The translations under genes and the position numbers were made by a program. A stretch of DNA of 64,000 nt from Draconibacterium sediminis (GTDB lineage Bacteria; Bacteroidota; Bacteroidia; Bacteroidales; Prolixibacteraceae), in contig NZ_JRHC01000001.1 of the NCBI RefSeq assembly GCF_000949475.1, positions 806,001-870,000 of the forward strand, read 5' to 3'. Below, in pieces: positions 1-64,000 of this stretch. The first letter of the stretch is position 1, and each line of letters starts with the position of its first letter. A model generated the notes under the pieces. It saw nothing but the letters and a program-made list of their open reading frames with translations. It searched no databases and was not told where the DNA came from.

Positions 1-132
1 TTATTCGAGACACTCGAAATTTGGGGAATGCACGTACCAAAATGGTTACCTCCGGTAATGATATTGTTTGGTGGTTTTATGTTCCGTTTTATTATGGTTG
101 AAGCCGGACAGATAACACGTTACCTCTATTGA
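1..132 (+). CDS. NrfD/PsrC-type membrane subunit, C-terminal end only
   Basis: The frame is open from the first base and ends at a TGA, giving the last 43 residues of a protein that begins outside the window. It contains a hydrophobic helix with the segment GGFMFRFIMVEAGQ, which resembles the last helix of NrfD/PsrC quinol-interacting membrane subunits (family knowledge). The following genes on the same strand encode sulfur transporters and rhodanese-like proteins, so the missing upstream part is plausibly a polysulfide- or thiosulfate-reductase-type complex (inference). Too short to exclude another polytopic membrane protein. Confidence 0.55.
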   Translation, partial: LFETLEIWGMHVPKWLPPVMILFGGFMFRFIMVEAGQITRYLY

Positions 133-152
133 TAATTTTATAAGTATAGAAA

Positions 153-689
153 ATGAATTTAGAAAAAGATACAATACAACAACCGAAATACATCAATCCT
201 TATCTGGGTGGTGTTTTACTCGGGTTAGTGGTTCTGGCAACCGTATTTATTACCGGTCGTGGGTTGGGTGCCAGCGGAGCAGTTAAAAGTGCAGTTGTAA
301 CAACATCAAATACTATTGCGCCAAAAGCTACTGAGGCAAACCATTATATGAGCCAGTTTATTAGCGACGATCATTCGCCAATGTATACCTGGCTGGTATT
401 CGAATCGCTGGGGCTTTTACTGGGTGGTGTTCTTTCGGGAATTGTCTTCGGAAGGATCAAGAAATTCAGAATTGACAAAGGACCTCGTATTTCCAATAGA
501 AAGCGACTCATTTTGGCCCTTATCGGCGGAGCACTTTTTGGATTGGGAAGTCAGTTTGGCCGCGGATGTACCAGTGGAGCCGCATTAAGTGGTACAGCAA
601 CTTTTGCCTTGGGGGGCGTAATTGTAATGTTTGCCATTTTTGGTACCGGGTACGCAGTGGCTTACTTTTTCAGAAAATATTGGATCTAA
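153..689 (+). CDS. YeeE/YedE family sulfur transporter, first copy
   Basis: A 178-residue polytopic membrane protein with helices near residues 18-36, 80-101, 117-135 and 150-172. The signature is the half-repeat GLGSQFGRGCTSG, with the conserved cysteine at residue 139. YeeE/YedE (TsuA-like) proteins conduct thiosulfate or related sulfur compounds through the membrane by way of such cysteines (family knowledge). This is a half-size protein with one cysteine motif; a second half-size gene follows, so the two may pair to form one channel (inference). The start is 20 bases after the previous stop. The operon continues with two rhodanese-like proteins. Confidence 0.85.
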   Translation: MNLEKDTIQQPKYINPYLGGVLLGLVVLATVFITGRGLGASGAVKSAVVTTSNTIAPKATEANHYMSQFISDDHSPMYTWLVFESLGLLLGGVLSGIVFGRIKKFRIDKGPRISNRKRLILALIGGALFGLGSQFGRGCTSGAALSGTATFALGGVIVMFAIFGTGYAVAYFFRKYWI

Positions 690-693
690 GGAA

Positions 694-768
694 AGTTGAC
701 AGTTAACAGTAGCAGTTACCAGTAATTTCTGAAAACTGAGACTGAAAACTGAAACTGAGAACTGAATA
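694..768. repeat. Low-complexity ACTG-rich spacer repeat
   Basis: The gap between the two YeeE genes is filled by imperfect iterations of units such as GTTGACAGTTAACAGT and GAAAACTGAGACTG. The same vocabulary returns at 11196-11234 and 27365-27393, always between genes. It is a dispersed, non-coding, low-complexity family. I see no promoter in it. Confidence 0.6.
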
Positions 769-829
769 CCGGGTATCAAAAAAAAAGATGAATTATCATT
801 CAAACAATAGAACATTAAAAAAATAAGAT

Positions 830-1432
830 ATGGGACCTTTAATTCCTAATGGTGTAATTGGCGGCGGATGGGATTTTGTTATCGCAATTTTGCTGGGAGT
901 CGCTTTTGGATTTGTTCTCGAAGCATCAGGATTTTCTTCTTCAAGAAACCTGGCCGGTGTATTTTACGGCTACAACTTTGTTGTGCTTCGCGTATTTTTT
1001 ACTGCCTTAATCGTAGCAATGGTTGGTCTGCTGTATTTCGATTATGTGGGTTGGCTGAATCTCTCGCAAATATTTATTCTACCAACGTTTTTAACCCCAA
1101 TGATAGTTGGTGGCGTAATAATGGGAGTTGGTTTTGTGCTGGGGGGCTTTTGCCCGGGAACCAGCTTTACCGGAATTGCAATTGGTAAACTCGATGCATT
1201 GTTTTTTACAATAGGACTTTATCTGGGAATCTTCGGATTTTCACTGGCATATCCTCTTTTCGAAGACTTCTTTACCAGCGGAGACATGGGAAATGTAACG
1301 CTTATGGAAATCACCGGACTTCCGGCTCCGTACTTTGCCGTGGCATTTACAGTGGTGGCACTTGCTGCCTTTTGGGGAACAATGTTTGTCGAGAAGCGCG
1401 TGCGTAAAAACATGAAGCAGTATAAATTCTAA
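830..1432 (+). CDS. YeeE/YedE family sulfur transporter, second copy
   Basis: A 200-residue membrane protein with about five helices. The family motif is GFVLGGFCPGTS, with the conserved cysteine at residue 108; the CPG(T/S) form is the usual second half-motif of YeeE/YedE. The first copy has GCTSG and this one has FCPGTS, so the pair together carries both half-motifs of a full-length transporter, and a heteromeric channel is likely (inference). It lies 141 bases after the first copy, across a low-complexity spacer, and 13 bases before the first rhodanese-like gene. Substrate is probably thiosulfate or polysulfide; it cannot be settled from sequence. Confidence 0.87.
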   Translation: MGPLIPNGVIGGGWDFVIAILLGVAFGFVLEASGFSSSRNLAGVFYGYNFVVLRVFFTALIVAMVGLLYFDYVGWLNLSQIFILPTFLTPMIVGGVIMGVGFVLGGFCPGTSFTGIAIGKLDALFFTIGLYLGIFGFSLAYPLFEDFFTSGDMGNVTLMEITGLPAPYFAVAFTVVALAAFWGTMFVEKRVRKNMKQYKF

Positions 1433-1445
1433 ACGACTGAAAAAG

Positions 1446-2057
1446 ATGAATAGAAACTATATTTTACTAACCGTACTTATGCTTGTGTTGGCGGTAGGCA
1501 CCTTGTTTTTAACCACTGATGACGAGCCAAAACAAATTGCTCCGGAGGAGTTGTTGCAGCAAATTATTCAGCCTACACGATATGTAACAACCGACCAGGT
1601 AGCTAAGATGATCATTCAGGGCGACCCTTCGTTGTTGATGGTTGACGTACGTTCGGCAGATGAGTATGACGAATATGCATTGCCGGGTTCGGTAAATATT
1701 CCTCTTGAGGAACTTTTAAACGAAGGCAATATGGGATACTTCGGAGTACCCGGAGTTAAAGTGGTATTTATTTCCAACGACGATATCCGCGCCGATCAAA
1801 CTTGGGTGTTAACCAAACGTTTGGGAGTTGATGGCACGTACGTAATGAAAGGTGGCTTAAACTGCTGGATGCAAACCATAATTGAGCCTTCGCAACCTGA
1901 TGCCGATGCACCTTCTGTTGACCATGCGCTTTATGCCTTTCGCAAGGGAGCACAAATTTATTTCACAGGCGCCGAGTCGGCAACTACCGACGACGGTAAT
2001 GTTGAAGTACAGGTTCGCCGAAGAGAAAAAACTAATGTTGCAGCCGGTGGTTGCTAA
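1446..2057 (+). CDS. Membrane-anchored rhodanese-like protein with C-terminal GGC (copy A)
   Basis: 203 residues: an N-terminal helix (about 5-23), a linker, a rhodanese fold (about 47-150) with the DVRSADEYDEYALPGSVNIP motif, and a polar tail. In active rhodaneses a loop of the form CxxGxR follows the buried strand VVFI; here it reads SNDDIR, so the catalytic cysteine is missing. The protein has only two cysteines, C140 and the terminal C203. The last 16 residues, VQVRRREKTNVAAGGC, almost match those of the next protein. Inference: an extracytoplasmic sulfur carrier or scaffold that uses its C-terminal cysteine. The start is ATG 13 bases after yeeE. Confidence 0.8.
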   Translation: MNRNYILLTVLMLVLAVGTLFLTTDDEPKQIAPEELLQQIIQPTRYVTTDQVAKMIIQGDPSLLMVDVRSADEYDEYALPGSVNIPLEELLNEGNMGYFGVPGVKVVFISNDDIRADQTWVLTKRLGVDGTYVMKGGLNCWMQTIIEPSQPDADAPSVDHALYAFRKGAQIYFTGAESATTDDGNVEVQVRRREKTNVAAGGC

Positions 2058-2084
2058 ATTCTAACTATCGAAAAAATTAATAGC

Positions 2085-2723
2085 ATGCATATACATGAAC
2101 GAAATCCGTGGAGAACATTAATCGCAGTATCCGTATTTGTGGTTATTCTCGTTATTGGTTTTTTAACCATGCCAAAACCGTTGTTTGAATACGAAAAAAG
2201 CATGGACGAAAGCATAGAGGCTTTGCTCAATGGAGAGGACTATTTCTACCCCTGGGAGCTGGAAGATGTGATTGCCAATAAACCCGACAGTATCGTTTTG
2301 TTTGATATCCGCGACAACTTCGTGTTCGGACAGGGACATATTCCAGGGGCCGAGAATTTATCGGCAAGTACTTTGGCCGATCCCGATAACCTGGAGCGTT
2401 TAACCGCACTTCGCGATATGGGTGTAAGCATCGTTTTATATGGCGAAAACGAACTACAGGCCAATGGCCCATGGATGTTTTTCCGCCAGGTAGGTTTTAA
2501 CAACATCAAACTGTTACTGGGTGGTTACGAGTATTACAAAGCCAATGAAGATGATTTGTACAGTACTATTGACGACGATGCATATTTTAGCGGATTTCCG
2601 CGGTTTAACTATGCTGAAATGGCCGCCCCAAAAGACGGTTCGGAGCTAAATGCCGATCAGGACAACAAACCTGTTCAGGTACGCCGCCGCGAAAAAACAA
2701 GTGTTGCCGCAGGAGGTTGCTAA
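2085..2723 (+). CDS. Membrane-anchored rhodanese-like protein with C-terminal GGC (copy B)
   Basis: 212 residues with the same plan as copy A: a membrane helix (about 11-28), a rhodanese-like fold (about 55-152) containing LFDIRDNFVFGQGHIPGAEN, and a tail ending VQVRRREKTSVAAGGC. The active-site loop reads YGENELQANG and has no cysteine. The only cysteine in the whole protein is the last residue, C212, so any sulfur chemistry would have to use it. Outside the tail the two copies are clearly diverged, which makes the matching tail striking. Last gene of the sulfur operon; a structured RNA and a terminator follow. Confidence 0.8.
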   Translation: MHIHERNPWRTLIAVSVFVVILVIGFLTMPKPLFEYEKSMDESIEALLNGEDYFYPWELEDVIANKPDSIVLFDIRDNFVFGQGHIPGAENLSASTLADPDNLERLTALRDMGVSIVLYGENELQANGPWMFFRQVGFNNIKLLLGGYEYYKANEDDLYSTIDDDAYFSGFPRFNYAEMAAPKDGSELNADQDNKPVQVRRREKTSVAAGGC

Positions 2724-2736
2724 AAAACCATATTAT

Positions 2737-2909
2737 ACCAATTGTATTTCAACGTGAGCTTTAAGCGAAATGTTGAGATTACAATGGTTAATGCCGATAA
2801 TAAACGAAAGAGACTTTAGGAGTTTGCGAACTAAAGACTCATTTCGATATTAAATCGGTATTAGTATATATTAAAAGTCCCGTTGAAATTTTTCATCGGG
2901 ATTTTTTTT
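2737..2909 (+). ncRNA. Structured RNA element, copy 1, ending in an intrinsic terminator
   Basis: Fourteen bases after the rhodanese stop codon there is a folded segment of 173 bases. Helix 1 pairs 2737-2746 with 2779-2788, extended by 2747-2753 with 2772-2778, and carries the apical sequence GTGAGCTTTAAGCGAAA (2754-2770). Helix 2 pairs ATGCCGAT (2791-2798) with ATCGGTAT (2854-2861). It encloses helix 3, GAGACTTTAG (2810-2819) with CTAAAGACTC (2831-2840). A terminator closes the element. A second copy at 44045-44228 on the other strand keeps the apical sequence and helix 2 exactly but has different helix sequences elsewhere with pairing preserved. I do not recognise it as a named RNA family. 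Confidence 0.65.
2878..2909 (+). terminator. Intrinsic terminator of the sulfur operon / RNA element
   Basis: A hairpin with stem TCCCG-T-TGAAA and TTTCA-T-CGGGA around a TT loop (2878-2901) is followed directly by eight T residues (2902-2909). It ends the rhodanese transcript and the structured RNA. Confidence 0.85.
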
Positions 2910-3098
2910 GTCTTATGCTGAAATGAAATTCTCCCGAATTTGCGCTACATTTTGGTGATGGTCTCACTCCAAGCGAGGCTATCACTGGAGAAGTGTCAGC
3001 AGGTTGATAAGTAAATACGCAACGATATTTTATTGGAATCATTTTTGTAAAGCGTTCTGCTGTAATAATTGTTATATTCGAAATTAAAATAGAAACGC

Positions 3099-4262
3099 AT
3101 GTCAAAGATTCTGGTAATAGACGACGAGAGAAGCATCAGAAATACGCTAAAAGATATTCTTGAATACGAGAAATATGAAGTAGATCTGGCAGAAGATGGA
3201 ACTAAAGGAATTGAGAAAATTCGTTCGGCCGAGTACGATATTGTACTTTGTGACATAAAAATGCCGGGACTGGATGGCATTGAAGTTTTGGAACGCCTGG
3301 TGGTTTTGGCGCCCGATACTCCGGTGGTAATGATATCCGGACACGGAAATATTGATACCGCTGTTGATTCGATAAAAAAAGGAGCTTTCGATTATATTGA
3401 AAAGCCATTGGATTTGAACCGTTTGCTGATTACCATCCGCAATGCCATGGATAAATCAACGCTGGTTACCGAAACCAAAATTCTGAAGAAAAAGGTTAAT
3501 AAGAAATTTGAAATCGTGGGCGAGTCAAAAGCCATTACCGAAATTATTGAAATGGCCGACCGCGTTGCGCCAACCGATGCCCGGGTGCTGATTACCGGTG
3601 CCAACGGATCGGGGAAAGAGCTGGTAGCCCGCCGTATTCACGATCACAGCAATCGCGCGTCAGGGCCATTTGTTGAAGTGAATTGTGCAGCTATTCCCTC
3701 TGAATTGATCGAAAGTGAGTTGTTTGGTCACGAAAAAGGAGCCTTTACTTCGGCAGTGAAACAACGCAAGGGTAAATTTGAGCAGGCCAATGGCGGAACA
3801 CTTTTTCTTGATGAGATTGGCGATATGAGCCTTTCGGCACAAGCCAAAGTGTTACGTGCGTTGCAGGAAAGTATTATCAGCCGTGTAGGTGGCGATAAAC
3901 ACATAAAAGTTGATGTACGCGTAGTGGCTGCTACCAATAAAAACCTGGCCAACGAGATCGATCAGAATAAATTTCGCGAAGACCTTTATCACCGTTTAAG
4001 TGTGATTCTGATTCATGTTCCAACACTTAACGAGCGGCTTGATGATATTCCTTTGCTGGCCAATCATTTTATTAAACAAATTTGTGGCGAGTACGGTATG
4101 CAGGAAAAAACAATTACCGAAAAGGGCATAACCGAGTTGCAAAAAATTAACTGGACCGGTAATATCCGCGAGTTCCGGAATGTAATTGAAAGGCTTATTA
4201 TTTTGTGCGATAAGGAAATTACCGAGGCTGATGTATTAAAATTCGCCGCTCCTTTAAAATAG
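3099..4262 (+). CDS. NtrC-type sigma-54 response regulator lacking a DNA-binding domain
   Basis: 387 residues. Receiver domain at about 1-118 with acidic pocket DDE, phospho-acceptor D52 and the EKP lysine near 102. AAA+ domain at about 138-370 with Walker A GANGSGKE (167-174), a sigma-54 loop reading GAFTSA (214-219) instead of GAFTGA, Walker B LFLDEI (235-240) and the arginine-rich NIREFRNVIERL segment. The protein stops about 18 residues after the AAA+ lid, so the usual C-terminal Fis-type helix-turn-helix is absent. It may act from solution or with a partner (inference). No sensor kinase is adjacent. Confidence 0.9.
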   Translation: MSKILVIDDERSIRNTLKDILEYEKYEVDLAEDGTKGIEKIRSAEYDIVLCDIKMPGLDGIEVLERLVVLAPDTPVVMISGHGNIDTAVDSIKKGAFDYIEKPLDLNRLLITIRNAMDKSTLVTETKILKKKVNKKFEIVGESKAITEIIEMADRVAPTDARVLITGANGSGKELVARRIHDHSNRASGPFVEVNCAAIPSELIESELFGHEKGAFTSAVKQRKGKFEQANGGTLFLDEIGDMSLSAQAKVLRALQESIISRVGGDKHIKVDVRVVAATNKNLANEIDQNKFREDLYHRLSVILIHVPTLNERLDDIPLLANHFIKQICGEYGMQEKTITEKGITELQKINWTGNIREFRNVIERLIILCDKEITEADVLKFAAPLK

Positions 4263-4559
4263 AATTCTTTAAATTATTCCTCAATCTAAAAACATCTTGA
4301 CTGATTTGTTGTTAAGTATGTAACAAAGTAGTTTATAACGTTCTGTAACGTTTGCTGCTAAAGATATTAGCCTCTGGTTTCGGAAGTCAATTTGTCATGG
4401 CGTATTATTAATCTTTCCCTCGGGAAAATATTTTCTTCCGTTTTCAGAGGCTTTTCTTTTGGAAATTTCCCACTGATATTAAATAGAAATTTCACGCAGA
4501 GAACGCAGATCACCCGTAAAATCCGGTGGATTAATATAGAGATTAACTATTATTCCATG
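4263..4559. other. Gene-free spacer, low-complexity fragments
   Basis: AT-rich sequence after the NtrC-type gene with no credible ORF. It includes a fragment near 4491-4516 of the CACGCAGAGAACGCAGA type, related to other low-complexity pieces in this genome (5081-5150 and 11075-11120). No terminator hairpin is evident. Confidence 0.4.
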
Positions 4560-4960
4560 CCTGCCGGCGGCCTTCATTTTTGTCTTACCACAAAAACGAA
4601 GCAAAAAAGGCAAGGCTGCTTTTGATCGTTACCCTGCGTTTTCATAAAACCCAAGTTCGGACGGGTGATCTCCTCGCCCACTCAGAGCTTCCCGCTCTCA
4701 CTAAGGCTTTATTTCAACTCCAGGCAACGACCAAAAGAGGCCGTCCACTAATGCAGCGTTAGCAACATCGGAGCCTGGCCTCGTCCGGTGAGCCGGAAAA
4801 CAAGCGGTGTCGGCGTTAAAAAATTACTGTTGTTTGAGGAGGTACGACGAGTTTCAGAAATTTTAGCCGGCATCGAGTAGCTTTTCCGAGCGAAGTGGGC
4901 GCAGCCTTGGGTTTTCTGTCTACTCTTTGGGCTAAACCAAAGAGTAGAATCCGGCTGATA
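4560..4960. repeat. Long dispersed intergenic repeat with terminal hairpin
   Basis: About 400 bases of GC-richer sequence, with no plausible protein, between AT-rich flanks. It has recurring block structure: GGCGGCCTTCATTTTTGTCT, a segment with CACTCAGAGCTTCCCGCTCTC, a segment with CATCGGAGCCTGGCCTCGTC, and a closing perfect 12-bp inverted repeat TCTACTCTTTGG / CCAAAGAGTAGA (4919-4930 and 4937-4948). From memory this block order is characteristic of a repeat spread through many Bacteroidota genomes that often gives rise to false hypothetical-protein annotations. I cannot verify copy number from one window. Confidence 0.55.
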
Positions 4961-5080
4961 AGCCAAATCATTGTTGCTTATGCTTGGTTGTTTTTATTCA
5001 ATATCGAAACTTATCGGTGAGATATTTTTACTTCTCCACCTACTTTTCAATGTGATCCGAGAATGCTAAGTTTTTCGCGA

Positions 5081-5150
5081 AGGACGCAAATCAGATTTCA
5101 GCACCTTTGCGAACTTTGCGCTTCTTTTTTTTGCTTTGCGTGAAACGATA
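5081..5150. repeat. Low-complexity TTTGCG spacer repeat
   Basis: The stretch repeats motifs of the type CTTTGCGAACTTTGCGCTTC and CTTTGCGTGAAACG in a gene-free region. It looks like one more dispersed low-complexity family; related wording appears near 4491-4516. No coding or regulatory role is visible. Confidence 0.45.
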
Positions 5151-5162
5151 CTACTCTTTAAA

Positions 5163-5228
5163 AACTCCGTAGGAGTTCGATTATAATAAGGATTTGAAAA
5201 ACAAAAGTACACAACCCGGTACGGGTTG
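5163..5228. repeat. Paired short palindromes (CTCCG..GGAG and CCCGGTACGGG)
   Basis: Two near-perfect palindromes lie just past the pssA stop: AACTCCGTAGGAGTT (5163-5177) and CAACCCGGTACGGGTTG (5212-5228). The same two, AAACTCCGATGGAGTTT and TAACCCGGTACGGGTTA, recur in the same order at 62387-62484. They behave as a dispersed palindromic element and may add hairpins to the 3' end of the pssA transcript. Confidence 0.6.
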
Positions 5229-5249
5229 GATAACCAATATTGTCTCGGT

Positions 5250-5996
5250 TTAAAATTCCACCTTAAACAAGTAAAAAATCACATTCAGAATAATGTAGAG
5301 CAGAATGATCAGCGCCAATCCGTAAACGTTTAAAACGATTAATAAAATGGCTGATATCGCCAGGAAAAGGTAACGATACCAGTTATCTTTTAAACGCAGG
5401 TTTTTCACTTTCAGCGAAAACATGGGCATGTTGATCACCATCATCCCCGACATAAAAATACCCAGAAAAACCAGGTTTTTTGTTGAATACAGCGATTGAA
5501 AAATATCGTGGTATTTCGGGAATTCGAGCATCAACCCAAGTGAAGCCCAAAAAATTCCGTTGGATGGAATAGGCAAACCTCTGAAAAATGGTTCGTCGCT
5601 GGTAAACACATTAAATTTTGCCAGGCGGATAGCTCCAAAAACCGGCACTAAAAATGCCGAGAAAAGAATAATCCACTGCCACCAATCTGCAGTAATCTCG
5701 TGTATCGGTTGGTTTTCTCCGAATAACGAAAACTCGAGCAAAGTAAAAAGAATAGCACCCGGTGCCACACCAAACGAAACCAGATCGGATAAGGAATCGA
5801 GCTGTTTCCCGATTTCAGAATAAGCTTTTAACGCTCGTGCTGCCAGCCCGTCGGCAAAGTCGAAAACCGATGCGGCACAAATAAAAATCCCTGCCCAGAT
5901 CAGGTGCCCGTCGATGGCAAAAATGGTAGCAATTACTCCTGATAAAAGGTTGAGGGTGGTAATAAAATTGGGTATCTGTTTAATAATGTTCTTCAT
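5250..5996 (-). CDS. pssA: CDP-alcohol phosphatidyltransferase (phosphatidylserine synthase)
   Basis: A 248-residue membrane enzyme. The CDP-alcohol phosphotransferase motif D-x2-DG-x2-AR-x8-G-x3-D-x3-D is complete (D46, D49, G50, A53, R54, G63, D67, D71). About seven hydrophobic segments follow. Phosphatidylserine synthase transfers a phosphatidyl group from CDP-diacylglycerol to serine, the first step to phosphatidylethanolamine. It follows cdsA by 13 bases on the same strand, so maker and user of CDP-diacylglycerol are co-transcribed. Phosphatidylglycerophosphate synthase is the alternative, but the family subtype and its place next to cdsA favour PssA. Confidence 0.85.
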   Translation of the reverse strand: MKNIIKQIPNFITTLNLLSGVIATIFAIDGHLIWAGIFICAASVFDFADGLAARALKAYSEIGKQLDSLSDLVSFGVAPGAILFTLLEFSLFGENQPIHEITADWWQWIILFSAFLVPVFGAIRLAKFNVFTSDEPFFRGLPIPSNGIFWASLGLMLEFPKYHDIFQSLYSTKNLVFLGIFMSGMMVINMPMFSLKVKNLRLKDNWYRYLFLAISAILLIVLNVYGLALIILLYIILNVIFYLFKVEF

Positions 5997-6009
5997 TTGT
6001 TGTTACGCT

Positions 6010-6837
6010 TTACACGTTTCCGGTAAAAATGAGCCAAATAAATATTGCAGGGATAACAAAAAGCAAACTATCCAAACGGTCTAAAAATCCGCCGTGACCG
6101 GGTAAAAATGTGCCCGAATCCTTTACATCGATTTCGCGTTTTATCTTCGATTCGAATAAGTCGCCCAAAGTGCCAAAAGCCACGGTAAGTACTGCAATAA
6201 CAATCCAGCTAAGCATACTTACAGCCTGGAACATAACCGCATTTACAATGCCCATAATAATGGCAAAAACGGCACCTCCAATCAGGCCTTCCCACGATTT
6301 TGCCGGCGATATATTTTTACACATTTTGTGTTTGCCAAACTGTGTACCCACCAGGTAAGCTGCCGAATCGTTTATCCACAAAATAAAAAATACGCCAACC
6401 ATTATCCACGGATAAAAGGTATTTTGCCCATTAATTGAAGTGTGCACAACAAAGTTCATCAAACTAAACGGCAGCGCAATGTAGGCAAAGCCCAGTGTGC
6501 TTGAACCCGCATTCTTTAGGGTGTCTTTGTCGCTTCTGAAAATTTCGACAATAAGCAGTATTACAACTATGACAATAAAACTAAAGCCAAACTGGCGCGG
6601 CAGATAATTATTTGATAAGCCAAAACAAATCAGGAAAAAGATAACGCCAAATATACTTCCGACAATGCGCGAAGGATGATGACCGGCTTTTTCCACCATG
6701 GCATAAAATTCATATTGGGTGATAAACAAAAGAGTTGCAAATACCACCGCAAAGACGATCGGATGCAACAGCGTTCCGCCTAGCATTACGGCTATATAAA
6801 TAACTCCGGTAAGAGAGCGTTTAAGTAAATTACTCAC
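6010..6837 (-). CDS. cdsA: Phosphatidate cytidylyltransferase
   Basis: A 275-residue polytopic protein. The CTP:phosphatidate cytidylyltransferase signature is at the C-terminal end: SKIKREIDVKDSGTFLPGHG followed by GFLDRLDS, preceded by SWEGLIGG and FGTLGDLFES. It makes CDP-diacylglycerol from phosphatidic acid and CTP in the inner membrane. It overlaps the upstream DUF2007 gene by 8 bases and precedes pssA by 13 bases, so it sits in the middle of one operon from rsfS to pssA. Length and motif positions are normal for the family. Confidence 0.93.
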   Translation of the reverse strand: MSNLLKRSLTGVIYIAVMLGGTLLHPIVFAVVFATLLFITQYEFYAMVEKAGHHPSRIVGSIFGVIFFLICFGLSNNYLPRQFGFSFIVIVVILLIVEIFRSDKDTLKNAGSSTLGFAYIALPFSLMNFVVHTSINGQNTFYPWIMVGVFFILWINDSAAYLVGTQFGKHKMCKNISPAKSWEGLIGGAVFAIIMGIVNAVMFQAVSMLSWIVIAVLTVAFGTLGDLFESKIKREIDVKDSGTFLPGHGGFLDRLDSLLFVIPAIFIWLIFTGNV

Positions 6838-7039
6838 CTTTTAATTCTTTGATTAGGTTAATAGCTTCGTTACGGTTTTCATCGGCAACATAAATTCTGT
6901 ACTCGCCAAAATTCCGGTATGCCGAATCGTGTTGGTTAAGAACAACAATTTTTATCCCGGCACTTTCAAGCAGGTCTTTGGCCATTTCTGCTTTGTATTC
7001 GTGTGCTGTCATAAAAATCATTTCCCAACCTTTCTCCAT
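6830..7039 (-). CDS. DUF2007 small protein
   Basis: A 69-residue protein with an N-terminal tryptophan segment, then the helix HEYKAEMAKDLLESAG, a strand IKIVVLNQHDS and a strand EYRIYVADENRNEAINLI. This pattern matches DUF2007 (Pfam name: putative prokaryotic signal transducing protein), a ferredoxin-like alpha-beta fold that sits beside membrane-lipid or protease genes in Bacteroidota. Its function is not established. It overlaps cdsA by 8 bases, which suggests translational coupling. Confidence 0.75.
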   Translation of the reverse strand: MEKGWEMIFMTAHEYKAEMAKDLLESAGIKIVVLNQHDSAYRNFGEYRIYVADENRNEAINLIKELKGE

Positions 7040-7088
7040 GCTGCAAAGTTAACAAAATCTGCTTTCCGAGAAGTTAATAAGTGTGAAG

Positions 7089-7703
7089 CTAGTACAGAAA
7101 CACATGCAGTTCGCGCGGTCCGTGAGCCCCCATAACCAGCGTTTTTTCAATATCCGCTGTTCGGCTTGGGCCGGTAATTAGGGTAATTTGTGAAGGCAGC
7201 TGATCGGGATATTTCTCGCGGATTTTAGTATAAGCGGAATGAAGGTAGTCAACCAGTTGGTCTTTACGGGCAATAACAATGTGTTGCGGCGCATACACCG
7301 ATAGTTGCCGGCCTCCCTGTAATGCAGAGCTTACCATTACCGATCCGGTGTGTGCAATTAAAAACTCACAGGAAGTGATTCCTGCTTCTATCGCTTGTTG
7401 CCTTTCCCTGTAATTTTGATGTTCAATTTCGTTTTTTGTGAGTAATTCCTGAAGTTCTTTTTCAGCACAAACCACTTCTGTTTTTGGAACATCCTGCAAC
7501 ACCGTTTTTAGCTTCTCAATAAGCTCTTCTTCCGATTTGCACAAATAAACACTCCCGTTTACCGCCTCCAGATTTTCTTTAAATGCCTGACTTAAAGATT
7601 TTTCAATAGAGTGATAAACGGGAGCGTCAAAATCTGGCATCTCCGGCTCGGGGTGAATAGCTTTTTTAAGCTTGTTCAGTATTTCTTCTCGAGCCGATGC
7701 CAT
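7089..7703 (-). CDS. LUD-domain protein (LutC/YkgG family)
   Basis: A 204-residue protein with the LUD domain core CEFLIAHTGSVMVSS...GGRQLSVYAPQHIVIA and the C-terminal LITGPSRTADIEKTLVMGAHGPRELHVFL motif. LutC-type proteins are subunits of lactate-oxidation enzymes, but in Bacteroidota a lone copy next to ftsH is common and its role is unknown. No lutA or lutB gene is nearby, so lactate utilisation should not be inferred. The start codon directly abuts the ftsH stop codon. Confidence 0.85.
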   Translation of the reverse strand: MASAREEILNKLKKAIHPEPEMPDFDAPVYHSIEKSLSQAFKENLEAVNGSVYLCKSEEELIEKLKTVLQDVPKTEVVCAEKELQELLTKNEIEHQNYRERQQAIEAGITSCEFLIAHTGSVMVSSALQGGRQLSVYAPQHIVIARKDQLVDYLHSAYTKIREKYPDQLPSQITLITGPSRTADIEKTLVMGAHGPRELHVFLY

Positions 7704-9776
7704 TTATTCTGTTGTTGTTTCCTCCTCGTGATTTTCTTCGGTTTTTGCCTGTGTATCTTTGATAAGATCTGTTTTCACGGGTTTTTCACCGTTTCCGTTT
7801 TCCGAAATTACGTGTTTTTTATCCCACGGGCGTTTTCCAAAAATTTCTTCCAGATCTTCACTAAATATCACCTCGCGTTCAAGCAGCAGGTTGGCCAGTT
7901 TTGTATGTCCTTCCGTATTATCTTTCAGAATTTGTTTTGCACGCACATACTGGCTGTCAATCAGGATTTTTACTTCTTCGTCAATCAGTTCTGCCGTTTT
8001 TTCGCTGTACGGTTTGGTAAATGTAAAGTCTGATTGGCCGGTTGAGTCGTAAAAGCTAATGTTCCCAACTTTTTCGCTCATTCCGAAAATACTCACCATG
8101 GCATAAGCCTGCTTGGTTACTTTTTCCAGGTCGTTTTGTGCGCCCGACGAAATTTTACCAAAAATAATTTCCTCCGCTGCACGTCCGCCCAGTGCCGATG
8201 CCATTTCATCCAGCAATTGATCTTTTGTGGTGATCGAACGTTCTTCAGGCAAATACCAGGCAGCTCCCAGCGCTTTCCCGCGCGGAACAATAGTTACCTT
8301 AACCAGTGGATGTGCATATTCCAGCAACCAGCTAATGGTGGCGTGACCTGCTTCGTGGAAAGCAATTGTTTTCTTTTCTTCCTGCGAAATGATTTTATTT
8401 TTCTTTTCCAAACCTCCGATAATACGGTCAACGGCGTCAAGGAAATCCTGTTTAACAATAGCATCCCTGTTTCTGCGGGCTGCTATTAAGGCTGCTTCGT
8501 TACAAACGTTGGCGATATCGGCACCTGAGAATCCCGGTGTTTGTTTGGCCAGAAAATCAACTTTTACCTCTTCGCTCAGTTTTAAGGGACGTAAATGAAC
8601 ATTGAAAATCTCACCACGCTCATTCAGATCGGGTAACTCAACGTGAATCTGGCGGTCGAAACGTCCGGCACGCATTAAGGCACGGTCCAGAATATCGGCA
8701 CGGTTGGTAGCTGCCAAAATGATTACCCCGCTGTTGGTGTCAAAACCATCCATTTCGGTGAGCAGCTGGTTTAGCGTATTTTCGCGTTCGTCGTTCGATC
8801 CCATATTTGGGTTTTTACCACGGGCACGTCCGATGGCGTCAATCTCGTCAATAAACACAATACACGGTGCTTTTTCTTTGGCTTGCTTAAACAAATCGCG
8901 AACACGCGATGCTCCAACTCCTACAAACATTTCCACAAAATCGGAACCCGACATGCTGAAAAACGGAACGTTTGCTTCGCCTGCAACAGCCTTGGCAAGC
9001 AGGGTTTTACCTGTTCCCGGAGGGCCAACCAAAAGTGCACCTTTCGGAATTTTACCACCTAGCTTGGTATATTTTGCCGGGCTTTTCAGGAATTCTACAA
9101 TCTCTTCCACCTCCTGTTTGGCTTCTGCCAGTCCGGCAACATCTTTAAAGTTTGTCGATACTCTCTGGTCTTTATCAAAAACTTTTGCCTGCGATTTTCC
9201 AACATTAAAAATACCGCCGGCACCTCCTCCTCCGGCACCACCACGACTCATTCTACGGAAAATCCACCACCACAGCAAAATTATCAGTACAAAAGGCCCG
9301 ATCGACCAGATAATGTCGCGCGCCCAATTCTGCTCATCTTCGTACACCGGAAAGACTTTGTCTTCCATATTTTCCTGAGCAACCTTAAGGTCGTCGGCAA
9401 AATTCTCAATGGGTCCGGTGTTCAGTTTAAAATGCGGGCCAATATCTGATGGTTTCGAGAAGTTCCCTTCAAACTGCGATTCGTAATTTTTTATCCGGTC
9501 TTCTTTCAAATAGATCCGGGCAATTTTTTCATTTATTACTACAATACGTTTAACATCGCCGTTTTGCAACATTTGTTTTACCTCGGGCCACGATGTGTCA
9601 ACAGGGCCTTTGCTGGTGCTGATGTAATATTGTACAATAAGAAAAACAACAGCTATAATCCCGTAAATCCAATAGGCATTGAATTTTGGCGGTTTTCCGT
9701 TGTTTTTGGGATTTAGTTTCCCAAAAGGGTTGTTCAGATTGTTCTGATCTTTTTTGTTATTTTGTTTATCTGTCAT
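7704..9776 (-). CDS. ftsH: ATP-dependent zinc metalloprotease FtsH
   Basis: 690 residues: cytoplasmic N-terminus, a membrane helix near 33-50, an extracytoplasmic domain, a second helix near 150-168 and a glycine-rich linker. The AAA+ domain has Walker A GPPGTGKT, Walker [13 protein letters not shown] and the second region of homology [20 protein letters not shown]. The C-terminal metalloprotease has the zinc motif HEAGH. FtsH degrades membrane and short-lived cytoplasmic proteins. The tail of about 40 residues is acidic and lysine-rich, as in relatives. Seven bases separate it from rsfS. Confidence 0.97.
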
Positions 9777-9782
9777 GGTCTT

Positions 9783-10151
9783 TTAATCTTCTTCTTCAAT
9801 TTGTGTAATTTTTGCATCAGCCCAAAGTCCTTCAAGGTTGTAAAACCGGCGTGCTTCTTCCTGGAAAACATGTACCATAACATCTCCGTAATCCAACAAT
9901 ATCCAAAGTGCATTTCGGTAGCCGTCGCGATGCCAAACATCTTCGCCGGTAATTTCTTTTACCGTTTCTTCTACCGTGTGTGCAATTGAATCAACATGTG
10001 TTGAGGAGGTTCCGTGGCATATAATAAAATGTCCACATTCAGTGTGGCCGATACTTTCCAGATCAACGTGTTTTATCTCTTTTCCTTTTATCCGATGAAT
10101 ACCTTCAAGAATTGCTTCTATTAAAACCTTTGATTCTTCTGCTTTATTCAT
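9783..10151 (-). CDS. rsfS: Ribosomal silencing factor RsfS
   Basis: A 122-residue protein of the RsfS/Iojap family, with IKHVDLESIGHTECGHFIIC near the N-terminus and the conserved W-x-DGY and WILLDYGDVMVHVFQ-E-A-R-x-FY-x-LE-x-LW-x-DA segments. It binds ribosomal protein uL14 and blocks subunit joining when nutrients are low. It is the first gene of the minus-strand operon running to pssA. A TAnnTTTG promoter box lies about 20 bases upstream. Confidence 0.95.
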   Translation of the reverse strand: MNKAEESKVLIEAILEGIHRIKGKEIKHVDLESIGHTECGHFIICHGTSSTHVDSIAHTVEETVKEITGEDVWHRDGYRNALWILLDYGDVMVHVFQEEARRFYNLEGLWADAKITQIEEED

Positions 10152-10170
10152 AAAAATTTATTGTACCCTA

Positions 10171-10178
10171 CAAAGATA
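10171..10178 (-). promoter_or_regulatory. Bacteroidota -7 box upstream of rsfS
   Basis: On the minus strand the sequence reads TATCTTTG, an exact TAnnTTTG box, 19 bases before the rsfS ATG. I did not find a clear TTTG at the -33 position, so this is a half-supported promoter for the rsfS-ftsH-cdsA-pssA operon. Confidence 0.5.
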
Positions 10179-10231
10179 ATCTTTTTGTCCATTAACCATT
10201 TTTTAAGAGAATGGTTTACTTTTGAAATTAT

Positions 10232-10972
10232 ATGTTTTTAACGGACAAAAATATCATTGTTTTTAATGAGCTCGATAGTACCAACAACTATGCCAAGCAA
10301 CTGGTGCGGGAAAAGGCGGCTCAAGGCACTGTCGTTTTGGCACATTACCAGGAAAGTGGACGTGGGCAGGTTGGTAATTTTTGGGAAAGCGAACGCGATA
10401 AAAATTTGCTTTTTAGTGTGCTATTATACCCCGGTTTTTTAGAAGCGGGGAAACAGTTTTATATCTCGAAAGTTGTAAGCCTGGCTTTGGCCGACGTACT
10501 TAAACAGCATTTAAATGATGTAAAAATTAAGTGGCCCAATGATATTTATGTGGGCGAAAAGAAAATTGCCGGCATTTTAATTGAAAACACGGTGAAGGGC
10601 ATAGCACTTGATTCTTCGATAGTTGGAGTGGGGGTGAACGTTAATCAGGAGGAATTTCTGTCGGATGCACCCAACCCGGTATCGATGAAACAGCTTTTGA
10701 AAAAAGAATTTGAAATTCAGGATATTTTAAAAGCTTTTTTGCAGAAGCTTGAGAATTATATCGAGATTTTGCGAGAGGGAAGACTCGAAAAAGTAGATGC
10801 GGAATATTTTCAAGCTTTATTCAGAAACGAGGGTTTGCATCCGTACCGCAAAGACGGCAAAGAGTTTAGCGCCAGAATTGCAGGCATTGGCAGTTTTGGG
10901 CAGCTCCAGTTGGAAGAGCCCGACGGAAATGTAACGGAATATATGTTTAAAGAGGTGGAGTTTGTTGTGTAA
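10232..10972 (+). CDS. birA: Biotin--[acetyl-CoA-carboxylase] ligase
   Basis: A 246-residue monofunctional biotin protein ligase without the N-terminal repressor helix-turn-helix. It has LDSTNNYAKQL, the biotin/AMP loop (Q)ESGRGQVGNFWES, the segment IKWPNDIYVGEKKIAGILIE and VGVGVNVNQEEF. It attaches biotin to the carboxyl carrier protein of acetyl-CoA carboxylase. It is divergent from rsfS; the 80-bp gap holds promoters for both. A TACTTTTG box at 10217-10224 ends only seven bases before the ATG, which would make a very short leader (inference). Confidence 0.94.
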   Translation: MFLTDKNIIVFNELDSTNNYAKQLVREKAAQGTVVLAHYQESGRGQVGNFWESERDKNLLFSVLLYPGFLEAGKQFYISKVVSLALADVLKQHLNDVKIKWPNDIYVGEKKIAGILIENTVKGIALDSSIVGVGVNVNQEEFLSDAPNPVSMKQLLKKEFEIQDILKAFLQKLENYIEILREGRLEKVDAEYFQALFRNEGLHPYRKDGKEFSARIAGIGSFGQLQLEEPDGNVTEYMFKEVEFVV

Positions 10973-11228
10973 AAAAGATTGATGGGATTGAAAGGAAGAT
11001 TGAATCAGATTGATTAATTGAAAAATTGTTGAATGCTACTTTGCAAAATAGTGAGTTACATTCAACTATAATATCTCAGCGTTGCTCTGTGAAAATCTCT
11101 GTGTTACTCTGTGGTAAAAAAATTGCCTACTAATTTGCCAGCTGCCTATTCCTTCTAAAATCTACAATCGTTAATCATCATTCGAAATTCTTTCTGAGCT
11201 GAAAACTGAAAACTGCGACTGAAAACTG
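10973..11228. repeat. Gene-free spacer of low-complexity dispersed repeats
   Basis: The spacer is built from repeat wording found elsewhere in the window. It has TTGCTCTGTGAAAATCTCTG, then GCTGCCTATTCC, then ATCGTTAATCATCATTCGAA (also at 43708-43731, one base different), and the GAAAACTG units at 11196-11234. No ORF, promoter or terminator is convincing. Confidence 0.5.
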
Positions 11229-11678
11229 TTACTGATAGGGCAACTTCGAAAGCGTGTCGGCCAATTGATTAATGCCTTCTTCCAGTTTGCTTCCGGCCAT
11301 CATTTTAATCATCATACTCATTTCTGCATGCAGCGTTAAGCGCATTTTTGTTTTGTATTCATTAACCGGCATTAATTGAATCCAGAACGTAAAACTCAGC
11401 GGTAAACCACCCGAACTTTTCACTTTTATTGTTTTAAATGGTTCGCGGTTAACAATCTTAATTTCGGCAAGTCCCAGTCCGGTGATGTTGAATTTACACG
11501 AATCGCGGTCCGACTCAAAATCGGTAATTTTAATTTGCGGAACCTTTTCAGTTATTTTCTCTATCAACCCAGAATTAAGGTAAGTAGACAGGTTTTCGAA
11601 ATTCGACAGGTAATTAAAAACCACCTGCTGGTTGTGCTCGATAACTTTTACTTCGCTAACGTATTTGTTGAGTGCCAT
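11229..11678 (-). CDS. SRPBCC (START-like) domain protein
   Basis: I place the start at the ATG of MALNKYVSEVK (149 residues); the longer frame would begin inside a terminator hairpin. The N-terminal YVSEVKVIEHNQQVVFNYLSNFENLSTYL is the usual opening of a START-like helix-grip fold; later there are two beta-rich stretches and a long C-terminal helix ending GINQLADTLSKL. Such proteins bind small hydrophobic ligands or act as polyketide cyclase-like folds; no ligand can be assigned. It lies downstream of pyrE, separated by an intrinsic terminator, so read-through or its own promoter must drive it. Confidence 0.75.
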   Translation of the reverse strand: MALNKYVSEVKVIEHNQQVVFNYLSNFENLSTYLNSGLIEKITEKVPQIKITDFESDRDSCKFNITGLGLAEIKIVNREPFKTIKVKSSGGLPLSFTFWIQLMPVNEYKTKMRLTLHAEMSMMIKMMAGSKLEEGINQLADTLSKLPYQ

Positions 11679-11683
11679 AGTAG

Positions 11684-11722
11684 TAATAAAAAATCCCGCC
11701 CCCAATAACCATCAGGAGCGGG
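11684..11722 (-). terminator. Intrinsic terminator after pyrE
   Basis: On the minus strand, CCCGCTCC pairs with GGGGCGGG (one G-T wobble), followed by ATTTTTTATT. It sits between the pyrE stop and the START-domain gene; the T-tract ends about six bases before that gene's ATG, so partial termination could control it. Confidence 0.8.
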
Positions 11723-11747
11723 AAATATTTAATGTCTTTATTTTCTG

Positions 11748-12380
11748 TTATTTTCCCCAGTTTGCAGGGTCTTCGCGCCACTCCATCAGCGACTCCACCT
11801 GGTCTTTTGAAATGTCGCCTCTTTCCAGCGAAAAGTCGATCAGGATCTGGTAACGGCTTAATGAAGTAAGTTCAATACCCGCTTTCTCGAAGTTTTCTTT
11901 TGCCAATGGGAAGTTGTAAGTGAAAATTGAAACCATTCCCACAACATCGCCACCAAAGTTGTTAACGGCCTCGGCAGCTTTCAAACTGCTGATTCCAGTA
12001 GAAACAAGGTCTTCAACCACAACAACTTTTTTGAATGGTTTCAGGTCGCCTTCGATCAGGTTTTCCAATCCGTGACCTTTTGGTTTCGAACGAACATAAA
12101 TAAAGGGAAGTCCTAATTTGTCGGCTACCAATGCTCCAATTGCAATGGCTCCGGTAGCTACCCCTGCAATTACTTCTGCCTCCGGGTATTTTTCCTGAAT
12201 CAGCTGAACAAATGCGTCGCGAATAAAAGCGCGGGTATCAGGATAAGATAGCGTTTTTCTGTTGTCGCAATAAATTGGAGATTTCCAACCCGATGCCCAT
12301 GTAAATGGATTATCTGGTTGTATCTTTATCGTGTTAATTTCAAGTAATCGCTTGGTTACTTCTGTTTGTATATTTTCCAT
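11748..12380 (-). CDS. pyrE: Orotate phosphoribosyltransferase
   Basis: 210 residues from the ATG of MENIQTEVTKRLL; a longer frame exists but adds 43 residues that do not look like PyrE. The ASGWKSPIYCDNR substrate segment and the PRPP motif VVVVEDLVSTGISSLKAAE are complete. The enzyme joins orotate to PRPP, giving orotidine monophosphate for pyrimidine synthesis. It is divergent from a NUDIX gene, whose ATG is only 22 bases away, so their promoters must overlap or lie within the coding ends. Confidence 0.95.
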   Translation of the reverse strand: MENIQTEVTKRLLEINTIKIQPDNPFTWASGWKSPIYCDNRKTLSYPDTRAFIRDAFVQLIQEKYPEAEVIAGVATGAIAIGALVADKLGLPFIYVRSKPKGHGLENLIEGDLKPFKKVVVVEDLVSTGISSLKAAEAVNNFGGDVVGMVSIFTYNFPLAKENFEKAGIELTSLSRYQILIDFSLERGDISKDQVESLMEWREDPANWGK

Positions 12381-12402
12381 AATGATGTGCAATTTTAATT
12401 CA

Positions 12403-13029
12403 ATGCAAAAGTATAAAGTTTTTTTGAATGAAAAGAGGATCGGTTTTGTGCCGGGCGCGAATATAACATTGAGTAAACTATGCCAAATTTTGACCGAAAA
12501 CAGCGGCATTGACGAGATAATGCGCTGGTTATCGGATTTTGAAAACAGTGATATCCCGGAAACTGTTGTAGAACATCCTGAGATTGAGAAACTGTTTCAA
12601 AATTTCAGATCGGCATTTTTGCCGGTTGATGCTGCAGGCGGTATTGTAAAACGTGACGAGAAATTGCTGTTTATTTTCAGAAACGGTAAGTGGGATCTGC
12701 CCAAAGGAAAAATTGATGAAGGAGAAAGTATTGAAACAGCCGCTTTACGCGAAGTGGAAGAAGAATGTGGCATTACAAATCATTCCATTGTAAAAGCGCT
12801 GCCATCAACCTATCATATTTACAAATCGCCGTACAAAAATACACTGGGGCAGTGGATTTTTAAAGAAACCTTTTGGTTTGAAATGGACTATCAAGGAATG
12901 GAAACACCAATTCCTCAGGAGGAAGAAGGCATTACCGAGGTGCGCTGGTTTCAGCCGAATGAGCTGGACGAGGTACTCGAAAATACCTACGAAAACCTTA
13001 AAGAACTGATTGAGCTTTACCGGGCCTGA
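12403..13029 (+). CDS. NUDIX hydrolase
   Basis: 208 residues from the ATG of MQKYKVFLNEKRIGF; another in-frame ATG is six codons upstream (12385). The NUDIX box is perfect: GKIDEGESIETAALREVEEE followed by CG, matching Gx5Ex7REUxEExGU. Before it is AAGGIVKRDEKLLFIFRNGKWDLPKG, typical of the diadenosine polyphosphate/ADP-ribose branch. About 90 N-terminal residues form an extra domain. The substrate is unknown. The 3' end overlaps the convergent TlpA-like gene by 13 bases. Confidence 0.88.
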   Translation: MQKYKVFLNEKRIGFVPGANITLSKLCQILTENSGIDEIMRWLSDFENSDIPETVVEHPEIEKLFQNFRSAFLPVDAAGGIVKRDEKLLFIFRNGKWDLPKGKIDEGESIETAALREVEEECGITNHSIVKALPSTYHIYKSPYKNTLGQWIFKETFWFEMDYQGMETPIPQEEEGITEVRWFQPNELDEVLENTYENLKELIELYRA

Positions 13030-14438
13030 TTGCGCTGACGCATAAACAGTTCGTTGCGCAGCCAGGTGCCAAATTGTTGCTCGAAACCGTTAAGCGGTGC
13101 TTTGGCATCATCGAAAACGACCTGGTGTTTTTCGTTTAGCAGAAAACATTGTGGAAACGACCGGACTTTATATTCTGCAATGGTCTTATTTTCTGTGTCG
13201 ATTAACACGGTTGCGGGCACCTTATTTTCTTCAAAAAAACTGTCAATTCCCGCTCTGTCGGTGTTTCGCAGCACCACAAAAATATCGAGGTTTTTATTAA
13301 ACAGTTCGTTCAGGCGGCTCAGGTATTTTAAGTGCTCCTGACAAATTACTGTTTCAACATCGGCGAAAACAATGTATTTAAATTTCTCCTGGCTGTTGTT
13401 GGTACAAAGCTTTTTGCCGCTAATGTCGCTTAAACAAATGGCCGGTGCTTCGCTTCCTTTTTCCAGAAATGAGATTTTGGCGGCAACGTTTTTTGCTGCC
13501 TCACGGATTTTTGTTTCGCGGTTGCCTGTAAAGTGTTTGCTGGCAATCATATTTTTTATGGCTTTCACCGGAAACTCTTTGGAGTAAAAACCATCGTGCA
13601 GCATTTTTAATAAAACCAAATCGGCCATGGTTCCGGAGAGTTTATATTTCGTCGAAATAAAATCAAGCAAAGCGCTAATGTTTTCGCCGGCAACTGCAGC
13701 TGATACTTTTGCTCCTCCAATGGCTTTTGCCGAAAAGCTAAGTTGCTTGTTGAAAGTTTTGTCGAATAAGGTTTTAAACGACTGATGTCCCCAGAATTTC
13801 GGTGAAATTGATTGGAAAACAGCGGAATAATCTTCTGGACTCATTCTGAAAATATCAGCTTCCATAAGTTTTAAGCGCAAGGTTTTATGCAGCTCAAAAC
13901 TTTCTGATCCTTTTTCAGGGAAAGCCTCGTCGATGCCGGCTTTTAGTCGGTTAAAGGCAGCTTCGGATTGCTGAAAGTATAAGGCGTTAAAATCTCTGTC
14001 TGTCAGTTCGTTAAGTTTTTGCTCAAAGCGGCTGATCTTGTCGTTGAGCATATCGCCATTGTTGGTATAAATCCAAAAAGCAATGGGCTGGAAGTAAGGA
14101 TTTTTTTGGTCGGCAAACGATTTCTTTTTTAATGGAGGAAGTTTTAAATCAATGCTTACTCCCGGCTCCAGCAATAACATTCCGCGGTAAATACCAAATT
14201 CGGAGAAAGTAAAAAACGGCTCATCAATTTGTATAGAAGCCTCGCATGTTCCTTCGCTGTTGAATTTTAAAGTGAAAGCCACTTTATTGTTGTTCGAAAT
14301 CGGGTCGGCAAAGGCATAAAAAGTAAGCTCTTCGTTGGCGTATTCGGGATTGGTACAACGAATGCTTGTGCTCCTTCCATTTAACGAAAAGCTCAGCGCC
14401 GCGATGAGGATTATCAGAAAACGTATGCTATGGTTCAT
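13017..14438 (-). CDS. Secreted TlpA-like protein with a degenerate thioredoxin motif
   Basis: 473 residues with a signal peptide (about 1-23). A beta-rich N-terminal part (about 25-110) and a helical middle (about 130-320) precede a thioredoxin-like C-terminal domain (about 330-465) with GSEAPAICLSDISGKKL and VPATVLIDTENKTIAEYKVRSFPQCFLL. The overall order matches Bacteroidota TlpA/AhpC-TSA proteins that have a DUF4369-like N-terminus. The site equivalent to WCxxC reads VETVICQEH, so the first cysteine is absent and only one remains. It is probably not a normal disulfide reductase (inference). It starts five bases after coaD. Confidence 0.75.
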   Translation of the reverse strand: MNHSIRFLIILIAALSFSLNGRSTSIRCTNPEYANEELTFYAFADPISNNNKVAFTLKFNSEGTCEASIQIDEPFFTFSEFGIYRGMLLLEPGVSIDLKLPPLKKKSFADQKNPYFQPIAFWIYTNNGDMLNDKISRFEQKLNELTDRDFNALYFQQSEAAFNRLKAGIDEAFPEKGSESFELHKTLRLKLMEADIFRMSPEDYSAVFQSISPKFWGHQSFKTLFDKTFNKQLSFSAKAIGGAKVSAAVAGENISALLDFISTKYKLSGTMADLVLLKMLHDGFYSKEFPVKAIKNMIASKHFTGNRETKIREAAKNVAAKISFLEKGSEAPAICLSDISGKKLCTNNSQEKFKYIVFADVETVICQEHLKYLSRLNELFNKNLDIFVVLRNTDRAGIDSFFEENKVPATVLIDTENKTIAEYKVRSFPQCFLLNEKHQVVFDDAKAPLNGFEQQFGTWLRNELFMRQRNQAR

Positions 14439-14443
14439 AGGTG

Positions 14444-14920
14444 TTATTCAATTTTAAACTCGCTCATATCCAGTCCTTTTGGCAGGAACAGGCTTGCATC
14501 GCCGCCATGCGAGACAATATCGCGAATTATACTTGCGTTAACCGGTGTATGTTCCGGCAGGGTGAGCAGAAATACCGATTCAATCTCGGGATGCATTTTT
14601 TTATTGATCTGGGCAATAGAGCGTTCGTATTCAAAATCGGACGAGGTACGTATACCTCGTAAAATGTATTTTGCGCCCACCTCTTTACAAAAATCTACGG
14701 TCAAACCTTCGTGTAAGCGAACCTCAATGGTAGGTTCGTTTTCAAAAACCTGGTTGATCCATTTCATCCTTTTTTCAATGGGAAAGAATGGTTTCTTATT
14801 GGCGTTAAAACCGATCATGATATAGATCTTATCGAACATAGAAATGGCACGCCGAACAATCGACTCGTGTCCTACTGTAAATGGATCAAAAGATCCGGGG
14901 AATATGGCTATTCTTTCCAT
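14444..14920 (-). CDS. coaD: Phosphopantetheine adenylyltransferase
   Basis: 158 residues from the ATG of MERIAIFPGSFDPFTVGH; the longer frame adds eight residues with no support. It has the nucleotidyltransferase motif GSFDPFTVGH, the ILRGIRTSSDFEYERSIAQIN segment and the SASIIRDIVSHGG-type end (here NASIIRDIVSHGGD). It makes dephospho-CoA from phosphopantetheine and ATP. Five bases before the TlpA-like gene; 65 bases after the transporter stop. Confidence 0.95.
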   Translation of the reverse strand: MERIAIFPGSFDPFTVGHESIVRRAISMFDKIYIMIGFNANKKPFFPIEKRMKWINQVFENEPTIEVRLHEGLTVDFCKEVGAKYILRGIRTSSDFEYERSIAQINKKMHPEIESVFLLTLPEHTPVNASIIRDIVSHGGDASLFLPKGLDMSEFKIE

Positions 14921-14985
14921 TTTGAATCGTTTAAAGTGCTTCAAAATTAGCTAAAAATGCTAAGTGTAAAAAACGAAGATGGCGA

Positions 14986-17202
14986 CTAGTTTATTGCTTT
15001 TGCCCGGTTTGAGCTCACAAACAGGATGTTACCCAGATCGTTGTAGCCTTCGCTGAATTCTTCAATATTTCTCAATGCATCAGTAGAAAAACCAATGATT
15101 GTAAGGTCGGCATCGGCCGAGTATTTCATGATTTTGCTTTTTCGGTCGCCCGACTCAAACGTTACCATCGATATATTCGACGGGCTGATTGGCAAACGTC
15201 CGGCTTTTATCAATTCCAAAAGTTGATTGCGTTTTTCCTCAACTTCCTGTTCGGGATACAGCGCAAATATTTTAATTTTTCCTTTTTTCCACTCGGGGTG
15301 GCCTAAAATAATGTAGCCCAGCAAAATCATTAGATTAGCGTTTACATAGTCTTCCGGGCTTATCCAGATATGTATCTCCTTCTTATAACCAAAACTTTTG
15401 TACGATGTATTCAGAATACAAATGTCGAAACCTGCCGATTCAACAATCTGGTAGTTGCCCGTAATTTCTTTCAGATTCCCCGGATCGGTTCTCGAGAATT
15501 CAAACAGAATAAGGTTGTTTCCTTTGCCTGATATTCCTGAAAGTTGTACCACCTGCGCAATTGCAGAAGTATATGATGGCGAAATTATCGTGTCGAGATA
15601 AACGCGGTTCTGACTGCCGGCCGAAAGTTGAATCAGGCGGTCGAGAATTTTCTTCGATTCGGTTGTATTCTTCTCGTTCAGCAAACCTTTTATAAAATGG
15701 ATGTAGGTTCCAAAACCGTATTTGTACGAAATCCAGCGCATAATATCGAATGCCGAGCGGCGTTTAAACGTATCGTGCGAAATACAAACACCAAATGGTC
15801 GCCAGCTTTTATCTTTTTCGCTGTCGGCACGCTGCAGCATAATTTGCAATTGGCGGCTAAGCTGGAAGATTACTCCACGGAACAATTTGTTAAGTCCCTG
15901 GTTCTCCTCGTTGTTTAGCATGATAACGTAATATATTATTGCCATAATTACCACCGAAACAGCTGCATAAGTGGCATTCATCTGAAACATTAACCACAAC
16001 GACGAAAGCGTTCCGATAAGCGATAAATGCCAGCTTGAACGGAAGGTTGGACGGTAGGCCGGATCGGCGGCAAAGTGCTCCAGCAAGGAGATGAGGCAGA
16101 TGGCACTGTAGGTTACCATAAAGAACATGGAGATGATTTGCGCCACAAAATCAACATCGCCAACTACCACAAAAACAAAGGCAATAATAATAGTTATCAG
16201 CGATCCGTTAATGGGTTCGTTATCATTTTGCCTTCCTTTGGCAAACCAGCGGTTTAAATGGCTTTGTGGAAAAATATCGTCGTAGCCGATGGCTTGTAAT
16301 GTTCGTGGTGCAACCATTATCGATCCTAATGCCGAACTTAAGGACGCAGCTGCCAGTCCGATTGGGATTATTGGCCCCCAAATGGCAATTTTGCTCATAA
16401 TCAGCTGGTCGGCCACTAAATCTTCGGGTGTTGCTGAAACGGCAAATTTGTAGGCAACAGCAATATATACCAACATGCCAACTACGGTTGCCCACAAGGT
16501 CCCGCGTGGAATGGATTTTTTAGGATCTTTTAAATCGCCCGAAAGTCCCAATCCTGCTGCAAGCCCGGTAAATGCCGGGAAGATAATGGTGAAAACAAAA
16601 AAGAAATTCAGGTTATTGGGAATTCTGCTGTGAAAATTAACCACTTCGGGTTTTATCGTTGAATCGCCTAAAAAGAACATGGCGATAGATGTCAATAAAA
16701 TGGCAACTACCACGTACAGCGCTTTCATTCCTACATTTGCCCCTTTTGTAAGAATTAATCCCGAAAGTAAAACCATGGTCGGAATGGAAATCCACCTTCG
16801 GTCGGGGATGAAAAAGTTATAAGTTTCACCAATCCATTTTATTACCGGCTCAAAGGCTTCGCCAAAAGCAATTACATAAAAAGCTACACTAATGGCCTGC
16901 GAAAGGTATAGGGCAATTCCAATTGCTCCTCCAATATTCAATCCGAACGAGCGGCTGATAATGTAATAGGCACCACCACCTTGCACGCGTTGGTTGGTAG
17001 CAATTTCAGCAACTGCGAAAGCAGTAGGAATGGTAACAATATGACCTAAAACGATAATGCCAATAACGCCTATAAAACCAACCTGCCCAACAGCCCAGCC
17101 AAAACGCAGAAATAATATTGCTCCGAGTATGGTAGAAAGTGCCGTTAAAAAAACCGGCAGGGTGCCAAATTTTGCATTTGTGTTTACCAGCGATTTTGCC
17201 AT
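14986..17202 (-). CDS. SLC12-like cation-chloride / APC-superfamily transporter
   Basis: 738 residues: about 12 membrane helices (residues 15-430) and a long soluble C-terminal domain. The N-terminal FGTLPVFLTALSTILGAILFLRFGWAVGQVG is the hallmark first helix of the SLC12 (Na-K-Cl cotransporter) family, and QGGGAYYIISRSFG follows. The C-terminal part resembles SLC12 C-terminal domains, ending with a USP-like stretch DADLTIIGFSTDAL. Ion selectivity cannot be told from sequence. The gene stands alone, with a 96-base gap to the next gene upstream. Confidence 0.85.
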   Translation of the reverse strand: MAKSLVNTNAKFGTLPVFLTALSTILGAILFLRFGWAVGQVGFIGVIGIIVLGHIVTIPTAFAVAEIATNQRVQGGGAYYIISRSFGLNIGGAIGIALYLSQAISVAFYVIAFGEAFEPVIKWIGETYNFFIPDRRWISIPTMVLLSGLILTKGANVGMKALYVVVAILLTSIAMFFLGDSTIKPEVVNFHSRIPNNLNFFFVFTIIFPAFTGLAAGLGLSGDLKDPKKSIPRGTLWATVVGMLVYIAVAYKFAVSATPEDLVADQLIMSKIAIWGPIIPIGLAAASLSSALGSIMVAPRTLQAIGYDDIFPQSHLNRWFAKGRQNDNEPINGSLITIIIAFVFVVVGDVDFVAQIISMFFMVTYSAICLISLLEHFAADPAYRPTFRSSWHLSLIGTLSSLWLMFQMNATYAAVSVVIMAIIYYVIMLNNEENQGLNKLFRGVIFQLSRQLQIMLQRADSEKDKSWRPFGVCISHDTFKRRSAFDIMRWISYKYGFGTYIHFIKGLLNEKNTTESKKILDRLIQLSAGSQNRVYLDTIISPSYTSAIAQVVQLSGISGKGNNLILFEFSRTDPGNLKEITGNYQIVESAGFDICILNTSYKSFGYKKEIHIWISPEDYVNANLMILLGYIILGHPEWKKGKIKIFALYPEQEVEEKRNQLLELIKAGRLPISPSNISMVTFESGDRKSKIMKYSADADLTIIGFSTDALRNIEEFSEGYNDLGNILFVSSNRAKAIN

Positions 17203-17298
17203 AGTAACTCTGTTTGTGATTTTAAAGGTGAAATATAATTCTGAAATTTCAAACGATTTTAGGATATTTAGTCGGATTCATATAGATAAGAAACATTT

Positions 17299-19566
17299 TT
17301 ATAACGGGTAGTTGTTGAAAAAATTCTGATTGGATGTTTTTACCAGAACTTTAGCATTTAAAGGCATTACCAGAAGGTTGTCAACCGAAACATATTCGTC
17401 GTTAATTACCAGTTGGAGGGTATCTTCGTGGTGTAGTTCTACTATTTCCGAAACACGAATCCATCCGTGATACGTGTCGTGCACGTGTCGGGTGTTCATT
17501 TGTCTGTAAAACTTCTGCTTACCTTCTGTATTAAACACTTTCACCTCTGCTTTGGGCATGTCGTATTTTCTGCTGTCGACAAAAAGCCAGAATGACAATT
17601 CGTACTTTCCTTCCTGAAATTGAGCGCCAATCTTTTTATCGAGTAAAACTTGTTGGTCTTCTCTACTGTAAAAAGAGGCATTCCCACTAAAAACGGTTGT
17701 AGCAGAACCCTCTTCAAAACCATTAAATAGAATTGAGTTTATAGCTGTATCAGTTGCAATTTCTCCAAACGACTGTAAGTTTGGAATCTCCGATTCGACG
17801 CTATCGTGCCACTCATTGTAACTGTCATGAAATATGGACAACGGCAGACGGGACAGCGTGATATATTTATCTTCCCAAAAAACTTCAGCTTTATTTTGCA
17901 GCCATTTTTCCCGTTCGTTCAACTTTTCTTTTGTGCAGACCAGCAAAATGGGTTTATCGTTCATATCGTCGAGCCGGGTTTTTCGAATGGCCGGAGCTGC
18001 CAGCATTTGAATACTGCTGAGTGCCTGCGAAAAAGAAAGCCTTGGCGAAAAGCTTTGAATAAGTGGTAATCCGGTGTGATAGGAACATTTCATGGCTTCG
18101 GAAAAACCATTCAGGCTGTGTTCAAATAGCAGCTTGTCTCCGCAGGTGCTGGCAAAGGGTAAAAAGAAAATTGCCTGAAACTCGTTGGGATCCACTTTTG
18201 CTTCCTGAAAACGTGCCAGATATTCGCTATCGATCGATTCAAATTTGTCGTTCTTATTCAATAATCCGCGTGTGCTTCGTTTTATATTTACTCCGGCATC
18301 TATGGCCCAGTAGCCAATTACCAATACCAGCAATAGGGTTGCCACAGCCGGTAATCCTTTCATTTTTAACAAACGGAACAAACGATAAATAAACCAGGCG
18401 GTGTAAGCCGTAAACACATAGTAAAAAATCCATGTAAATCGTCCCAAAGCCCGAAACTGTTTTACCGGAGGAAACACATCCAATAACCAATCGAAACCAT
18501 ATTGAAACGGAATACACATTGAGAATAAAAGAATCAGGATGGAAGCGTAAAAAAATACTTCGATCTTTTTTGTGGGTTTAAAAATCTTCCAGCTGCTTTT
18601 CCTTTTACTGATCAGGTTGTAGAAACCGGTAATGAAAATTGAGACAGCAAGTAAAGCAGACGGTAGCCCAACATATGCGCGTCCTTCCCATTGAAAATCC
18701 ATATTGATATGATTTCCCAGAATATTTTTCAGTTGCGAACCCGGAGGCAGGAAGATGCTAAAAAAGTTGGCGTGGAAAATGTAAAACCCATAGGGATTAT
18801 CTGGCCGGTCGGAAACCCAATCGGTTGCAGAAACCATACCTTTTACAATAATCAAGGGTATTACTGCAATTGCAAATAAATACAGACCGGTTTTCCAATA
18901 TTCCGAGAGTTTTTTTCTGTGGTTCCAGCACTCCACGATCAAAACACCGAAGAGTAAAATGGTATAAAAAGCCACAAAATAGGCGCTCGTAAATCCTCCG
19001 ATTAAGGCGGCAAGAACCAGAAGGATCGACCAAAGTATTCGTTTATCACCTAGCCTCCAGCGGATTAAAAAGTACCAGGACATGGGCAGAAAAACGGCAT
19101 AAACCATTTCGAAGTGACCATGAACCCGGTCGAATTGAGGACTAAGAAACAGTATGATGAGTGATATGATTCCGGCATACCAACGGGGGAGCGAATAGTG
19201 CCGGAGAATAAGAAAAATAAAGGGTAGTGCAAGAAGAAAGAGTGCCAGCATTGTAAGGTTTAAAACAGCTATACCGTGATTGGCAAGCGGGTAAATAATG
19301 TTGTCGATAAACTTTACAATCTGTACATAAAATGGATGCGAATTAATGTATTGCAAATGGTCGCCGTAAGGATAGTTGATTCCATCGTGACGAATGCCAT
19401 CGTCGTATTTTAAATAGTAAGAGAAATTGAAATAGCTTTTTAGTGCATCGCCACCTTTCGAATATAAAATAGAATTTGGGTGTTGAAAAACGGGTTTAAG
19501 GTTTAAGAAAAGTATTAGTATTGCTATTAGAGTAAGGAAAAATATTATTAGCCAATTTTTTTTCAT
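17299..19566 (-). CDS. GT-C-like polytopic membrane protein with C-terminal beta-domain
   Basis: 755 residues: about 12 membrane helices (1-430) then a soluble part (430-755). After the first helix comes GGDALKSYFNFSYYLKYDDG, which has the acidic loop position expected of GT-C fold enzymes, and later DRVHGHFEMVYA. The C-terminal section, around 610-740, reads as a jelly-roll (GFEEGSATTVFSGNASFY; GKYELSFWLFVD), a carbohydrate-binding-type fold. A lipid-linked-sugar-dependent transferase is likely (inference). Last of four same-strand genes from the GT2 at 23537. Confidence 0.6.
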   Translation of the reverse strand: MKKNWLIIFFLTLIAILILFLNLKPVFQHPNSILYSKGGDALKSYFNFSYYLKYDDGIRHDGINYPYGDHLQYINSHPFYVQIVKFIDNIIYPLANHGIAVLNLTMLALFLLALPFIFLILRHYSLPRWYAGIISLIILFLSPQFDRVHGHFEMVYAVFLPMSWYFLIRWRLGDKRILWSILLVLAALIGGFTSAYFVAFYTILLFGVLIVECWNHRKKLSEYWKTGLYLFAIAVIPLIIVKGMVSATDWVSDRPDNPYGFYIFHANFFSIFLPPGSQLKNILGNHINMDFQWEGRAYVGLPSALLAVSIFITGFYNLISKRKSSWKIFKPTKKIEVFFYASILILLFSMCIPFQYGFDWLLDVFPPVKQFRALGRFTWIFYYVFTAYTAWFIYRLFRLLKMKGLPAVATLLLVLVIGYWAIDAGVNIKRSTRGLLNKNDKFESIDSEYLARFQEAKVDPNEFQAIFFLPFASTCGDKLLFEHSLNGFSEAMKCSYHTGLPLIQSFSPRLSFSQALSSIQMLAAPAIRKTRLDDMNDKPILLVCTKEKLNEREKWLQNKAEVFWEDKYITLSRLPLSIFHDSYNEWHDSVESEIPNLQSFGEIATDTAINSILFNGFEEGSATTVFSGNASFYSREDQQVLLDKKIGAQFQEGKYELSFWLFVDSRKYDMPKAEVKVFNTEGKQKFYRQMNTRHVHDTYHGWIRVSEIVELHHEDTLQLVINDEYVSVDNLLVMPLNAKVLVKTSNQNFFNNYPL

Positions 19567-19606
19567 GAATAGTTATTTAGGAACCAATTTTCAAGTATGG
19601 CTTAAA

Positions 19607-21190
19607 TTAAAGTTTAAAAATACTGACGTTTTTATATTCGCCAATTTTATTTTGAAGATAGGGTTTGAATTCCTGATGTCCTATTTCATCAATGTCGTTA
19701 ACAATCAGGTATTTTGCGCCAATTGATTTGAACTCTTCTATTCGTTCTTTAGGTTTCCCTTTAGTAGGAACATAACCATAATCTGTAAATCCTTTTTGAT
19801 CCATAAGTACCAGTGAGATGTTAATACTGTTGTCAGGAATACTTATTACGAGATCTTCCCTGTTTATTCCTAGCGATCGCAAATACGGAGTTATTGACTC
19901 TAATGCTTCTGTTGTATTGCGATATTTGTATTGTTTATAAGCGTATAATTCCTTCTCGGCTTCCGATAAGGCAATATCATATTTTAGTATCGGATCATTT
20001 ACATCATATTTCAATCTGTTCATCATACTTGTTAGGTAGATTAATGTCACTACTCCTGCAAATGCAATTAATTTCAGGAGTTTACTCTTAAAAACCACTG
20101 TAAACCTGTTTTTAAATTCACTTAAGAATCCCAGTAAAATAAGAGGGATTAGAATGAGTAAATTGATAAGGTAATAGTCGTGAACATCGAAAGCTTTGAA
20201 CCATAGTAAGATGTAGAGTGTAGCGCCGATAAAAGAAATAAAGATGATTAGTAAGTAATTGCTCCCCTTTTTTACCAAAAAAATAACATTAATCAATAAG
20301 AGAATACCAATAACCGCCAAAGCTTTTTTATTGAAAAATGACGGAAGTAATGTAAAATACAAGCTTTTCCATATTTCATTTCTTTCTTCCTGATTTAAAT
20401 CCCAAATGGGAAATAAATCTTGAAGAAAGATTCGATTGTTGGTAGAATTATAGTGGTCGGTATATTTTACCCAAACAAAAATAATAGTACCAATTAGAAT
20501 GTATGGGACGAATTTACTAAGCTGTTTGGTTATTTGGAAACCGGATTTTCGAAAATCAGTTATGGTTTGTAGTAGTTGAAATGAAAAAAATGCAACCACA
20601 ATGATTAAAGAAGTTATTTTTAATAATCCGGCAATTGTGAAACATGCAACTGCTATCCAAATCCATTTCTTTTTGCCGGTATCGTTAAATAAAAAGTAGC
20701 ACAATATTCCTGTTAATGAAAGCCCAAAAGCCGGAGCGTTGGGAAGAAAGTTGTTGGTGTAAAATACCAGTGCCGGTGATGAAAAAAGAAAAATGGGAAT
20801 AAATATGGCCCAAAAGTTATCTTTAAGTATTCTGTAAGATATTTTATAAAGCGAAAATAATCCGCTAAAAACAAGTAAGATATTTAACCCTCTGTATATA
20901 AAATATTGTTTGCCAAATAATGTCCAAAGTTTAGCTACCGTATAATATATAATCGGGAATTCGGATATGGTTTTCCCATTTCCATTGGGGCCGGTCCAAT
21001 GAACTTCAGGTTCGAAAAAGTTTAAGCCTTCCTTGTAATAATTAACAGCAATCGACAAACAGTCGGTAGCCCTCCACATATGCGGAAACCATGGCCCTTT
21101 TAGAATAATCTCGTGGTAATTGTAAAGTAAACTTACCAGTAATAAAATGAACAGAAATAGTACATTCTTATTTTTTATTTCCACTTTCAT
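19607..21190 (-). CDS. GT-C family membrane glycosyltransferase (PMT-like)
   Basis: 527 residues with about 11 helices. The first extracytoplasmic loop holds FPHMWRATDCLSIAVNYYKE and ISEFPIIYYTVAKLWTLFGK, the layout of PMT_2/ArnT-type GT-C enzymes that use polyprenyl-phosphate sugars. Residues 400-527 form a soluble domain. Sugar donor and acceptor are unknown. It lies 34 bases from the next cluster gene. The base composition is clearly more AT-rich than the flanking housekeeping genes, which fits a variable glycan locus. Confidence 0.7.
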   Translation of the reverse strand: MKVEIKNKNVLFLFILLLVSLLYNYHEIILKGPWFPHMWRATDCLSIAVNYYKEGLNFFEPEVHWTGPNGNGKTISEFPIIYYTVAKLWTLFGKQYFIYRGLNILLVFSGLFSLYKISYRILKDNFWAIFIPIFLFSSPALVFYTNNFLPNAPAFGLSLTGILCYFLFNDTGKKKWIWIAVACFTIAGLLKITSLIIVVAFFSFQLLQTITDFRKSGFQITKQLSKFVPYILIGTIIFVWVKYTDHYNSTNNRIFLQDLFPIWDLNQEERNEIWKSLYFTLLPSFFNKKALAVIGILLLINVIFLVKKGSNYLLIIFISFIGATLYILLWFKAFDVHDYYLINLLILIPLILLGFLSEFKNRFTVVFKSKLLKLIAFAGVVTLIYLTSMMNRLKYDVNDPILKYDIALSEAEKELYAYKQYKYRNTTEALESITPYLRSLGINREDLVISIPDNSINISLVLMDQKGFTDYGYVPTKGKPKERIEEFKSIGAKYLIVNDIDEIGHQEFKPYLQNKIGEYKNVSIFKL

Positions 21191-21224
21191 CCTTTTTCGT
21201 TTGAGTTGGCAGATTGTTTATAAC

Positions 21225-22781
21225 TTACTTCTCTTTTATATAAAGTTTTAGCTCACGCTCTGTAGGCAGATCTACTTTTTTATACCCGTTTTTTTGTGCA
21301 AACTCAACAAGTTTTAACTCTAAATCTCCAGGGTAATAGCCTGTTAAAATGGCATCCGGTTGATTGGTTTGCATAAAATTATCCACCTCTTTTTTCGAGA
21401 TAATATTAAACTCTTTTCTTGTATCATCAGGAATTGAGTGTGAGGTACGCCAAATGAACGGGCTGCTTACAAATTCTTTATAAATTTTAATGGAATCACT
21501 TTCTAAAATCTCCGCAGGCGATAGCGTCAACACTTTTGCTTCACCATTTATTGCTTCATCAACCAAAATGCTTATTCTGTGTCGGCTAAGCGCGTACCAT
21601 GATTCCGTTGTTTTCATGTCATATGCTTTTTTATAGTTCACCTCTAAAGGTGGAATTATCGATAACACAAAAAACAGGATGGCTACATAGTTGAAGTATT
21701 TCTTTTGCGTGCCAATAGTATAAAAGATAACAACAATCAGAAAAATCGATAGCGGATATACATATTGAATAATAAGTAATTTACCAACGGAGAGGTATAC
21801 CAGAAATGGTAAAGTAAGGAGCAGAACATTAATCTTGAAATTTAACCTGTTGTCTTTTACAAGGTTGAAAGCTTTGAGTATCATCACCAAAATTAGCCCT
21901 GCAAGAAGAACTGATGATTGCCATTTTTCCAGCACCTTATCGATAAGTTCCGTTAATTTTTCACCTAAGGAAAGTGCTGCTCCGGGTTGAGCCTTCATAT
22001 CGATTTTAAAATGAAACTGGTAGATATCGAAAAGAAAGCCTTTGGGGGCAATCGAAATTAGAATGAACACAGGAATCAGTCCTGCAAAAACACCAAGCGA
22101 AAAGTATAGGAACTGTTTCAGCTTAACTGTTGTTGTCTCTTTTTGAAACAATAAAATACTAAGTGCAAACGGGATGATGAAAAAAATGAAATGCATTCTG
22201 AACCCAACTGCAACTCCCAACAACAATCCACTAATTGCTGCTTTTAGCGGAAGCCGTCTGCTTCTGCCGGTTGACGAAAGCACTAAAAATGACAGCATTG
22301 AAAGCAATAACGGGAAGTCGTAGGTAAATCGTGCAAAGGCATATTGTACAAAAGGATTGTACATTATAAATAATAGAGCAGAAGCTCCAACAATGAATCT
22401 GAATATTTGGTTTTTACGATATAGTGAGTTTTGTATAGAATAAAAAATAAGTACAAGCATGGTAAAAAAAGATGCCAGGCTAATAATTCTAGCACTTAAT
22501 GTAAGCGATGGTGTAAACTCAAGAATTAAGGCGTATGTAAAAACATAGTAGGGCATGTGTATTAACCGGTAATCTTTGTAGGGAAGTAGTCCTTCGTCAG
22601 CTGTTACCTTGGCTCCTGCATTATAAGGATTGTCATCATGATCAGTATAGTTCTGCATATTCCTTAAAAATGCAGACTGAAGGATAAAAGCAAACAGAAC
22701 CACAATCAAAACCTTGTATAAAGTTGCTACAAATCTGTTTTCTGACGGACTATCAAGAAATCCAAGATCAAAAATTCTCAT
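21225..22781 (-). CDS. GT-C family membrane glycosyltransferase
   Basis: 518 residues with about 11 helices. The N-terminal loop YTDHDDNPYNAGAKVTADEG contains adjacent acidic residues and is followed by LLPYKDYRLIHMPYYVF, a GT-C (PMT/GT39-like) arrangement. Residues 400-518 are soluble. Donor and acceptor are unknown. The start is nine bases downstream of the GT2 stop codon, so the two are likely translated from one message; the GT2 could load the polyprenyl-phosphate sugar used here (inference). Confidence 0.7.
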   Translation of the reverse strand: MRIFDLGFLDSPSENRFVATLYKVLIVVLFAFILQSAFLRNMQNYTDHDDNPYNAGAKVTADEGLLPYKDYRLIHMPYYVFTYALILEFTPSLTLSARIISLASFFTMLVLIFYSIQNSLYRKNQIFRFIVGASALLFIMYNPFVQYAFARFTYDFPLLLSMLSFLVLSSTGRSRRLPLKAAISGLLLGVAVGFRMHFIFFIIPFALSILLFQKETTTVKLKQFLYFSLGVFAGLIPVFILISIAPKGFLFDIYQFHFKIDMKAQPGAALSLGEKLTELIDKVLEKWQSSVLLAGLILVMILKAFNLVKDNRLNFKINVLLLTLPFLVYLSVGKLLIIQYVYPLSIFLIVVIFYTIGTQKKYFNYVAILFFVLSIIPPLEVNYKKAYDMKTTESWYALSRHRISILVDEAINGEAKVLTLSPAEILESDSIKIYKEFVSSPFIWRTSHSIPDDTRKEFNIISKKEVDNFMQTNQPDAILTGYYPGDLELKLVEFAQKNGYKKVDLPTERELKLYIKEK

Positions 22782-22790
22782 TTTCTCTTG

Positions 22791-23537
22791 CTACTTATGA
22801 TTAAAAATTTTGTTCTTAAGCAACCCCCACTTCTGCAAACGATATTGGCAAGCGGTTCTTAACACACCAATGGCATAAATCGTACTGTTTTTAATGCTGA
22901 TTGATGAAGCATCATCAAAATATTTAGTTGGGCACGTTATTTCGGCAATTTCGTAACCGGCATACCAGGTTTGAGCCAGCATTTGGTTATCAAAAACAAA
23001 ATTATCAGAGTTGGCATTGTAGTTTATTGTTTCCAGTACTTCGCGCGAAAAGGCCCGGTAACCGGTATGATATTCTGAAAGTTTTGCATTAAGAAGAATA
23101 TTCTCAATAAAAGTAAGTCCGCGGTTGGCAATGTATTTTATCAGCGGCATGCCACCTTTAAGCGCTCCTGTTCCTAAAATCCTTGACCCCAAAACCACAT
23201 GATACAATTCGTTTCCAAGTAAATTGGCCATTGCCGGAATAAGCTTTGGGGTGTACTGATAATCCGGATGAAGCATAATTACAATATCAGCTCCAATTTG
23301 CAGAGCTTTGTTGTAGCACGATTTTTGGTTTCCGCCGTAACCTTTGTTTTGCTCGTGAACCACAATGTGTTTAATACCGAGTTTTTTACCAACTTCAACG
23401 GTGTCGTCGTTGCTCATATCATCTACCAGAATTACGTCGTCAACAATATTGAAATCAATTTCATTATAGGTAATTTCAAGTGTTTTGGCAGCATTGTAGG
23501 CCGGAAGCACCACCACCACTTTTTTGTTGTTAATCAT
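22791..23537 (-). CDS. Family 2 glycosyltransferase (polyprenyl-phosphate sugar synthase-like)
   Basis: 248 residues. GT-A fold motifs: VVVVLPAYNAAKTLEITYNE, DDVILVDDMSNDDT, HEQNKGYGGNQKSCYNKAL, and the DxD-like HPDYQ after ADIVIMLH, then YHTGYRAFSREVL. This is the dolichyl-phosphate-mannose-synthase-like GT2 group. It has no C-terminal membrane helices. It starts the four-gene cluster down to 17299 and probably supplies lipid-linked sugar to the three GT-C proteins. Confidence 0.88.
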   Translation of the reverse strand: MINNKKVVVVLPAYNAAKTLEITYNEIDFNIVDDVILVDDMSNDDTVEVGKKLGIKHIVVHEQNKGYGGNQKSCYNKALQIGADIVIMLHPDYQYTPKLIPAMANLLGNELYHVVLGSRILGTGALKGGMPLIKYIANRGLTFIENILLNAKLSEYHTGYRAFSREVLETINYNANSDNFVFDNQMLAQTWYAGYEIAEITCPTKYFDDASSISIKNSTIYAIGVLRTACQYRLQKWGLLKNKIFNHK

Positions 23538-23643
23538 TCGGTTTATAGTTTTACCCTATAAAAATAAAAAGAGTTGGCAGATTTTATTGTTAATAGCGAA
23601 GTTTAGTTTACCTCGTTATTTATTAGCTACTTGTTTTGAAGCC

Positions 23644-26049
23644 TTATGCCAGAATTTTGCGCAATTTAATTCTCCCCGCTAAGCGTGTTGCAAAAGTTGC
23701 AAAAGCAACTACCGAAACCGATGAAATTGGCATTAAAATGGCAGCTACCACCGGAGAAAGATTTCCGCTGAGGGCAAAGGCAATTCCTACAATATTGTAG
23801 CAAAATGAAATAATGAAGCTGAGTTTTACGATCTTCAGCGAAGTTTTGGTGAAGCGGATAAAATTAGCCAGCTGATTAAACTGTTCGGCTTCCAAAACGG
23901 CGTCGCTGGCCGGCGAAAAATGGTAAACTTTATCGGCAATGGTTAAGGCCACGTCGCTTTGCATTAGCGCACCGGCATCGTTTAAGCCATCACCGGTCAT
24001 CAACACGGTATTTCCTTTGTCTTGTTGCGATTTTATAAACGCAGCTTTATCGCCGGGTTTCTGATTGAAAAGCATGTGCTCACGATCGAAAAATGACGAG
24101 AGGTTTTCAGCTTCAGCATTGTTGTCGCCCGAAATTAGGAAAAGGTTAAAACCTTGTTTCAATGAGCTTAACACGTTTTTAAAACCTGAGCGGTAATGAT
24201 TGCTGATGGTAAAGTGTCCTTTCAGTTCGTCTTCAATCGCTACATATACAACCGATGTTTTTTTCTTTGTTGTGGTTGGTGTATTTGTTACATATTCTTC
24301 CGATCCGATTCGCAGATTCAAGTCATTTACTTTCCCAAAAATCCCCCGCCCGGCAACTTCTACAAAGTGCTCCGGATTATGGTATGCTGATCCGTTGAAC
24401 GATTGCGAAAGCGCTGTACTCAACGGGTGTGTCGATTGACGCGTAAGCGAAAAAACAGCTTCTTTTTCCGATGCCGAAAGTTCTGTTCCTGAATACACCA
24501 CTTTGTTTTGATTGGGCTGAGTTAAGGTGCCTGTTTTGTCAAAAACAATGCTGTTGATGTGCGATAGTTTTTCAATTACATCGGTGTTTTTAATGTACAA
24601 ACCGCGCTTACCAAAAATGCGCATGGTGTTGCCAAAGGTAAACGGAATAGACAACGCCAGGGCACACGGGCAGGCTACAATTAGTACAGCCGTGAATACA
24701 AAAATAGCCGTGTGGTATTCACCCCGAAGCGCCCAAAAAGTAAAGCCAAAAATAGCGATGGCAATTACTATCAGGGTGAAGTATTGGCTAATCCGGTCGG
24801 ACAAGGTTTTTAATGAGTCGCTGGGTTTTTCGTACGATTTATCCTGGTTCCAAAGTTTGGTGAGGTGACTCTGATTTACCTCTTTCTTCACCTTTATCCG
24901 TATAATTCCACCCATTTGTCGTCCGCCGGCGTAAATAAAGTCGCCGGGCTTTTTAACAATTGGTGTCGATTCTCCTGTAACAAAACTGTAATCGATTCGG
25001 CCCTCTCCGTCAACCAGCTCTGCATCTGCCGGAACGAGTTCTTTGTTGCGGATGATCAGTTCATCATCCACTTCAATCTTTTCAATCAGAATGCTCTCTT
25101 CAATCTGTTTATTGATTTTGGTAACCGCAATGGGGAAATACGATTTGTAATTCCGGTCGAACGAAAGCGCTTCGTAGGTTTTGCTTTGGTACCATTTCCC
25201 TACCAACAGGAAAAAAATGAGGCCCGATAAACTGTCGCTGTAACCCGGTCCGCCGGTAAAAATCACTTCGTAACTGGTTACCAGGAAGAGCACAATAATC
25301 CCTAGTGCAATAGGCAGATCGATGCTGATGTTCTTTTTTATCAGGTTTTTAATGGCCGATATGTAGTAGTCGCTGCCACTGTAAAAAGCCACAGGAATGA
25401 CCAAAATATAACTGAGAATACTAAACAACGATTGTAGTTTATCACTCAGTGGTTCGCCGTTAAAATAAGCCGGCAAACTGTAGGTCATTACATTAATAAA
25501 AACAAAACCCGCAACCCCAATTTTATACAAAAGCTTTTTGTACGATTTGTCGTCTTTTTTGTCGCTTAAACTTTGCGACAGATCGGGGATGTAATGAATG
25601 GATGCCAGCAACTCAACCACTTGCCGCAGCGAAATTTCCTTTTCGTCGAAAGTTATGTCTACCTCTTTGCGGGTAAAATTTACAAACGAATGGCGGATTC
25701 CCTTGTGCAGTTTATGCAGATGCTCGAGCAACCAAATACAAGAGGCGCAGTGGATAACGGGCACATAAAATTTTACTTTCGATATGCTGCCTTCAGAAAA
25801 CGAGATCAGCTTTTCCTTTACTTCATCGTTATCAAGAAAAGCATATTTATTGCCGAATTCAGTTATGGTCTCCACCTTTATTCCAGGCGTTTCTTCCAGT
25901 TTGTAGTAGTTGTAAAGTTTGTTTTCGTTTAGCAGCTGGTAAACCGTTTTGCAACCGGTGCAACAAAAATTCAGTTCGTTCCACACCACCGGGTTACTTC
26001 CGCAATCGGCACCACAATGTACACAGTTATTCTCCTCCTTTTTCCCCAT
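23644..26049 (-). CDS. ccoI: Heavy-metal P-type ATPase for cbb3 oxidase assembly
   Basis: 801 residues. An N-terminal cysteine cluster (CVHCGADCG, FCCTGC), a heavy-metal-associated domain with HCASCIWLLEHL, eight membrane helices, the transport motif ACPCALALS, the phosphorylation site FDKTGTLTQ and the hinge TGDGLNDAGAL. CcoI/FixI exports copper for the binuclear centre of cbb3 oxidase. It lies at the end of the cco cluster, 20 bases after the TauE-like gene, which supports CcoI over a general copper exporter. Confidence 0.92.
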   Translation of the reverse strand: MGKKEENNCVHCGADCGSNPVVWNELNFCCTGCKTVYQLLNENKLYNYYKLEETPGIKVETITEFGNKYAFLDNDEVKEKLISFSEGSISKVKFYVPVIHCASCIWLLEHLHKLHKGIRHSFVNFTRKEVDITFDEKEISLRQVVELLASIHYIPDLSQSLSDKKDDKSYKKLLYKIGVAGFVFINVMTYSLPAYFNGEPLSDKLQSLFSILSYILVIPVAFYSGSDYYISAIKNLIKKNISIDLPIALGIIVLFLVTSYEVIFTGGPGYSDSLSGLIFFLLVGKWYQSKTYEALSFDRNYKSYFPIAVTKINKQIEESILIEKIEVDDELIIRNKELVPADAELVDGEGRIDYSFVTGESTPIVKKPGDFIYAGGRQMGGIIRIKVKKEVNQSHLTKLWNQDKSYEKPSDSLKTLSDRISQYFTLIVIAIAIFGFTFWALRGEYHTAIFVFTAVLIVACPCALALSIPFTFGNTMRIFGKRGLYIKNTDVIEKLSHINSIVFDKTGTLTQPNQNKVVYSGTELSASEKEAVFSLTRQSTHPLSTALSQSFNGSAYHNPEHFVEVAGRGIFGKVNDLNLRIGSEEYVTNTPTTTKKKTSVVYVAIEDELKGHFTISNHYRSGFKNVLSSLKQGFNLFLISGDNNAEAENLSSFFDREHMLFNQKPGDKAAFIKSQQDKGNTVLMTGDGLNDAGALMQSDVALTIADKVYHFSPASDAVLEAEQFNQLANFIRFTKTSLKIVKLSFIISFCYNIVGIAFALSGNLSPVVAAILMPISSVSVVAFATFATRLAGRIKLRKILA

Positions 26050-26069
26050 TTCCCAAGATCCTTTTTCTG

Positions 26070-26831
26070 CTAATCTACTTTACAGCAATCTCCTTTTGTT
26101 TCAGTATGCATTGTTGCACTTTCTTTTTCCAGACTTTTTTCAAATTTCTGCTCAATTTTTTGTTTTGGCGGACTCAAATAGGGGATGCCCAAACTTAATC
26201 CGCGCAATACAAACAAAATTCCAACCACAACAACCAATATAGGAATTAATTTGTTGATTCTTTTTCGTACCGCTAAACTCAGTACGTTTCCTGCCAGCGA
26301 GATGGCCAGCAGCATGGGGATAGTTCCCAAACCAAACAGGATCATATACAACGATCCTTCGGCAATACCGCCTGTGCCGATGGCTCCGGCAATGGCCATG
26401 TAAACCAACCCACACGGAAGTAAACCATTAAGCATGCCAATAAAAAACAGACTTTGGAAAGAGCGGATCGAGAACATTTCACCGATTTTCTTTTTCAGTT
26501 TACCCACTGCCGAAAACCAGCTTTTATCCATCTTGTACTGATTTTTGAACAATGTGGGAAACAGCACCGAAATGATCATCAAAGCTCCCATAATCACCGA
26601 TACCTTTTGCTGAAATCCGATGAGTTGAAGACCTTGTCCGAGAAGCCCGAAAATAGCTCCCATCATTCCGTAGGTTAAGGTGCGCCCCAGGTTATAAAGG
26701 GTTCCTCCGAATATTTTTTGCGGAACGGTGTTGCCATGTAGTGGCAAAGCAATGGCGATTGGTCCACACATTCCGGCACAGTGAAAACTGCCCATCAATC
26801 CTAAAATAAGTGCTGATATAAAAATGGTCAT
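26070..26831 (-). CDS. Sulfite exporter TauE/SafE-type (CcoH-adjacent) membrane protein
   Basis: 253 residues with six helices, opening ISALILGLMGSFHCAGMCGPIAIALPL. GSFHCxGMCGP is the conserved motif of the DsbD/UreH-like transmembrane family found in cbb3 loci, thought to help copper delivery to the oxidase. LLPCGLVYMAIAGAIGTGG is the second half-motif. The C-terminal tail ends KGDCCKVD and could bind metal (inference). It sits between ccoH and ccoI, as in other Bacteroidota. Confidence 0.82.
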   Translation of the reverse strand: MTIFISALILGLMGSFHCAGMCGPIAIALPLHGNTVPQKIFGGTLYNLGRTLTYGMMGAIFGLLGQGLQLIGFQQKVSVIMGALMIISVLFPTLFKNQYKMDKSWFSAVGKLKKKIGEMFSIRSFQSLFFIGMLNGLLPCGLVYMAIAGAIGTGGIAEGSLYMILFGLGTIPMLLAISLAGNVLSLAVRKRINKLIPILVVVVGILFVLRGLSLGIPYLSPPKQKIEQKFEKSLEKESATMHTETKGDCCKVD

Positions 26832-26881
26832 GGCGCTATTGATTTGAACAAAAGGTTGTAATTGATTTAAAGGTAGTAAAT

Positions 26882-27322
26882 TTACTGAATATTTACCGGG
26901 CGGTCGATTTCATATCGTAAACCGTTGGTATACCATGTGAATTTTAGAATGTACCGGCCGGCTATCAATTCGGTTTTTGGGAATTGGACCAGAGTGTTTC
27001 CCGCTAAAATTTTGCACCTGATATCTTTTGTATAATCCGACGGGCGATACAATTGCATATTGCCGGAATCGATTTTTGTCGCCAGATTATTCTCAATATT
27101 GACTATCAATGCCTCGTTGTTAAGGTTCACATCAAACGACCGGGAATATGGTTTCGAGCGGGCATTTACATTCATCTGTTCGGTGTGATCAACACCTTTT
27201 TCGTAATAATTTTTATGCACCAGGTTTACCGGTTGGCGCACTGCAAATACAATAAAAACAGCCGATCCGGCTAAAAACAACGCCAGAAAAAGAAATATCC
27301 CTGTTCCCCAATTAAACTTCAT
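26882..27322 (-). CDS. ccoH: FixH/CcoH family protein
   Basis: 146 residues: one N-terminal helix (about 7-29) and a periplasmic beta-domain. It contains VFAVRQPVNLVHKNYYEKGVDHTEQMN, the FixH signature (a helix followed by LVxxxYYExG). CcoH interacts with cbb3 subunits and stabilises the complex. It is 76 bases from ccoG and 50 from the TauE-like gene; the gap at 27365-27393 holds ACTG-type low-complexity repeats. Confidence 0.85.
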   Translation of the reverse strand: MKFNWGTGIFLFLALFLAGSAVFIVFAVRQPVNLVHKNYYEKGVDHTEQMNVNARSKPYSRSFDVNLNNEALIVNIENNLATKIDSGNMQLYRPSDYTKDIRCKILAGNTLVQFPKTELIAGRYILKFTWYTNGLRYEIDRPVNIQ

Positions 27323-27364
27323 TTGTTTTCTTTTTTATTATTCCTGTTTCCTTCTTTATTTTTT

Positions 27365-27393
27365 ACTGAAAAACTGCGACTGTCAACTGTCAG
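27365..27393. repeat. ACTG-type low-complexity repeat, third copy
   Basis: Between ccoG and ccoH the spacer has ACTGAAAAACTGCGACTGTC and AACTGTCAG. The run CTGCGACTG is shared with 11196-11234. It belongs to the same dispersed family as 694-768. Confidence 0.5.
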
Positions 27394-27398
27394 CTTCT

Positions 27399-28760
27399 TT
27401 ATGGCCCTACAAAACTGGCTTTATAGGTTTCAATTAATTCATTATTGCTGAAAACTCCAAACTCAACCTCGGTTTTGTCACTCGTAACTTCGCTTTTAGG
27501 CAAGAAAAGAATAAATGTTGATTCGTACATATCCTGATCTTTCAAAATTATCGTGTTTCCGGCCATTTGAATTTTGCCATCATGAGAGATAACACGCAAT
27601 TCAAGCGGAAGTTCGTCGTGTGTTTTATTTACTATTTTAATGTTGTAAACGTTCGATAAAGTTGTGTCCTGCTCCTGGTAAAGTAAACCCGGCGAGCGTA
27701 AAATAGTCGTTTCCAGTACCGGTCTCGAAAACAGTGTGTAAACAAAAAATGAGAAAATAAATAGCAGCACAACCGAATAGGCCCGGTTACGTGCATTCCA
27801 TATTGAATTTTGCTGACCTTTTATTTGCGCTTCAGAAGCGTAACGAATTAAACCCGGCGGTTTTCCGGTAACATGCATAATTTTGTTACACTGATCGATA
27901 CAGGCTGTGCAGTTAATACATTCCAGCTGCGAGCCGTTGCGGATATCGATACCCGTTGGGCACACCGAAATACACTGTTTACAATCGGTACAATCACCAT
28001 CGCCCTGCCCGCCACGAGGTTCGCCCCGCACATAATCGTAAGTAACAGCTATTGATTTCGAGTCGAGCAAAACACCCTGCATACGTCCGTAAGGACAAAC
28101 CATAGTGCAAATTTGCTCACGGAAAAACGAATACACCCAATAAAAGAATGCCGAAACCAGCAGCATAACCAAAAAACCAGAAATGTTTTGACTGATCGGT
28201 TCCCGTATCATTTCAAGCCAACGATCGCTGCCAATAAACCACATCAGAAAAACATTGGTCATGGCAACCGAGATAAGCATGAAAATACCGTGTTTCAGCG
28301 TTTTCTTAACAATTTTTTTTGTGGTCCACGGACTGTTGTCGAGTTTATGACGCTCGCGGTAATCGCCTTCAATCAGGTATTCGATTTTGCGAAACACCAT
28401 TTCCAGAAATATGGTTTGCGGGCAAGTCCAACCGCACCACAGCCGGCCAAAAGTTACCGTAAACAACACTACAAAAAGAACAAACGAGAGCATTAAAAGT
28501 GCCAGGATAAAGGTATCCTGTGCCCAAAAAATGGCTCCGAAAATGATAAATTTCCGGTGGGCAATATCAAGTAAAATCAGTGGATTGCCGTTTACCCGAA
28601 TAAATGGTACTCCAACCCAGAACAACAATAAAATGTAGCTAACGATGGTTCGGCGGTTAAACCATTTTCCCGAAGGCTTTTTGGCATATATCCATTTTCG
28701 TCCGCCCCGCTCGTTCCAGTTTATGGGGTAGTCTCTGAAGTCGAGTTTTTGATTTGCCAT
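27399..28760 (-). CDS. ccoG: Cytochrome c oxidase accessory protein CcoG (4Fe-4S ferredoxin)
   Basis: 453 residues from the ATG of MANQKLDFRDYPIN; the longer frame adds 16 residues without family support. Five membrane helices precede a ferredoxin domain with CTDCKQCISVCPTG and CINCTACIDQC, after CPYGRMQGVLLD; a C-terminal Ig-like domain follows. RdxA/CcoG/FixG reduces copper for cbb3 assembly. Located next to ccoP, in the normal order. Confidence 0.93.
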   Translation of the reverse strand: MANQKLDFRDYPINWNERGGRKWIYAKKPSGKWFNRRTIVSYILLLFWVGVPFIRVNGNPLILLDIAHRKFIIFGAIFWAQDTFILALLMLSFVLFVVLFTVTFGRLWCGWTCPQTIFLEMVFRKIEYLIEGDYRERHKLDNSPWTTKKIVKKTLKHGIFMLISVAMTNVFLMWFIGSDRWLEMIREPISQNISGFLVMLLVSAFFYWVYSFFREQICTMVCPYGRMQGVLLDSKSIAVTYDYVRGEPRGGQGDGDCTDCKQCISVCPTGIDIRNGSQLECINCTACIDQCNKIMHVTGKPPGLIRYASEAQIKGQQNSIWNARNRAYSVVLLFIFSFFVYTLFSRPVLETTILRSPGLLYQEQDTTLSNVYNIKIVNKTHDELPLELRVISHDGKIQMAGNTIILKDQDMYESTFILFLPKSEVTSDKTEVEFGVFSNNELIETYKASFVGP

Positions 28761-28827
28761 ATGTTCAATTTGCAGATAAAAAAGATGGGAAACACTGTTC
28801 CCCACCATTTTTCGAGGTATTTATTTT

Positions 28828-29400
28828 CTATTCACATTTTTCTCCTTGCGGCTCCTTGGCATTGGCCGGATTTGTTCCTCTAAGAGTCATTATATAACTG
28901 GCCACTTTTTGGATTTTCTCGTCGCTCATTTGCGTTTTATAAGCGGTCATTCCTTTTGCCGGCACACCTTCTTTTATGGTATGAAACGCGCTTTCGAAAT
29001 CGCATCCGTGCAGCGTGTAATCATCCGTTAGGTTGGGGCCGATCGCATTTCCTTCACCATTCATTCCGTGGCAGGCCATACAGGCCAAATCGGTGTAAAT
29101 TTGCTTTCCTTCAGCAATCGATTCTTCATCGGTAAAAGCCACAAGATCTTCAGCAGAGATTGACGCAATTTGGTATTTTTCGTCGTGCTTCATTGATTTG
29201 TGCGCATATTCTTCATCCTGCAGGTTGCCTTCTTTTAACCAGAAATAGTAAGCTCCGTAAATAATCGACCAGCCGATGGTAATGTAGAATAACATCATTA
29301 TCCATCGTGGCGGCGGATTATCCAACTCCTTAATCCCGTCGTAATCGTGATCCATCAGGTGCTCATCCTGCTCCAATATTTGTTTATTTTTATCTGACAT
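28828..29400 (-). CDS. ccoP: cbb3 oxidase subunit III, single-haem CcoP
   Basis: 190 residues. The FixP_N region HDYDGIKELDNPPPRW precedes one membrane helix (about 34-53), and one cytochrome c domain has CMACH at 107-111. Usual CcoP has two haems of this kind; here only one is present, and a paralogous haem domain is fused to the C-terminus of ccoNO. The segments KGMTAYKTQMSDEKI here and KGMVPYKTQFSEKQI in ccoNO show they are relatives. Confidence 0.9.
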   Translation of the reverse strand: MSDKNKQILEQDEHLMDHDYDGIKELDNPPPRWIMMLFYITIGWSIIYGAYYFWLKEGNLQDEEYAHKSMKHDEKYQIASISAEDLVAFTDEESIAEGKQIYTDLACMACHGMNGEGNAIGPNLTDDYTLHGCDFESAFHTIKEGVPAKGMTAYKTQMSDEKIQKVASYIMTLRGTNPANAKEPQGEKCE

Positions 29401-29411
29401 AGCTGTATTTT

Positions 29412-29600
29412 TTAAGAATTGATATCGCGAGAATCGCCATCTGTTAGAATAGAGTTCTTTATATCTTCCATTTCCTGGTTTGGAATGCGCATGGTTCGAA
29501 TAAAGATTACGATAAAGAGCAATACAAAAATGAGTAATCCGACGATGTAAAAAATCTGGATTCCTTCGATACTTGTTAATAGATTACTTACGATCTTCAT
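29412..29600 (-). CDS. ccoQ: CcoQ-like small membrane subunit
   Basis: 62 residues with one helix (about 16-35, FYIVGLLIFVLLFIVIFIRTM) and an acidic tail. Its size, single helix and position between ccoNO (one base away) and ccoP (11 bases) fit CcoQ, a small stabilising subunit of cbb3. Sequence identity in this family is low, so position is the main evidence. Confidence 0.75.
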   Translation of the reverse strand: MKIVSNLLTSIEGIQIFYIVGLLIFVLLFIVIFIRTMRIPNQEMEDIKNSILTDGDSRDINS

Positions 29601-29601
29601 T

Positions 29602-32067
29602 TTACTTGTTTTGCAGAGTTGTTAATACGTAGCTTGTAAGCTGTGTAATCTGTTTTTCGGAAAATTGCGTTTTATAAGGCACCATTCCCTTAGCTACATT
29701 TCCTTCTGAAATTGAATGGAACACTTCCTCAGGAGAGTTGCCGTGCAGCCACTCATCATCAACAAGGCTTGGGAATGTTGCGACTCCCTTTCCTTCCGGG
29801 CCGTGACAAACTACGCAGGTTGTCTGGAACATTTTCTCGCCGGCAGCCAGATCTTCAGCACTTGTTAAAAGCTTAACTTCTTTTTGATCGGTAGCCTCAG
29901 TGAATGATTCAGAATGTAATTCTACCTGGGCTACTTCCGGCTGCTCCGAAATGTCTTTTCCCAGTTTGTGCATGTAGGCGATCATTGCCACGATTTGTTT
30001 TTTCGCATCAGTTTCAATACCCGAAGCTTTTAGGTCGGCAACAATACCTTCGGCTTGTGCCAGGTAATCGTCAACAGCTTTTTCGTCGTATCCTTCGGGG
30101 TAAGGAACGCCAAGTGTTTGCATGGCCCTGATCTTTTTCGGTGTTTGCGAAAGATCGGTATTTTTAACCGCCAGCCACGCATAATTCGGCATTATCGACT
30201 GTTCGTTCATCTTTTGCGGATCCATAAAATGGTTGTAGTGCCATGCCGCATTTTTGTACATCGGGCCGCCAACCACTCCGGCGCGCGCCAAATCGGGACC
30301 GGTACGTTTCGATCCCCACTGGAACGGATAGTCGTAAACGAATTCTCCGATTTTTGAGTACTCGCCGTAACGATCGGTTTCCCAACGGAACGGGCGAACC
30401 ATTTGCGAGTGACACACATAACAACCTTCTTTTACATAAAGGTCGCGGCCTTCGAGTTCAAGCGGTGTATATGGTTTTACCGATTCGATGGTTGGTACGT
30501 TCGATTTTATAAATATCATCGGGATGATCTCAACAGCTCCACCAATAGCCAGTGCAATAAATACGAGGATAGAGAAACGAACACCTTTTCTTTCCATCCA
30601 ACGGTGTACGGTTTCTTTCATCGGGTTGCGGGCTCCGGCCAATACAAGGGCAGGTGCTTCGGCAGCTTCGTCGTTAACAAAACTTCCGGCAGCCATTGTT
30701 TTTGCCAGGTTGTAAACCATAATAAGGAATCCAACCAGGAAGAGAATTCCGGCAAAAATACGAGCTACGTACATCGGAATCAGCTGGGTTACTGTTTCCA
30801 GGAAGTTCGGGTACTGAAGGAAACCTTCCTCGGTGAAGTTTCTCCACATTAACCATTGTGTTACGGCAGCCCAATAAAGCGGGATGGCATAAACCAAAAT
30901 GGCCAGTGTTGACAACCAAAAGTGTGTATTGGCTAATTTCTCGGAGAATAGTTTTGTTTTAAACAGTTTTGGTACCAGCCAGTAAAGCATACCAAATACA
31001 AGACCGCCGTTCCAGCCCATACCTCCAATGTGTACGTGAGCGATGGTCCAGTCGGTAAAGTGGGTAATTTGGTTTACTGATTTCAGCGACATCATCGGCC
31101 CTTCGAAAGTTGACATACCGTAAGCCGTTACGGCCACAACCATAAACTTAAGTGCGGCACTATCGCGAACACGATCCCAGGCGCCACGCAGGGTGAGCAA
31201 ACCGTTTATCATACCACCCCAGCTTGGGGCAATAAGCATTATCGAGAACGTGGTTCCCAAAGCCTGAGCCCAGTTTGGCAAAGCCTGGTATAACAAGTGG
31301 TGTGGCCCTGCCCACATGTACAAAAATATAAGCGACCAAAAGTGAATAATCGACAGTTTGTACGAATAAATCGGGCGGTTAGCTGCTTTTGGCAGGTAGT
31401 AGTACATTAAACCAAGGAACGGTGTTGTTAGGAAAAATGCTACAGCATTGTGACCGTACCACCATTGTACCACCGCATCTTGCGCACCGGCATAAATGGA
31501 GTAACTTTTAAACAGCGAGATAGGCAGTTCAAAAGAGTTTACCACGTGCAACATGGCCACGCCAAGAAAAGTTGCCAGGTACCACCAAATGGCTGCATAA
31601 ATGTGCTGAACCCGGCGAACAACAATTGTCCCGATCATGTTCCAACCAAAAACTACCCAAATTAGGGTAATCAAAATATCAATTGGCCATTCCAGTTCGG
31701 CATATTCTTTCGAGGTGGTAAATCCGGCCAGCAGCGTAACGGCTGCCAGTACAATAATGAGTTGCCAGCCCCAAAAGTGTATCTTACTTAAGGTATCGCT
31801 AAACATCCGGGTTTTTAGCAATTTCTGCATCGAGTAATACACTCCGGCAAAAATGGCATTTCCCACAAATGCAAAAATTATGGCATTGGTATGCAGTGGC
31901 CTCACCCTGCCAAAAGTGGTATATTCCAGACCAAAGTTGAATATAGGAAAGGCCAGCTGTGCCGCAGCAAGGATGCCCACCAGTACGCCAACAACACCCC
32001 AAACCAGTGTAGCCAGTATAAACAACTTAACTATTTTGTTGTCGTAATTAAATTTTTGATTTTCCAT
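29602..32067 (-). CDS. ccoNO: cbb3 oxidase CcoN-CcoO fusion with an extra cytochrome c domain
   Basis: 821 residues. CcoN part (about 1-480): 12 helices with GHNAVAFFLTTPFLG, HIGGMGWNGGLVFGMLYW and the histidine ligands of haem b, haem b3 and CuB. CcoO part (about 505-720): a helix then GCYVCHSQMVRPF, haem site near 547. A third domain (736-821) has CVVCHGPEGKG at 751-755 and resembles CcoP. The fusion of N and O is known in Bacteroidota; the added haem domain is why the protein is about 100 residues longer. It is the proton-pumping catalytic core of a high-affinity oxidase. Confidence 0.93.
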   Translation of the reverse strand: MENQKFNYDNKIVKLFILATLVWGVVGVLVGILAAAQLAFPIFNFGLEYTTFGRVRPLHTNAIIFAFVGNAIFAGVYYSMQKLLKTRMFSDTLSKIHFWGWQLIIVLAAVTLLAGFTTSKEYAELEWPIDILITLIWVVFGWNMIGTIVVRRVQHIYAAIWWYLATFLGVAMLHVVNSFELPISLFKSYSIYAGAQDAVVQWWYGHNAVAFFLTTPFLGLMYYYLPKAANRPIYSYKLSIIHFWSLIFLYMWAGPHHLLYQALPNWAQALGTTFSIMLIAPSWGGMINGLLTLRGAWDRVRDSAALKFMVVAVTAYGMSTFEGPMMSLKSVNQITHFTDWTIAHVHIGGMGWNGGLVFGMLYWLVPKLFKTKLFSEKLANTHFWLSTLAILVYAIPLYWAAVTQWLMWRNFTEEGFLQYPNFLETVTQLIPMYVARIFAGILFLVGFLIMVYNLAKTMAAGSFVNDEAAEAPALVLAGARNPMKETVHRWMERKGVRFSILVFIALAIGGAVEIIPMIFIKSNVPTIESVKPYTPLELEGRDLYVKEGCYVCHSQMVRPFRWETDRYGEYSKIGEFVYDYPFQWGSKRTGPDLARAGVVGGPMYKNAAWHYNHFMDPQKMNEQSIMPNYAWLAVKNTDLSQTPKKIRAMQTLGVPYPEGYDEKAVDDYLAQAEGIVADLKASGIETDAKKQIVAMIAYMHKLGKDISEQPEVAQVELHSESFTEATDQKEVKLLTSAEDLAAGEKMFQTTCVVCHGPEGKGVATFPSLVDDEWLHGNSPEEVFHSISEGNVAKGMVPYKTQFSEKQITQLTSYVLTTLQNK

Positions 32068-32078
32068 GAGTTGGATAA

Positions 32079-32270
32079 TTATTTTTTATTATTCTTTTTT
32101 TCTTCATTGATTTCAGATTCCGATTCCACATCGTCGTCGTCAAAAAGCATCCGCATCGATGGAGTTTCGTTATCATCATACTGCCCCGATCGGACCGACC
32201 AGATAAAAGCGCCCAAAAAAATGAGTGCCACCAGTAAACTTACTCCTATAAGCAGATAAAAAATGTTCAT
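32079..32270 (-). CDS. ccoS: cbb3 oxidase assembly protein CcoS
   Basis: 63 residues from the ATG of MNIFYLLIGVSLLVALIFL; the longer frame adds eight residues and lies in the shared leader. One helix, then FIWSVRSGQYDDNETPSMRM, the CcoS signature (W-x-VRSGQYDD). CcoS is needed to insert haem and copper into cbb3. It is the first gene of the cco operon, 11 bases before ccoNO. Its leader is shared with the glycerophosphodiesterase gene at 59640. Confidence 0.9.
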   Translation of the reverse strand: MNIFYLLIGVSLLVALIFLGAFIWSVRSGQYDDNETPSMRMLFDDDDVESESEINEEKKNNKK

Positions 32271-32366
32271 CTTATTAAAACTGTTCTTTTTCAAACGTAT
32301 AAGATGGAACTACCATGATTTCAATTCTATGTATAAATGATAAAAGTTTTATCATGGTCGTTTCAT
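32271..32366 (-). promoter_or_regulatory. Leader element upstream of ccoS, shared with the gene at 59640
   Basis: Reading on the minus strand, ATGAAACGACCATG, then a variable middle, then AGTTCCATCTTAT, and a similar run to TTTTAATAAGATG at the start codon. The leader at 59641-59738 has the same blocks in the same order, with 28 bases between the AGTTCCATCTTAT block and the start codon in both. The variable middle here contains the palindrome TGATAAAACTTTTATCA (32338-32354). Function unknown: promoter, RNA leader or repeat. Confidence 0.55.
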
Positions 32367-33242
32367 TTATTCCTCTTTGCCGGCCCGGCTAATTTTAAAA
32401 ATCTGAAATACAACATAGCCAATGGTTCCCCAGGCACCTAAAACAGCTGCCAGGTACGATAGCAAAAGCCAGGTTTGTATATTTTCGTTGGTCGACCAAA
32501 GTATCTCTTCTTTAATAAGTACCGGAGTCGGTTTTGGCTGTCCTACTTTTGATGCGTCAAGCACCACATCTTCGGTAATGAATCCCTCGCCTAAGTCAAC
32601 AACCAGTGTTACCATTCCCTGTTCGTCACCAATCAGGCTTTCCGGAATGGCATATTCCGCACGGCCTTCTTTGTTGGTAAGAACTTCTCCGATTGGGAGT
32701 GTTCCAAAGGCTTTTTGTGCACCAATTGAAATTGGGGTTTCAGCAAGAGCAACATAAACACTATCCTTGTTCTGATACTCGGCAAAAACTTCAACAATAC
32801 GCTCGGCCTCGTTTACCGATGCCAGTACTTTTGCTTTTTTCGGCGGTTCTTCCACCAATAACGGTTCGGTATCGGGGCTGTAATTACGAATGTAATTTAC
32901 CAAACGCCAGCGGTCGTCATCCGAAATGGTGGTTTCGAATTGTGGCATACCGCCGCGCCCGTGTGTAATTTTATAAAACAACTCGCCCTCGCTGTTGGCC
33001 TGCATAATGTCGCTGCTTACATCGGGTGGGGGAGGAATCAATGGTAAACCGTTGTTTTTCCCCGGATCACCGTGGCACGATTTACAATTGAGCAGGTAAA
33101 GGTCTTTACCCTTTTTTACATTCGCAAGATTATATTCTGACGGGTTCTCAATATTTTTCTGATCTTCAGGAACCAACCATTCCTGTGCCATTCCCTGCTG
33201 GGCAAGAAAAACTAACGCTACAAATAATAGTTTGATCTTCAT
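32367..33242 (-). CDS. Membrane-anchored monohaem cytochrome c
   Basis: 291 residues: signal peptide (about 1-19), a cytochrome c domain with CKSCH (53-57) and a methionine ligand in GRGGMPQFE, then a beta-rich domain of about 120 residues and a C-terminal helix (about 259-281). It is last of a three-gene module (Fe-S protein, NrfD-like, this gene). Inference: it takes electrons from the NrfD/Fe-S pair and delivers them to the cbb3 oxidase encoded just downstream. Confidence 0.82.
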   Translation of the reverse strand: MKIKLLFVALVFLAQQGMAQEWLVPEDQKNIENPSEYNLANVKKGKDLYLLNCKSCHGDPGKNNGLPLIPPPPDVSSDIMQANSEGELFYKITHGRGGMPQFETTISDDDRWRLVNYIRNYSPDTEPLLVEEPPKKAKVLASVNEAERIVEVFAEYQNKDSVYVALAETPISIGAQKAFGTLPIGEVLTNKEGRAEYAIPESLIGDEQGMVTLVVDLGEGFITEDVVLDASKVGQPKPTPVLIKEEILWSTNENIQTWLLLSYLAAVLGAWGTIGYVVFQIFKISRAGKEE

Positions 33243-33247
33243 GTTTT

Positions 33248-34606
33248 TTATTTTTTCGGTTCAGCAAGAATTTCTTTGTCAATACCTTTTTCCTCGGCGT
33301 ACTCCCAAATGGTAATAACCGGGAACATTTTGGCCAGCACAGTAATAATAAGCAGCGCGGCCATGAAAGAGAAAATGGTGATCATGATCTCGATACTGGT
33401 TGGCGAATAATGTTTAAAATAGTCGGGCACATTCTGCACAGGCAAAAACGGGTGCTCCAGCGTTGGCACAACAATAATATATCGTTTTAACCACGAGGCT
33501 ATAAGCACAAAAACCGAAATAATCGTTAGCGGCAAAGGTTTTCTGAAAAACCGGAAAAGCATCAAAAGTATGGGAAGAATTAATCCCAGCATTTGTGCCG
33601 ACCAGAACATCGGAGCATAGCTTCCGGTAAACAGAGTACGCAGGTGAATACCTTCTGCGGTTTTCATTTTGTAGGCCGGAACCCAAAATTCGTTGATGTT
33701 GAAGTAGAGGTAAACCAGGCAAACAAAAACCAGTAATTTCCCCATGTAATCGAAGTGCAGGTCTTCAAAATATTCGCCTAAACGGTAACGAACTCGGTAG
33801 GCAAACATTAATATAACCACAGCGGCAGCACCGGCCACAAACGCACCGGCCACAAAGTAGGGCCCAAAAATGGTAGTATCCCAACCCGAGCGTAGTGTGG
33901 CGGCAAATAACCACGATGTTACGGTGTGGATAGATAAACCAACCGGAAGAATAAGTATCATAAGCACGCGCATGGAGTGTGCCACGAGCTTGTATTGTTT
34001 ATCATTTCCTTTCCAGCCTAAAGCGAGTATTTTATACAACTGCATTTTCCATTTTGGAATATCGTCGCCGCCACGGTCGCGCAAAAGGGCAAGGTCGGGG
34101 ATGAGTGGTATATAATATAACAATACCGAAATGGTTAAATAGGTGGTTACAACAGTAACATCCCATATAATTGGCGATGCAAAACGTCCGTGCAAGAATA
34201 CGTTGAGAAAACGATCGGGGCGCCCCATGTCCATTACAATAATAATTCCGGCCAGTGCCACTGCAGCAATTGCAATCTGTTCGGCAACACGTGAAATAGG
34301 TTTCGACCAGCTAATTTTTAGCAGCTGTAACGACGAGCTGATTAAAAATCCGATCAAACTAACAGCCACAAAAAATACAAAGTTGGCAATGTACATTCCC
34401 CACGACACGTAATCGCGCATTCCGGTTACTCCCAGTCCGTCGCGAATTTGTATAAACCAACCCCACAAACCAACCGCGGCAAACATAACAAGTATGAAAT
34501 ACCAAAAACGGGTGAGCTCATCGCGTTTTACAATCGAGCGGGTGAGATCGAAAGTTATCTTATCCAATAATTTCCGGGATTCTTCCGGCGATTTTGTTTT
34601 TTCCAT
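33248..34606 (-). CDS. NrfD/PsrC-type quinol-interacting membrane subunit
   Basis: 452 residues with about ten helices: FWYFILVMFAAVGLWGWFIQ, RDYVSWGMYIANFVFFVAVS and LDPFRF-like GRPDRFLNVFLHGR all match NrfD/PsrC/ActC proteins. NrfD subunits exchange electrons between quinol and Fe-S partners and need a ferredoxin subunit, which is encoded just upstream. Five bases separate it from the cytochrome c gene. It is also the second NrfD-like gene in the window (the first is cut at base 1). Confidence 0.88.
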   Translation of the reverse strand: MEKTKSPEESRKLLDKITFDLTRSIVKRDELTRFWYFILVMFAAVGLWGWFIQIRDGLGVTGMRDYVSWGMYIANFVFFVAVSLIGFLISSSLQLLKISWSKPISRVAEQIAIAAVALAGIIIVMDMGRPDRFLNVFLHGRFASPIIWDVTVVTTYLTISVLLYYIPLIPDLALLRDRGGDDIPKWKMQLYKILALGWKGNDKQYKLVAHSMRVLMILILPVGLSIHTVTSWLFAATLRSGWDTTIFGPYFVAGAFVAGAAAVVILMFAYRVRYRLGEYFEDLHFDYMGKLLVFVCLVYLYFNINEFWVPAYKMKTAEGIHLRTLFTGSYAPMFWSAQMLGLILPILLMLFRFFRKPLPLTIISVFVLIASWLKRYIIVVPTLEHPFLPVQNVPDYFKHYSPTSIEIMITIFSFMAALLIITVLAKMFPVITIWEYAEEKGIDKEILAEPKK

Positions 34607-34624
34607 CGTTTAAAGTTTAGTCTG

Positions 34625-35542
34625 TTATGAGTGGTGATCTTCAATTTCGCCCTGAAATGGGAAAGCCCTGTCTTTTGGCGGCAGGTAATAAACACGCGGT
34701 TTGGTTCCCAGTTCTTCCATTAAAGTATAAGCAGCGTTATCTTTAATCAATTTGCTGAAACTGGTAGTTTCGTGCGTGGTTCCGTTTGTAACCGCATCTT
34801 CGTTTTGGTCGCCAAACCAGTAAACTCCGTTGGGGCACGACGAAACACATGTTGGTAGTTTACCGTCGCGTAAACGGTCGGCGCTAAACAAACATTTCGA
34901 AATGGTACCTTTTTTCTGCGGAACGTTAGCCTCGATATTGTAGGTAACGCCTTCGTATTTTTCGGCATCGCGTGGCTCAAACCAGTTGAAAACCCTTGCT
35001 GAATAAGGACAGGCAGCAATACAGAAACGACAACCAATGCAGCGTTCATTGTCAATAAGAACAATGCCGTCTTCGCGTTTAAACGTAGCGTTTACCGGGC
35101 ATACCTTTGTACATGGCGGGTTATCGCAATGCTGACATGGTTTTGGCATGTAATACGGAGCTGTGTGCTCGGCATCCTGCATTTGCAACACATTAATATG
35201 GTGTTGTTCCGGACGCAGCTGGTGGTGTTTCTGGCAACCTTTCATACACTCGCGTGCATTCCGGCATTTCGATAAATCGATTACCATCACAAATTTACGG
35301 CCCGGCAAGCCTTTTCTTCCCCGTTTTTGATTTTCGGTAAGACTTGGCATATCAGCAGGTTTTAGCTGTGCTTTGTTTACTTCAACAAGTTCTCCACTCG
35401 ATGTAAGCAGCTTAATTGTATCTCCCGAGGCGGTCTCCACCTGGTTACATGAACTTAAAAGACTGGAGCCTCCTACTAGTCCGGCTGCACCAACTGATAC
35501 ACCCAACTTTTTCACGAAACTTCTGCGTGATTTATTTTCCAT
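34625..35542 (-). CDS. Tat-exported 4Fe-4S ferredoxin subunit (PsrB/DmsB-like)
   Basis: 305 residues. A twin-arginine motif SRRSFVKK (4-11) is followed by a hydrophobic stretch and a lipobox-like LLSSC. Four cysteine groups follow: CRNARECMKGC, CQHCDNPPCTKVCP, CIGCRFCIAACP, and CLFSADRL...CVSSCPNG, enough for four [4Fe-4S] clusters as in PsrB. It forms a complex with the NrfD-like subunit next to it. There is no molybdopterin subunit, so this is not a classical polysulfide or DMSO reductase. Confidence 0.87.
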   Translation of the reverse strand: MENKSRRSFVKKLGVSVGAAGLVGGSSLLSSCNQVETASGDTIKLLTSSGELVEVNKAQLKPADMPSLTENQKRGRKGLPGRKFVMVIDLSKCRNARECMKGCQKHHQLRPEQHHINVLQMQDAEHTAPYYMPKPCQHCDNPPCTKVCPVNATFKREDGIVLIDNERCIGCRFCIAACPYSARVFNWFEPRDAEKYEGVTYNIEANVPQKKGTISKCLFSADRLRDGKLPTCVSSCPNGVYWFGDQNEDAVTNGTTHETTSFSKLIKDNAAYTLMEELGTKPRVYYLPPKDRAFPFQGEIEDHHS

Positions 35543-36213
35543 AAACAGACATTTTTTTAGAACTATAGTGCTGAAATCAATACTTTTTTCAGCTGAATTT
35601 AGTTTCTCAACCTTACGAATTTATAAAATAAGCGCAAAGCGGCAAACTAATCCGGTCCTCTCAATAATAAAAGACTAAATTGACTTTAAATGTTATAAGT
35701 GAGTAAGTTACAGTGTTTTTGTGTATTTGTAAAATTTTATTTTTGGTATAATAACTTGATATCTGATGAGATAGGTTTTAGGGTTGAAAAAAATATTTTT
35801 TTCGGGTGAACAAATGCATTTTCGTGTTGTTTATAAAGGATTTTTTTGAAGACCTGAACGATGCATAAGTGTGACTAAGGTTACATAAAAATATGCTGTA
35901 AAACATATTCTAAATAAACCTTCATTGCCTTGCGCATGGCATAAAGATACAGGATTCTCTGAAAATTCAGGCCTCAAATATCCTGTATTTTCAGCGAAAA
36001 TATTGCACGCAAGAAGTCAATTTGTAAAAAATCAAAAGAAACTTATTCTTTACATAAACATTATCAGTCTTTTGTGGTTTTAAGATATGAAATCAGGTAA
36101 AAAGGTATTATTGTATTTCGCCGGAATCGTGAAAATGATAAAACTTAAAACCTGTTATAACGTACTATTCATTTAAAAACTAAAATAAACCTTGCCGTAT
36201 TGGTCTGGCTTCT
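35543..36213. promoter_or_regulatory. Divergent control region between the cbb3 and caa3 loci
   Basis: 671 bases, AT-rich, without credible ORF. It must hold promoters for the Fe-S/NrfD/cytochrome module on the left and sco-caa3 on the right. A CRP/FNR-family-like site sits in the middle (35870-35885), next to an inverted repeat AATATG/CATATT (35889-35908). No exact TAnnTTTG box was found close to either start. Confidence 0.55.
35870..35885. promoter_or_regulatory. CRP/FNR-family-like site
   Basis: The sequence TGTGACTAAGGTTACA matches TGTGA-N6-TCACA with a single change. It lies between the two divergent oxidase loci, where a redox or nutrient regulator of the CRP/FNR family would be expected. 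A match of this quality can arise by chance in 671 AT-rich bases, so it is only a candidate. Confidence 0.35.
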
Positions 36214-37029
36214 ATGAAAAAAACTGTAAATTATATTACAACGTTTCTTGCAGGTATCATTCTGCTACTTGCCAATGTTTCAAATGCTCAAAGCGTAATC
36301 AATCCTGCCGCTACCGACGATGATGTTGAAATCGGGGTGGTGGAACATCTTGACGATTATTTGCCCGACAGTATTTCGCTGATAAATGAAGCCGGCGAGC
36401 AGGTTTGGTTATCAGATTTAATTGATAAGCCAACAATATTGAATTTTGTTTACTATCGCTGTCCCGGAATTTGCAGCCCGCTAATGGAAGCTGTTGCCGG
36501 TGTGATGGACAAATCGGATCTTGTTCCCGGAGAGGATTACCAGGTATTAACCATTAGTTTTGATCCCAGTGAAACAATTGATTTGGGAATCAGGAAAAAA
36601 ACAAATTACCTGCAGCTGATGAATAATGCCGACAAGGTGGAAGAAGCCAAAACCGGTTGGTTATTTTTTGTTTCCGACAGTGCAAGTATAATAAGGGCAA
36701 CCTCGGCAACAGGTTTTAAATACAAAAAAACAGGTAACGATTTTCTGCATGCCGCATCGTTAATCGTTGTAAGCCCCGATGAAAAAATTACCCGATATTT
36801 AAATGGACTGTACTTTTTGCCTTTTGAATGGAAAATGGCCATTGTAGAAGCCTCGAAAGGCCAGTCGGGACCAACACTGAACAAAGTATTGCGTTTTTGT
36901 TATTCCTACGATCCGCAAGGACAAACATATGTATTAAATGTAACTAAAGTAAGCGGAACCATAATTATGTTTTTCGCGCTGGTTTTACTGCTGTACCTGG
37001 TATTAAAACCAAAGAAAAAAGTAAATTAA
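36214..37029 (+). CDS. SCO1/SenC/PrrC copper chaperone
   Basis: 271 residues: an N-terminal signal (about 8-26), a thioredoxin-like SCO domain with the copper-binding YYRCPGICSPL (C-x3-C) and a later histidine in FLHAASLIVVSPDEKI, and a C-terminal helix near residues 245-265. SCO proteins insert copper into the CuA centre of subunit II. It is the first gene of the caa3 operon, 10 bases before subunit I, which fits that role well. Confidence 0.9.
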   Translation: MKKTVNYITTFLAGIILLLANVSNAQSVINPAATDDDVEIGVVEHLDDYLPDSISLINEAGEQVWLSDLIDKPTILNFVYYRCPGICSPLMEAVAGVMDKSDLVPGEDYQVLTISFDPSETIDLGIRKKTNYLQLMNNADKVEEAKTGWLFFVSDSASIIRATSATGFKYKKTGNDFLHAASLIVVSPDEKITRYLNGLYFLPFEWKMAIVEASKGQSGPTLNKVLRFCYSYDPQGQTYVLNVTKVSGTIIMFFALVLLLYLVLKPKKKVN

Positions 37030-37039
37030 ACTAAACTTT

Positions 37040-38653
37040 ATGCATACAACAAATGCTGTTAATGGAGCAAACTACTTAACCTATCAGGGAAAATACAAAG
37101 GTTTGCTCGGATGGATTTTTTCCACTGACCATAAACGTATTGGTCTTCTTTATCTGTATTCGATAGCTACCATGTTTGCAACCGGTGTTTTGTTGGGGCT
37201 TGCCATGAAATTTGAACTGCTGGCTCCCGGTAAAACCATTATGGATGCACAAACCTATAACGCTACGTTTACCGTTCATGGTGTTATAATGATTTTTATG
37301 GTGGTGGTGCCCGGTTTACCCGCGGTTTTCGGAAACCTGATGTTGCCCATAATGATTGGCGCAAAAGATGTGGCTTTCCCAAAACTCAACCTGCTTTCGT
37401 GGTGGTTGTACGTTACCGGAGTGGTTTTGGTACTTTGTGCCCTGCTGTTCGGATCGGGAACTCCCGACACCGGCTGGACCTTTTACGCACCCTACAGTTT
37501 TAAAAGCGGAACCAACCTGCTGCCTGCCATATTCGGGGCATTTGTGTTAGGTTTTTCATCCATTCTTACCGGTTTGAACTTTTTGGTGACCATTCACCGT
37601 TTGCGTTGTCCCGGCATGAAATGGTCGAAACTTCCGTTATTCGTTTGGACCTTGTACGGAACCGCCTGGATTCAGTTACTGGCAACGCCGGTTGTGGGTA
37701 TTACCCTGGTGTTGGTAGCCCTCGAACGAGTGTTCGGAGTAGGCATTTTTGATCCGGCTTTGGGCGGCGATCCTGTTCTGTATCAACACCTGTTCTGGAT
37801 TTATTCGCACCCGGCAGTTTATATTATGATTCTGCCTGCTATGGGAGCCATTTCAGAGATTATTCCAACTTTCTCGCAAAAACATATTTTTGGATATAAA
37901 GCAATTATCGCGTCAACAATGGCCATTGCTTTTGTGGGCTACCTGGTTTGGGGGCACCACATGTTTACGGCCGGAATGAGCGGTACTGCACAATATTATT
38001 TTTCACTCCTCACATTTATAGTTGCCATACCAAGTGCAATTAAAGTTTTTAACTGGATATCGACGATGTATAAGGGATCGATCAATATCCAAACGCCCTT
38101 TTACTGGGCAGTGTCATTTATTTTTGTGTTTATGGTTGGTGGTTTAAGCGGCCTGGTTTTGGGGGCACTGGCTACCGATATTTATGTGCACGACACTGCC
38201 TTTGTTGTTGCCCATTTCCATTACATTGTTTTTGGCGGTACCGGCTTTGCCTTTTTTGCGGCAATGCACTACTGGTTCCCAAAAATATTTGGAAGAATGT
38301 ATGATAAGGCCTGGGCCAATATTGGCTGGCTGGTTTTCTTTATTGGTTTTCTGGCGTTGTATTCGCCCATGTTCTATCTCGGAATGATGGGAATGCCAAG
38401 GCGTTATTACGACTACCTGGAAGAGTTCCATGGAGGAAATATCCTGAGCACGCTGGGCTCGTGGGTATTGGTAACCGGTTTTATCATCATTGTTGTAAAC
38501 CTGGTTCGTTCGGCACGAAAAGGAGCACCTGCAGAGGTGAATCCGTGGCACAGTAAAACACTGGAATGGACAGTTCCATCGCCGCCGCCTGTATTGAATT
38601 TCGATAAAGAACCGGTATTAGGAGAAAAAGACGGACCTTATAACTATGAATAA
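37040..38653 (+). CDS. ctaD: caa3-type cytochrome c oxidase subunit I
   Basis: 537 residues with 12 helices. HEADER-type region FSTDHKRIGLLYLYS, then the YSHPAVYIMILPAMG motif of the A2 subfamily, the CuB histidines in WGHHMFTAGM, and HDTAFVVAHFHYIVFGG with the haem a3 and haem a ligands. The YSHP motif in place of the D-channel glutamate places it in type A2. It is the proton-pumping catalytic subunit. Next gene overlaps by eight bases. Confidence 0.96.
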   Translation: MHTTNAVNGANYLTYQGKYKGLLGWIFSTDHKRIGLLYLYSIATMFATGVLLGLAMKFELLAPGKTIMDAQTYNATFTVHGVIMIFMVVVPGLPAVFGNLMLPIMIGAKDVAFPKLNLLSWWLYVTGVVLVLCALLFGSGTPDTGWTFYAPYSFKSGTNLLPAIFGAFVLGFSSILTGLNFLVTIHRLRCPGMKWSKLPLFVWTLYGTAWIQLLATPVVGITLVLVALERVFGVGIFDPALGGDPVLYQHLFWIYSHPAVYIMILPAMGAISEIIPTFSQKHIFGYKAIIASTMAIAFVGYLVWGHHMFTAGMSGTAQYYFSLLTFIVAIPSAIKVFNWISTMYKGSINIQTPFYWAVSFIFVFMVGGLSGLVLGALATDIYVHDTAFVVAHFHYIVFGGTGFAFFAAMHYWFPKIFGRMYDKAWANIGWLVFFIGFLALYSPMFYLGMMGMPRRYYDYLEEFHGGNILSTLGSWVLVTGFIIIVVNLVRSARKGAPAEVNPWHSKTLEWTVPSPPPVLNFDKEPVLGEKDGPYNYE

Positions 38654-39284
38654 TATGGCTGAACATCAACATGCACATGTAGAGCACCCCGACATGTACG
38701 ATCCAGAATCGTCGAAAATCGGAATGTGGCTGTTTATTTTTACAGAACTACTGTTGTTTGGCGGCCTGTTTATCGTTTATTCGGTTTATCGGTACATGAA
38801 TCCCGACGCCTTTCACCTGGCAGCTGAAGAACTAAACACCTTTATTGGCGCGTTTAACACCGTTATTCTTCTGGTAAGTAGTATGACGATTGCCATGTCG
38901 ACCACCGCTTTGCAGAAAGGACACAAAAAAGTGGCCATTGCACTGGTAGTAATAACTTTTATTATCGGCATTGGCTTTTTGGTGAATAAGTACTTTGAGT
39001 GGGGCATAAAATTCTCGCACGGAATATGGCCGGGATCAGAACAAATGCTGAATGAAATGAGCCAGGGCGAAATCCTTTTCTTTGGTTTGTACTTTGTAAT
39101 GACCGGATTGCATGCACTGCACATTATTGTGGGCCTCATAATTATGGGATTTGCCATTAAAGGTGTTGCCAACGGAAAAGTAAATGCCAAACGCCCGTCG
39201 TTACTCGATAACTGCGGCTTGTACTGGCACCTTGTCGATTTGATTTGGATTTTCCTGTTCCCGCTATTTTATCTCATCCATTAA
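38646..39284 (+). CDS. ctaE: caa3 oxidase subunit III
   Basis: 212 residues, beginning MNNMAEHQHAHVEHPDMYDP; a second ATG three codons in is possible. Helices include KIGMWLFIFTELLLFGGLFI, LNTFIGAFNTVILLVSSMTI and TGLHALHIIVGLIIMG, ending YWHLVDLIWIFLFPLFYLIH, the heme-copper subunit III signature. It overlaps subunit I by eight bases, so the two are translationally coupled. Confidence 0.94.
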   Translation: MNNMAEHQHAHVEHPDMYDPESSKIGMWLFIFTELLLFGGLFIVYSVYRYMNPDAFHLAAEELNTFIGAFNTVILLVSSMTIAMSTTALQKGHKKVAIALVVITFIIGIGFLVNKYFEWGIKFSHGIWPGSEQMLNEMSQGEILFFGLYFVMTGLHALHIIVGLIIMGFAIKGVANGKVNAKRPSLLDNCGLYWHLVDLIWIFLFPLFYLIH

Positions 39285-39294
39285 AACTAACACT

Positions 39295-39585
39295 ATGTCA
39301 GAAGATAAACATCATCATATCGTTCCGTACCGTTTATACGTAATTGTACTGGTTGCATTGCTGGTACTTACTTTTGCGTCGATAGGAATTACCTCGATAG
39401 AACTGGGCGAATTTACCGTTGCCGCAGCCTTGTTGTTTGCTGTTGTAAAATCAGTTCTGGTGTTAACTTATTTTATGCACCTGAAATACGACAAACCATA
39501 CATAAAACTTATGGTGGCCTTTGTATTTGCCATTTTTGTGGTTGTGATTGTGATAACCTTTTTAGATTACCTCTATAGAGTATAA
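39295..39585 (+). CDS. ctaF: caa3 oxidase subunit IV
   Basis: 96 residues with three helices; the polar start HHHIVPYRLYVIVLVALLVL and the stretch VVKSVLVLTYFMHLKYD are the prokaryotic subunit IV signature. It is a small accessory subunit of unknown exact role. It lies ten bases after subunit III and two before subunit II. Confidence 0.88.
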   Translation: MSEDKHHHIVPYRLYVIVLVALLVLTFASIGITSIELGEFTVAAALLFAVVKSVLVLTYFMHLKYDKPYIKLMVAFVFAIFVVVIVITFLDYLYRV

Positions 39586-39587
39586 CT

Positions 39588-40538
39588 ATGTATAGCTCAG
39601 AAATAACCAAAGCCTCAAATTTTGTTCAGGGTGTCGACACTGCATTTCTTGTCATAATGGGCATATCGTTTTTGTTCCTTATCGGGCTAACGGTAGTAAT
39701 GCTTGTCTTCATTTTTAAGTACAATAAGAAAAAGAATCCAAAAGCAACCCAGATTGAAGGAAGTACAAAACTCGAAATCATTTGGACCGTTATTCCTTTT
39801 CTTATTACCATGCTGATGTTTTACTACGGCTGGGCAGGGTGGAAGCCCATGCAGCGTGCGCCAAAAGACGCGATGGAAATTACGGCTTACGGACGAATGT
39901 GGAACTTTAGTTTTGAATATGAAAACGGTCGACGTACCGATACACTTTTTCTGCCAAAAGACCAGCCGGTAAAATTAAACCTGGTGGCCATGGATGTGCT
40001 GCATAGTCTTTACATTCCGGCGTTTCGTGTAAAGCAGGATATGGTACCCGGAAAGAAGGATAACTTTATGTGGTTTGAGCCGCAAAAAGTGGGTACGTAC
40101 GAGTTGTATTGTGCCGAGTATTGCGGATTGCAACACTCCTACATGTACACTTATGTGGAGGTGATGGAAGATTCGGCATTCCAAACGTGGATAGCCGATA
40201 CAACAAATGTTGCAGCCACGGCAGCCGCGATAGATTCGCCGGCGGCAACGGGTAAACGAATTATGCAGAATATTGGCTGTTTTGCCTGCCACACGCTGGA
40301 TGGAACCAAACTGGTTGGCCCAAGTTTTAAAGGTATTTGGGGCGCCGAACATACAGTCCAAACCGGGCGCGAAACACGTCAGGTTACGGTGGACGAAGAT
40401 TACATTCGGAAATCGATTTACGAACCTAATGCCGATGTTGTGGACGGATACAATAAAGGATTAATGGTAACGTACGAAGGACAGCTTTCGGACGACGATA
40501 TTGATAATATTATTGAGTACCTGAAAACATTGAAGTAG
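39588..40538 (+). CDS. ctaC: caa3 oxidase subunit II with fused cytochrome c
   Basis: 316 residues. Two N-terminal helices (about 20-40 and 65-82), a cupredoxin domain with the CuA ligands in DVLHSLYIP and CAEYCGLQHSYM, then a cytochrome c domain with CFACH at about 229-233 and a C-terminal LSDDDIDNIIEYLKTL helix. It accepts electrons from soluble cytochrome c or directly through its own haem. Gene order I-III-IV-II is unusual; subunit II normally comes first. Confidence 0.95.
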   Translation: MYSSEITKASNFVQGVDTAFLVIMGISFLFLIGLTVVMLVFIFKYNKKKNPKATQIEGSTKLEIIWTVIPFLITMLMFYYGWAGWKPMQRAPKDAMEITAYGRMWNFSFEYENGRRTDTLFLPKDQPVKLNLVAMDVLHSLYIPAFRVKQDMVPGKKDNFMWFEPQKVGTYELYCAEYCGLQHSYMYTYVEVMEDSAFQTWIADTTNVAATAAAIDSPAATGKRIMQNIGCFACHTLDGTKLVGPSFKGIWGAEHTVQTGRETRQVTVDEDYIRKSIYEPNADVVDGYNKGLMVTYEGQLSDDDIDNIIEYLKTLK

Positions 40539-40839
40539 ATTTTATAAGGCAAAAGGCAAAAGTAGAAAGGCAAAAAGAAAAAAGTAGGCAGTAGGCAAAG
40601 AGTCATCCTGAGCGTACTTGTCCCGATCAGAGCATCGGGAGTCGAAGGATGGACTGGGAAGAATAGTAAAAAAGTGATTGAGTGAATGAGGAGGGAAAAA
40701 GAAGATTGCAGAATGAAGATTAACGATTTAAGATTTCAGGATTAGTAGGCAGTAGACAAAAGCATTAGGCAAAATACTAATGTGTCCGATGTGCCTAATG
40801 TGGTTCGAAAATCTTTGAGTTTATGTGGTTCAAATAATA
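40539..40839. repeat. Gene-free spacer made of dispersed short repeats
   Basis: After subunit II the spacer holds GGCAAAAGGCAAAAGTAG and GTAGGCAGTAGGC units (40547-40600). An inverted repeat CATCCT/AGGATG follows (40604-40651) with an inner TCCCGAT/ATCGGGA hairpin, then TTAACGATTTAAGATTTCAG and a second GTAGGCAGTAGAC block. The last part has GTGTCCGATGTGCCTAATGT wording. All belong to repeat families also seen near 11130 and 43600-43990. The inner hairpin could act as a weak terminator. Confidence 0.6.
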
Positions 40840-41700
40840 ATGAAACAGCAGCTAAGAATAATATACGAATTGGGCAAAGTGCGAATTTCGCTACCCATTG
40901 CTTTATCGGCACTAACCGGTTATGTGCTTTTTACGCACAATGTTGATGCACAGGGCTGGTGGTTGTTGCTGGGCGTATTTTTTATGGCTTGCAGTTCGAG
41001 TGTTCTCAACCACTGGCAGGAACGCGATATTGATGCACAAATGCCACGCACAAAAGACCGGCCGTTACCAAGCGGAAAAATCAGCCCCCAAAATGCATTG
41101 TTGGTAGCCATTGCTTTTGCGCTTGTTGGTTCAATCGTTCTTATTCTTAGTAATCCGCCAATGGCGTTGGTTTTAAGCTGGCTTACACTTTTCTTTTACA
41201 ACGGCGTTTACACACCACTAAAAAAAGTATCGGCTTTTGCCGTAATTCCCGGATCGATGGTTGGCGCAATTCCTCCTATGATCGGTTGGGCCGGAGCAGG
41301 TGGAAGTCTTTCCTCTGAAATAATATTATTGGTAGCAGCCTTCTTTTTTATCGGGCAAATTCCACATTTCTGGTTGCTGCTGCTGATGTTTGGCGAGCAA
41401 TATAAACTGGCAAAAATGCCCAGCCTGAACCAGCTTTTTTCCGAAGTACAAATAAAACGGGTAACCTACACCTGGATTCTCACAACAATAGCATCCGCAT
41501 TCCTGGTTATCTTTTTTGTTATTGGCAACAAACTCATCATGTTCTTGCTAATGTTTTATATCTTTTACCTGCTGTCGTCGCTCACCATGGCAGTATTTGT
41601 TCAGGACGAGTTTAAAGTACGCCCCTCATTCTACAAACTCAACTTCCTCTACCTTTTTATGATGATCTTTTTAATTGTTGACAGTTTGGTTCATACATAA
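40840..41700 (+). CDS. ctaB: Protoheme IX farnesyltransferase
   Basis: 286 residues from the ATG of MKQQLRIIYELGKVRISLP; an upstream GTG frame adds five residues only. A UbiA-type enzyme with nine helices and the motif NHWQERDIDAQMPRTKDRPL, which binds farnesyl diphosphate through Mg2+. It makes haem O from haem B, the first step to haem A needed by the caa3 oxidase just upstream. About 300 bases of repeats separate it from subunit II, so it may have its own promoter. Confidence 0.92.
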   Translation: MKQQLRIIYELGKVRISLPIALSALTGYVLFTHNVDAQGWWLLLGVFFMACSSSVLNHWQERDIDAQMPRTKDRPLPSGKISPQNALLVAIAFALVGSIVLILSNPPMALVLSWLTLFFYNGVYTPLKKVSAFAVIPGSMVGAIPPMIGWAGAGGSLSSEIILLVAAFFFIGQIPHFWLLLLMFGEQYKLAKMPSLNQLFSEVQIKRVTYTWILTTIASAFLVIFFVIGNKLIMFLLMFYIFYLLSSLTMAVFVQDEFKVRPSFYKLNFLYLFMMIFLIVDSLVHT

Positions 41701-41734
41701 GGTGGTGTAATCCTACTGTGCCGTTTATTTTAAC

Positions 41735-41742
41735 TACATTTG
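41735..41742 (+). promoter_or_regulatory. Bacteroidota -7 box upstream of the helicase gene
   Basis: TACATTTG is an exact TAnnTTTG box, 23 bases before the ATG of the DEAD-box helicase. A -33 TTTG at the right distance is not clear. Confidence 0.5.
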
Positions 41743-41765
41743 TAAGCACATATTAAAAGTATTGA

Positions 41766-43019
41766 ATGACGTTTGAAGAACTTGGCATTAATTACGATTT
41801 ATTAGATGCCATAGAATACATGGGATTTAAAAATGCTACTCCGATTCAGGAGCAGGCAATTCCCATTATATTGGAAGGTAGCGACCTTATTGCCTGTGCC
41901 CAAACCGGAACAGGAAAAACCGCAGCTTTTTTGCTCCCTATTCTTGATTTAATTGCCGATTTGCCCGGCGGAGAAACCTCAACACTGATTATTGTACCAA
42001 CGCGCGAGCTGGCCATGCAAATCGATCAGCAGGTGCAGGGAATTGGCTATACCATGGGCATCCATTCTATAGCCTTGTACGGCGGTGGCGATGGAGACGA
42101 ATGGGGCCAACAAAAACGAGCATTGACCAAAGGAGCCGACATTATTATTGCTACTCCCGGAAAATTGATCTCGCACCTGAACCTTGGGTACGTAAAATTT
42201 GATAAGATCGAATTTCTGATTCTCGATGAGGCCGACCGGATGCTGGATATTGGTTTTTACGAAGACATTACGAAGATTATTTCATACCTGCCAAAAGAGC
42301 GCCAAACGCTGATGTTCAGTGCAACCATGGCACCGAAGATCAGGAAGCTGGCTTCGGAGATCCTGAATAATCCAAAGGAGATAAACATTGCCATGTCGAA
42401 ACCGGCAGAAGGCGTGTTACAGGCCGCGTACCTTATTTACGATAAACAAAAGGGCGATTTGGTGGCGCACCTCATTTCGGAGAACCCGGATTACAGCAGT
42501 GTTATCATTTTCTGCTCAACCAAGCGTGTAACCAACGAATTGGCAAAAAGGCTAAAAAAGAAAGGTTTTGATGCCGAAGCTATTTCCTCGGATCTTGAAC
42601 AGCGTGAGCGCGAAAATGTACTGAACGGATTCCGATCCAGACGGATTCGAATTTTGGTGGCTACCGATGTAATGAGCCGTGGTATTGATATTAAAGATAT
42701 TAACCTGGTGATCAACTACGATGTGCCGGGCGATGCCGAAGATTACGTGCACCGCGTTGGACGAACTGCGCGTGCCGATTCAACAGGTGTGGCACTTACC
42801 TTGGTGAACGAAGACGATATGTACAAGTTCCATCGTATTGAGGAGCTGATCGAGCGCGAAGTATTTAAAATTCCGCTACCCGAGCAGTTTGGCGAAGGCC
42901 CGGCATGGCGAACTCCTTCGAAAGGGAAAAAGCACGGGCACGGGAAATTTCATAAATACAAAAAAGGCAACAGCCAGCACAAACACCGTCAGTCGTACCA
43001 GAAAAAAAAGAAACAATGA
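41766..43019 (+). CDS. DEAD-box RNA helicase
   Basis: 417 residues. Helicase motifs in order: Q-motif KNATPIQEQAIP, I AQTGTGKT, Ia PTRELA, II DEAD, III SAT, V ATDVMSRGIDI and VI HRVGRTAR. The tail (about 370-417) is rich in lysine, histidine and glycine, as in RhlE-like cold-shock helicases, and probably binds RNA. Which RNA it remodels cannot be told. The stop overlaps the next start by four bases (ATGA). Confidence 0.94.
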   Translation: MTFEELGINYDLLDAIEYMGFKNATPIQEQAIPIILEGSDLIACAQTGTGKTAAFLLPILDLIADLPGGETSTLIIVPTRELAMQIDQQVQGIGYTMGIHSIALYGGGDGDEWGQQKRALTKGADIIIATPGKLISHLNLGYVKFDKIEFLILDEADRMLDIGFYEDITKIISYLPKERQTLMFSATMAPKIRKLASEILNNPKEINIAMSKPAEGVLQAAYLIYDKQKGDLVAHLISENPDYSSVIIFCSTKRVTNELAKRLKKKGFDAEAISSDLEQRERENVLNGFRSRRIRILVATDVMSRGIDIKDINLVINYDVPGDAEDYVHRVGRTARADSTGVALTLVNEDDMYKFHRIEELIEREVFKIPLPEQFGEGPAWRTPSKGKKHGHGKFHKYKKGNSQHKHRQSYQKKKKQ

Positions 43020-43543
43020 ATTGGAAAGGATTGGCCACTTTCATTTTAGTTGTAGTCTCATTTAGCTTGTTTGCACAGGAAAATCCTTTAAGCCGTTTTG
43101 AAGATATAATTGGAAAGTGGGAAGGTACCGGCGAGGGTTTTGGAAATGCCAAATCAAAAATTACAGCCGATTATTCGTGGCTGATGAACAAACAATACAT
43201 CGAAGTAAAACACCATTCGGAGTTTGAACCAACAGCACAAAATGCAGATGGTGAAGTGCACGACGACAAAGGAATTATAAGTTTCGACCGTGCCCGAGAA
43301 ATGGTACTATTTCGTCAGTATCACAACGAAGGTTATTTTACTGAATATGCTTTGAATGATTCCATCTCAACACCAAAACATCTTGTTTTTGAAACCGAAC
43401 GGATTGAAAACTTTGTTCCGGGAGGCCGGGCGCGTTTTACCATAAATATTATTGCCGATAACGAAATTGAAACCGTTTTCGATGTTGGTTTCCCGGAAAG
43501 GGAAATGGCTTGTTTTGGCACCAACCGAATGAAAAAACAATAA
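43016..43543 (+). CDS. Secreted DUF1579-like beta-barrel protein
   Basis: 175 residues: signal peptide (1-20, ending SLFA) and a lipocalin-like beta-barrel domain with IIGKWEGTGEGFG, DYSWLMNKQYIEVKH and a C-terminal EREMACFGTNRMKK. It resembles DUF1579/THAP4-type fold proteins, some of which bind haem, but no ligand residue is obvious. It is coupled to the helicase by a four-base overlap, which is odd for a secreted protein. Its 3' end (from 43483) is duplicated downstream. Confidence 0.65.
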   Translation: MNWKGLATFILVVVSFSLFAQENPLSRFEDIIGKWEGTGEGFGNAKSKITADYSWLMNKQYIEVKHHSEFEPTAQNADGEVHDDKGIISFDRAREMVLFRQYHNEGYFTEYALNDSISTPKHLVFETERIENFVPGGRARFTINIIADNEIETVFDVGFPEREMACFGTNRMKKQ

Positions 43544-43990
43544 AAGTTTTGAACACTGATAAGACTGATTTAGCTGATTCTCGCTGGAAGACGAGTTTAA
43601 ACACAAAGACGCAAAGACACAAAGCTGTTTTCAACCACATTAGACACATAGAACACATTACTTTTGCCGACTGTTTTTTGCTTACTGCCTACTCATTCTG
43701 AAATCAAAAATCGTTAATCATCATTTGAAATTCTTTTCGCTGTTGGTTTCCAGGAAAGGGAAATGGCTTGTTTTGGCACCAACCGAATGAAAAAACAATA
43801 AAAGTTTTGAACACTGATAAGACTGATTTAGCTGATTCTCGCTGAAAAGAAGAGTTAAATCACAAAGATCCTAAAGCACAATTTTTTTTGAACCACATAG
43901 ATCACATAAGACACATTAGAATTTTGGCGACTGTTTTTAGCCTATTGCCTATTCATTCTGAAATCAAAATTCATAATTCTTTTTGATGTA
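43483..43990 (+). repeat. Tandem duplication of the 3' end of the preceding gene plus spacer
   Basis: A 258-base unit occurs twice: 43483-43740 and 43741 to about 43990. The first 104 bases (43483-43586 and 43741-43844) differ at one position and include the last 20 codons and stop of the DUF1579-like gene. The remainder of each unit aligns by wording (CACAAAGA, ACCACAT, ACTGCCTA/TTGCCTA, CATTCTGAAATC) but is diverged. So the coding-derived part is almost identical, while the repeat-rich part is not. Confidence 0.8.
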
Positions 43991-44044
43991 GGTTTTTCCA
44001 TGACGCCAGATGTATTGTTTCAGCAGGAACCATTTAAAAAGGCA

Positions 44045-44077
44045 ATAAAAAAATCCACCGGCTTTCACCGGCGGATT
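44045..44077 (-). terminator. Intrinsic terminator of the Spondin_N transcript
   Basis: On the minus strand, AATCCGCCGG pairs with CCGGTGGATT (one G-T pair) around TGAAAG, followed by TTTTTTTATTG. It ends RNA element copy 2, about 155 bases after the Spondin_N stop codon. Confidence 0.85.
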
Positions 44078-44228
44078 CTTTGCTCTCATTTTCCCTCGCA
44101 CCTATACCGATGAGCAATTGAATTAAGCCTTAACATCGTTTCACTCTTTAACGCTTTTCAATTGTCTATCGGCATAAACCATTGTAATTCTAAAGTTTCG
44201 CTTAAAGCTCACTTTAAAAACAATTGGT
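44045..44228 (-). ncRNA. Structured RNA element, copy 2, ending in an intrinsic terminator
   Basis: On the minus strand it starts one base after the Spondin_N stop codon. Helix 1 pairs ACCAATTGT with ACAATGGT and is extended by TTTTAAA with TTTAGAA, capped by GTGAGCTTTAAGCGAAA (44196-44212). Helix 2 pairs ATGCCGAT (44168-44175) with ATCGGTAT (44104-44111). Helix 3 pairs CAATTGAA (44157-44164) with TTCAATTG (44115-44122). Against copy 1 (2737-2909) the apical and helix 2 sequences are identical, while helix 1 and helix 3 have changed on both sides. I do not recognise the family. Confidence 0.65.
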
Positions 44229-44229
44229 A

Positions 44230-45465
44230 CTACTTACTTTTTCTGATTGTTACCTTAATAATTTTATCTACGTCAGGATACATAAAGCCATCGTCGAGCA
44301 AACGAACTACGCCGCCTTCATCTTCATCCATCGATTTTGTTCCCGGGTATTCGTTCACTTCGGTACCGGCATCCCACAGCATAATTTCGTCAGTTATATC
44401 CTGGGCGTCGTTTCCAAAGTTCAACTTAATACCACTGTCGCCAAAGGCAAAGAAAATATCGTTGGAGTTGCCCAACATACTGGCAATACTCAGGTATTGG
44501 TTCGGCTGGGCATCAATGCTAAAGGTGTATGTATCGCCTGGGAAAAGCGGACCTGCACTGTTTTTTCCGTCAGGAACAGCGTAAGCACCTGCGTGATATC
44601 CCATTCCAATCAGGCTGGCTGCCAGATCTCCCGGATTTCCGGTTTCTGCCAATAACTCCAAACCTTCGCCACGATCGGCTGTGTTGTTGGTGAAGATGGG
44701 CATTTCGTCTTTTGCGTGTACCGCCCAAAGAACGGGTGCCACAGGCGAAACATAACCGCTGTGCATTTCCAGGTATTCACCCAGCGGACCTGCATTTCCG
44801 GTTTCTGCCAAAGCTTCCAGTCCCATTCCGTAATCCAGTTCACCATTCATAAAAATCGGGTGCTGATCCATTGAATGAACCACCCAGGCAGTAGGTGAAA
44901 GTGGTGTCGCCGATCCGGGAAGCACATTGATCGTTAGTGTAAACATGCTTTCTCCGTTGTATTCAAGAAGCACCTGAATATTTTCTTCTGTGGTTGAAAC
45001 CATGCCGACGGGATTACTTTCCACCTCATCGGTAGTCGATCCGTCAACCTCTGTTCCGGCATCCCATAAATAGATCATACTTGTAATGTCGCCCTCCAGT
45101 GCCGTTCCTCCGGGAAATAGTTCAATTCCATCGTCGCCCGGAGCATAAAACCAGTCGTTTGATGCGCCGTACATCGAGGCAAATGATAATTTGTGACTTG
45201 GTCCGGCATGAAAATGAACCGTAATGGTTTCGCCGGGATGTGCAGGAGGAGCTGCATCGCCGCCGGTTACGCCAAATTCGGCTCCTGCTTCAAAATAGTG
45301 GTAGGGTACAGAAACGTTTTCAACCGTTATCGTGTACATTTTTGCAGGAACCACATCGGGTAACATACCGCTTTTTGTTTCCGGTTCCATCATTTCGTCT
45401 TTCTCGCAACTTGTAAAAAGGAATACAGCCAAAGCTGCGACCATTGTAAATTTTAATGCTTTCAT
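44230..45465 (-). CDS. Lipoprotein with two Spondin_N domains
   Basis: 411 residues: a lipoprotein signal ending FLFTSC (C20), then two Spondin_N domains (about 43-200 and 265-400). Each has a YTFSI/TITVENVS strand, a S-x-ASMxGxSND-x-F(Y/F)A-x-GDxGI block and a DAGTEV motif. The middle holds two HSMDQHPIFMNGELDYGMGL and HAKDEMPIFTNNTADRGEGL repeats. Spondin_N proteins in bacteria are surface or periplasmic proteins of unknown role. A pho-box-like direct repeat lies 48 bases upstream of the ATG. Confidence 0.85.
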   Translation of the reverse strand: MKALKFTMVAALAVFLFTSCEKDEMMEPETKSGMLPDVVPAKMYTITVENVSVPYHYFEAGAEFGVTGGDAAPPAHPGETITVHFHAGPSHKLSFASMYGASNDWFYAPGDDGIELFPGGTALEGDITSMIYLWDAGTEVDGSTTDEVESNPVGMVSTTEENIQVLLEYNGESMFTLTINVLPGSATPLSPTAWVVHSMDQHPIFMNGELDYGMGLEALAETGNAGPLGEYLEMHSGYVSPVAPVLWAVHAKDEMPIFTNNTADRGEGLELLAETGNPGDLAASLIGMGYHAGAYAVPDGKNSAGPLFPGDTYTFSIDAQPNQYLSIASMLGNSNDIFFAFGDSGIKLNFGNDAQDITDEIMLWDAGTEVNEYPGTKSMDEDEGGVVRLLDDGFMYPDVDKIIKVTIRKSK

Positions 45466-45854
45466 TTTTTTTTAGATTTTAATGTTAACTCACATCAAAA
45501 TTCCGAAGAAAGTATCACAGCAAAGTCACAAGAAGCTCAAGCTTTTATAAACTTTTTAATGGTGTGGTAAAACTTTAAGATTACTGTACTTCGTTGCCAA
45601 TGATAAATACAGGTTAAATAAAAGTTAGAAAGATTGCTTCGGTCACAAGCTCCCTCGCAATGACGATTAGTCGTAAAAATACCGGCAGCGGACATCAACG
45701 AAAGTGGTTCCGGCAGGATTTTCTCCTGTCCGCTGCCCTACACTCTTCCAGTTAGTATGTCATTGCAAACGAAGTGAAGCAATCTCTTTGTATGTATTTA
45801 TTTTAGTCGGACAGCGGTGAAAAGATTTATTTCTTATCTGGATCAATCTGTGTT
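45466..45854. repeat. Gene-free spacer with a long inverted repeat
   Basis: 45631-45785 is a foldback: AGATTGCTTC...CGCAATGAC on the left, GTCATTGC...GAAGCAATCT on the right, and inside it GGCAGCGGAC (45684-45693) pairs perfectly with GTCCGCTGCC (45728-45737). The outer arms recall the GTCATTGCGAGG...GAAGCAATC type of dispersed repeat known in Bacteroidota. The remaining part holds the promoter of the Spondin_N gene. No ORF. Confidence 0.65.
45513..45530 (-). promoter_or_regulatory. Pho-box-like direct repeat upstream of the Spondin_N gene
   Basis: The plus strand reads TATCACAGCAAAGTCACA: two 7-base half-sites, TATCACA and AGTCACA, 11 bases apart. It lies 48-65 bases upstream of the Spondin_N ATG. 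A near-identical site occurs upstream of the response regulator (48076-48093) at the same distance and orientation. OmpR/PhoB-type regulators bind such 11-base-period direct repeats (family knowledge). Confidence 0.6.
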
Positions 45855-47324
45855 TTATGCCGAAAACGCCTTAGGCAGATCGAAAATAAATTTAGCTCCT
45901 TTTCCGTACTGGCTTTGCACCCGGATGTTTGAATGGTGCAGATCGATGATCTTTTTAACAATGGCCAGCCCGAGGCCGGTGCTGTTCTCGTCGTTACGTC
46001 CTTTAAAGTAACGCTGAAAAACGTTCGGCAGATCTTCTTGTTTAATCCCCGGTCCGGAATCAACAACGCGGACTTCCACTCTTTCAGGTTCTTTGGTGTC
46101 AATTTCAATGAGGATACTGTCGCCCTCGCGGCAGAATTTCATGGCATTATCGATGAGGTTTTGCAACACCCGGTTGATCAGCGAAATATCGGCCTCCACC
46201 ACCGGAACATTTTTGGCAATTACCGTGTCGATATTAATACCTTTCTTTTGCGAGAGGATACGGTATTTATTCACGATGTCGTACACCAGCTCCGAAATGG
46301 AAAATGGCTCGGTGTGCAATTCAATCTGGTTGGTTTCCAGTTTCGATAATTGGAACAATTCCTCCACCAGTCGCTGCAAACGACCACAACTTTTAAAAAT
46401 GATTTGATGGTACTTATTCCGTTCTTCATCCGAAATATTATCCTGTTTTAGTATCAGCGTTTCGGCATATCCCTGAATGGAAGCCACCGGCGTACGCAAA
46501 TCGTGCGATACATTGCTGATCAACTCTCTCCGAAGGTTATCAACGCCTTCCAGTTCGCGGATGTTTTGTTCAATGGTGTCGGCCATTTGGTTAAAAACCA
46601 AAGCAATCCTGTCGAGTTCTCCTTCGCTTTTCACGTCGATACGCGATGCCAGGTTCCCGGTTTTAAATTCCTGAATTCCGTCGATGATCGGGTTTAGTTT
46701 TTTGGTAATACCCCAAATGGCGAGCAAACCCACCAGCGCCGAAATGATGAGGATAATAATAACCGAGCGGATGGACAATCCCAGAATATAACTGCCGATT
46801 ACGGTTTGCGCCGCCGAAACATATTTCTGGCTGGCCAACACGATATAGATGTATCCTTTCAGTTCTCCGTCTTCGGTAATGGTGGCTGCCGAGAATGTTT
46901 TAAATTCGCCCGGATTGCGCGGATCGTCGCCGTAAATAATGCTGTGATCCGGGTCGGCAATAAATTCCCTGATCGGTTCCAGGTTTACGCTTTCTAGTTT
47001 TACCACTTTTTCAGGCGCTACGTAATTCAGGATCTTTCCGTCGGGATCGAGCAAATACACTTCAACGATGGGATTGATTACCATCATCGAGTGCATCAGG
47101 TCGGCAATAGCTTCGTCGCTGGCAATTTCGTCTTTCATTAGCGGTTGAATACTTTCAACGGTACTGGTAGCCAGTTCGCGGTTTAAGCGCTGGTTCACCT
47201 CTACCGAATATTTGGCCGACGATTGTACCGAAATGTACAGCGCGATGGCCGTAAACATAAAAAGCACCAGCAAAAATATGGCTGACACCTGCAGGTATAA
47301 TCGGTTAAATATTTTAGTCTTCAT
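45855..47324 (-). CDS. Sensor histidine kinase (PhoR-like)
   Basis: 489 residues: helix (about 10-31), an extracytoplasmic sensor domain (about 35-180) of PDC-like appearance, a second helix (about 182-205), HAMP, then HisKA with SNVSHDLRTPV, an N box NRVLQNLIDNAMKF, G1 DSGPGI and G2 STGLGLAI. It phosphorylates the OmpR-type regulator encoded 12 bases upstream. The stimulus is unknown; the paired regulator and the Pho-box-like sites point toward a PhoR-type system, perhaps not phosphate itself. Confidence 0.93.
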   Translation of the reverse strand: MKTKIFNRLYLQVSAIFLLVLFMFTAIALYISVQSSAKYSVEVNQRLNRELATSTVESIQPLMKDEIASDEAIADLMHSMMVINPIVEVYLLDPDGKILNYVAPEKVVKLESVNLEPIREFIADPDHSIIYGDDPRNPGEFKTFSAATITEDGELKGYIYIVLASQKYVSAAQTVIGSYILGLSIRSVIIILIISALVGLLAIWGITKKLNPIIDGIQEFKTGNLASRIDVKSEGELDRIALVFNQMADTIEQNIRELEGVDNLRRELISNVSHDLRTPVASIQGYAETLILKQDNISDEERNKYHQIIFKSCGRLQRLVEELFQLSKLETNQIELHTEPFSISELVYDIVNKYRILSQKKGINIDTVIAKNVPVVEADISLINRVLQNLIDNAMKFCREGDSILIEIDTKEPERVEVRVVDSGPGIKQEDLPNVFQRYFKGRNDENSTGLGLAIVKKIIDLHHSNIRVQSQYGKGAKFIFDLPKAFSA

Positions 47325-47336
47325 CTTTTTTTGCTT

Positions 47337-48032
47337 TTAATTTTCTCTGAATTTGTATCCAACTCCCCAGGTGGTAAGTATATATTGTGGTTCGTTCATA
47401 TTGGTTTCAATTTTCGAGCGCAGGCGGTTAATATGCGAGTTTACAGTATGCTCAAATCCTTCGAACTCGTAGCCCCAAATCTGGTTGAGCAGCTGCATGC
47501 GGGTGTAGGTTCTGCCTGGGTGCGATGCAAGGTGAATCAGCAGGTCGAATTCTTTTGGCGAAAGCTCAATCCGGGTTCCGTTTAATTCAACAATACGCAT
47601 CCCTACATTGATGTACAGATCATCAAAACGAATTTCTTTTTCTTCCGTTTCACTACTCGTCTGTGCCGAATCGTAACGCCGGAGTACCGCTTTTATACGT
47701 GCCAGCAATTCGCGAATACCAAAAGGTTTCGAGATATAATCGTCGGCACCCATTTCAAGCCCGAGCACCTTGTCGATCTCTTCCGATTTCGATGTGAGCA
47801 TTAAAATGGGGGTGTTTACCTTTTCCATTCGCAGGCGTTTACAAATCTCAAAACCGTCGAGCAGCGGAAGCCGGAGATCGAGCAAAATAAAGCGATACTG
47901 GTTGTTCAGCGCTTTCATTAATCCGTCTTTCCCGTCGAAAGCTTTGTCAACTTCCAGGTCCATATCGCTTAGATGAATGGCAACCAATTCGGAAATATCC
48001 TTGTCGTCTTCGATGATCAATGCCTTTTCCAT
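47337..48032 (-). CDS. OmpR/PhoB-family response regulator
   Basis: 231 residues from the ATG of MEKALIIEDDKDISELV; eight more residues are possible from an upstream start. Receiver domain with acidic pair EDD, phospho-acceptor in LLDLRLPLLDG and the lysine in ISKPFGIRELLARI, then a winged helix-turn-helix ending ILTTWGVGYKFREN. First gene of the two-component operon. A direct repeat of the kind it should bind lies 44 bases upstream of its own ATG, suggesting autoregulation. Confidence 0.94.
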   Translation of the reverse strand: MEKALIIEDDKDISELVAIHLSDMDLEVDKAFDGKDGLMKALNNQYRFILLDLRLPLLDGFEICKRLRMEKVNTPILMLTSKSEEIDKVLGLEMGADDYISKPFGIRELLARIKAVLRRYDSAQTSSETEEKEIRFDDLYINVGMRIVELNGTRIELSPKEFDLLIHLASHPGRTYTRMQLLNQIWGYEFEGFEHTVNSHINRLRSKIETNMNEPQYILTTWGVGYKFREN

Positions 48033-48075
48033 GATAATGTTTTCTTTGTTGAACATCCGAAAGGTAGTTTGGGTT

Positions 48076-48093
48076 TATCACAGAAGTATCACA
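48076..48093 (-). promoter_or_regulatory. Pho-box-like direct repeat upstream of the two-component operon
   Basis: TATCACAGAAGTATCACA on the plus strand: two perfect TATCACA half-sites separated by four bases, 11 bases centre to centre. It is 44-61 bases upstream of the response-regulator ATG. The partner site at 45513-45530 shares 14 of 18 bases. Confidence 0.62.
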
Positions 48094-48360
48094 AAAGGGT
48101 AATTGTTGTGTCTCAGGGTGTTCTTTTTCAGGAAAATACGGTTTATTTCTGAACAGAGTGATGGGTTTAAGCGAGGTTGATAAGATAATTGCCCTGCACC
48201 TCCCGGCTTTTTATTATAATTATTATATTAATGCACTAAAGATTATAACCATTGATACACGCATTAAAACAGCAAGCAACAAATTTGGATAGAATAACCC
48301 TGAGGTTGACAATAATTTCGGTGTTAGGGGTTATGGTTGCTTTTGGTTGATGGGGAAGCA
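48094..48360. other. AT-rich spacer between the two-component operon and the cassette-like island
   Basis: About 270 bases with a run of TTTATTATAATTATTATATT and no ORF. It marks the left edge of the AT-rich island that begins at GTTAGCA (48361). I see no integrase gene or attI-like site in it. Confidence 0.5.
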
Positions 48361-48375
48361 GTTAGCATTCGTATA

Positions 48376-49344
48376 ATGAAAATCAGCATTCTGACTATAT
48401 TATTGATTTTAATTTCCGGTTTTGTTTTAAAAGGACAAATCAGAGATGAAATAATATTGGCAGTGAATGAATATCCTGAATCATTATCAAACTGCGTTGA
48501 CTTAGCAGAAAAAATTAGTCGTGATTTTGATTCTCCACAAGACCGAGCTTGTGCAATATATTTATGGATTGCGAATAATATTGGATACGACACAAAAGCA
48601 TTTAAATCAAAAAAGAAACCTAAGGCCTATAGCTATCGGACACACAAACAAAAAATAAAGCGGGAGGAAAAATATAATAACAAAACAGTACAGAAGGTTT
48701 TTCATAAAAGAAAGGCAATTTGTGATGGGTATTCCAGATTGTTTAAAAAGCTCTGTGATTTGAATAACATTGAATGTGTTATGATTAGTGGAGCAGCTAA
48801 AACAAGATATTACGAGATAGGAAATTCTGGCGGAGAGAAGCACACCTGGAATGCTGTTAAAATAAATGATAAGTGGCAGCTTGTTGATGTAACCTGGGGT
48901 GCCGGATATGTTGATTTGGACGCCGGCACTTTTATTCATTCATTAAATACAACCTACCTGTTTACTGAGCCAGAACTATTTTTCTTAAATCATTATCCTT
49001 TCAATAATGACTGGTTATTTATTCAAAGAACAAAGCAAGATTTTGCAAACTTACCATTGTACTATTCAGCTTTTTTTAACTCAGAAATCAAAATATACTC
49101 TCCTGAGAATGGCGTTATACAAAAAGACAATAATGGTAAGATACAAATTGATTTAGACTGCAATACTGATAATCATTCTTTTTCTTATTGTTTTAAGGAT
49201 CAACAATATTCAACAAGAATAGAGGCAGAGAAGAACGACCACATCATGACATTAAATATTCCTCTTGATGGAAGAAAGTCTGGGTATTTGACAATATTCT
49301 ATAATCATAAAGCAATTGTAGTGTATAAGCTAAATATAAATTAA
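48376..49344 (+). CDS. Secreted transglutaminase-like protein (cassette 1)
   Basis: 322 residues from the ATG of MKISILTILLILISGFVLKG; a TTG-initiated frame is longer but crosses the cassette heptamer. A signal peptide leads into a transglutaminase-like core with AIYLWIANNIGYDTKAF, KAICDGYSRLFKKLCDLNNI (the cysteine), KHTWNAVKIND (the histidine) and WQLVDVTWGAGYVD (the aspartate), so the catalytic triad Cys-His-Asp appears complete. It resembles the CYK3/transglutaminase-type domain. Natural substrate unknown. AT-rich, unlike its neighbours. Confidence 0.78.
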   Translation: MKISILTILLILISGFVLKGQIRDEIILAVNEYPESLSNCVDLAEKISRDFDSPQDRACAIYLWIANNIGYDTKAFKSKKKPKAYSYRTHKQKIKREEKYNNKTVQKVFHKRKAICDGYSRLFKKLCDLNNIECVMISGAAKTRYYEIGNSGGEKHTWNAVKINDKWQLVDVTWGAGYVDLDAGTFIHSLNTTYLFTEPELFFLNHYPFNNDWLFIQRTKQDFANLPLYYSAFFNSEIKIYSPENGVIQKDNNGKIQIDLDCNTDNHSFSYCFKDQQYSTRIEAEKNDHIMTLNIPLDGRKSGYLTIFYNHKAIVVYKLNIN

Positions 49345-49349
49345 ATATG

Positions 49350-49496
49350 TGTGGCAACACGTGGAATAAAGCATGGTTTGGATCGTACGCCCCAAAGCTT
49401 CAGGGCGGCAAGTCGAATCTCGTCCCAACCTCAGTTTCGGTCGGACTGTTCAGACTCTCGTCTGACCGCCACGACCTCATACCACCATCGTTCGCC
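49350..49496 (+). repeat. Cassette boundary element C
   Basis: Starts GCAACACGTGG and ends CCACGACCTCATACCACC followed by ATCGTTCGCC, so CGTGG and CCACG pair near the ends. Between them lie GGCGG/CCGCC-type arms (CAGGGCGGCAAG; CTGACCGCCACG). It follows cassette gene 1 directly, and cassette gene 2 starts 28 bases after its GTTCGCC. Compare 50358-50454 and 51106-51235. Confidence 0.5.
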
Positions 49497-49517
49497 AACA
49501 TACTGATCAGTACTAAA

Positions 49518-50306
49518 ATGAGAATTATTACCATCACAATATTAGCTGTACTTCTTTCAAGTTTGAACCTCAACGGACAAACCCGAAGTATTTACGGAAG
49601 AGTAATTTCTGAATATTTAGAACCACTTCCAGGAGTATATATTGAAAACTCTGACAATGTGCTCCTTGGGGAAACAGATATGCATGGTCAATTTAGAATT
49701 AGCATTCCACAAGAAACTGATAGTTTGCTGTTTCGCTTCGTAGGTATGGAGTGGACTGACATTAGACTGAAGAAAGATTGTGACACTGTTGAAGTTGTAA
49801 TGATATACGATGGAACTTACAATTTTATGTCGTTTAAAAAAATAGATAGAATACGTAAGAAAAGATTTGATGAATTACTCAACATACATTCCGATGCTTT
49901 AGATAAAGGACTTTTTACAACTAAGACAATTTGTTATGAAAGAGAATTTGAACCTGATAAACCGAAACTGGATGCGGTAAGAAAAAAACTAAAAGAATTA
50001 AGTAAAACCAATAAAAGTGATTTTAAGGATTTAAGTATCGGTGATAGTGTGAAAATCCCATTTGGAATAGATTCATCAAAAAAAAGAGTAAGAACTACAT
50101 ATGCAACATGCAGGAATTGTACAGAAGAAGATTATGACTATTTAATTGAAGGGGAGATTATTAATAAACGGAGAAAAAAGTTAACTCTCGAAATTAAGAT
50201 TACAGAAATGCAGCCTTATGGCTCGTTGGAATTTAGAGGAAAGATCTTAATTGTGGGCAGTGATTTTAAATATGAGATGAAATATTTTGAAGTGATAATT
50301 GATTGA
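49518..50306 (+). CDS. Secreted carboxypeptidase-regulatory-like domain protein (cassette 2)
   Basis: 262 residues from the ATG of MRIITITILAVLLSSLNLNG; the longer frame from 49347 is translated boundary element and should be discarded. Signal peptide, then a CarboxypepD_reg-like beta-domain (about 22-95) with GRVISEYLEPLPGVYIENSD, GETDMHGQFRISIP and LLFRFVGMEWTDIRL. The rest is lysine-rich and without a recognisable fold. Such domains usually open TonB-receptor or surface proteins, but this one stands alone. AT-rich. Confidence 0.7.
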   Translation: MRIITITILAVLLSSLNLNGQTRSIYGRVISEYLEPLPGVYIENSDNVLLGETDMHGQFRISIPQETDSLLFRFVGMEWTDIRLKKDCDTVEVVMIYDGTYNFMSFKKIDRIRKKRFDELLNIHSDALDKGLFTTKTICYEREFEPDKPKLDAVRKKLKELSKTNKSDFKDLSIGDSVKIPFGIDSSKKRVRTTYATCRNCTEEDYDYLIEGEIINKRRKKLTLEIKITEMQPYGSLEFRGKILIVGSDFKYEMKYFEVIID

Positions 50307-50357
50307 TAAAGGAATACGGTTGCTATATATATTGCATAGGACAGGCTGGGGTTTTAG

Positions 50358-50454
50358 CGGTCTAACAAGTCAGACCTTTCGCCCTCATTCCTGCGGGGCT
50401 GACACTTCCGATTGCATCGGGGGCGCGTGGCAACTTGAAGATGAGCGTTAGCAG
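50358..50454 (+). repeat. Cassette boundary element A
   Basis: Starts GCGGTCTAACAAGTC and ends GGCAACTTGAAGATGAGCG plus TTAGCA. CTAAC pairs with GTTAG and AAGT with ACTT, with a ten-base bulge on the right arm. Inside are CGCCC/GGGCG and CCGAT/ATCGG hairpins. It lies between cassette genes 2 and 3, and closely resembles 51106-51235 over the CCGATTGC(A/G)TCGG to CAACTTG part. Confidence 0.55.
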
Positions 50455-50474
50455 CAAACATAAAATCGCATTTA

Positions 50475-51098
50475 ATGAAAGTTACTTTACTATTAATCGG
50501 AATACTGTTTTATCTAAATTGTAATGCATGTAGATGCCCAAAAGAAGAACGGGACAGTACTGTTCATAGAGCGATTCTCAATTCAGACATAATATTTACC
50601 GGAGAATTAATCTCGTGCGAATAAAATGACCCATTTGTTTTAGCTTATCAGTTTAAAATCAATGAACTTTTTAAGGGTGACTACCAGCGAGATACAATTA
50701 ATGGGTGTATAACAGGAATGTGCTCCGAAATTCCAAGAGAACCTGGACTTTGGATTGTTTACGCATCACAAATAAATGATTCAACAATTGAAATAAACAA
50801 TTGTAGTCCGACAATTTCTCTGACAAAAACAAATATTTTAATTCCACCAACTTCAATATTTCCTGAGTTTAAAGACCAAACTTCAGATTCACTAAAAGTG
50901 AAGATTTATAAACTTGAAAGAAAAACTGATGGGTTAAATTATTGGTTGTCTGACTTAGAAAAACTTCGAAAATATAAGGGAGAACACAATATAATAATGG
51001 AAACAAGAAATGAAAACAGACAAATTTATTTGATAGCATTTCTTGTTTTGGTGAATATAGTTTTACTGTCAAAAGTATTAAAAAAAAGAAGAAAATAA
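50475..51098 (+). pseudogene. NTR/TIMP-like secreted protein interrupted by an in-frame stop (cassette 3)
   Basis: Reading from the ATG at 50475 gives a lipoprotein-like start MKVTLLLIGILFYLNCNACR, then HRAILNSDIIFTGELISCE, a TAA at 50622-50624, and in the same frame NDPFVLAYQFKINELFKGDY and onward to 51098. The two halves read as one NTR-like domain (a cysteine start, SDIIFTGE, a KINELFKG-type strand, a GLWIVYAS strand) plus a C-terminal helix. The total would be 207 codons. A single base change restores the frame, so it is a recent loss or a sequencing error. Confidence 0.7.
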
Positions 51099-51105
51099 TT
51101 TAAAC

Positions 51106-51235
51106 CGCTAACAAGTTGTAATAGGCAGGCGGGAGTAAGAGCAGTCTGGCAAGTCCGAACTCGTACCCGATCTCCTGCGTATCTGCCGGTCCCGATTGCG
51201 TCGGGAGCGCCCGGCAACTTGCAAGTGAACGATTC
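51106..51235 (+). repeat. Cassette boundary element B (last, decayed)
   Basis: Starts CGCTAACAAGTTG and ends CGGCAACTTGCAAGTGAACG plus ATTC. CAAGTTG pairs with CAACTTG, and TCCCGATTGCGTCGGGA forms a hairpin. The right terminal GTTAG expected from element A has become ATT, as expected at the last, degenerate end of an array. Follows cassette gene 3 by eight bases. Confidence 0.5.
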
Positions 51236-51343
51236 CCAATTCATTAATCGTCATTCATCATCTTTTTTTACTTCCTCATTCACTCAATAACTCATTTACT
51301 AATTCGCACAATTACTATTTTATCCTAAATCACTAAACCTTCC

Positions 51344-51375
51344 TTTGTCCTTTCCACTTTTTCCTTGTATTTTTG
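51344..51375 (+). promoter_or_regulatory. Complete Bacteroidota promoter (-33/-7) of mnmA
   Basis: TTTG (51344-51347) and TATTTTTG (51368-51375) are separated by exactly 20 bases, the spacing expected between the -33 and -7 boxes of the Bacteroidota primary sigma factor. The mnmA ATG is 20 bases further on. This is the best promoter in the window and supports the phylum assignment. Confidence 0.75.
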
Positions 51376-51394
51376 CCGCCCTAAAAATGTATAA

Positions 51395-52573
51395 ATGAGC
51401 AGGGTAGTAGTAGGACTTTCCGGAGGTGTTGATTCGAGTGTGGCGGCCTGGCTGTTGAAAGAGCAGGGGCACGAGGTAATCGGTTTGTTTATGATTAACT
51501 ACCGCGAACGCGAAGGTGTGCTTACCAGTTCGTGTACGTGGGAAGAAGATTCGCTGATTGCCAAAATGGTGGCCAAAAAGCTCAATATCCCATTTCATAT
51601 TGTCGATTTGAGCGAGGATTACAAAAAACGCGTGGTGGATTATATGTTTGCCGAATACCAGGCCGGGCGCACGCCAAATCCCGATGTGCTGTGTAACCGC
51701 GAGATTAAATTCGACACTTTTATGGAAGAAGCCCTGAAGTTTGATGCCGATTTTGTGGCAACAGGGCATTACTGCCGCAAGTCGGAAGTAGAAGTGGATG
51801 GAGAAACCATTCATCAGCTTTTGGCCGGTAAAGATCCGAATAAAGACCAGAGTTATTTCCTGTGTCAGTTGAACCAGAAACAGCTGTCGAAAGCCATGTT
51901 TCCGGTGGGTGAGTTGTTAAAACCTAAGGTGCGCGATATTGCACGCCGGCAAAACCTGCCAACTGCCGAGCGTAAAGATTCGCAGGGTATTTGTTTTGTT
52001 GGGAAAGTTGATCTGCCTACCTTTTTGCAGCAGCAACTGGAACCGAAAGTGGGTAATGTTATTGAGATTCCGGCCAAATTCATGGAAAAGAAAAAGAATA
52101 TTGAGGTTTCGGAAGAAAACTATAAAAAGCTGTGTTTTCAGTTTCCGTATAAACCGTGGAATGGTGAAGTGATCGGCGAACATCAGGGCGCACATTTTTA
52201 TACCGTCGGTCAGCGTAAAGGGTTAAATATTGGTGGCCGCAAAGAGCCGCTTTTTGTTCTTGGCACCGATGTAAAACGCAACATAATATATGTGGGCGAA
52301 GGTTTTGAGCATCCCGGTTTGTACCGCAAAGGACTGTTTGTAGCCACTGAAAATATGCACTGGATACGTCCTGATCTGAAAATGCAGGTTGGCGAAAAAC
52401 GCGATTTTGATATCCGTATTCGTTACCGTCAGCCGCTGGAAAAAGGAACGATACATATAAAAGAAGACGGTGCCTGGTTCCTGTTCGAAAACGAACAACG
52501 GGGAATCACCTCCGGGCAATTTGCTGCCTGGTATCTCGATGATGAACTGATCGGTTCCGGAGCGATTTTATAA
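51395..52573 (+). CDS. mnmA: tRNA 2-thiouridylase MnmA
   Basis: 392 residues. The ATP-pyrophosphatase loop SGGVDSSVAAWLL, the catalytic cysteine region NPDVLCNREIKF, ATGHYCR, the segment KDQSYFLCQL, and the second catalytic cysteine in SQGICFVGKV are all in place. It thiolates U34 of Lys, Glu and Gln tRNAs. Sulfur is delivered by IscS or a sulfur relay encoded elsewhere. It has its own complete promoter (51344-51375). Confidence 0.96.
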   Translation: MSRVVVGLSGGVDSSVAAWLLKEQGHEVIGLFMINYREREGVLTSSCTWEEDSLIAKMVAKKLNIPFHIVDLSEDYKKRVVDYMFAEYQAGRTPNPDVLCNREIKFDTFMEEALKFDADFVATGHYCRKSEVEVDGETIHQLLAGKDPNKDQSYFLCQLNQKQLSKAMFPVGELLKPKVRDIARRQNLPTAERKDSQGICFVGKVDLPTFLQQQLEPKVGNVIEIPAKFMEKKKNIEVSEENYKKLCFQFPYKPWNGEVIGEHQGAHFYTVGQRKGLNIGGRKEPLFVLGTDVKRNIIYVGEGFEHPGLYRKGLFVATENMHWIRPDLKMQVGEKRDFDIRIRYRQPLEKGTIHIKEDGAWFLFENEQRGITSGQFAAWYLDDELIGSGAIL

Positions 52574-52640
52574 GATGGAGGGACTGAGGGATTGAAGGAC
52601 TGAAGGGAAGGAATGGTTAAATGCGATAATGCTTTAATGA

Positions 52641-52711
52641 TGATCCGGCATCCAGCATCTAGAATCCAATATCGAGCATCCGGCATCCAGGATCGAGTAT
52701 CGAGCATCCAG
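52641..52711 (+). repeat. Degenerate tandem decamer array
   Basis: Between mnmA and yicC, units of the form GAGCATCCAG / GGCATCCAGC / GATCGAGTAT repeat about seven times with drift, in an ATC-AGC rhythm. A shorter cousin sits at 53663-53698 (CTCGTAGCTAGCAGCTCGAG). No known function; slippage-prone sequence. Confidence 0.5.
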
Positions 52712-52757
52712 TTTTCAACATCAGGAATCCGTTCGGCTGTTTTTACAGACTTTATAC

Positions 52758-52765
52758 TAAATTTG
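52758..52765 (+). promoter_or_regulatory. Bacteroidota -7 box upstream of yicC
   Basis: TAAATTTG, an exact TAnnTTTG, 17 bases before the yicC ATG. A -33 TTTG is not clear (GTTCGGCTGTTTT lies at the right distance). Confidence 0.45.
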
Positions 52766-52782
52766 AATAAAATTATTTTCAC

Positions 52783-53658
52783 ATGATAAAATCAATGACC
52801 GGCTTTGGTAAAGCCGAATTCGAGGTAAACAACAAAAAGATTACCATTGAAATTAAATCGCTAAACAGTAAACAAATCGATATTAACACCCGTACTCCCG
52901 CCTTGTATCGCGAAAAAGATATTATAATTCGTAAAGCGATTGCCGAAAAACTGGTACGCGGTAAAGTTGATTTTAACATCTATGTTGAAAACCTGGGCGA
53001 CGAAACCAATTCGAAAATTAACGAGCCCATTCTGAAAGGTTATTACAATCAACTGAACGAGATCAGCAAAGAACTGGGATTGGCTGTTGACCAAAGTACT
53101 TTGCAGGCAGCTATGCGTTTGCCCGATGTGGTAAAAACCGAATACGAAACACTCGACGAAGCAGAATGGGAAACCATTTATGCCAATATTCTTGCCGCAC
53201 TTGGCGATATTAACGATTTCCGCGAGAACGAAGGAAAAGCATTGGAGGCTGATATTATTGGCAATGTGGAGAACATCAGTACTTTGTTAAAACAGGTTGA
53301 ACCGTTCGAGAAGCAGCGGATTGAAGCGTTGAAGGTTCGTTTAACGGATAACCTGGAAGCCCTGAAGATGAATGGCAATGTAGATGAAAACCGTTTTGAG
53401 CAGGAACTGATCTTTTACCTTGAAAAACTGGACATTAACGAGGAGAAAGTTCGTTTGGCCAACCATTGCGAGTATTTCTTCGAAACCGCAAAACAAAACG
53501 GCGCGTCGGGTAAAAAACTTGGTTTTATATCGCAGGAGATCGGTCGCGAGATTAACACCATCGGATCAAAAGCCAACGAAACCAATATTCAGCGTATCGT
53601 TGTACAAATGAAAGACCATCTGGAGCGCGTTAAAGAACAATTGTTAAACGTACTTTAG
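52783..53658 (+). CDS. yicC: YicC-family endoribonuclease
   Basis: 291 residues with the N-terminal MIKSMTGFGKAEFEVNNKKI, the IEIKSLNSKQIDIN segment, and the C-terminal SGKKLGFISQEIGREINTIG and IQRIVVQMKDHLERVKEQ. YicC proteins degrade some small RNAs (family knowledge). It precedes gmk (47 bases) and nadD on the same strand, an order seen in many Bacteroidota. Confidence 0.94.
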   Translation: MIKSMTGFGKAEFEVNNKKITIEIKSLNSKQIDINTRTPALYREKDIIIRKAIAEKLVRGKVDFNIYVENLGDETNSKINEPILKGYYNQLNEISKELGLAVDQSTLQAAMRLPDVVKTEYETLDEAEWETIYANILAALGDINDFRENEGKALEADIIGNVENISTLLKQVEPFEKQRIEALKVRLTDNLEALKMNGNVDENRFEQELIFYLEKLDINEEKVRLANHCEYFFETAKQNGASGKKLGFISQEIGREINTIGSKANETNIQRIVVQMKDHLERVKEQLLNVL

Positions 53659-53705
53659 TGAGTAAAATCTCGTAGCTAGCAGCTCGAGGCTCGTAGCTTA
53701 AAATC

Positions 53706-54272
53706 ATGAAAGGAAAATTGATCATCTTCTCAGCTCCATCAGGGGCAGGAAAAACTACCATCGTAAAACATTTGTTAAAGCAAGGTTTCGATCTTGAATT
53801 TTCGATATCGGCCACCAGCCGTGAACCACGCCACACCGAAATGCACGGTAAAGATTACTACTTTTTATCGGGAGAAGAGTTTTTGGCAAAAGTGGAAAAC
53901 GATGAGTTTCTGGAGTGGGAAGAAGTTTACAAAGGAACCAGTTACGGAACGCTGAAAAGTGAAGTGGAACGTATTCGCGAACAAGGCAAAAACGTGATCT
54001 TTGATGTGGATGTTGTTGGCGGCCTGAATATTAAAAAATATTACGGCGATGAGGCTCTGGCTGTTTTTGTTCAGCCTCCTTCGGTGGAAGAGTTGCGTAA
54101 CCGCCTGGTTGGCCGCTCAACCGACAGCGAAGAAAAAATTGCCATGCGCGTAGCCAAAGCCGAGCACGAATTAAGCTTTGCCCCACAGTTTGATGTGGTA
54201 ATTGTAAACGACAAGCTGGAAGACGCTTTTGTGGAGGCTGAAAAAATTATCACGGAATTTCTGAGGAAGTAA
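53706..54272 (+). CDS. gmk: Guanylate kinase
   Basis: 188 residues. P-loop SAPSGAGKTTIVKHLL, the GMP-binding segment SATSREPRHTEMHGKDYYFLS and EYKGTSYGT-type VYKGTSYGTL, and VIFDVDVVGGLNIKKYY. It phosphorylates GMP to GDP. The length is normal. It is followed by nadD after 80 bases of low-complexity spacer. Confidence 0.96.
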   Translation: MKGKLIIFSAPSGAGKTTIVKHLLKQGFDLEFSISATSREPRHTEMHGKDYYFLSGEEFLAKVENDEFLEWEEVYKGTSYGTLKSEVERIREQGKNVIFDVDVVGGLNIKKYYGDEALAVFVQPPSVEELRNRLVGRSTDSEEKIAMRVAKAEHELSFAPQFDVVIVNDKLEDAFVEAEKIITEFLRK

Positions 54273-54352
54273 AAAAATCCAATAATGAATGTTCAATGTA
54301 GAATTTCTAAATTTGGATATTGAATATTCAGTATTGGGAGTTTTAAAATGAT

Positions 54353-54976
54353 ATGAATAACCTGGTTAACGACATACTCGCACCCAAAACCAATCTGAAG
54401 TTAAAGATCGGGTTATATTTTGGTAGCTACAATCCCATACATATCGGGCATTTGGCCATTGCCAACTATATGGTGGAATACACCGACATCGACCAGCTTT
54501 GGTTTGTGGTGTCGCCGCATAATCCGCTAAAAAAGAAAAATAATCTGCTTGACGATTACCAGCGTTTGGAGCTTGTGCACCGTGCTGTTGAAGGCGATGA
54601 CCGCTTTCGGGCTTCAAATATCGAATTCAGCCTGCCAAAACCCAGTTATACGGTCGACACATTGGCTTATTTAAAAGAACAGCACCCGAACTATCATTTT
54701 AAAATATTGATGGGCTCGGACAATCTCGAAAACTTTCATAAGTGGAAAAATTACGAAACCATACTCAGGGATTACGGAATAATAGTTTATCCACGCCCCG
54801 GTTTCGATCCGGATAAGGTGCTGGTGGAGAAAAATATAACGATGGCCAAAGATGCTCCGTTAATGGAAATCTCTTCATCGTTTATTCGTAAGGCCATAAA
54901 AGAGGGAAAAGATGTGCGTCATTTTCTTCCGCAGAAAAGCTGGGAGTACCTCGAGGAAATGAATTTTTACCGATAG
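54353..54976 (+). CDS. nadD: Nicotinate-nucleotide adenylyltransferase
   Basis: 207 residues. Nucleotidyltransferase motif FGSYNPIHIGHLAIANYM, the WFVVSPHNPLKK loop, LMGSDNLENFHKWKNY and the C-terminal ISSSFIRKAIKEG. It makes NaAD from nicotinate mononucleotide in NAD synthesis. The stop is directly next to the stop of the convergent LuxR gene (one base apart). Confidence 0.95.
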   Translation: MNNLVNDILAPKTNLKLKIGLYFGSYNPIHIGHLAIANYMVEYTDIDQLWFVVSPHNPLKKKNNLLDDYQRLELVHRAVEGDDRFRASNIEFSLPKPSYTVDTLAYLKEQHPNYHFKILMGSDNLENFHKWKNYETILRDYGIIVYPRPGFDPDKVLVEKNITMAKDAPLMEISSSFIRKAIKEGKDVRHFLPQKSWEYLEEMNFYR

Positions 54977-55750
54977 CTAAATTACTCCTTCGCGAACGCA
55001 ACGTGCAATCAATTCGGTGGTGTTGTTGCAATCCGTTTTTTTCAGAATATTTTTTTTGTGGGTATTAATGGTGTGTGGCGAAATATTTAAAACTTCGGCT
55101 ATTTCGGCGAATGTTTTTCCTTTGGCAACATTAGAGAGAATTTCTTTCTCCCGGGCAGTAAAAAGTGTATGATAGTTGAGTTCCTCCGGATGAAAATCAT
55201 CGTCGGTAGATAAGGAGTAGTAGGATGGAAGACCATCGCCGATAAACGAAATTTTATGATCCACAGCCATATTCAGGTAAGTAACATCGGTATGAATTCC
55301 TAACACTTGTTGGACTTTGCCATCTTCCGAAACAGTAAGTGTTTTCGATTGTTGCAGAATAGTTTTATAATTTCCGTTGGCGTGTCGTAGCCGCAACAAA
55401 TACACCACTTTATATTTTAAAATATCTTCGGTTGCCAGGTGGTTTAGAATAAAATCAACCGCTTTGGCCTCTTTTCGATGCATTTGTTTCAGGTCTTCAG
55501 GATGCACTAACTCAAACAGTGTGTCAAGACTCCATTCTTTGGTGCTTAACCCTAAAACGTCTTCAATGCGCGAATCGACATACTCCATTTCGAGCGTATC
55601 GAAGTTCATGATGTAGTAATAGAAACTTCCGGCAGAAAATAAATTGGCCACTTGTTCAATGATGTTTAGGTATAACTCCGATTTCACCGGGCGCCCAACT
55701 TTGTTAGGTTCCCAGGCTTTTTTTATTTTGTTTATACTCTTTTCATCCAT
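54977..55750 (-). CDS. PAS-LuxR family transcriptional regulator
   Basis: 257 residues from the ATG of MDEKSINKIKKAW; a TTG start seven codons upstream is possible. A PAS-type domain (about 35-165) contains FDTLEMEYVDSRIEDVLGL, VHPEDLKQMHRKEA and an IHTDVTYLN end. A LuxR helix-turn-helix (about 190-250) reads FTAREKEILSNVAKGKTFAE then IAEVLNISPHTINTHKKNIL. There is no receiver domain, so it probably senses a ligand or partner itself. Stands alone. Confidence 0.85.
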   Translation of the reverse strand: MDEKSINKIKKAWEPNKVGRPVKSELYLNIIEQVANLFSAGSFYYYIMNFDTLEMEYVDSRIEDVLGLSTKEWSLDTLFELVHPEDLKQMHRKEAKAVDFILNHLATEDILKYKVVYLLRLRHANGNYKTILQQSKTLTVSEDGKVQQVLGIHTDVTYLNMAVDHKISFIGDGLPSYYSLSTDDDFHPEELNYHTLFTAREKEILSNVAKGKTFAEIAEVLNISPHTINTHKKNILKKTDCNNTTELIARCVREGVI

Positions 55751-55906
55751 AACCGAAACATGATGTCCCAAATTTCCAACCTACAATGTACGTAAAAATA
55801 CCCAATATTAGGTATTTACTTTTTGGCTTTCCTGCTATAACTTGCAGGAGCTTTAAAAAAAAGCAAAAAACAAGAATTAAGACGTTCTCCGGTCACACGA
55901 AATTAT

Positions 55907-55940
55907 AAAAGCAGGATTCCAGGCTCCTGCTTTTTTTTTT
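55907..55940. terminator. Bidirectional terminator between the LuxR and ChaN-like genes
   Basis: AAAAGCAGGA and TCCTGCTTTT form a 10-bp stem (55907-55916 and 55925-55934) with T-runs on both strands. It lies just past the ChaN-like stop codon and can terminate that minus-strand transcript. Confidence 0.8.
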
Positions 55941-56805
55941 ATCGTGTTCGGGTCATATCCTCATCCACACAAATTGTAAAATCTGCAGCACCCGTATTTT
56001 TTTCTGTTAATTCCGAAATATCATCCTGAGTAACCGAATGTATCGTAACAATGTTCAGCTCCGGTTTTTCGTGTTTGAGGTACCAGTAAATACTTTCAAA
56101 ATTTTGCGAGTGATAGGCGCCATGGTAATGCAAAAGTACTTTTCCCGGCTCCCAGTTCTGCAGTATGAAGTGTGCCATGGTGGCATCTTTTATGGCTTGT
56201 GCTTTCGGGAAATTGGCCGTAACATGGCTACCCATTCCTTCCATTTTCATCATACTGGCATAACAATTCAACGTTGAATCGTAAGCAGGCGGCAGCGGTG
56301 GTAAAAAAGCTTTTGCTTCGTCCGAAAGTTCTTCCAATCCTTCAAAACCTTTTGTATTAACCAGCGATGCATAACGACGCGGAACGTTGGTGGCCACAAA
56401 ATAAAGGCCACTGTCTTTGGCAAATTCCACCAGCGGTTTGTAATCGGTTTTAAAATTGGGCCACAAACGTATTTCGTCTTCAAAATTCCGGTTCGATATT
56501 TTTCCCGAAAGGTATTCATCCATAATCACCTGGTTATCGCTTTCAAACATTTCGGCACCCAGAACCAGGTTTTTACCCTGTTGTTGATACAGGTCTTTTG
56601 TGAGTTCCAGCTGCAGCCAGTGCGAAATAGGATTGTCGTGCAACTCGCCAAACAATACAATGTCGGCGTCTTCCATTTGCTTCAGCATTTTTTCGTATTT
56701 CACCGGCTTGCCATCTTTATTAAAAAGCACGTAGGCCGGTTTGTCGGATTTAAACGAGGAGAATAAAAACAAAGCGAGAGTACTTAGAATCAGAAAGTTC
56801 TTCAT
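55939..56805 (-). CDS. ChaN/Tiki-like (DUF399) exported protein
   Basis: 288 residues from the ATG of MKNFLILSTLALFLFSS; the frame extends further upstream but a signal peptide starts here. After the signal peptide, ADIVLFGELHDNPISHWLQL is the ChaN family motif (GE-x-HDN), then LVLGAEMFESDNQVIMDEYL and VLLHYHGAYHSQNF. Some family members bind haem and are iron-regulated. There is no haem uptake gene nearby. It is divergent from the esterase gene at 56878. Confidence 0.8.
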   Translation of the reverse strand: MKNFLILSTLALFLFSSFKSDKPAYVLFNKDGKPVKYEKMLKQMEDADIVLFGELHDNPISHWLQLELTKDLYQQQGKNLVLGAEMFESDNQVIMDEYLSGKISNRNFEDEIRLWPNFKTDYKPLVEFAKDSGLYFVATNVPRRYASLVNTKGFEGLEELSDEAKAFLPPLPPAYDSTLNCYASMMKMEGMGSHVTANFPKAQAIKDATMAHFILQNWEPGKVLLHYHGAYHSQNFESIYWYLKHEKPELNIVTIHSVTQDDISELTEKNTGAADFTICVDEDMTRTR

Positions 56806-56877
56806 TTTTTTAATTTTAAACATTGATAACAACAAAAAAAACTTCATAGAGTTTATGAAGTAAAGCAATTGCCTGAA

Positions 56878-57807
56878 ATGTACAAAATCCTGCTTTCAAT
56901 AACGCTTGTTTTTCTTACTGAACTCACTTTTTCGCAACGATGGACGGAAACGATGCATGTTGAAGTTGACGGGCTGGAGCGAAACTACGAGTTGTTTGTA
57001 CCCGAAAATTATTCGGAGGGAAACGATTATCCGGTAGTGTTTGTTTTACACGGCGGAGGCGGAAAAGCCGGCCGCATGCCACGATTTACAAAGTATCGTT
57101 TTAATGAGCTGGCTGAGCGCGATGGTTTTATTGCCGTTTATCCGAATGGCTATAAAAAAGGGTGGAACGATGGCGACCGCGACACGCTGGCTGTTGCACG
57201 CAGATTGAATATCGATGATGTGGGCTTTTTTGATGTTTTGATCGACGATCTCGATGCAAAACTTTCAATTGATAGAGATCGTGTTTTTGCCTGTGGAATT
57301 TCTAATGGTGGATTTATGGTGCAGCGATTGGCGCTTGAACGCTCCGAAGTTTTTAAAGCTATTGCTATTGTGGCGGCAAATATGAGTGAAGATCAGCAGC
57401 AAATTGTCCCTGAAAATCCTGTTTCGGTGTTATTTATTTGCGGCACTGCTGATCCGTTGGTTCCATACAACGGCGGGCCGGTAACCGTTTTAAAACAAAA
57501 AAGGGGAGAGGTGGTGAGCGTTGATAAAAGCTTAAACTTCTGGAAACAACAAAATGGATGTTTCGAATTAGCCGAAGAGAGCGAACTGCCCGATACAAAT
57601 ACGTCAGACGATTGTAAGGTTCACAAAACGGTTTGGAAAAATCCGGATGATCCGAACATCCGTGTGGTTAATCTCCGGGTTGAAAACGGTGGACATACCT
57701 GGCCGGGAGCCCGACAATATTTGCCTGAAACGTTAATTGGCAATGTAAATCAGGATATCGATGGCTGCGATGTGATATGGGAGTTTTTTAAATCAGTGAG
57801 TCTTTGA
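56878..57807 (+). CDS. Exported PHB-depolymerase-like esterase (LpqC family)
   Basis: 309 residues from the ATG of MYKILLSITLVFLTELTF. A signal peptide, then an alpha/beta hydrolase: VVFVLHGGGGKAGRMPRF, the nucleophile elbow CGISNGGFM (Ser), FICGTADPLVPYNGG (Asp) and NGGHTWPGA (His). The order and the HGGGG oxyanion segment match LpqC/polyhydroxybutyrate-depolymerase-like and feruloyl esterases. A carbohydrate-ester substrate is as likely as PHB. Confidence 0.85.
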   Translation: MYKILLSITLVFLTELTFSQRWTETMHVEVDGLERNYELFVPENYSEGNDYPVVFVLHGGGGKAGRMPRFTKYRFNELAERDGFIAVYPNGYKKGWNDGDRDTLAVARRLNIDDVGFFDVLIDDLDAKLSIDRDRVFACGISNGGFMVQRLALERSEVFKAIAIVAANMSEDQQQIVPENPVSVLFICGTADPLVPYNGGPVTVLKQKRGEVVSVDKSLNFWKQQNGCFELAEESELPDTNTSDDCKVHKTVWKNPDDPNIRVVNLRVENGGHTWPGARQYLPETLIGNVNQDIDGCDVIWEFFKSVSL

Positions 57808-57922
57808 TTTTAATGAGTCAAAATCAGCTAGCCGAACTGATCCCAAGCAAAGTCGAGGGATCTTATGACGTTTTATGGATAGCATGGAATGGGTACTTCT
57901 TAATAAAAATAAATTAGCTTAA

Positions 57923-58531
57923 ATGTTGGAAACCGGCTTTGTTTACAGTACAATAATCGATCCGCTGCTCGGAAATCTGCGCAAACGGCTTGCTCTTGAA
58001 ATTAACAAAGGCGATACCGTAATTGACATCGCTTGCGGAACAGGTGCGCAGTTGTTTGAGCTTGCCGATAAAGCCAAATCGCTAACCGGCGTTGATCTTT
58101 CCGCATCGATGATAAGTTATGCTACCAACCACGCCCAAAAGAAAAAGATTAACAATGCTTCTTTTGTTGTTTGCGATGCCACTGACTTAAGTTTGTTTTA
58201 TCAGCAAAAATTTGATGTGGCTATACTTTCCATGGCTTTGCACCAGTTTGAGCCGGGCTTATATAAAGTCATTCTTGGTGAGGTAAAAAAAGTTGCTGAA
58301 AAAATTGTAGTGTTGGACTATGCTGTTCCCTTGCCCAAAAATTATGTGGGTGTTGGCAGCAAAGTTGCCGAGTTTCTGGCAGGAGTTGAACACAGCCGTA
58401 ATTTTAAAAGCTATACAAAAGCAGGTGGTTTAACTACTATTTTACCGGCCAACGGATTTGTGATCAAACGATCAAAATTTATCGGTAAAGGAGCCTTCCA
58501 ATTGGTTGTTGCACAAAATTGTGCCGTGTAA
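57923..58531 (+). CDS. Class I SAM-dependent methyltransferase
   Basis: 202 residues. Motif I VIDIACGTGAQLFELA, motif II TGVDLSASMISYA, then FVVCDATDLSLF and FDVAILSMALHQFEP. UbiE/menG-like in layout but without the menG-specific ends, so the substrate is unknown. The spacer before it carries a GATCCC/GGGATC inverted repeat (57839-57862). The terminator at 58713 lies 180 bases downstream. Confidence 0.85.
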   Translation: MLETGFVYSTIIDPLLGNLRKRLALEINKGDTVIDIACGTGAQLFELADKAKSLTGVDLSASMISYATNHAQKKKINNASFVVCDATDLSLFYQQKFDVAILSMALHQFEPGLYKVILGEVKKVAEKIVVLDYAVPLPKNYVGVGSKVAEFLAGVEHSRNFKSYTKAGGLTTILPANGFVIKRSKFIGKGAFQLVVAQNCAV

Positions 58532-58635
58532 TTTGTACTCTGTTAGCTTTTTACCTGAATTAACACTTTTAACATTCCTAAAAACAGTTTAACAATAATT
58601 TACCTTAGTTAAATCGCCTTAACAGAATTATGCTC

Positions 58636-58746
58636 TATTTTTGAAATGTGGTTAAGAAATTTTTAAAGCTGTAGGAATACAGGAAAAGTATTCAGAAAAC
58701 GTCAGAAACTATGGGTTGTCTTTTAACAAAAGGCAGCCCTTTTTTG
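58636..58746 (+). ncRNA. Candidate small RNA: -7 box plus terminator in a gene-free region
   Basis: TATTTTTG (58636-58643) is an exact TAnnTTTG box, and about 70 bases further is a strong terminator: GGGTTGTCTTTT pairs with AAAAGGCAGCCC (58713-58739) followed by TTTTTT. No ORF lies between. This could be a small RNA of about 95 bases or simply the long 3' end of the methyltransferase transcript. The second is also plausible. Confidence 0.35.
58713..58746 (+). terminator. Intrinsic terminator
   Basis: A 12-bp stem with two G-T pairs around AAC, and a T-tract. Ends either the methyltransferase message or the candidate small RNA. Confidence 0.85.
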
Positions 58747-58863
58747 TGATTTGAATGAAGAATGGTGATTAACGATTTGTGAAGGCAGAAGTAGTGCCGG
58801 CACAAAATCTACTCCTGGTTTCTAATGAAAACGAAGCAGTATCAAGCACAAGAGTCCACTTTT

Positions 58864-59640
58864 TTATTGATTCATTTGTTCTTTCAGCCATTTGGGGCGG
58901 TTGGTTGTAATTCCGGTTACGCCAATGTTGGTAAGGCGCTGTGCTTCTTCCGGGTCGTCGATGGTCCACGAAAGCACTTCCAGATCAAGATCTTTGGCCT
59001 GTGCCATAATTTCTTCGTCGATAACCGAATATTTTAAGTTAACTCCGGCAAGTCCTTCAGCCACGGCCTCTTCCATTTTTTTCTTCAGGCCCGGTTTAAC
59101 AGAACTCAGCCAGTAGCATTTGTTATCGGGAAATTCTTTATGCGCTGCAACAATGGTTTTCCAGCCAAAGCTGATAAAAACAATCTGTTCTTTTTTATCG
59201 CTTTTTTCCACAACACGGCTAAGTGCAGGAATAATTTCATCGCCACCGGCTTTTATCTCAACCACCAGTGTTTTTCCATCAGGAACGGTTTCAATTATCT
59301 CCGACAGGAAAGGCAACTTCTCCCCTTTAAATTCTTCCCCTTTCCAAACGCCGGCGTCCAAATCGCGCAGCAGGATAGATGGTGTTTTGGCAATGGTAAG
59401 ATTTGTTTTTCCGTAGCAGGTACGTTTGGTGTCATTGTCGTGAATAACGATTACGCGGTTGTCTTTCGTCAGGTGAATATCCACTTCAACAGCATCGGCT
59501 CCAAGTTCCCATGCCAGTTTTGCCGAAGCCACTGTGTTTTCAGGTGCCAGATACGAAGCTCCGCGGTGAGCAATAAATGTATTTTGAGCCATTATAGAAA
59601 TTCCTGTTAAAAGCAAAATTAGTGTGAGTGTTGTTTTCAT
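58864..59640 (-). CDS. Exported glycerophosphodiester phosphodiesterase
   Basis: 258 residues with a signal peptide (about 1-18). The GDPD core is AHRGASYLAPENTVASAKLA, EVDIHLTKDNRVIVIHDND, with both His residues and the calcium ligands Glu and Asp, and ends with LDLEVLSWTIDDPEEAQRLTN. It hydrolyses glycerophosphodiesters in the periplasm. Its leader matches the ccoS leader. No pstS or phoU gene is nearby. Confidence 0.92.
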   Translation of the reverse strand: MKTTLTLILLLTGISIMAQNTFIAHRGASYLAPENTVASAKLAWELGADAVEVDIHLTKDNRVIVIHDNDTKRTCYGKTNLTIAKTPSILLRDLDAGVWKGEEFKGEKLPFLSEIIETVPDGKTLVVEIKAGGDEIIPALSRVVEKSDKKEQIVFISFGWKTIVAAHKEFPDNKCYWLSSVKPGLKKKMEEAVAEGLAGVNLKYSVIDEEIMAQAKDLDLEVLSWTIDDPEEAQRLTNIGVTGITTNRPKWLKEQMNQ

Positions 59641-59738
59641 CTAATTAAAATTATTTGTTTTCTAAGGAATAAGATGGAACTCGCATTGTTTTAAGCATAA
59701 TCCTGGAGGAAAAGAACTTACATGCTCGTTTCATATTT
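59641..59738 (-). promoter_or_regulatory. Leader element shared with ccoS
   Basis: On the minus strand, ATGAAACGAGCATG, a variable middle with a GCAT...ATGC inverted repeat, then AGTTCCATCTTAT and an A/T-rich run to TTTTAATTAGATG. The order, sequence and distance to the start codon (28 bases between) agree with the leader at 32271-32366. Confidence 0.55.
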
Positions 59739-59846
59739 CCTGTTTTCATCAACCGAATATAGAGATATTTTTAGCGAATGTAAGCTTAAAAGTGTAGTTT
59801 TGAAAAGGCTTTTTAAGCTATTTTAACAGGGCTTGCAGTACACGCA

Positions 59847-60782
59847 ATGAGCAAATCGAAAAAAGAAAATCAAAAATTATCAGGGCTTTTCGGGTATGGC
59901 GGGAAATGGGCCGTCGTGGTTATGTTAAAAGTCATTGCCTTGCTTCCCTTTGGCTGTTTGTATTTTCTGTCGGATGTGTTGTACCTGGTAATAAAAGACC
60001 TTGTAAAGTACCGCAACGAAGTGATTACAGATAATTTAATACACGCCTTTCCGGAGAAAAGTGCCGGTGAGATTTTACAGCTTCGGAATAAGTTTTACCG
60101 CTATTTCTGCGATGTGTCGTTAGAGAGTATTAAACTTTACCGATTGTCGGAAAAGGAACTGAAGAAACGTGTAAAATTCTCAGGTGCCGAGGAACTAAAC
60201 GATTTAGCTGAAAAACGAAATGGTGCCCTGTTACTGGCATTTCATTACAATAACTGGGAATGGTCGGGGGCTTTGCAGCAAGAATTAAACTGTAAGTTGC
60301 TTATGGTGTACAACAAAATGCGCGACAACGAACCAATGGACAACTTTTTGAAGAAAGCGCGCGAACGTTGGGGAGGAGAAGCCGTTCAGATGGGGCGTGC
60401 TGCAAAAGTTAGCTTTCGTTATTTTGAGCAGCAACAGCCGGTGTTGGTTGGCCTAATTGCCGACCAGCGTGCACTGGCCAGCTCGCCAATGTGGGCGGTA
60501 TTTATGAACCGTGAAGCTGCCTTTTTCAGCGGCCCGGTGAAAATTGCGCGAAAAACCAATCAGCCCATATTTTTTCAGCAGGCTAAACGCCTGGGGCGGG
60601 GGATGTACGAATACAGTTACTCGTTGCTGGTAGACAAACCTGCACAAACCGATGACCGGGAAATTTTGTTGCGCTACATCGAAAAAATGGAGGAAGTGAT
60701 AAAATCGAATCCGGAGTATTATCTTTGGAGCCACAAACGATGGAAGCACAAACGCCCGGAGGGCACAGCTTTAATTCAATAG
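59847..60782 (+). CDS. LpxL/HtrB-type lipid A acyltransferase, first copy
   Basis: 311 residues with one N-terminal helix (about 20-45). The catalytic motif H-x4-E is HYNNWEW after LLLAFHY, and LVGLIADQ is the second. It transfers an acyl chain to lipid A or another lipid. The first part KYRNEVITDNLIHAFPEKSA is like the second copy. Not clearly LpxL or LpxM; Bacteroidota acyltransferases of this group are poorly assigned. Confidence 0.87.
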   Translation: MSKSKKENQKLSGLFGYGGKWAVVVMLKVIALLPFGCLYFLSDVLYLVIKDLVKYRNEVITDNLIHAFPEKSAGEILQLRNKFYRYFCDVSLESIKLYRLSEKELKKRVKFSGAEELNDLAEKRNGALLLAFHYNNWEWSGALQQELNCKLLMVYNKMRDNEPMDNFLKKARERWGGEAVQMGRAAKVSFRYFEQQQPVLVGLIADQRALASSPMWAVFMNREAAFFSGPVKIARKTNQPIFFQQAKRLGRGMYEYSYSLLVDKPAQTDDREILLRYIEKMEEVIKSNPEYYLWSHKRWKHKRPEGTALIQ

Positions 60783-60791
60783 TTTTTTAGT

Positions 60792-61736
60792 ATGGTTGAC
60801 GAGAGCTTACGCAAAAAAGATAAACGCTATTACGAAGGTTTTTTTAAACGCCTGTTAAACGGTGGTGTAGTGCTGCTGTTAAAATTTATTTCGGTGCTGC
60901 CATTTTGGGTCATTTACGGCATTGCCGAATTTTTCTACCTGGTGGTTCGGTATGTTCTCGGCTACCGGAAAAAGGTGATTCTTGATAATCTTCGCCATTC
61001 CTTTCCGGAGAAAAGCGAGGAGGAGATTCATAAAATTATGCACCGCTATTACCGTCATTTTTGCGATTTTTCGCTCGAAACAATCAAGCTGCACAGCATG
61101 AGCGAAAAGCAGATGGATAAGCGCCTGAAAGTTACAGGTTTGGAAGAGGCACAACAATATGCCCGGGAAGGACGAAGTATTATGCTGCTCGGATTTCATT
61201 ACAATAACTGGGAGTGGTGCAGCTCTATTCAAACCAAATCGGCGCATAAACTGCTGATGATTGTGAACCCGATTCGGGGAAATATGGCTTTTGAAAAATA
61301 CATTGAACACTCGCGAAGTAAGTGGGGTGGCGAATCGGTGCCGGTGCACAAATCGGCACGCGCAGCAATCGAGTATGTGCGACGTGGCGAACCGGCCGTG
61401 TTGTGGTTGGCGGCCGATCAAACGCCAGCAGCCAATTCACCGTTCTGGACCGTGTTTTTAAACCGCGAAGCACCGTTTTTTACCGGCCCCGAAAAGATTG
61501 CCATTAAAACCAATCAGCCCATATTTTTCCTGCATCTGAAAAAGCTAAAGCGCGGCCATTACGAAGCTCATTTTACACAACTTATCAAAGACCCGTCGAA
61601 AGTAGAATCGAAAGATATTTTGCTGACCTACATTCGGAAAATGGAGGAAGTGATACGCGAAACACCCGAATATTATTTATGGTCGCACCGCCGGTGGAAA
61701 CATACACGCCCCGAAGGAATTGAACTTACCGTGTAG
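60792..61736 (+). CDS. LpxL/HtrB-type lipid A acyltransferase, second copy
   Basis: 314 residues, a close paralogue of the previous gene nine bases upstream: YRKKVILDNLRHSFPEKSEE, FHYNNWEWCSS, LAADQTP, NREAPFFTGPEKIAIKTNQP and the common end YYLWSHRRWKHTRPEG. Both keep the H-x4-E motif. A tandem duplication with two active-looking copies suggests two acyl positions or acceptors (inference). Confidence 0.87.
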   Translation: MVDESLRKKDKRYYEGFFKRLLNGGVVLLLKFISVLPFWVIYGIAEFFYLVVRYVLGYRKKVILDNLRHSFPEKSEEEIHKIMHRYYRHFCDFSLETIKLHSMSEKQMDKRLKVTGLEEAQQYAREGRSIMLLGFHYNNWEWCSSIQTKSAHKLLMIVNPIRGNMAFEKYIEHSRSKWGGESVPVHKSARAAIEYVRRGEPAVLWLAADQTPAANSPFWTVFLNREAPFFTGPEKIAIKTNQPIFFLHLKKLKRGHYEAHFTQLIKDPSKVESKDILLTYIRKMEEVIRETPEYYLWSHRRWKHTRPEGIELTV

Positions 61737-61771
61737 CGTTGCGGTATATTTGAAATGAAAAAATCCTGCAA

Positions 61772-62155
61772 ATGAAAGCGATACAATTATTCAGCATTGT
61801 TGTTTTTGTTTTTTGCGTGGCCTGTAATTCGGAGGTTAAAAATTACGAACCGGGCATGCAGGATAAGCCGGCCAGTGTTTTGGTTTTCGACAAAACAAAG
61901 TGGCAAACCAAAGAGGGGAGGAACTACCCTTTTCGCGATAAAATGGTTAACGATGTGGTTTACAACGACACTATCCGATCGCTTCAGCAATCGCAAATTA
62001 TTGATTTGTTTGGCGAGCCCGACCGGAGCAACGACAACTACATTTATTATCTGATTAAACAGGAGCGGCTGCTTTTCTGGCCGCTGCACAGCAAATTTAT
62101 GGTGGTAAAGTTTAAGGACGATTCAACGGTTGATTGGATCAGGATTCATCAGTAG
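61772..62155 (+). CDS. Small lipoprotein with BamE-like fold
   Basis: 127 residues: lipobox VFCVAC (C18), a polar linker and a small beta-rich domain with QIIDLFGEPDRSNDNYIYYL and FMVVKFKDDSTVDWIRIHQ. The I(I/L)xLFGEPD segment and the final strands are like SmpA/BamE. It follows the acyltransferases on the same strand by 35 bases. Role unknown. Confidence 0.6.
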   Translation: MKAIQLFSIVVFVFCVACNSEVKNYEPGMQDKPASVLVFDKTKWQTKEGRNYPFRDKMVNDVVYNDTIRSLQQSQIIDLFGEPDRSNDNYIYYLIKQERLLFWPLHSKFMVVKFKDDSTVDWIRIHQ

Positions 62156-62685
62156 AATCTAAAAAGAATCCAGCGGATTCTCATATTTATAGCAAATTCA
62201 AATTCACATGATAGGTACGACTCCGGCCGGAGTCGAATCTTTTTTCATTAGAAACATACTTTAAATATTTGATGCCTCCGGCATAACAAAAGACAACTAC
62301 CCCTTGTTAAAAACGAGGCTTTTCCAAATGAAAATCCAACCCCGACGGGGTTGTAATTCTACAGGTATATTCTCATTATTATAATCAAACTCCGATGGAG
62401 TTTTCTTTCGGCTATTTAAAATCCGGTACGGTAGAGTTTAGTAAAAGAGAGTTGAAGGTTGTTGACGATAACCCGGTACGGGTTAGATACCACAGCTCCC
62501 CTTTCTTCGTAACGAGAGGCAGGAGAACCCGGAGAATTATCTAATTTCTTAAATGCCAAATCTAAAATTAAACAGGTGTTTGCTGAATATCAGGTAATAT
62601 TGAAAATGGAAATTTGGTTTATAGTAGCCAGAGTTCGACTATAAAATAACAAAACATAATAAATCGGTAAAACCAACTTAACTTT
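62156..62685. repeat. Gene-free spacer with five different palindromes
   Basis: 530 bases carry GACTCCGGCCGGAGTC (62219-62234), ATGCCTCCGGCAT (62272-62284), CAACCCCGACGGGGTTG (62337-62353), AAACTCCGATGGAGTTT (62387-62403) and TAACCCGGTACGGGTTA (62468-62484), about 35-65 bases apart. The last two recur, in the same order, at 5163-5228. No credible ORF. It probably represents a nested cluster of dispersed palindromic elements. Confidence 0.65.
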
Positions 62686-64000
62686 ATGAAAAAACTTTCA
62701 TTTTTATCACTCATTTTGCTGCTATTGGCGGCATGTAGTCCTGAACCAAACCAGGATATGGTACTCAACGATCTTGAGTATTTCGAAACACAAGGCGTAA
62801 ATGTATTGGTGTACAGTAACCTTTTTACCGGAGGCTTTAACGACGAGAAAAACGCCGGTATTGAATTGATCCACCATGGAGTAAGAACCGCACAAGGTGG
62901 GGCCGTGCGACTTTCGCATACCCCGGAGCAGTGGGATCTGGTGCCTGAAATACCAACCCGAACAGTTGACAGTGTAAGCAACAGTATTTCGGCAACCTTA
63001 CGGTACGATGATTACGATTTCGACTCGCGTGTGGTTGTTACAGCTAAGGGCAAAGGTGTTGAGATATCTGTTTTTCTCGACGAACCACTTCCTGAATCTG
63101 TAGAAGGGAGCGCCGGGTTTAACCTCGAGTTTTTGCCTTCGCAATACTGGGGCAAAACCTATTTAATGGATGGGCGTATTAACCGCTTTTCGCGCTACGT
63201 GGCAAGTAATACCATTACAAGGCCCAACAGCGAAAAACCCAAACAATATAAAGGATATGTAACTTCCGACGACAGGGGAACCGGCAAATTTATCGATCCG
63301 CTTCCGCTCGAAACCGGGCGTACAATGCTGCTTGCTCCCGATGAGCCCGAACGTATGGTGAAAATCACTTCTGCTGATGCCGACATTATGCTTTTTGATG
63401 GCCGTGTGCTGGCCCAAAACGGCTGGTATGTAGTTCGTAGTTTGCTTCCGGCCGGAAAAACAGGCAAAGTTTTAACCTGGACCGTTGAGCCCAATGCCGT
63501 TAAAGGCTGGGTAAGAGAGCCCAATATTGGTTTCTCGCAGGTGGGCTACCTGCCTTCGCAACAAAAGGTTTCGGTTATTGAACTCGACAAAAAAGACGAA
63601 CCGCTTGCAAAAGCCTCTATTTACAGGGTAGGCGAAGATGGTAATGCCACCGAAGTATTCCGCGGCAATATCGAATCATGGGGCGACTATTATAAATATC
63701 ACTACGTGAAATTCGATTTTTCTTCTGTTGAAACACCCGGTATTTACTACATTCAGTATGGCGACTTTAAAACCAATAACTTTATTATAGAAGACAACGT
63801 TTACGATTGGATTACCGATGCCACCAGCGATGTTTGGATACCAATTCATATGAACCACATGTATGTGAACGAAGCGTACAGGGTTTGGCACGGCGAACCT
63901 TTTAAAGAAGGCTACTTGCAGGCTCCGCCAAATACTGATCACTTCGATTTGCATAGCCAGGGGCCAACAACCGATACCAAATACAAAGCGCTGGAAACCA
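62686..64000 (+). CDS. Secreted GH9-like glycosidase, N-terminal part
   Basis: The frame starts MKKLSFLSLILLLLAACSPE (lipoprotein signal, C17) and is open to the end of the window (438 codons seen). After an N-terminal beta-domain it has the CelD_N-like Ig domain near 285-375 (IGFSQVGYLPSQQKVSVIEL, SSVETPGIYYIQYGDF), then WITDATSDVWIPIHMNHMYV, as in the start of a GH9 catalytic domain. An endo- or exo-glucanase is likely. The catalytic residues lie outside. Confidence 0.75.
   Translation, partial: MKKLSFLSLILLLLAACSPEPNQDMVLNDLEYFETQGVNVLVYSNLFTGGFNDEKNAGIELIHHGVRTAQGGAVRLSHTPEQWDLVPEIPTRTVDSVSNSISATLRYDDYDFDSRVVVTAKGKGVEISVFLDEPLPESVEGSAGFNLEFLPSQYWGKTYLMDGRINRFSRYVASNTITRPNSEKPKQYKGYVTSDDRGTGKFIDPLPLETGRTMLLAPDEPERMVKITSADADIMLFDGRVLAQNGWYVVRSLLPAGKTGKVLTWTVEPNAVKGWVREPNIGFSQVGYLPSQQKVSVIELDKKDEPLAKASIYRVGEDGNATEVFRGNIESWGDYYKYHYVKFDFSSVETPGIYYIQYGDFKTNNFIIEDNVYDWITDATSDVWIPIHMNHMYVNEAYRVWHGEPFKEGYLQAPPNTDHFDLHSQGPTTDTKYKALET

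Follow-up and report, generated by a model that had tools for sequence, protein, structure and literature searches.

What is the strongly folding sequence that follows a rhodanese-like gene near the beginning of this window (the whole stretch of 64,000 nucleotides of Draconibacterium sediminis DNA analysed here), and why does it occur a second time on the opposite strand? The original prediction was of a structured RNA in two copies, each folding into three helices and a terminator, with compensatory changes between them, which could be a 3′-UTR-derived small RNA or a cis element. Comparison with related genomes leads to a different answer. The element is a mobile insertion, nearly always located between genes and mostly at TTA or TAA, and it duplicates exactly 3 bp of its target.

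Element copies in the window

Copy 1 occupies 125 bp on the plus strand (2736..2860), downstream of a host gene at 2085..2723 (plus strand) which was read as rhodanese-like in the earlier work. Copy 2, also of 125 bp, lies on the minus strand (44105..44229) behind a host gene of 411 amino acids (44230..45465, minus strand). The apical sequence GTGAGCTTTAAGCGAAA, said to be identical in the two copies, is indeed exact in each of them (2754-2770 on the plus strand and 44196-44212 on the minus strand); in the control for this search, which allowed up to three mismatches, 0.41 matches were expected and 5 of 100 shuffles reached two. The stem bases are common to both copies, the arm changes TTTCAAC versus TTTTAAA are present in the sequence together with the changes in their partners, and both copies fold far beyond shuffled sequences (z of −7.0 for copy 1, folded as 2737-2861, and −5.9 for copy 2). 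They are matched at E 2.3e-18 and 1.6e-17, respectively, by a covariance model that was built with both of them included.

The structured unit is thus real, but its boundaries had to be corrected to those given above, and in place of three helices and a terminator we find two adjacent hairpins as the conserved unit, TACCAATTGT ... ACAATGGT followed by TGCCGAT ... ATCGGTA. Hairpin 1 of copy 1 (ACCAATTGT ... ACAATGGT, with GTGAGCTTTAAGCGAAA at its apex) spans 2737..2788 on the plus strand and is defined by folding and by covariation in 38 subtype representatives; hairpin 2 (TGCCGAT ... ATCGGTA) spans 2792..2860 on the same strand and is defined by folding and by the arm permutation test described below. 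Alignment of the ends places the left terminal inverted repeat, which carries TACCRATT and an inner box at approximately positions 19-28, at 2736..2765 and the right one at 2831..2860, both on the plus strand and both imperfect.

Empty sites and target duplication

The flanks of the two copies were compared by BLAST over 37 genomes of the genus, and this was followed by direct comparison of the sites. The copy 1 site is empty in the sister genome G009, which reads CCATATTAGTA where D. sediminis has CCATATTA-element-TTAGTA, and it is likewise empty in G042. At the copy 2 site G009 is again empty, with CACCTACTT in place of CACCTA-element-CTACTT, as is G024, in which the target letters have diverged. 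Two further genomes, G012 and G007, lack the element at the copy 2 site but have other unaligned bases there, which counts against the insertion reading. Since G009 holds a single TTA at the first site and a single CTA at the second, these triplets have been duplicated in D. sediminis (TTA at 2733..2735 and 2861..2863; CTA, in plus-strand coordinates, at 44102..44104 and 44230..44232), and the element is the intervening 125 bp. The right-hand CTA of copy 2 doubles as the TAG stop codon of the minus-strand gene at 44230-45465, so that the protein is unchanged. The terminators near copy 1 (approximately 2877..2909, plus strand) and downstream of copy 2 (44047..44079, minus strand) lie outside the element; they persist in the empty sites of the element-free G009 and therefore belong to the host genes.

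The duplication is not confined to these two copies. An exact 3-bp duplication flanks 84 of 138 located copies, where 45.1 are expected and none of 10,000 shuffles of the downstream triplets is as high; both ends could be placed for each of these 138 distinct copies, and only L056 comes from outside the genus. With one copy per orthologous group the figure is 74 of 116 (38.8 expected), and for the D. sediminis genome alone it is 15 of 26 (7.5 expected). A duplication is also present in 115 of the 147 copies that were clustered into subtypes, a set that overlaps the 138 and was likewise chosen by motif, so that the two are not independent. The exact duplication is missing from 54 of the 138 copies, a number in which decay and misplaced ends are not separated. 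Over 145 rows, in which seven places are counted twice, once on each strand, the excess is confined to a length of 3 (z of 2.3, 7.7 and 4.1 per position), and the dominant flanks are TTA/TTA (54) and TAA/TAA (26), with TAG/TAG, CTA/CTA, TTG/TTG and TAC/TAC also represented.

Copy number and distribution

Searching the 6-Mb D. sediminis genome with the 17-base apex gives 11 places at two or fewer mismatches, eight of which were judged by eye to be real, while L005, L008 and L009 were regarded as chance matches. Two other loci, L036 and L060, were excluded from the copies as they are without the middle motif. A covariance model (R1) of the left half of the element, constructed from six copies including both from the window, has 34 matches in this genome at E≤10, of which 27 reach E≤0.01; what had been described as two copies is a dispersed family. 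The search with such a model, which had been suggested as a check of the original prediction, thus yielded further homologues, and covariation is seen between their subtypes.

At E≤0.01, R1 finds matches in 20 of 41 genomes (D. sediminis and relatives), with 1 to 66 per genome; of the 24 genus genomes besides D. sediminis, seven have none. The most loaded genome is G019 with 66 matches, many of which are near-identical. The length of the element is mostly 90-150 bp. A strict pattern (TACCAATTGT, 22-52 bases, AATGGTTAATGCCGAT), searched in one genome per species, recovers at least 112 stretches. Among the 80 loci listed from these matches are Draconibacterium orientale, D. mangrovi, Maribellus, Marinifilum and Marinilabiliaceae, together with Crocinitomicaceae and flavobacterial records, a metagenome-assembled genome (MAG) labelled Chitinophaga pinensis and two Chlorobiota MAGs, labels which may err. 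A broader model (R2) reached E≤1e-5 in two of 392 genomes of the phylum (D. sediminis and one other), at low sensitivity, with 13 candidates scored per genome. The distribution over Bacteroidota looks patchy and not universal. No element matches occur in the viral contigs, nor in the plasmids, which were searched with two subtypes.

Structure and covariation among subtypes

The 147 motif-chosen copies form 53 subtype clusters, and one representative of each was used in the tests. The complementarity of the two arms averages −7.35 for hairpin 1 and −11.15 for hairpin 2, compared with −3.06 and −5.51 when arms are permuted, and both values beat all 2,000 permutations; the claim that pairing is kept while the sequence changes is borne out for both hairpins across the 53 clusters. 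Complementarity extends to the inner parts of the element's two ends (−10.17 versus −7.16 permuted, again beating 2,000 of 2,000). The ends consist of an outer TACCRATT and, around positions 19-28 of each, an inner box which, by eye, is subtype-specific: GAGCCTT, ATGCCGCAT/ATGTCGCAT or TAGTCCAA, depending on the subtype, and absent from some representatives.

Left halves could be aligned for 38 of the 53 representatives, and in this alignment 85.8% of cells pair. Double-change cells number 57, versus 22.9 in shuffles, and the covariation score is 0.234 versus 0.104, with a slide of −1 giving 0.195. The measures are not uniformly strong, the number of pairs changed on both sides (nine) being reached by 68 of 500 shuffles. 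A strand test, in which G-T mismatches are counted against A-C mismatches, gives 10 versus 6 in the 53 representatives, 29 versus 12 in the 145 rows, and 46 versus 12 in the 147 copies, which one amplified genome dominates. The internal junction ACAATGGTTAATGCCGAT is conserved beyond what a simple MITE would need, and this is partly an effect of the search pattern.

Some copies carry an additional small hairpin of the CCCGAA...TTCGGG type, which lies in, or replaces, the CAATGG within the junction (L026, L030, L039, L040 and L041, and in G019 the loci L176, L177, L184, L190 and L196). The impression is of one palindrome nested inside another, the inner one being REP-like. Similar small hairpins are located inside hairpin 2 of L346 and L401. 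Two other G019 loci, L180 and L191, are very short derivatives, reduced to some 24-40 bp as if internally deleted, with TTA flanks and with ends still recognizable as TACC-like and GGTA.

Fate of copies after insertion

Thirty orthologous pairs of copies were available, none of which draws on dropped rows, and the 23 with an element identity of at least 0.85 were used, the seven below this value being left out. In the 23 we count three compensatory, 27 one-sided and 54 broken pair changes, versus 1.9, 29.4 and 73.4 when the same substitutions are placed at random; all 30 give 18, 60 and 101. Substitutions are rarer at paired sites (89 of 1775) than at unpaired sites (83 of 900), a comparison that is biased in this direction because only one sequence of each orthologous pair was used to call pairing. 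The lower rate could mean some constraint on single copies. That individual copies are retained on account of their structure finds no good support; it is from one mobile lineage to another that the structure is preserved.

Genomic context

Both window copies do lie just behind a stop codon, as had been noted, but this is no general rule for the family. Of the ORFs adjacent to copies in the D. sediminis genome, 24 have their 3′ end towards the element and 28 their 5′ end; the corresponding numbers for all 138 copies are 131 and 117, from ORFs which were called mechanically and with flanks that are short at many loci. As there is no preference for a gene end, the position of the two window copies is a coincidence. 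A small RNA derived from a 3′-UTR would have a fixed place behind stop codons and a terminator of its own; the copies in D. sediminis show no such place, and the terminators beside the two window copies are those of the hosts. Copies within an ORF of 80 or more amino acids are rare (none of the 26 located in D. sediminis, five of 138 overall).

Search for a mobilizing transposase

We have found no transposase that mobilizes the element among four profile families (Y1_Tnp, PF13359, PF01609 and rve) in a search of partial coverage. The D. sediminis genome has six Y1_Tnp rows, two of which are pieces of one broken gene, and none lies between element copies. One of these genes, L071, has a single 9-of-10 match to the left end of the element about 120 bp upstream. 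L070 and L071 are flanked by short palindromes of their own (e.g. GCCGTCAGCTTTAGCTGACGG and CCCGACATTTATGTCGGG), which are possibly the true REPs of this genome.

At E≤1e-5 D. sediminis has no PF13359 and no PF01609 gene, and rve is found at one place. In G019 there are no PF13359, four PF01609 and no rve genes; its assembly is fragmented and could lack an IS present in several copies. None of 43 PF13359/PF01609 loci (L204-L246, of 13 + 75 matches) has a TACCRATT/AATYGGTA end pair with matching flanks, and the DDE_Tnp_4, DDE_Tnp_1 and rve genes were set aside as helpers, the ends having been inspected at seven of 16 rve loci. No IS-sized element with these ends is present in 1.2 of the 5.13 Mb of the complete relative G005. 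Forty stretches of G019 around end-like motifs (100 of 105 places listed), several of which ended at contig ends, hold only elements, decayed pieces and chance matches. A scan of 438 loci for end pairs returned three: two consist of small copies already known, and the third, in L425, is weak and separated by 3.5 kb.

At L353 a gene for what by eye is an IS630-like transposase (L353:996-2039) directly abuts half a copy of the element. It was rejected as an autonomous copy, as the gene's own ends start with AACCT and the right end of the element is missing; by eye it is an unrelated insertion or rearrangement.

A single-hairpin sister class

G005 and G007 contain an element of about 160 bp that folds into a single long hairpin (−56 to −67 kcal/mol in three examples). 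It has TACC ends and the inner box AAAATGCCGYAT in common with the two-hairpin element, and matching 3-bp TWA flanks were counted by hand at eight of 11 distinct places. The two classes look to have common ends and target and a different fold.

Nature of the element

The best explanation, to which we assign a probability of about 0.9, is a palindromic, MITE-like transposable element that is non-autonomous and built of two adjacent hairpins. We base this on the empty sites, the 3-bp duplications, the dispersed copies, the complementarity of arms and ends, the absence of a preference for 3′ gene ends, and the sister class. Against it weigh the absence, in the searches above, of a transposase gene with these ends, the 54 copies without an exact duplication and the conserved junction. 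Of the features by which a MITE is recognized, three are seen here, while for ends shared with an autonomous mobilizing element no counterpart was found in the families and loci covered: a short dispersed element that is mostly extragenic (125 bp, with 27 matches at E≤0.01), terminal inverted repeats, which are imperfect and roughly 30 bp in length, and a target site duplication with the corresponding empty site.

A structured regulatory RNA conserved at transcript ends, whether a 3′-UTR-derived small RNA or a cis element, would account for the strong folding, the covariation between subtypes and the place of both window copies just behind a stop codon, and the lower substitution of paired sites would agree with it, as would the 54 broken pairs against 73.4 at random, though this comparison is biased. 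We nevertheless regard it as highly improbable, in view of the empty sister sites with their host-owned terminators, the 3-bp duplications, the lack of preference for 3′ gene ends, the scarcity of compensatory changes in situ (three of 84 changed pairs) and the absence of a clear bias of G-U over A-C (10 versus 6 in the 53 representatives). A known RNA family is not indicated either, the whole window being without an Rfam match at the gathering score; the 13 matches at E≤1 in 2700-2920 are every one below it. An ordinary repeat without pairing, which had been named as an outcome that would overturn the original prediction, is correct as to the repeat and wrong as to the pairing.

The shape of the element recalls a REP- or REPIN-type sequence moved by a Y1 (RAYT) transposase via single-stranded DNA. 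Its hairpin doublet, in which the bases are conserved and the arms vary but compensate, is much like that of the REPINs in the available text of PMC3116915, Y1 genes are present in D. sediminis, and L071 has the single end-like motif upstream. It is, however, very unlikely that the element belongs there: the 3-bp flanks change together on its two sides (TTA/TTA, TAA/TAA, TAG/TAG, TTG/TTG), no Y1 gene of D. sediminis lies between element copies, and at least two of these genes have other palindromes. REPIN/REP-RAYT insertion is not known to duplicate its target, nor is Y1 transposition known to yield covarying 3-bp flanks. The present element has 3-bp duplications. We give almost no weight to a spread without transposition, in which intergenic regions would recombine or undergo gene conversion, since unrelated loci show target duplications and clean empty sites. 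What it could explain is the apparently common site of L014 in D. sediminis, L281 in G024 and L317 in G005, at which the latter two hold a different subtype; repeated insertion could also explain this.

For the MITE-like element, we infer that a transposase acts in trans and that the hairpins matter for mobility. An enzyme encoded elsewhere would bind the inner box, cut at TACC/GGTA with a 3-nt stagger and move the element; copies landing in intergenic DNA or right at a stop codon would be tolerated and then decay. The pairing pattern would be selected or generated during mobility, and not through regulation of neighbouring genes, with single-stranded DNA, a cruciform or an origin from folded-back ends as possible routes. 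More doubtful is the further proposal of a distinct class of miniature elements with a patchy spread over Bacteroidota, in which a transposase outside the four tested families requires a folded two-hairpin substrate, with its conserved junction and subtype-specific inner boxes, and yet produces a 3-bp duplication, and in which the single- and two-hairpin versions share this enzyme. Such a class, if real, would combine a REPIN-like shape with IS-like chemistry.

Covariation between two copies can accordingly mark a mobile palindrome and not a regulatory RNA, the deciding control being the empty site, and searches for noncoding RNAs in Bacteroidota such as Draconibacterium could mistake this element for one.

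Relationship to known elements

ERIC, Correia and RUP are palindromic, intergenic mobile repeats of roughly 100-130 bp with a TA target. The present element resembles them in size and in its palindromic intergenic mobility, and differs in a target of exactly 3 bp, mostly TWA. Elements of the IS5/IS1031 type produce 3-bp TNA duplications and so share with it the 3-bp T-A target; the difference lies in D. sediminis being without PF01609/PF13359 at the threshold used and in the 43 loci, none of which has the element ends. The BrickBuilt repeats contain arrays of short direct repeats. Those of Porphyromonas gingivalis are intergenic and are called MITEs in the available part of the source (PMC5771137), and as intergenic Bacteroidota repeats they are comparable to ours. 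The MITE of Cardinium, also in a Bacteroidota genome, differs in that, according to the accessible text, it derives from an IS982-family element and is exclusive to that strain (PMC9769881).

Bacterial MITEs in general are characterized in the available text of a review as short and intergenic, with terminal inverted repeats, flanking direct repeats and a transcript capable of forming a stem-loop (PMC10969869). The element agrees with this in its length, its terminal inverted repeats, its direct-repeat flanks, its intergenic location and a transcript that could fold into stem-loops, and differs in having two separate hairpins and a conserved junction and in that a parent IS has not been found. 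No word beginning with Bacteroid or Flavobacter occurs in that text. REPINs, in the portion of the description available, are extragenic doublets of hairpin-forming REPs with conserved bases and variable compensating arms (PMC3116915). The element is similarly a hairpin doublet with compensating arms and extragenic spread; unlike them it has a 3-bp target duplication, no RAYT gene between its copies in D. sediminis, and two hairpin bases that do not resemble each other (ACCAATTGT versus TGCCGAT). We have found no published description of this MITE-like family with its unusual two-hairpin build in the literature, including a search for the 18-base junction, and the available parts of PMC3733652 and PMC2267715 do not describe it.

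Other repeats in the window

A direct repeat of 123 bp, 95% identical and with a spacing of 258, is found at 43467-43847. It covers the 3′-terminal part of the gene at 43016-43543 together with the adjoining intergenic DNA, and parts of this region match numerous places in relatives.
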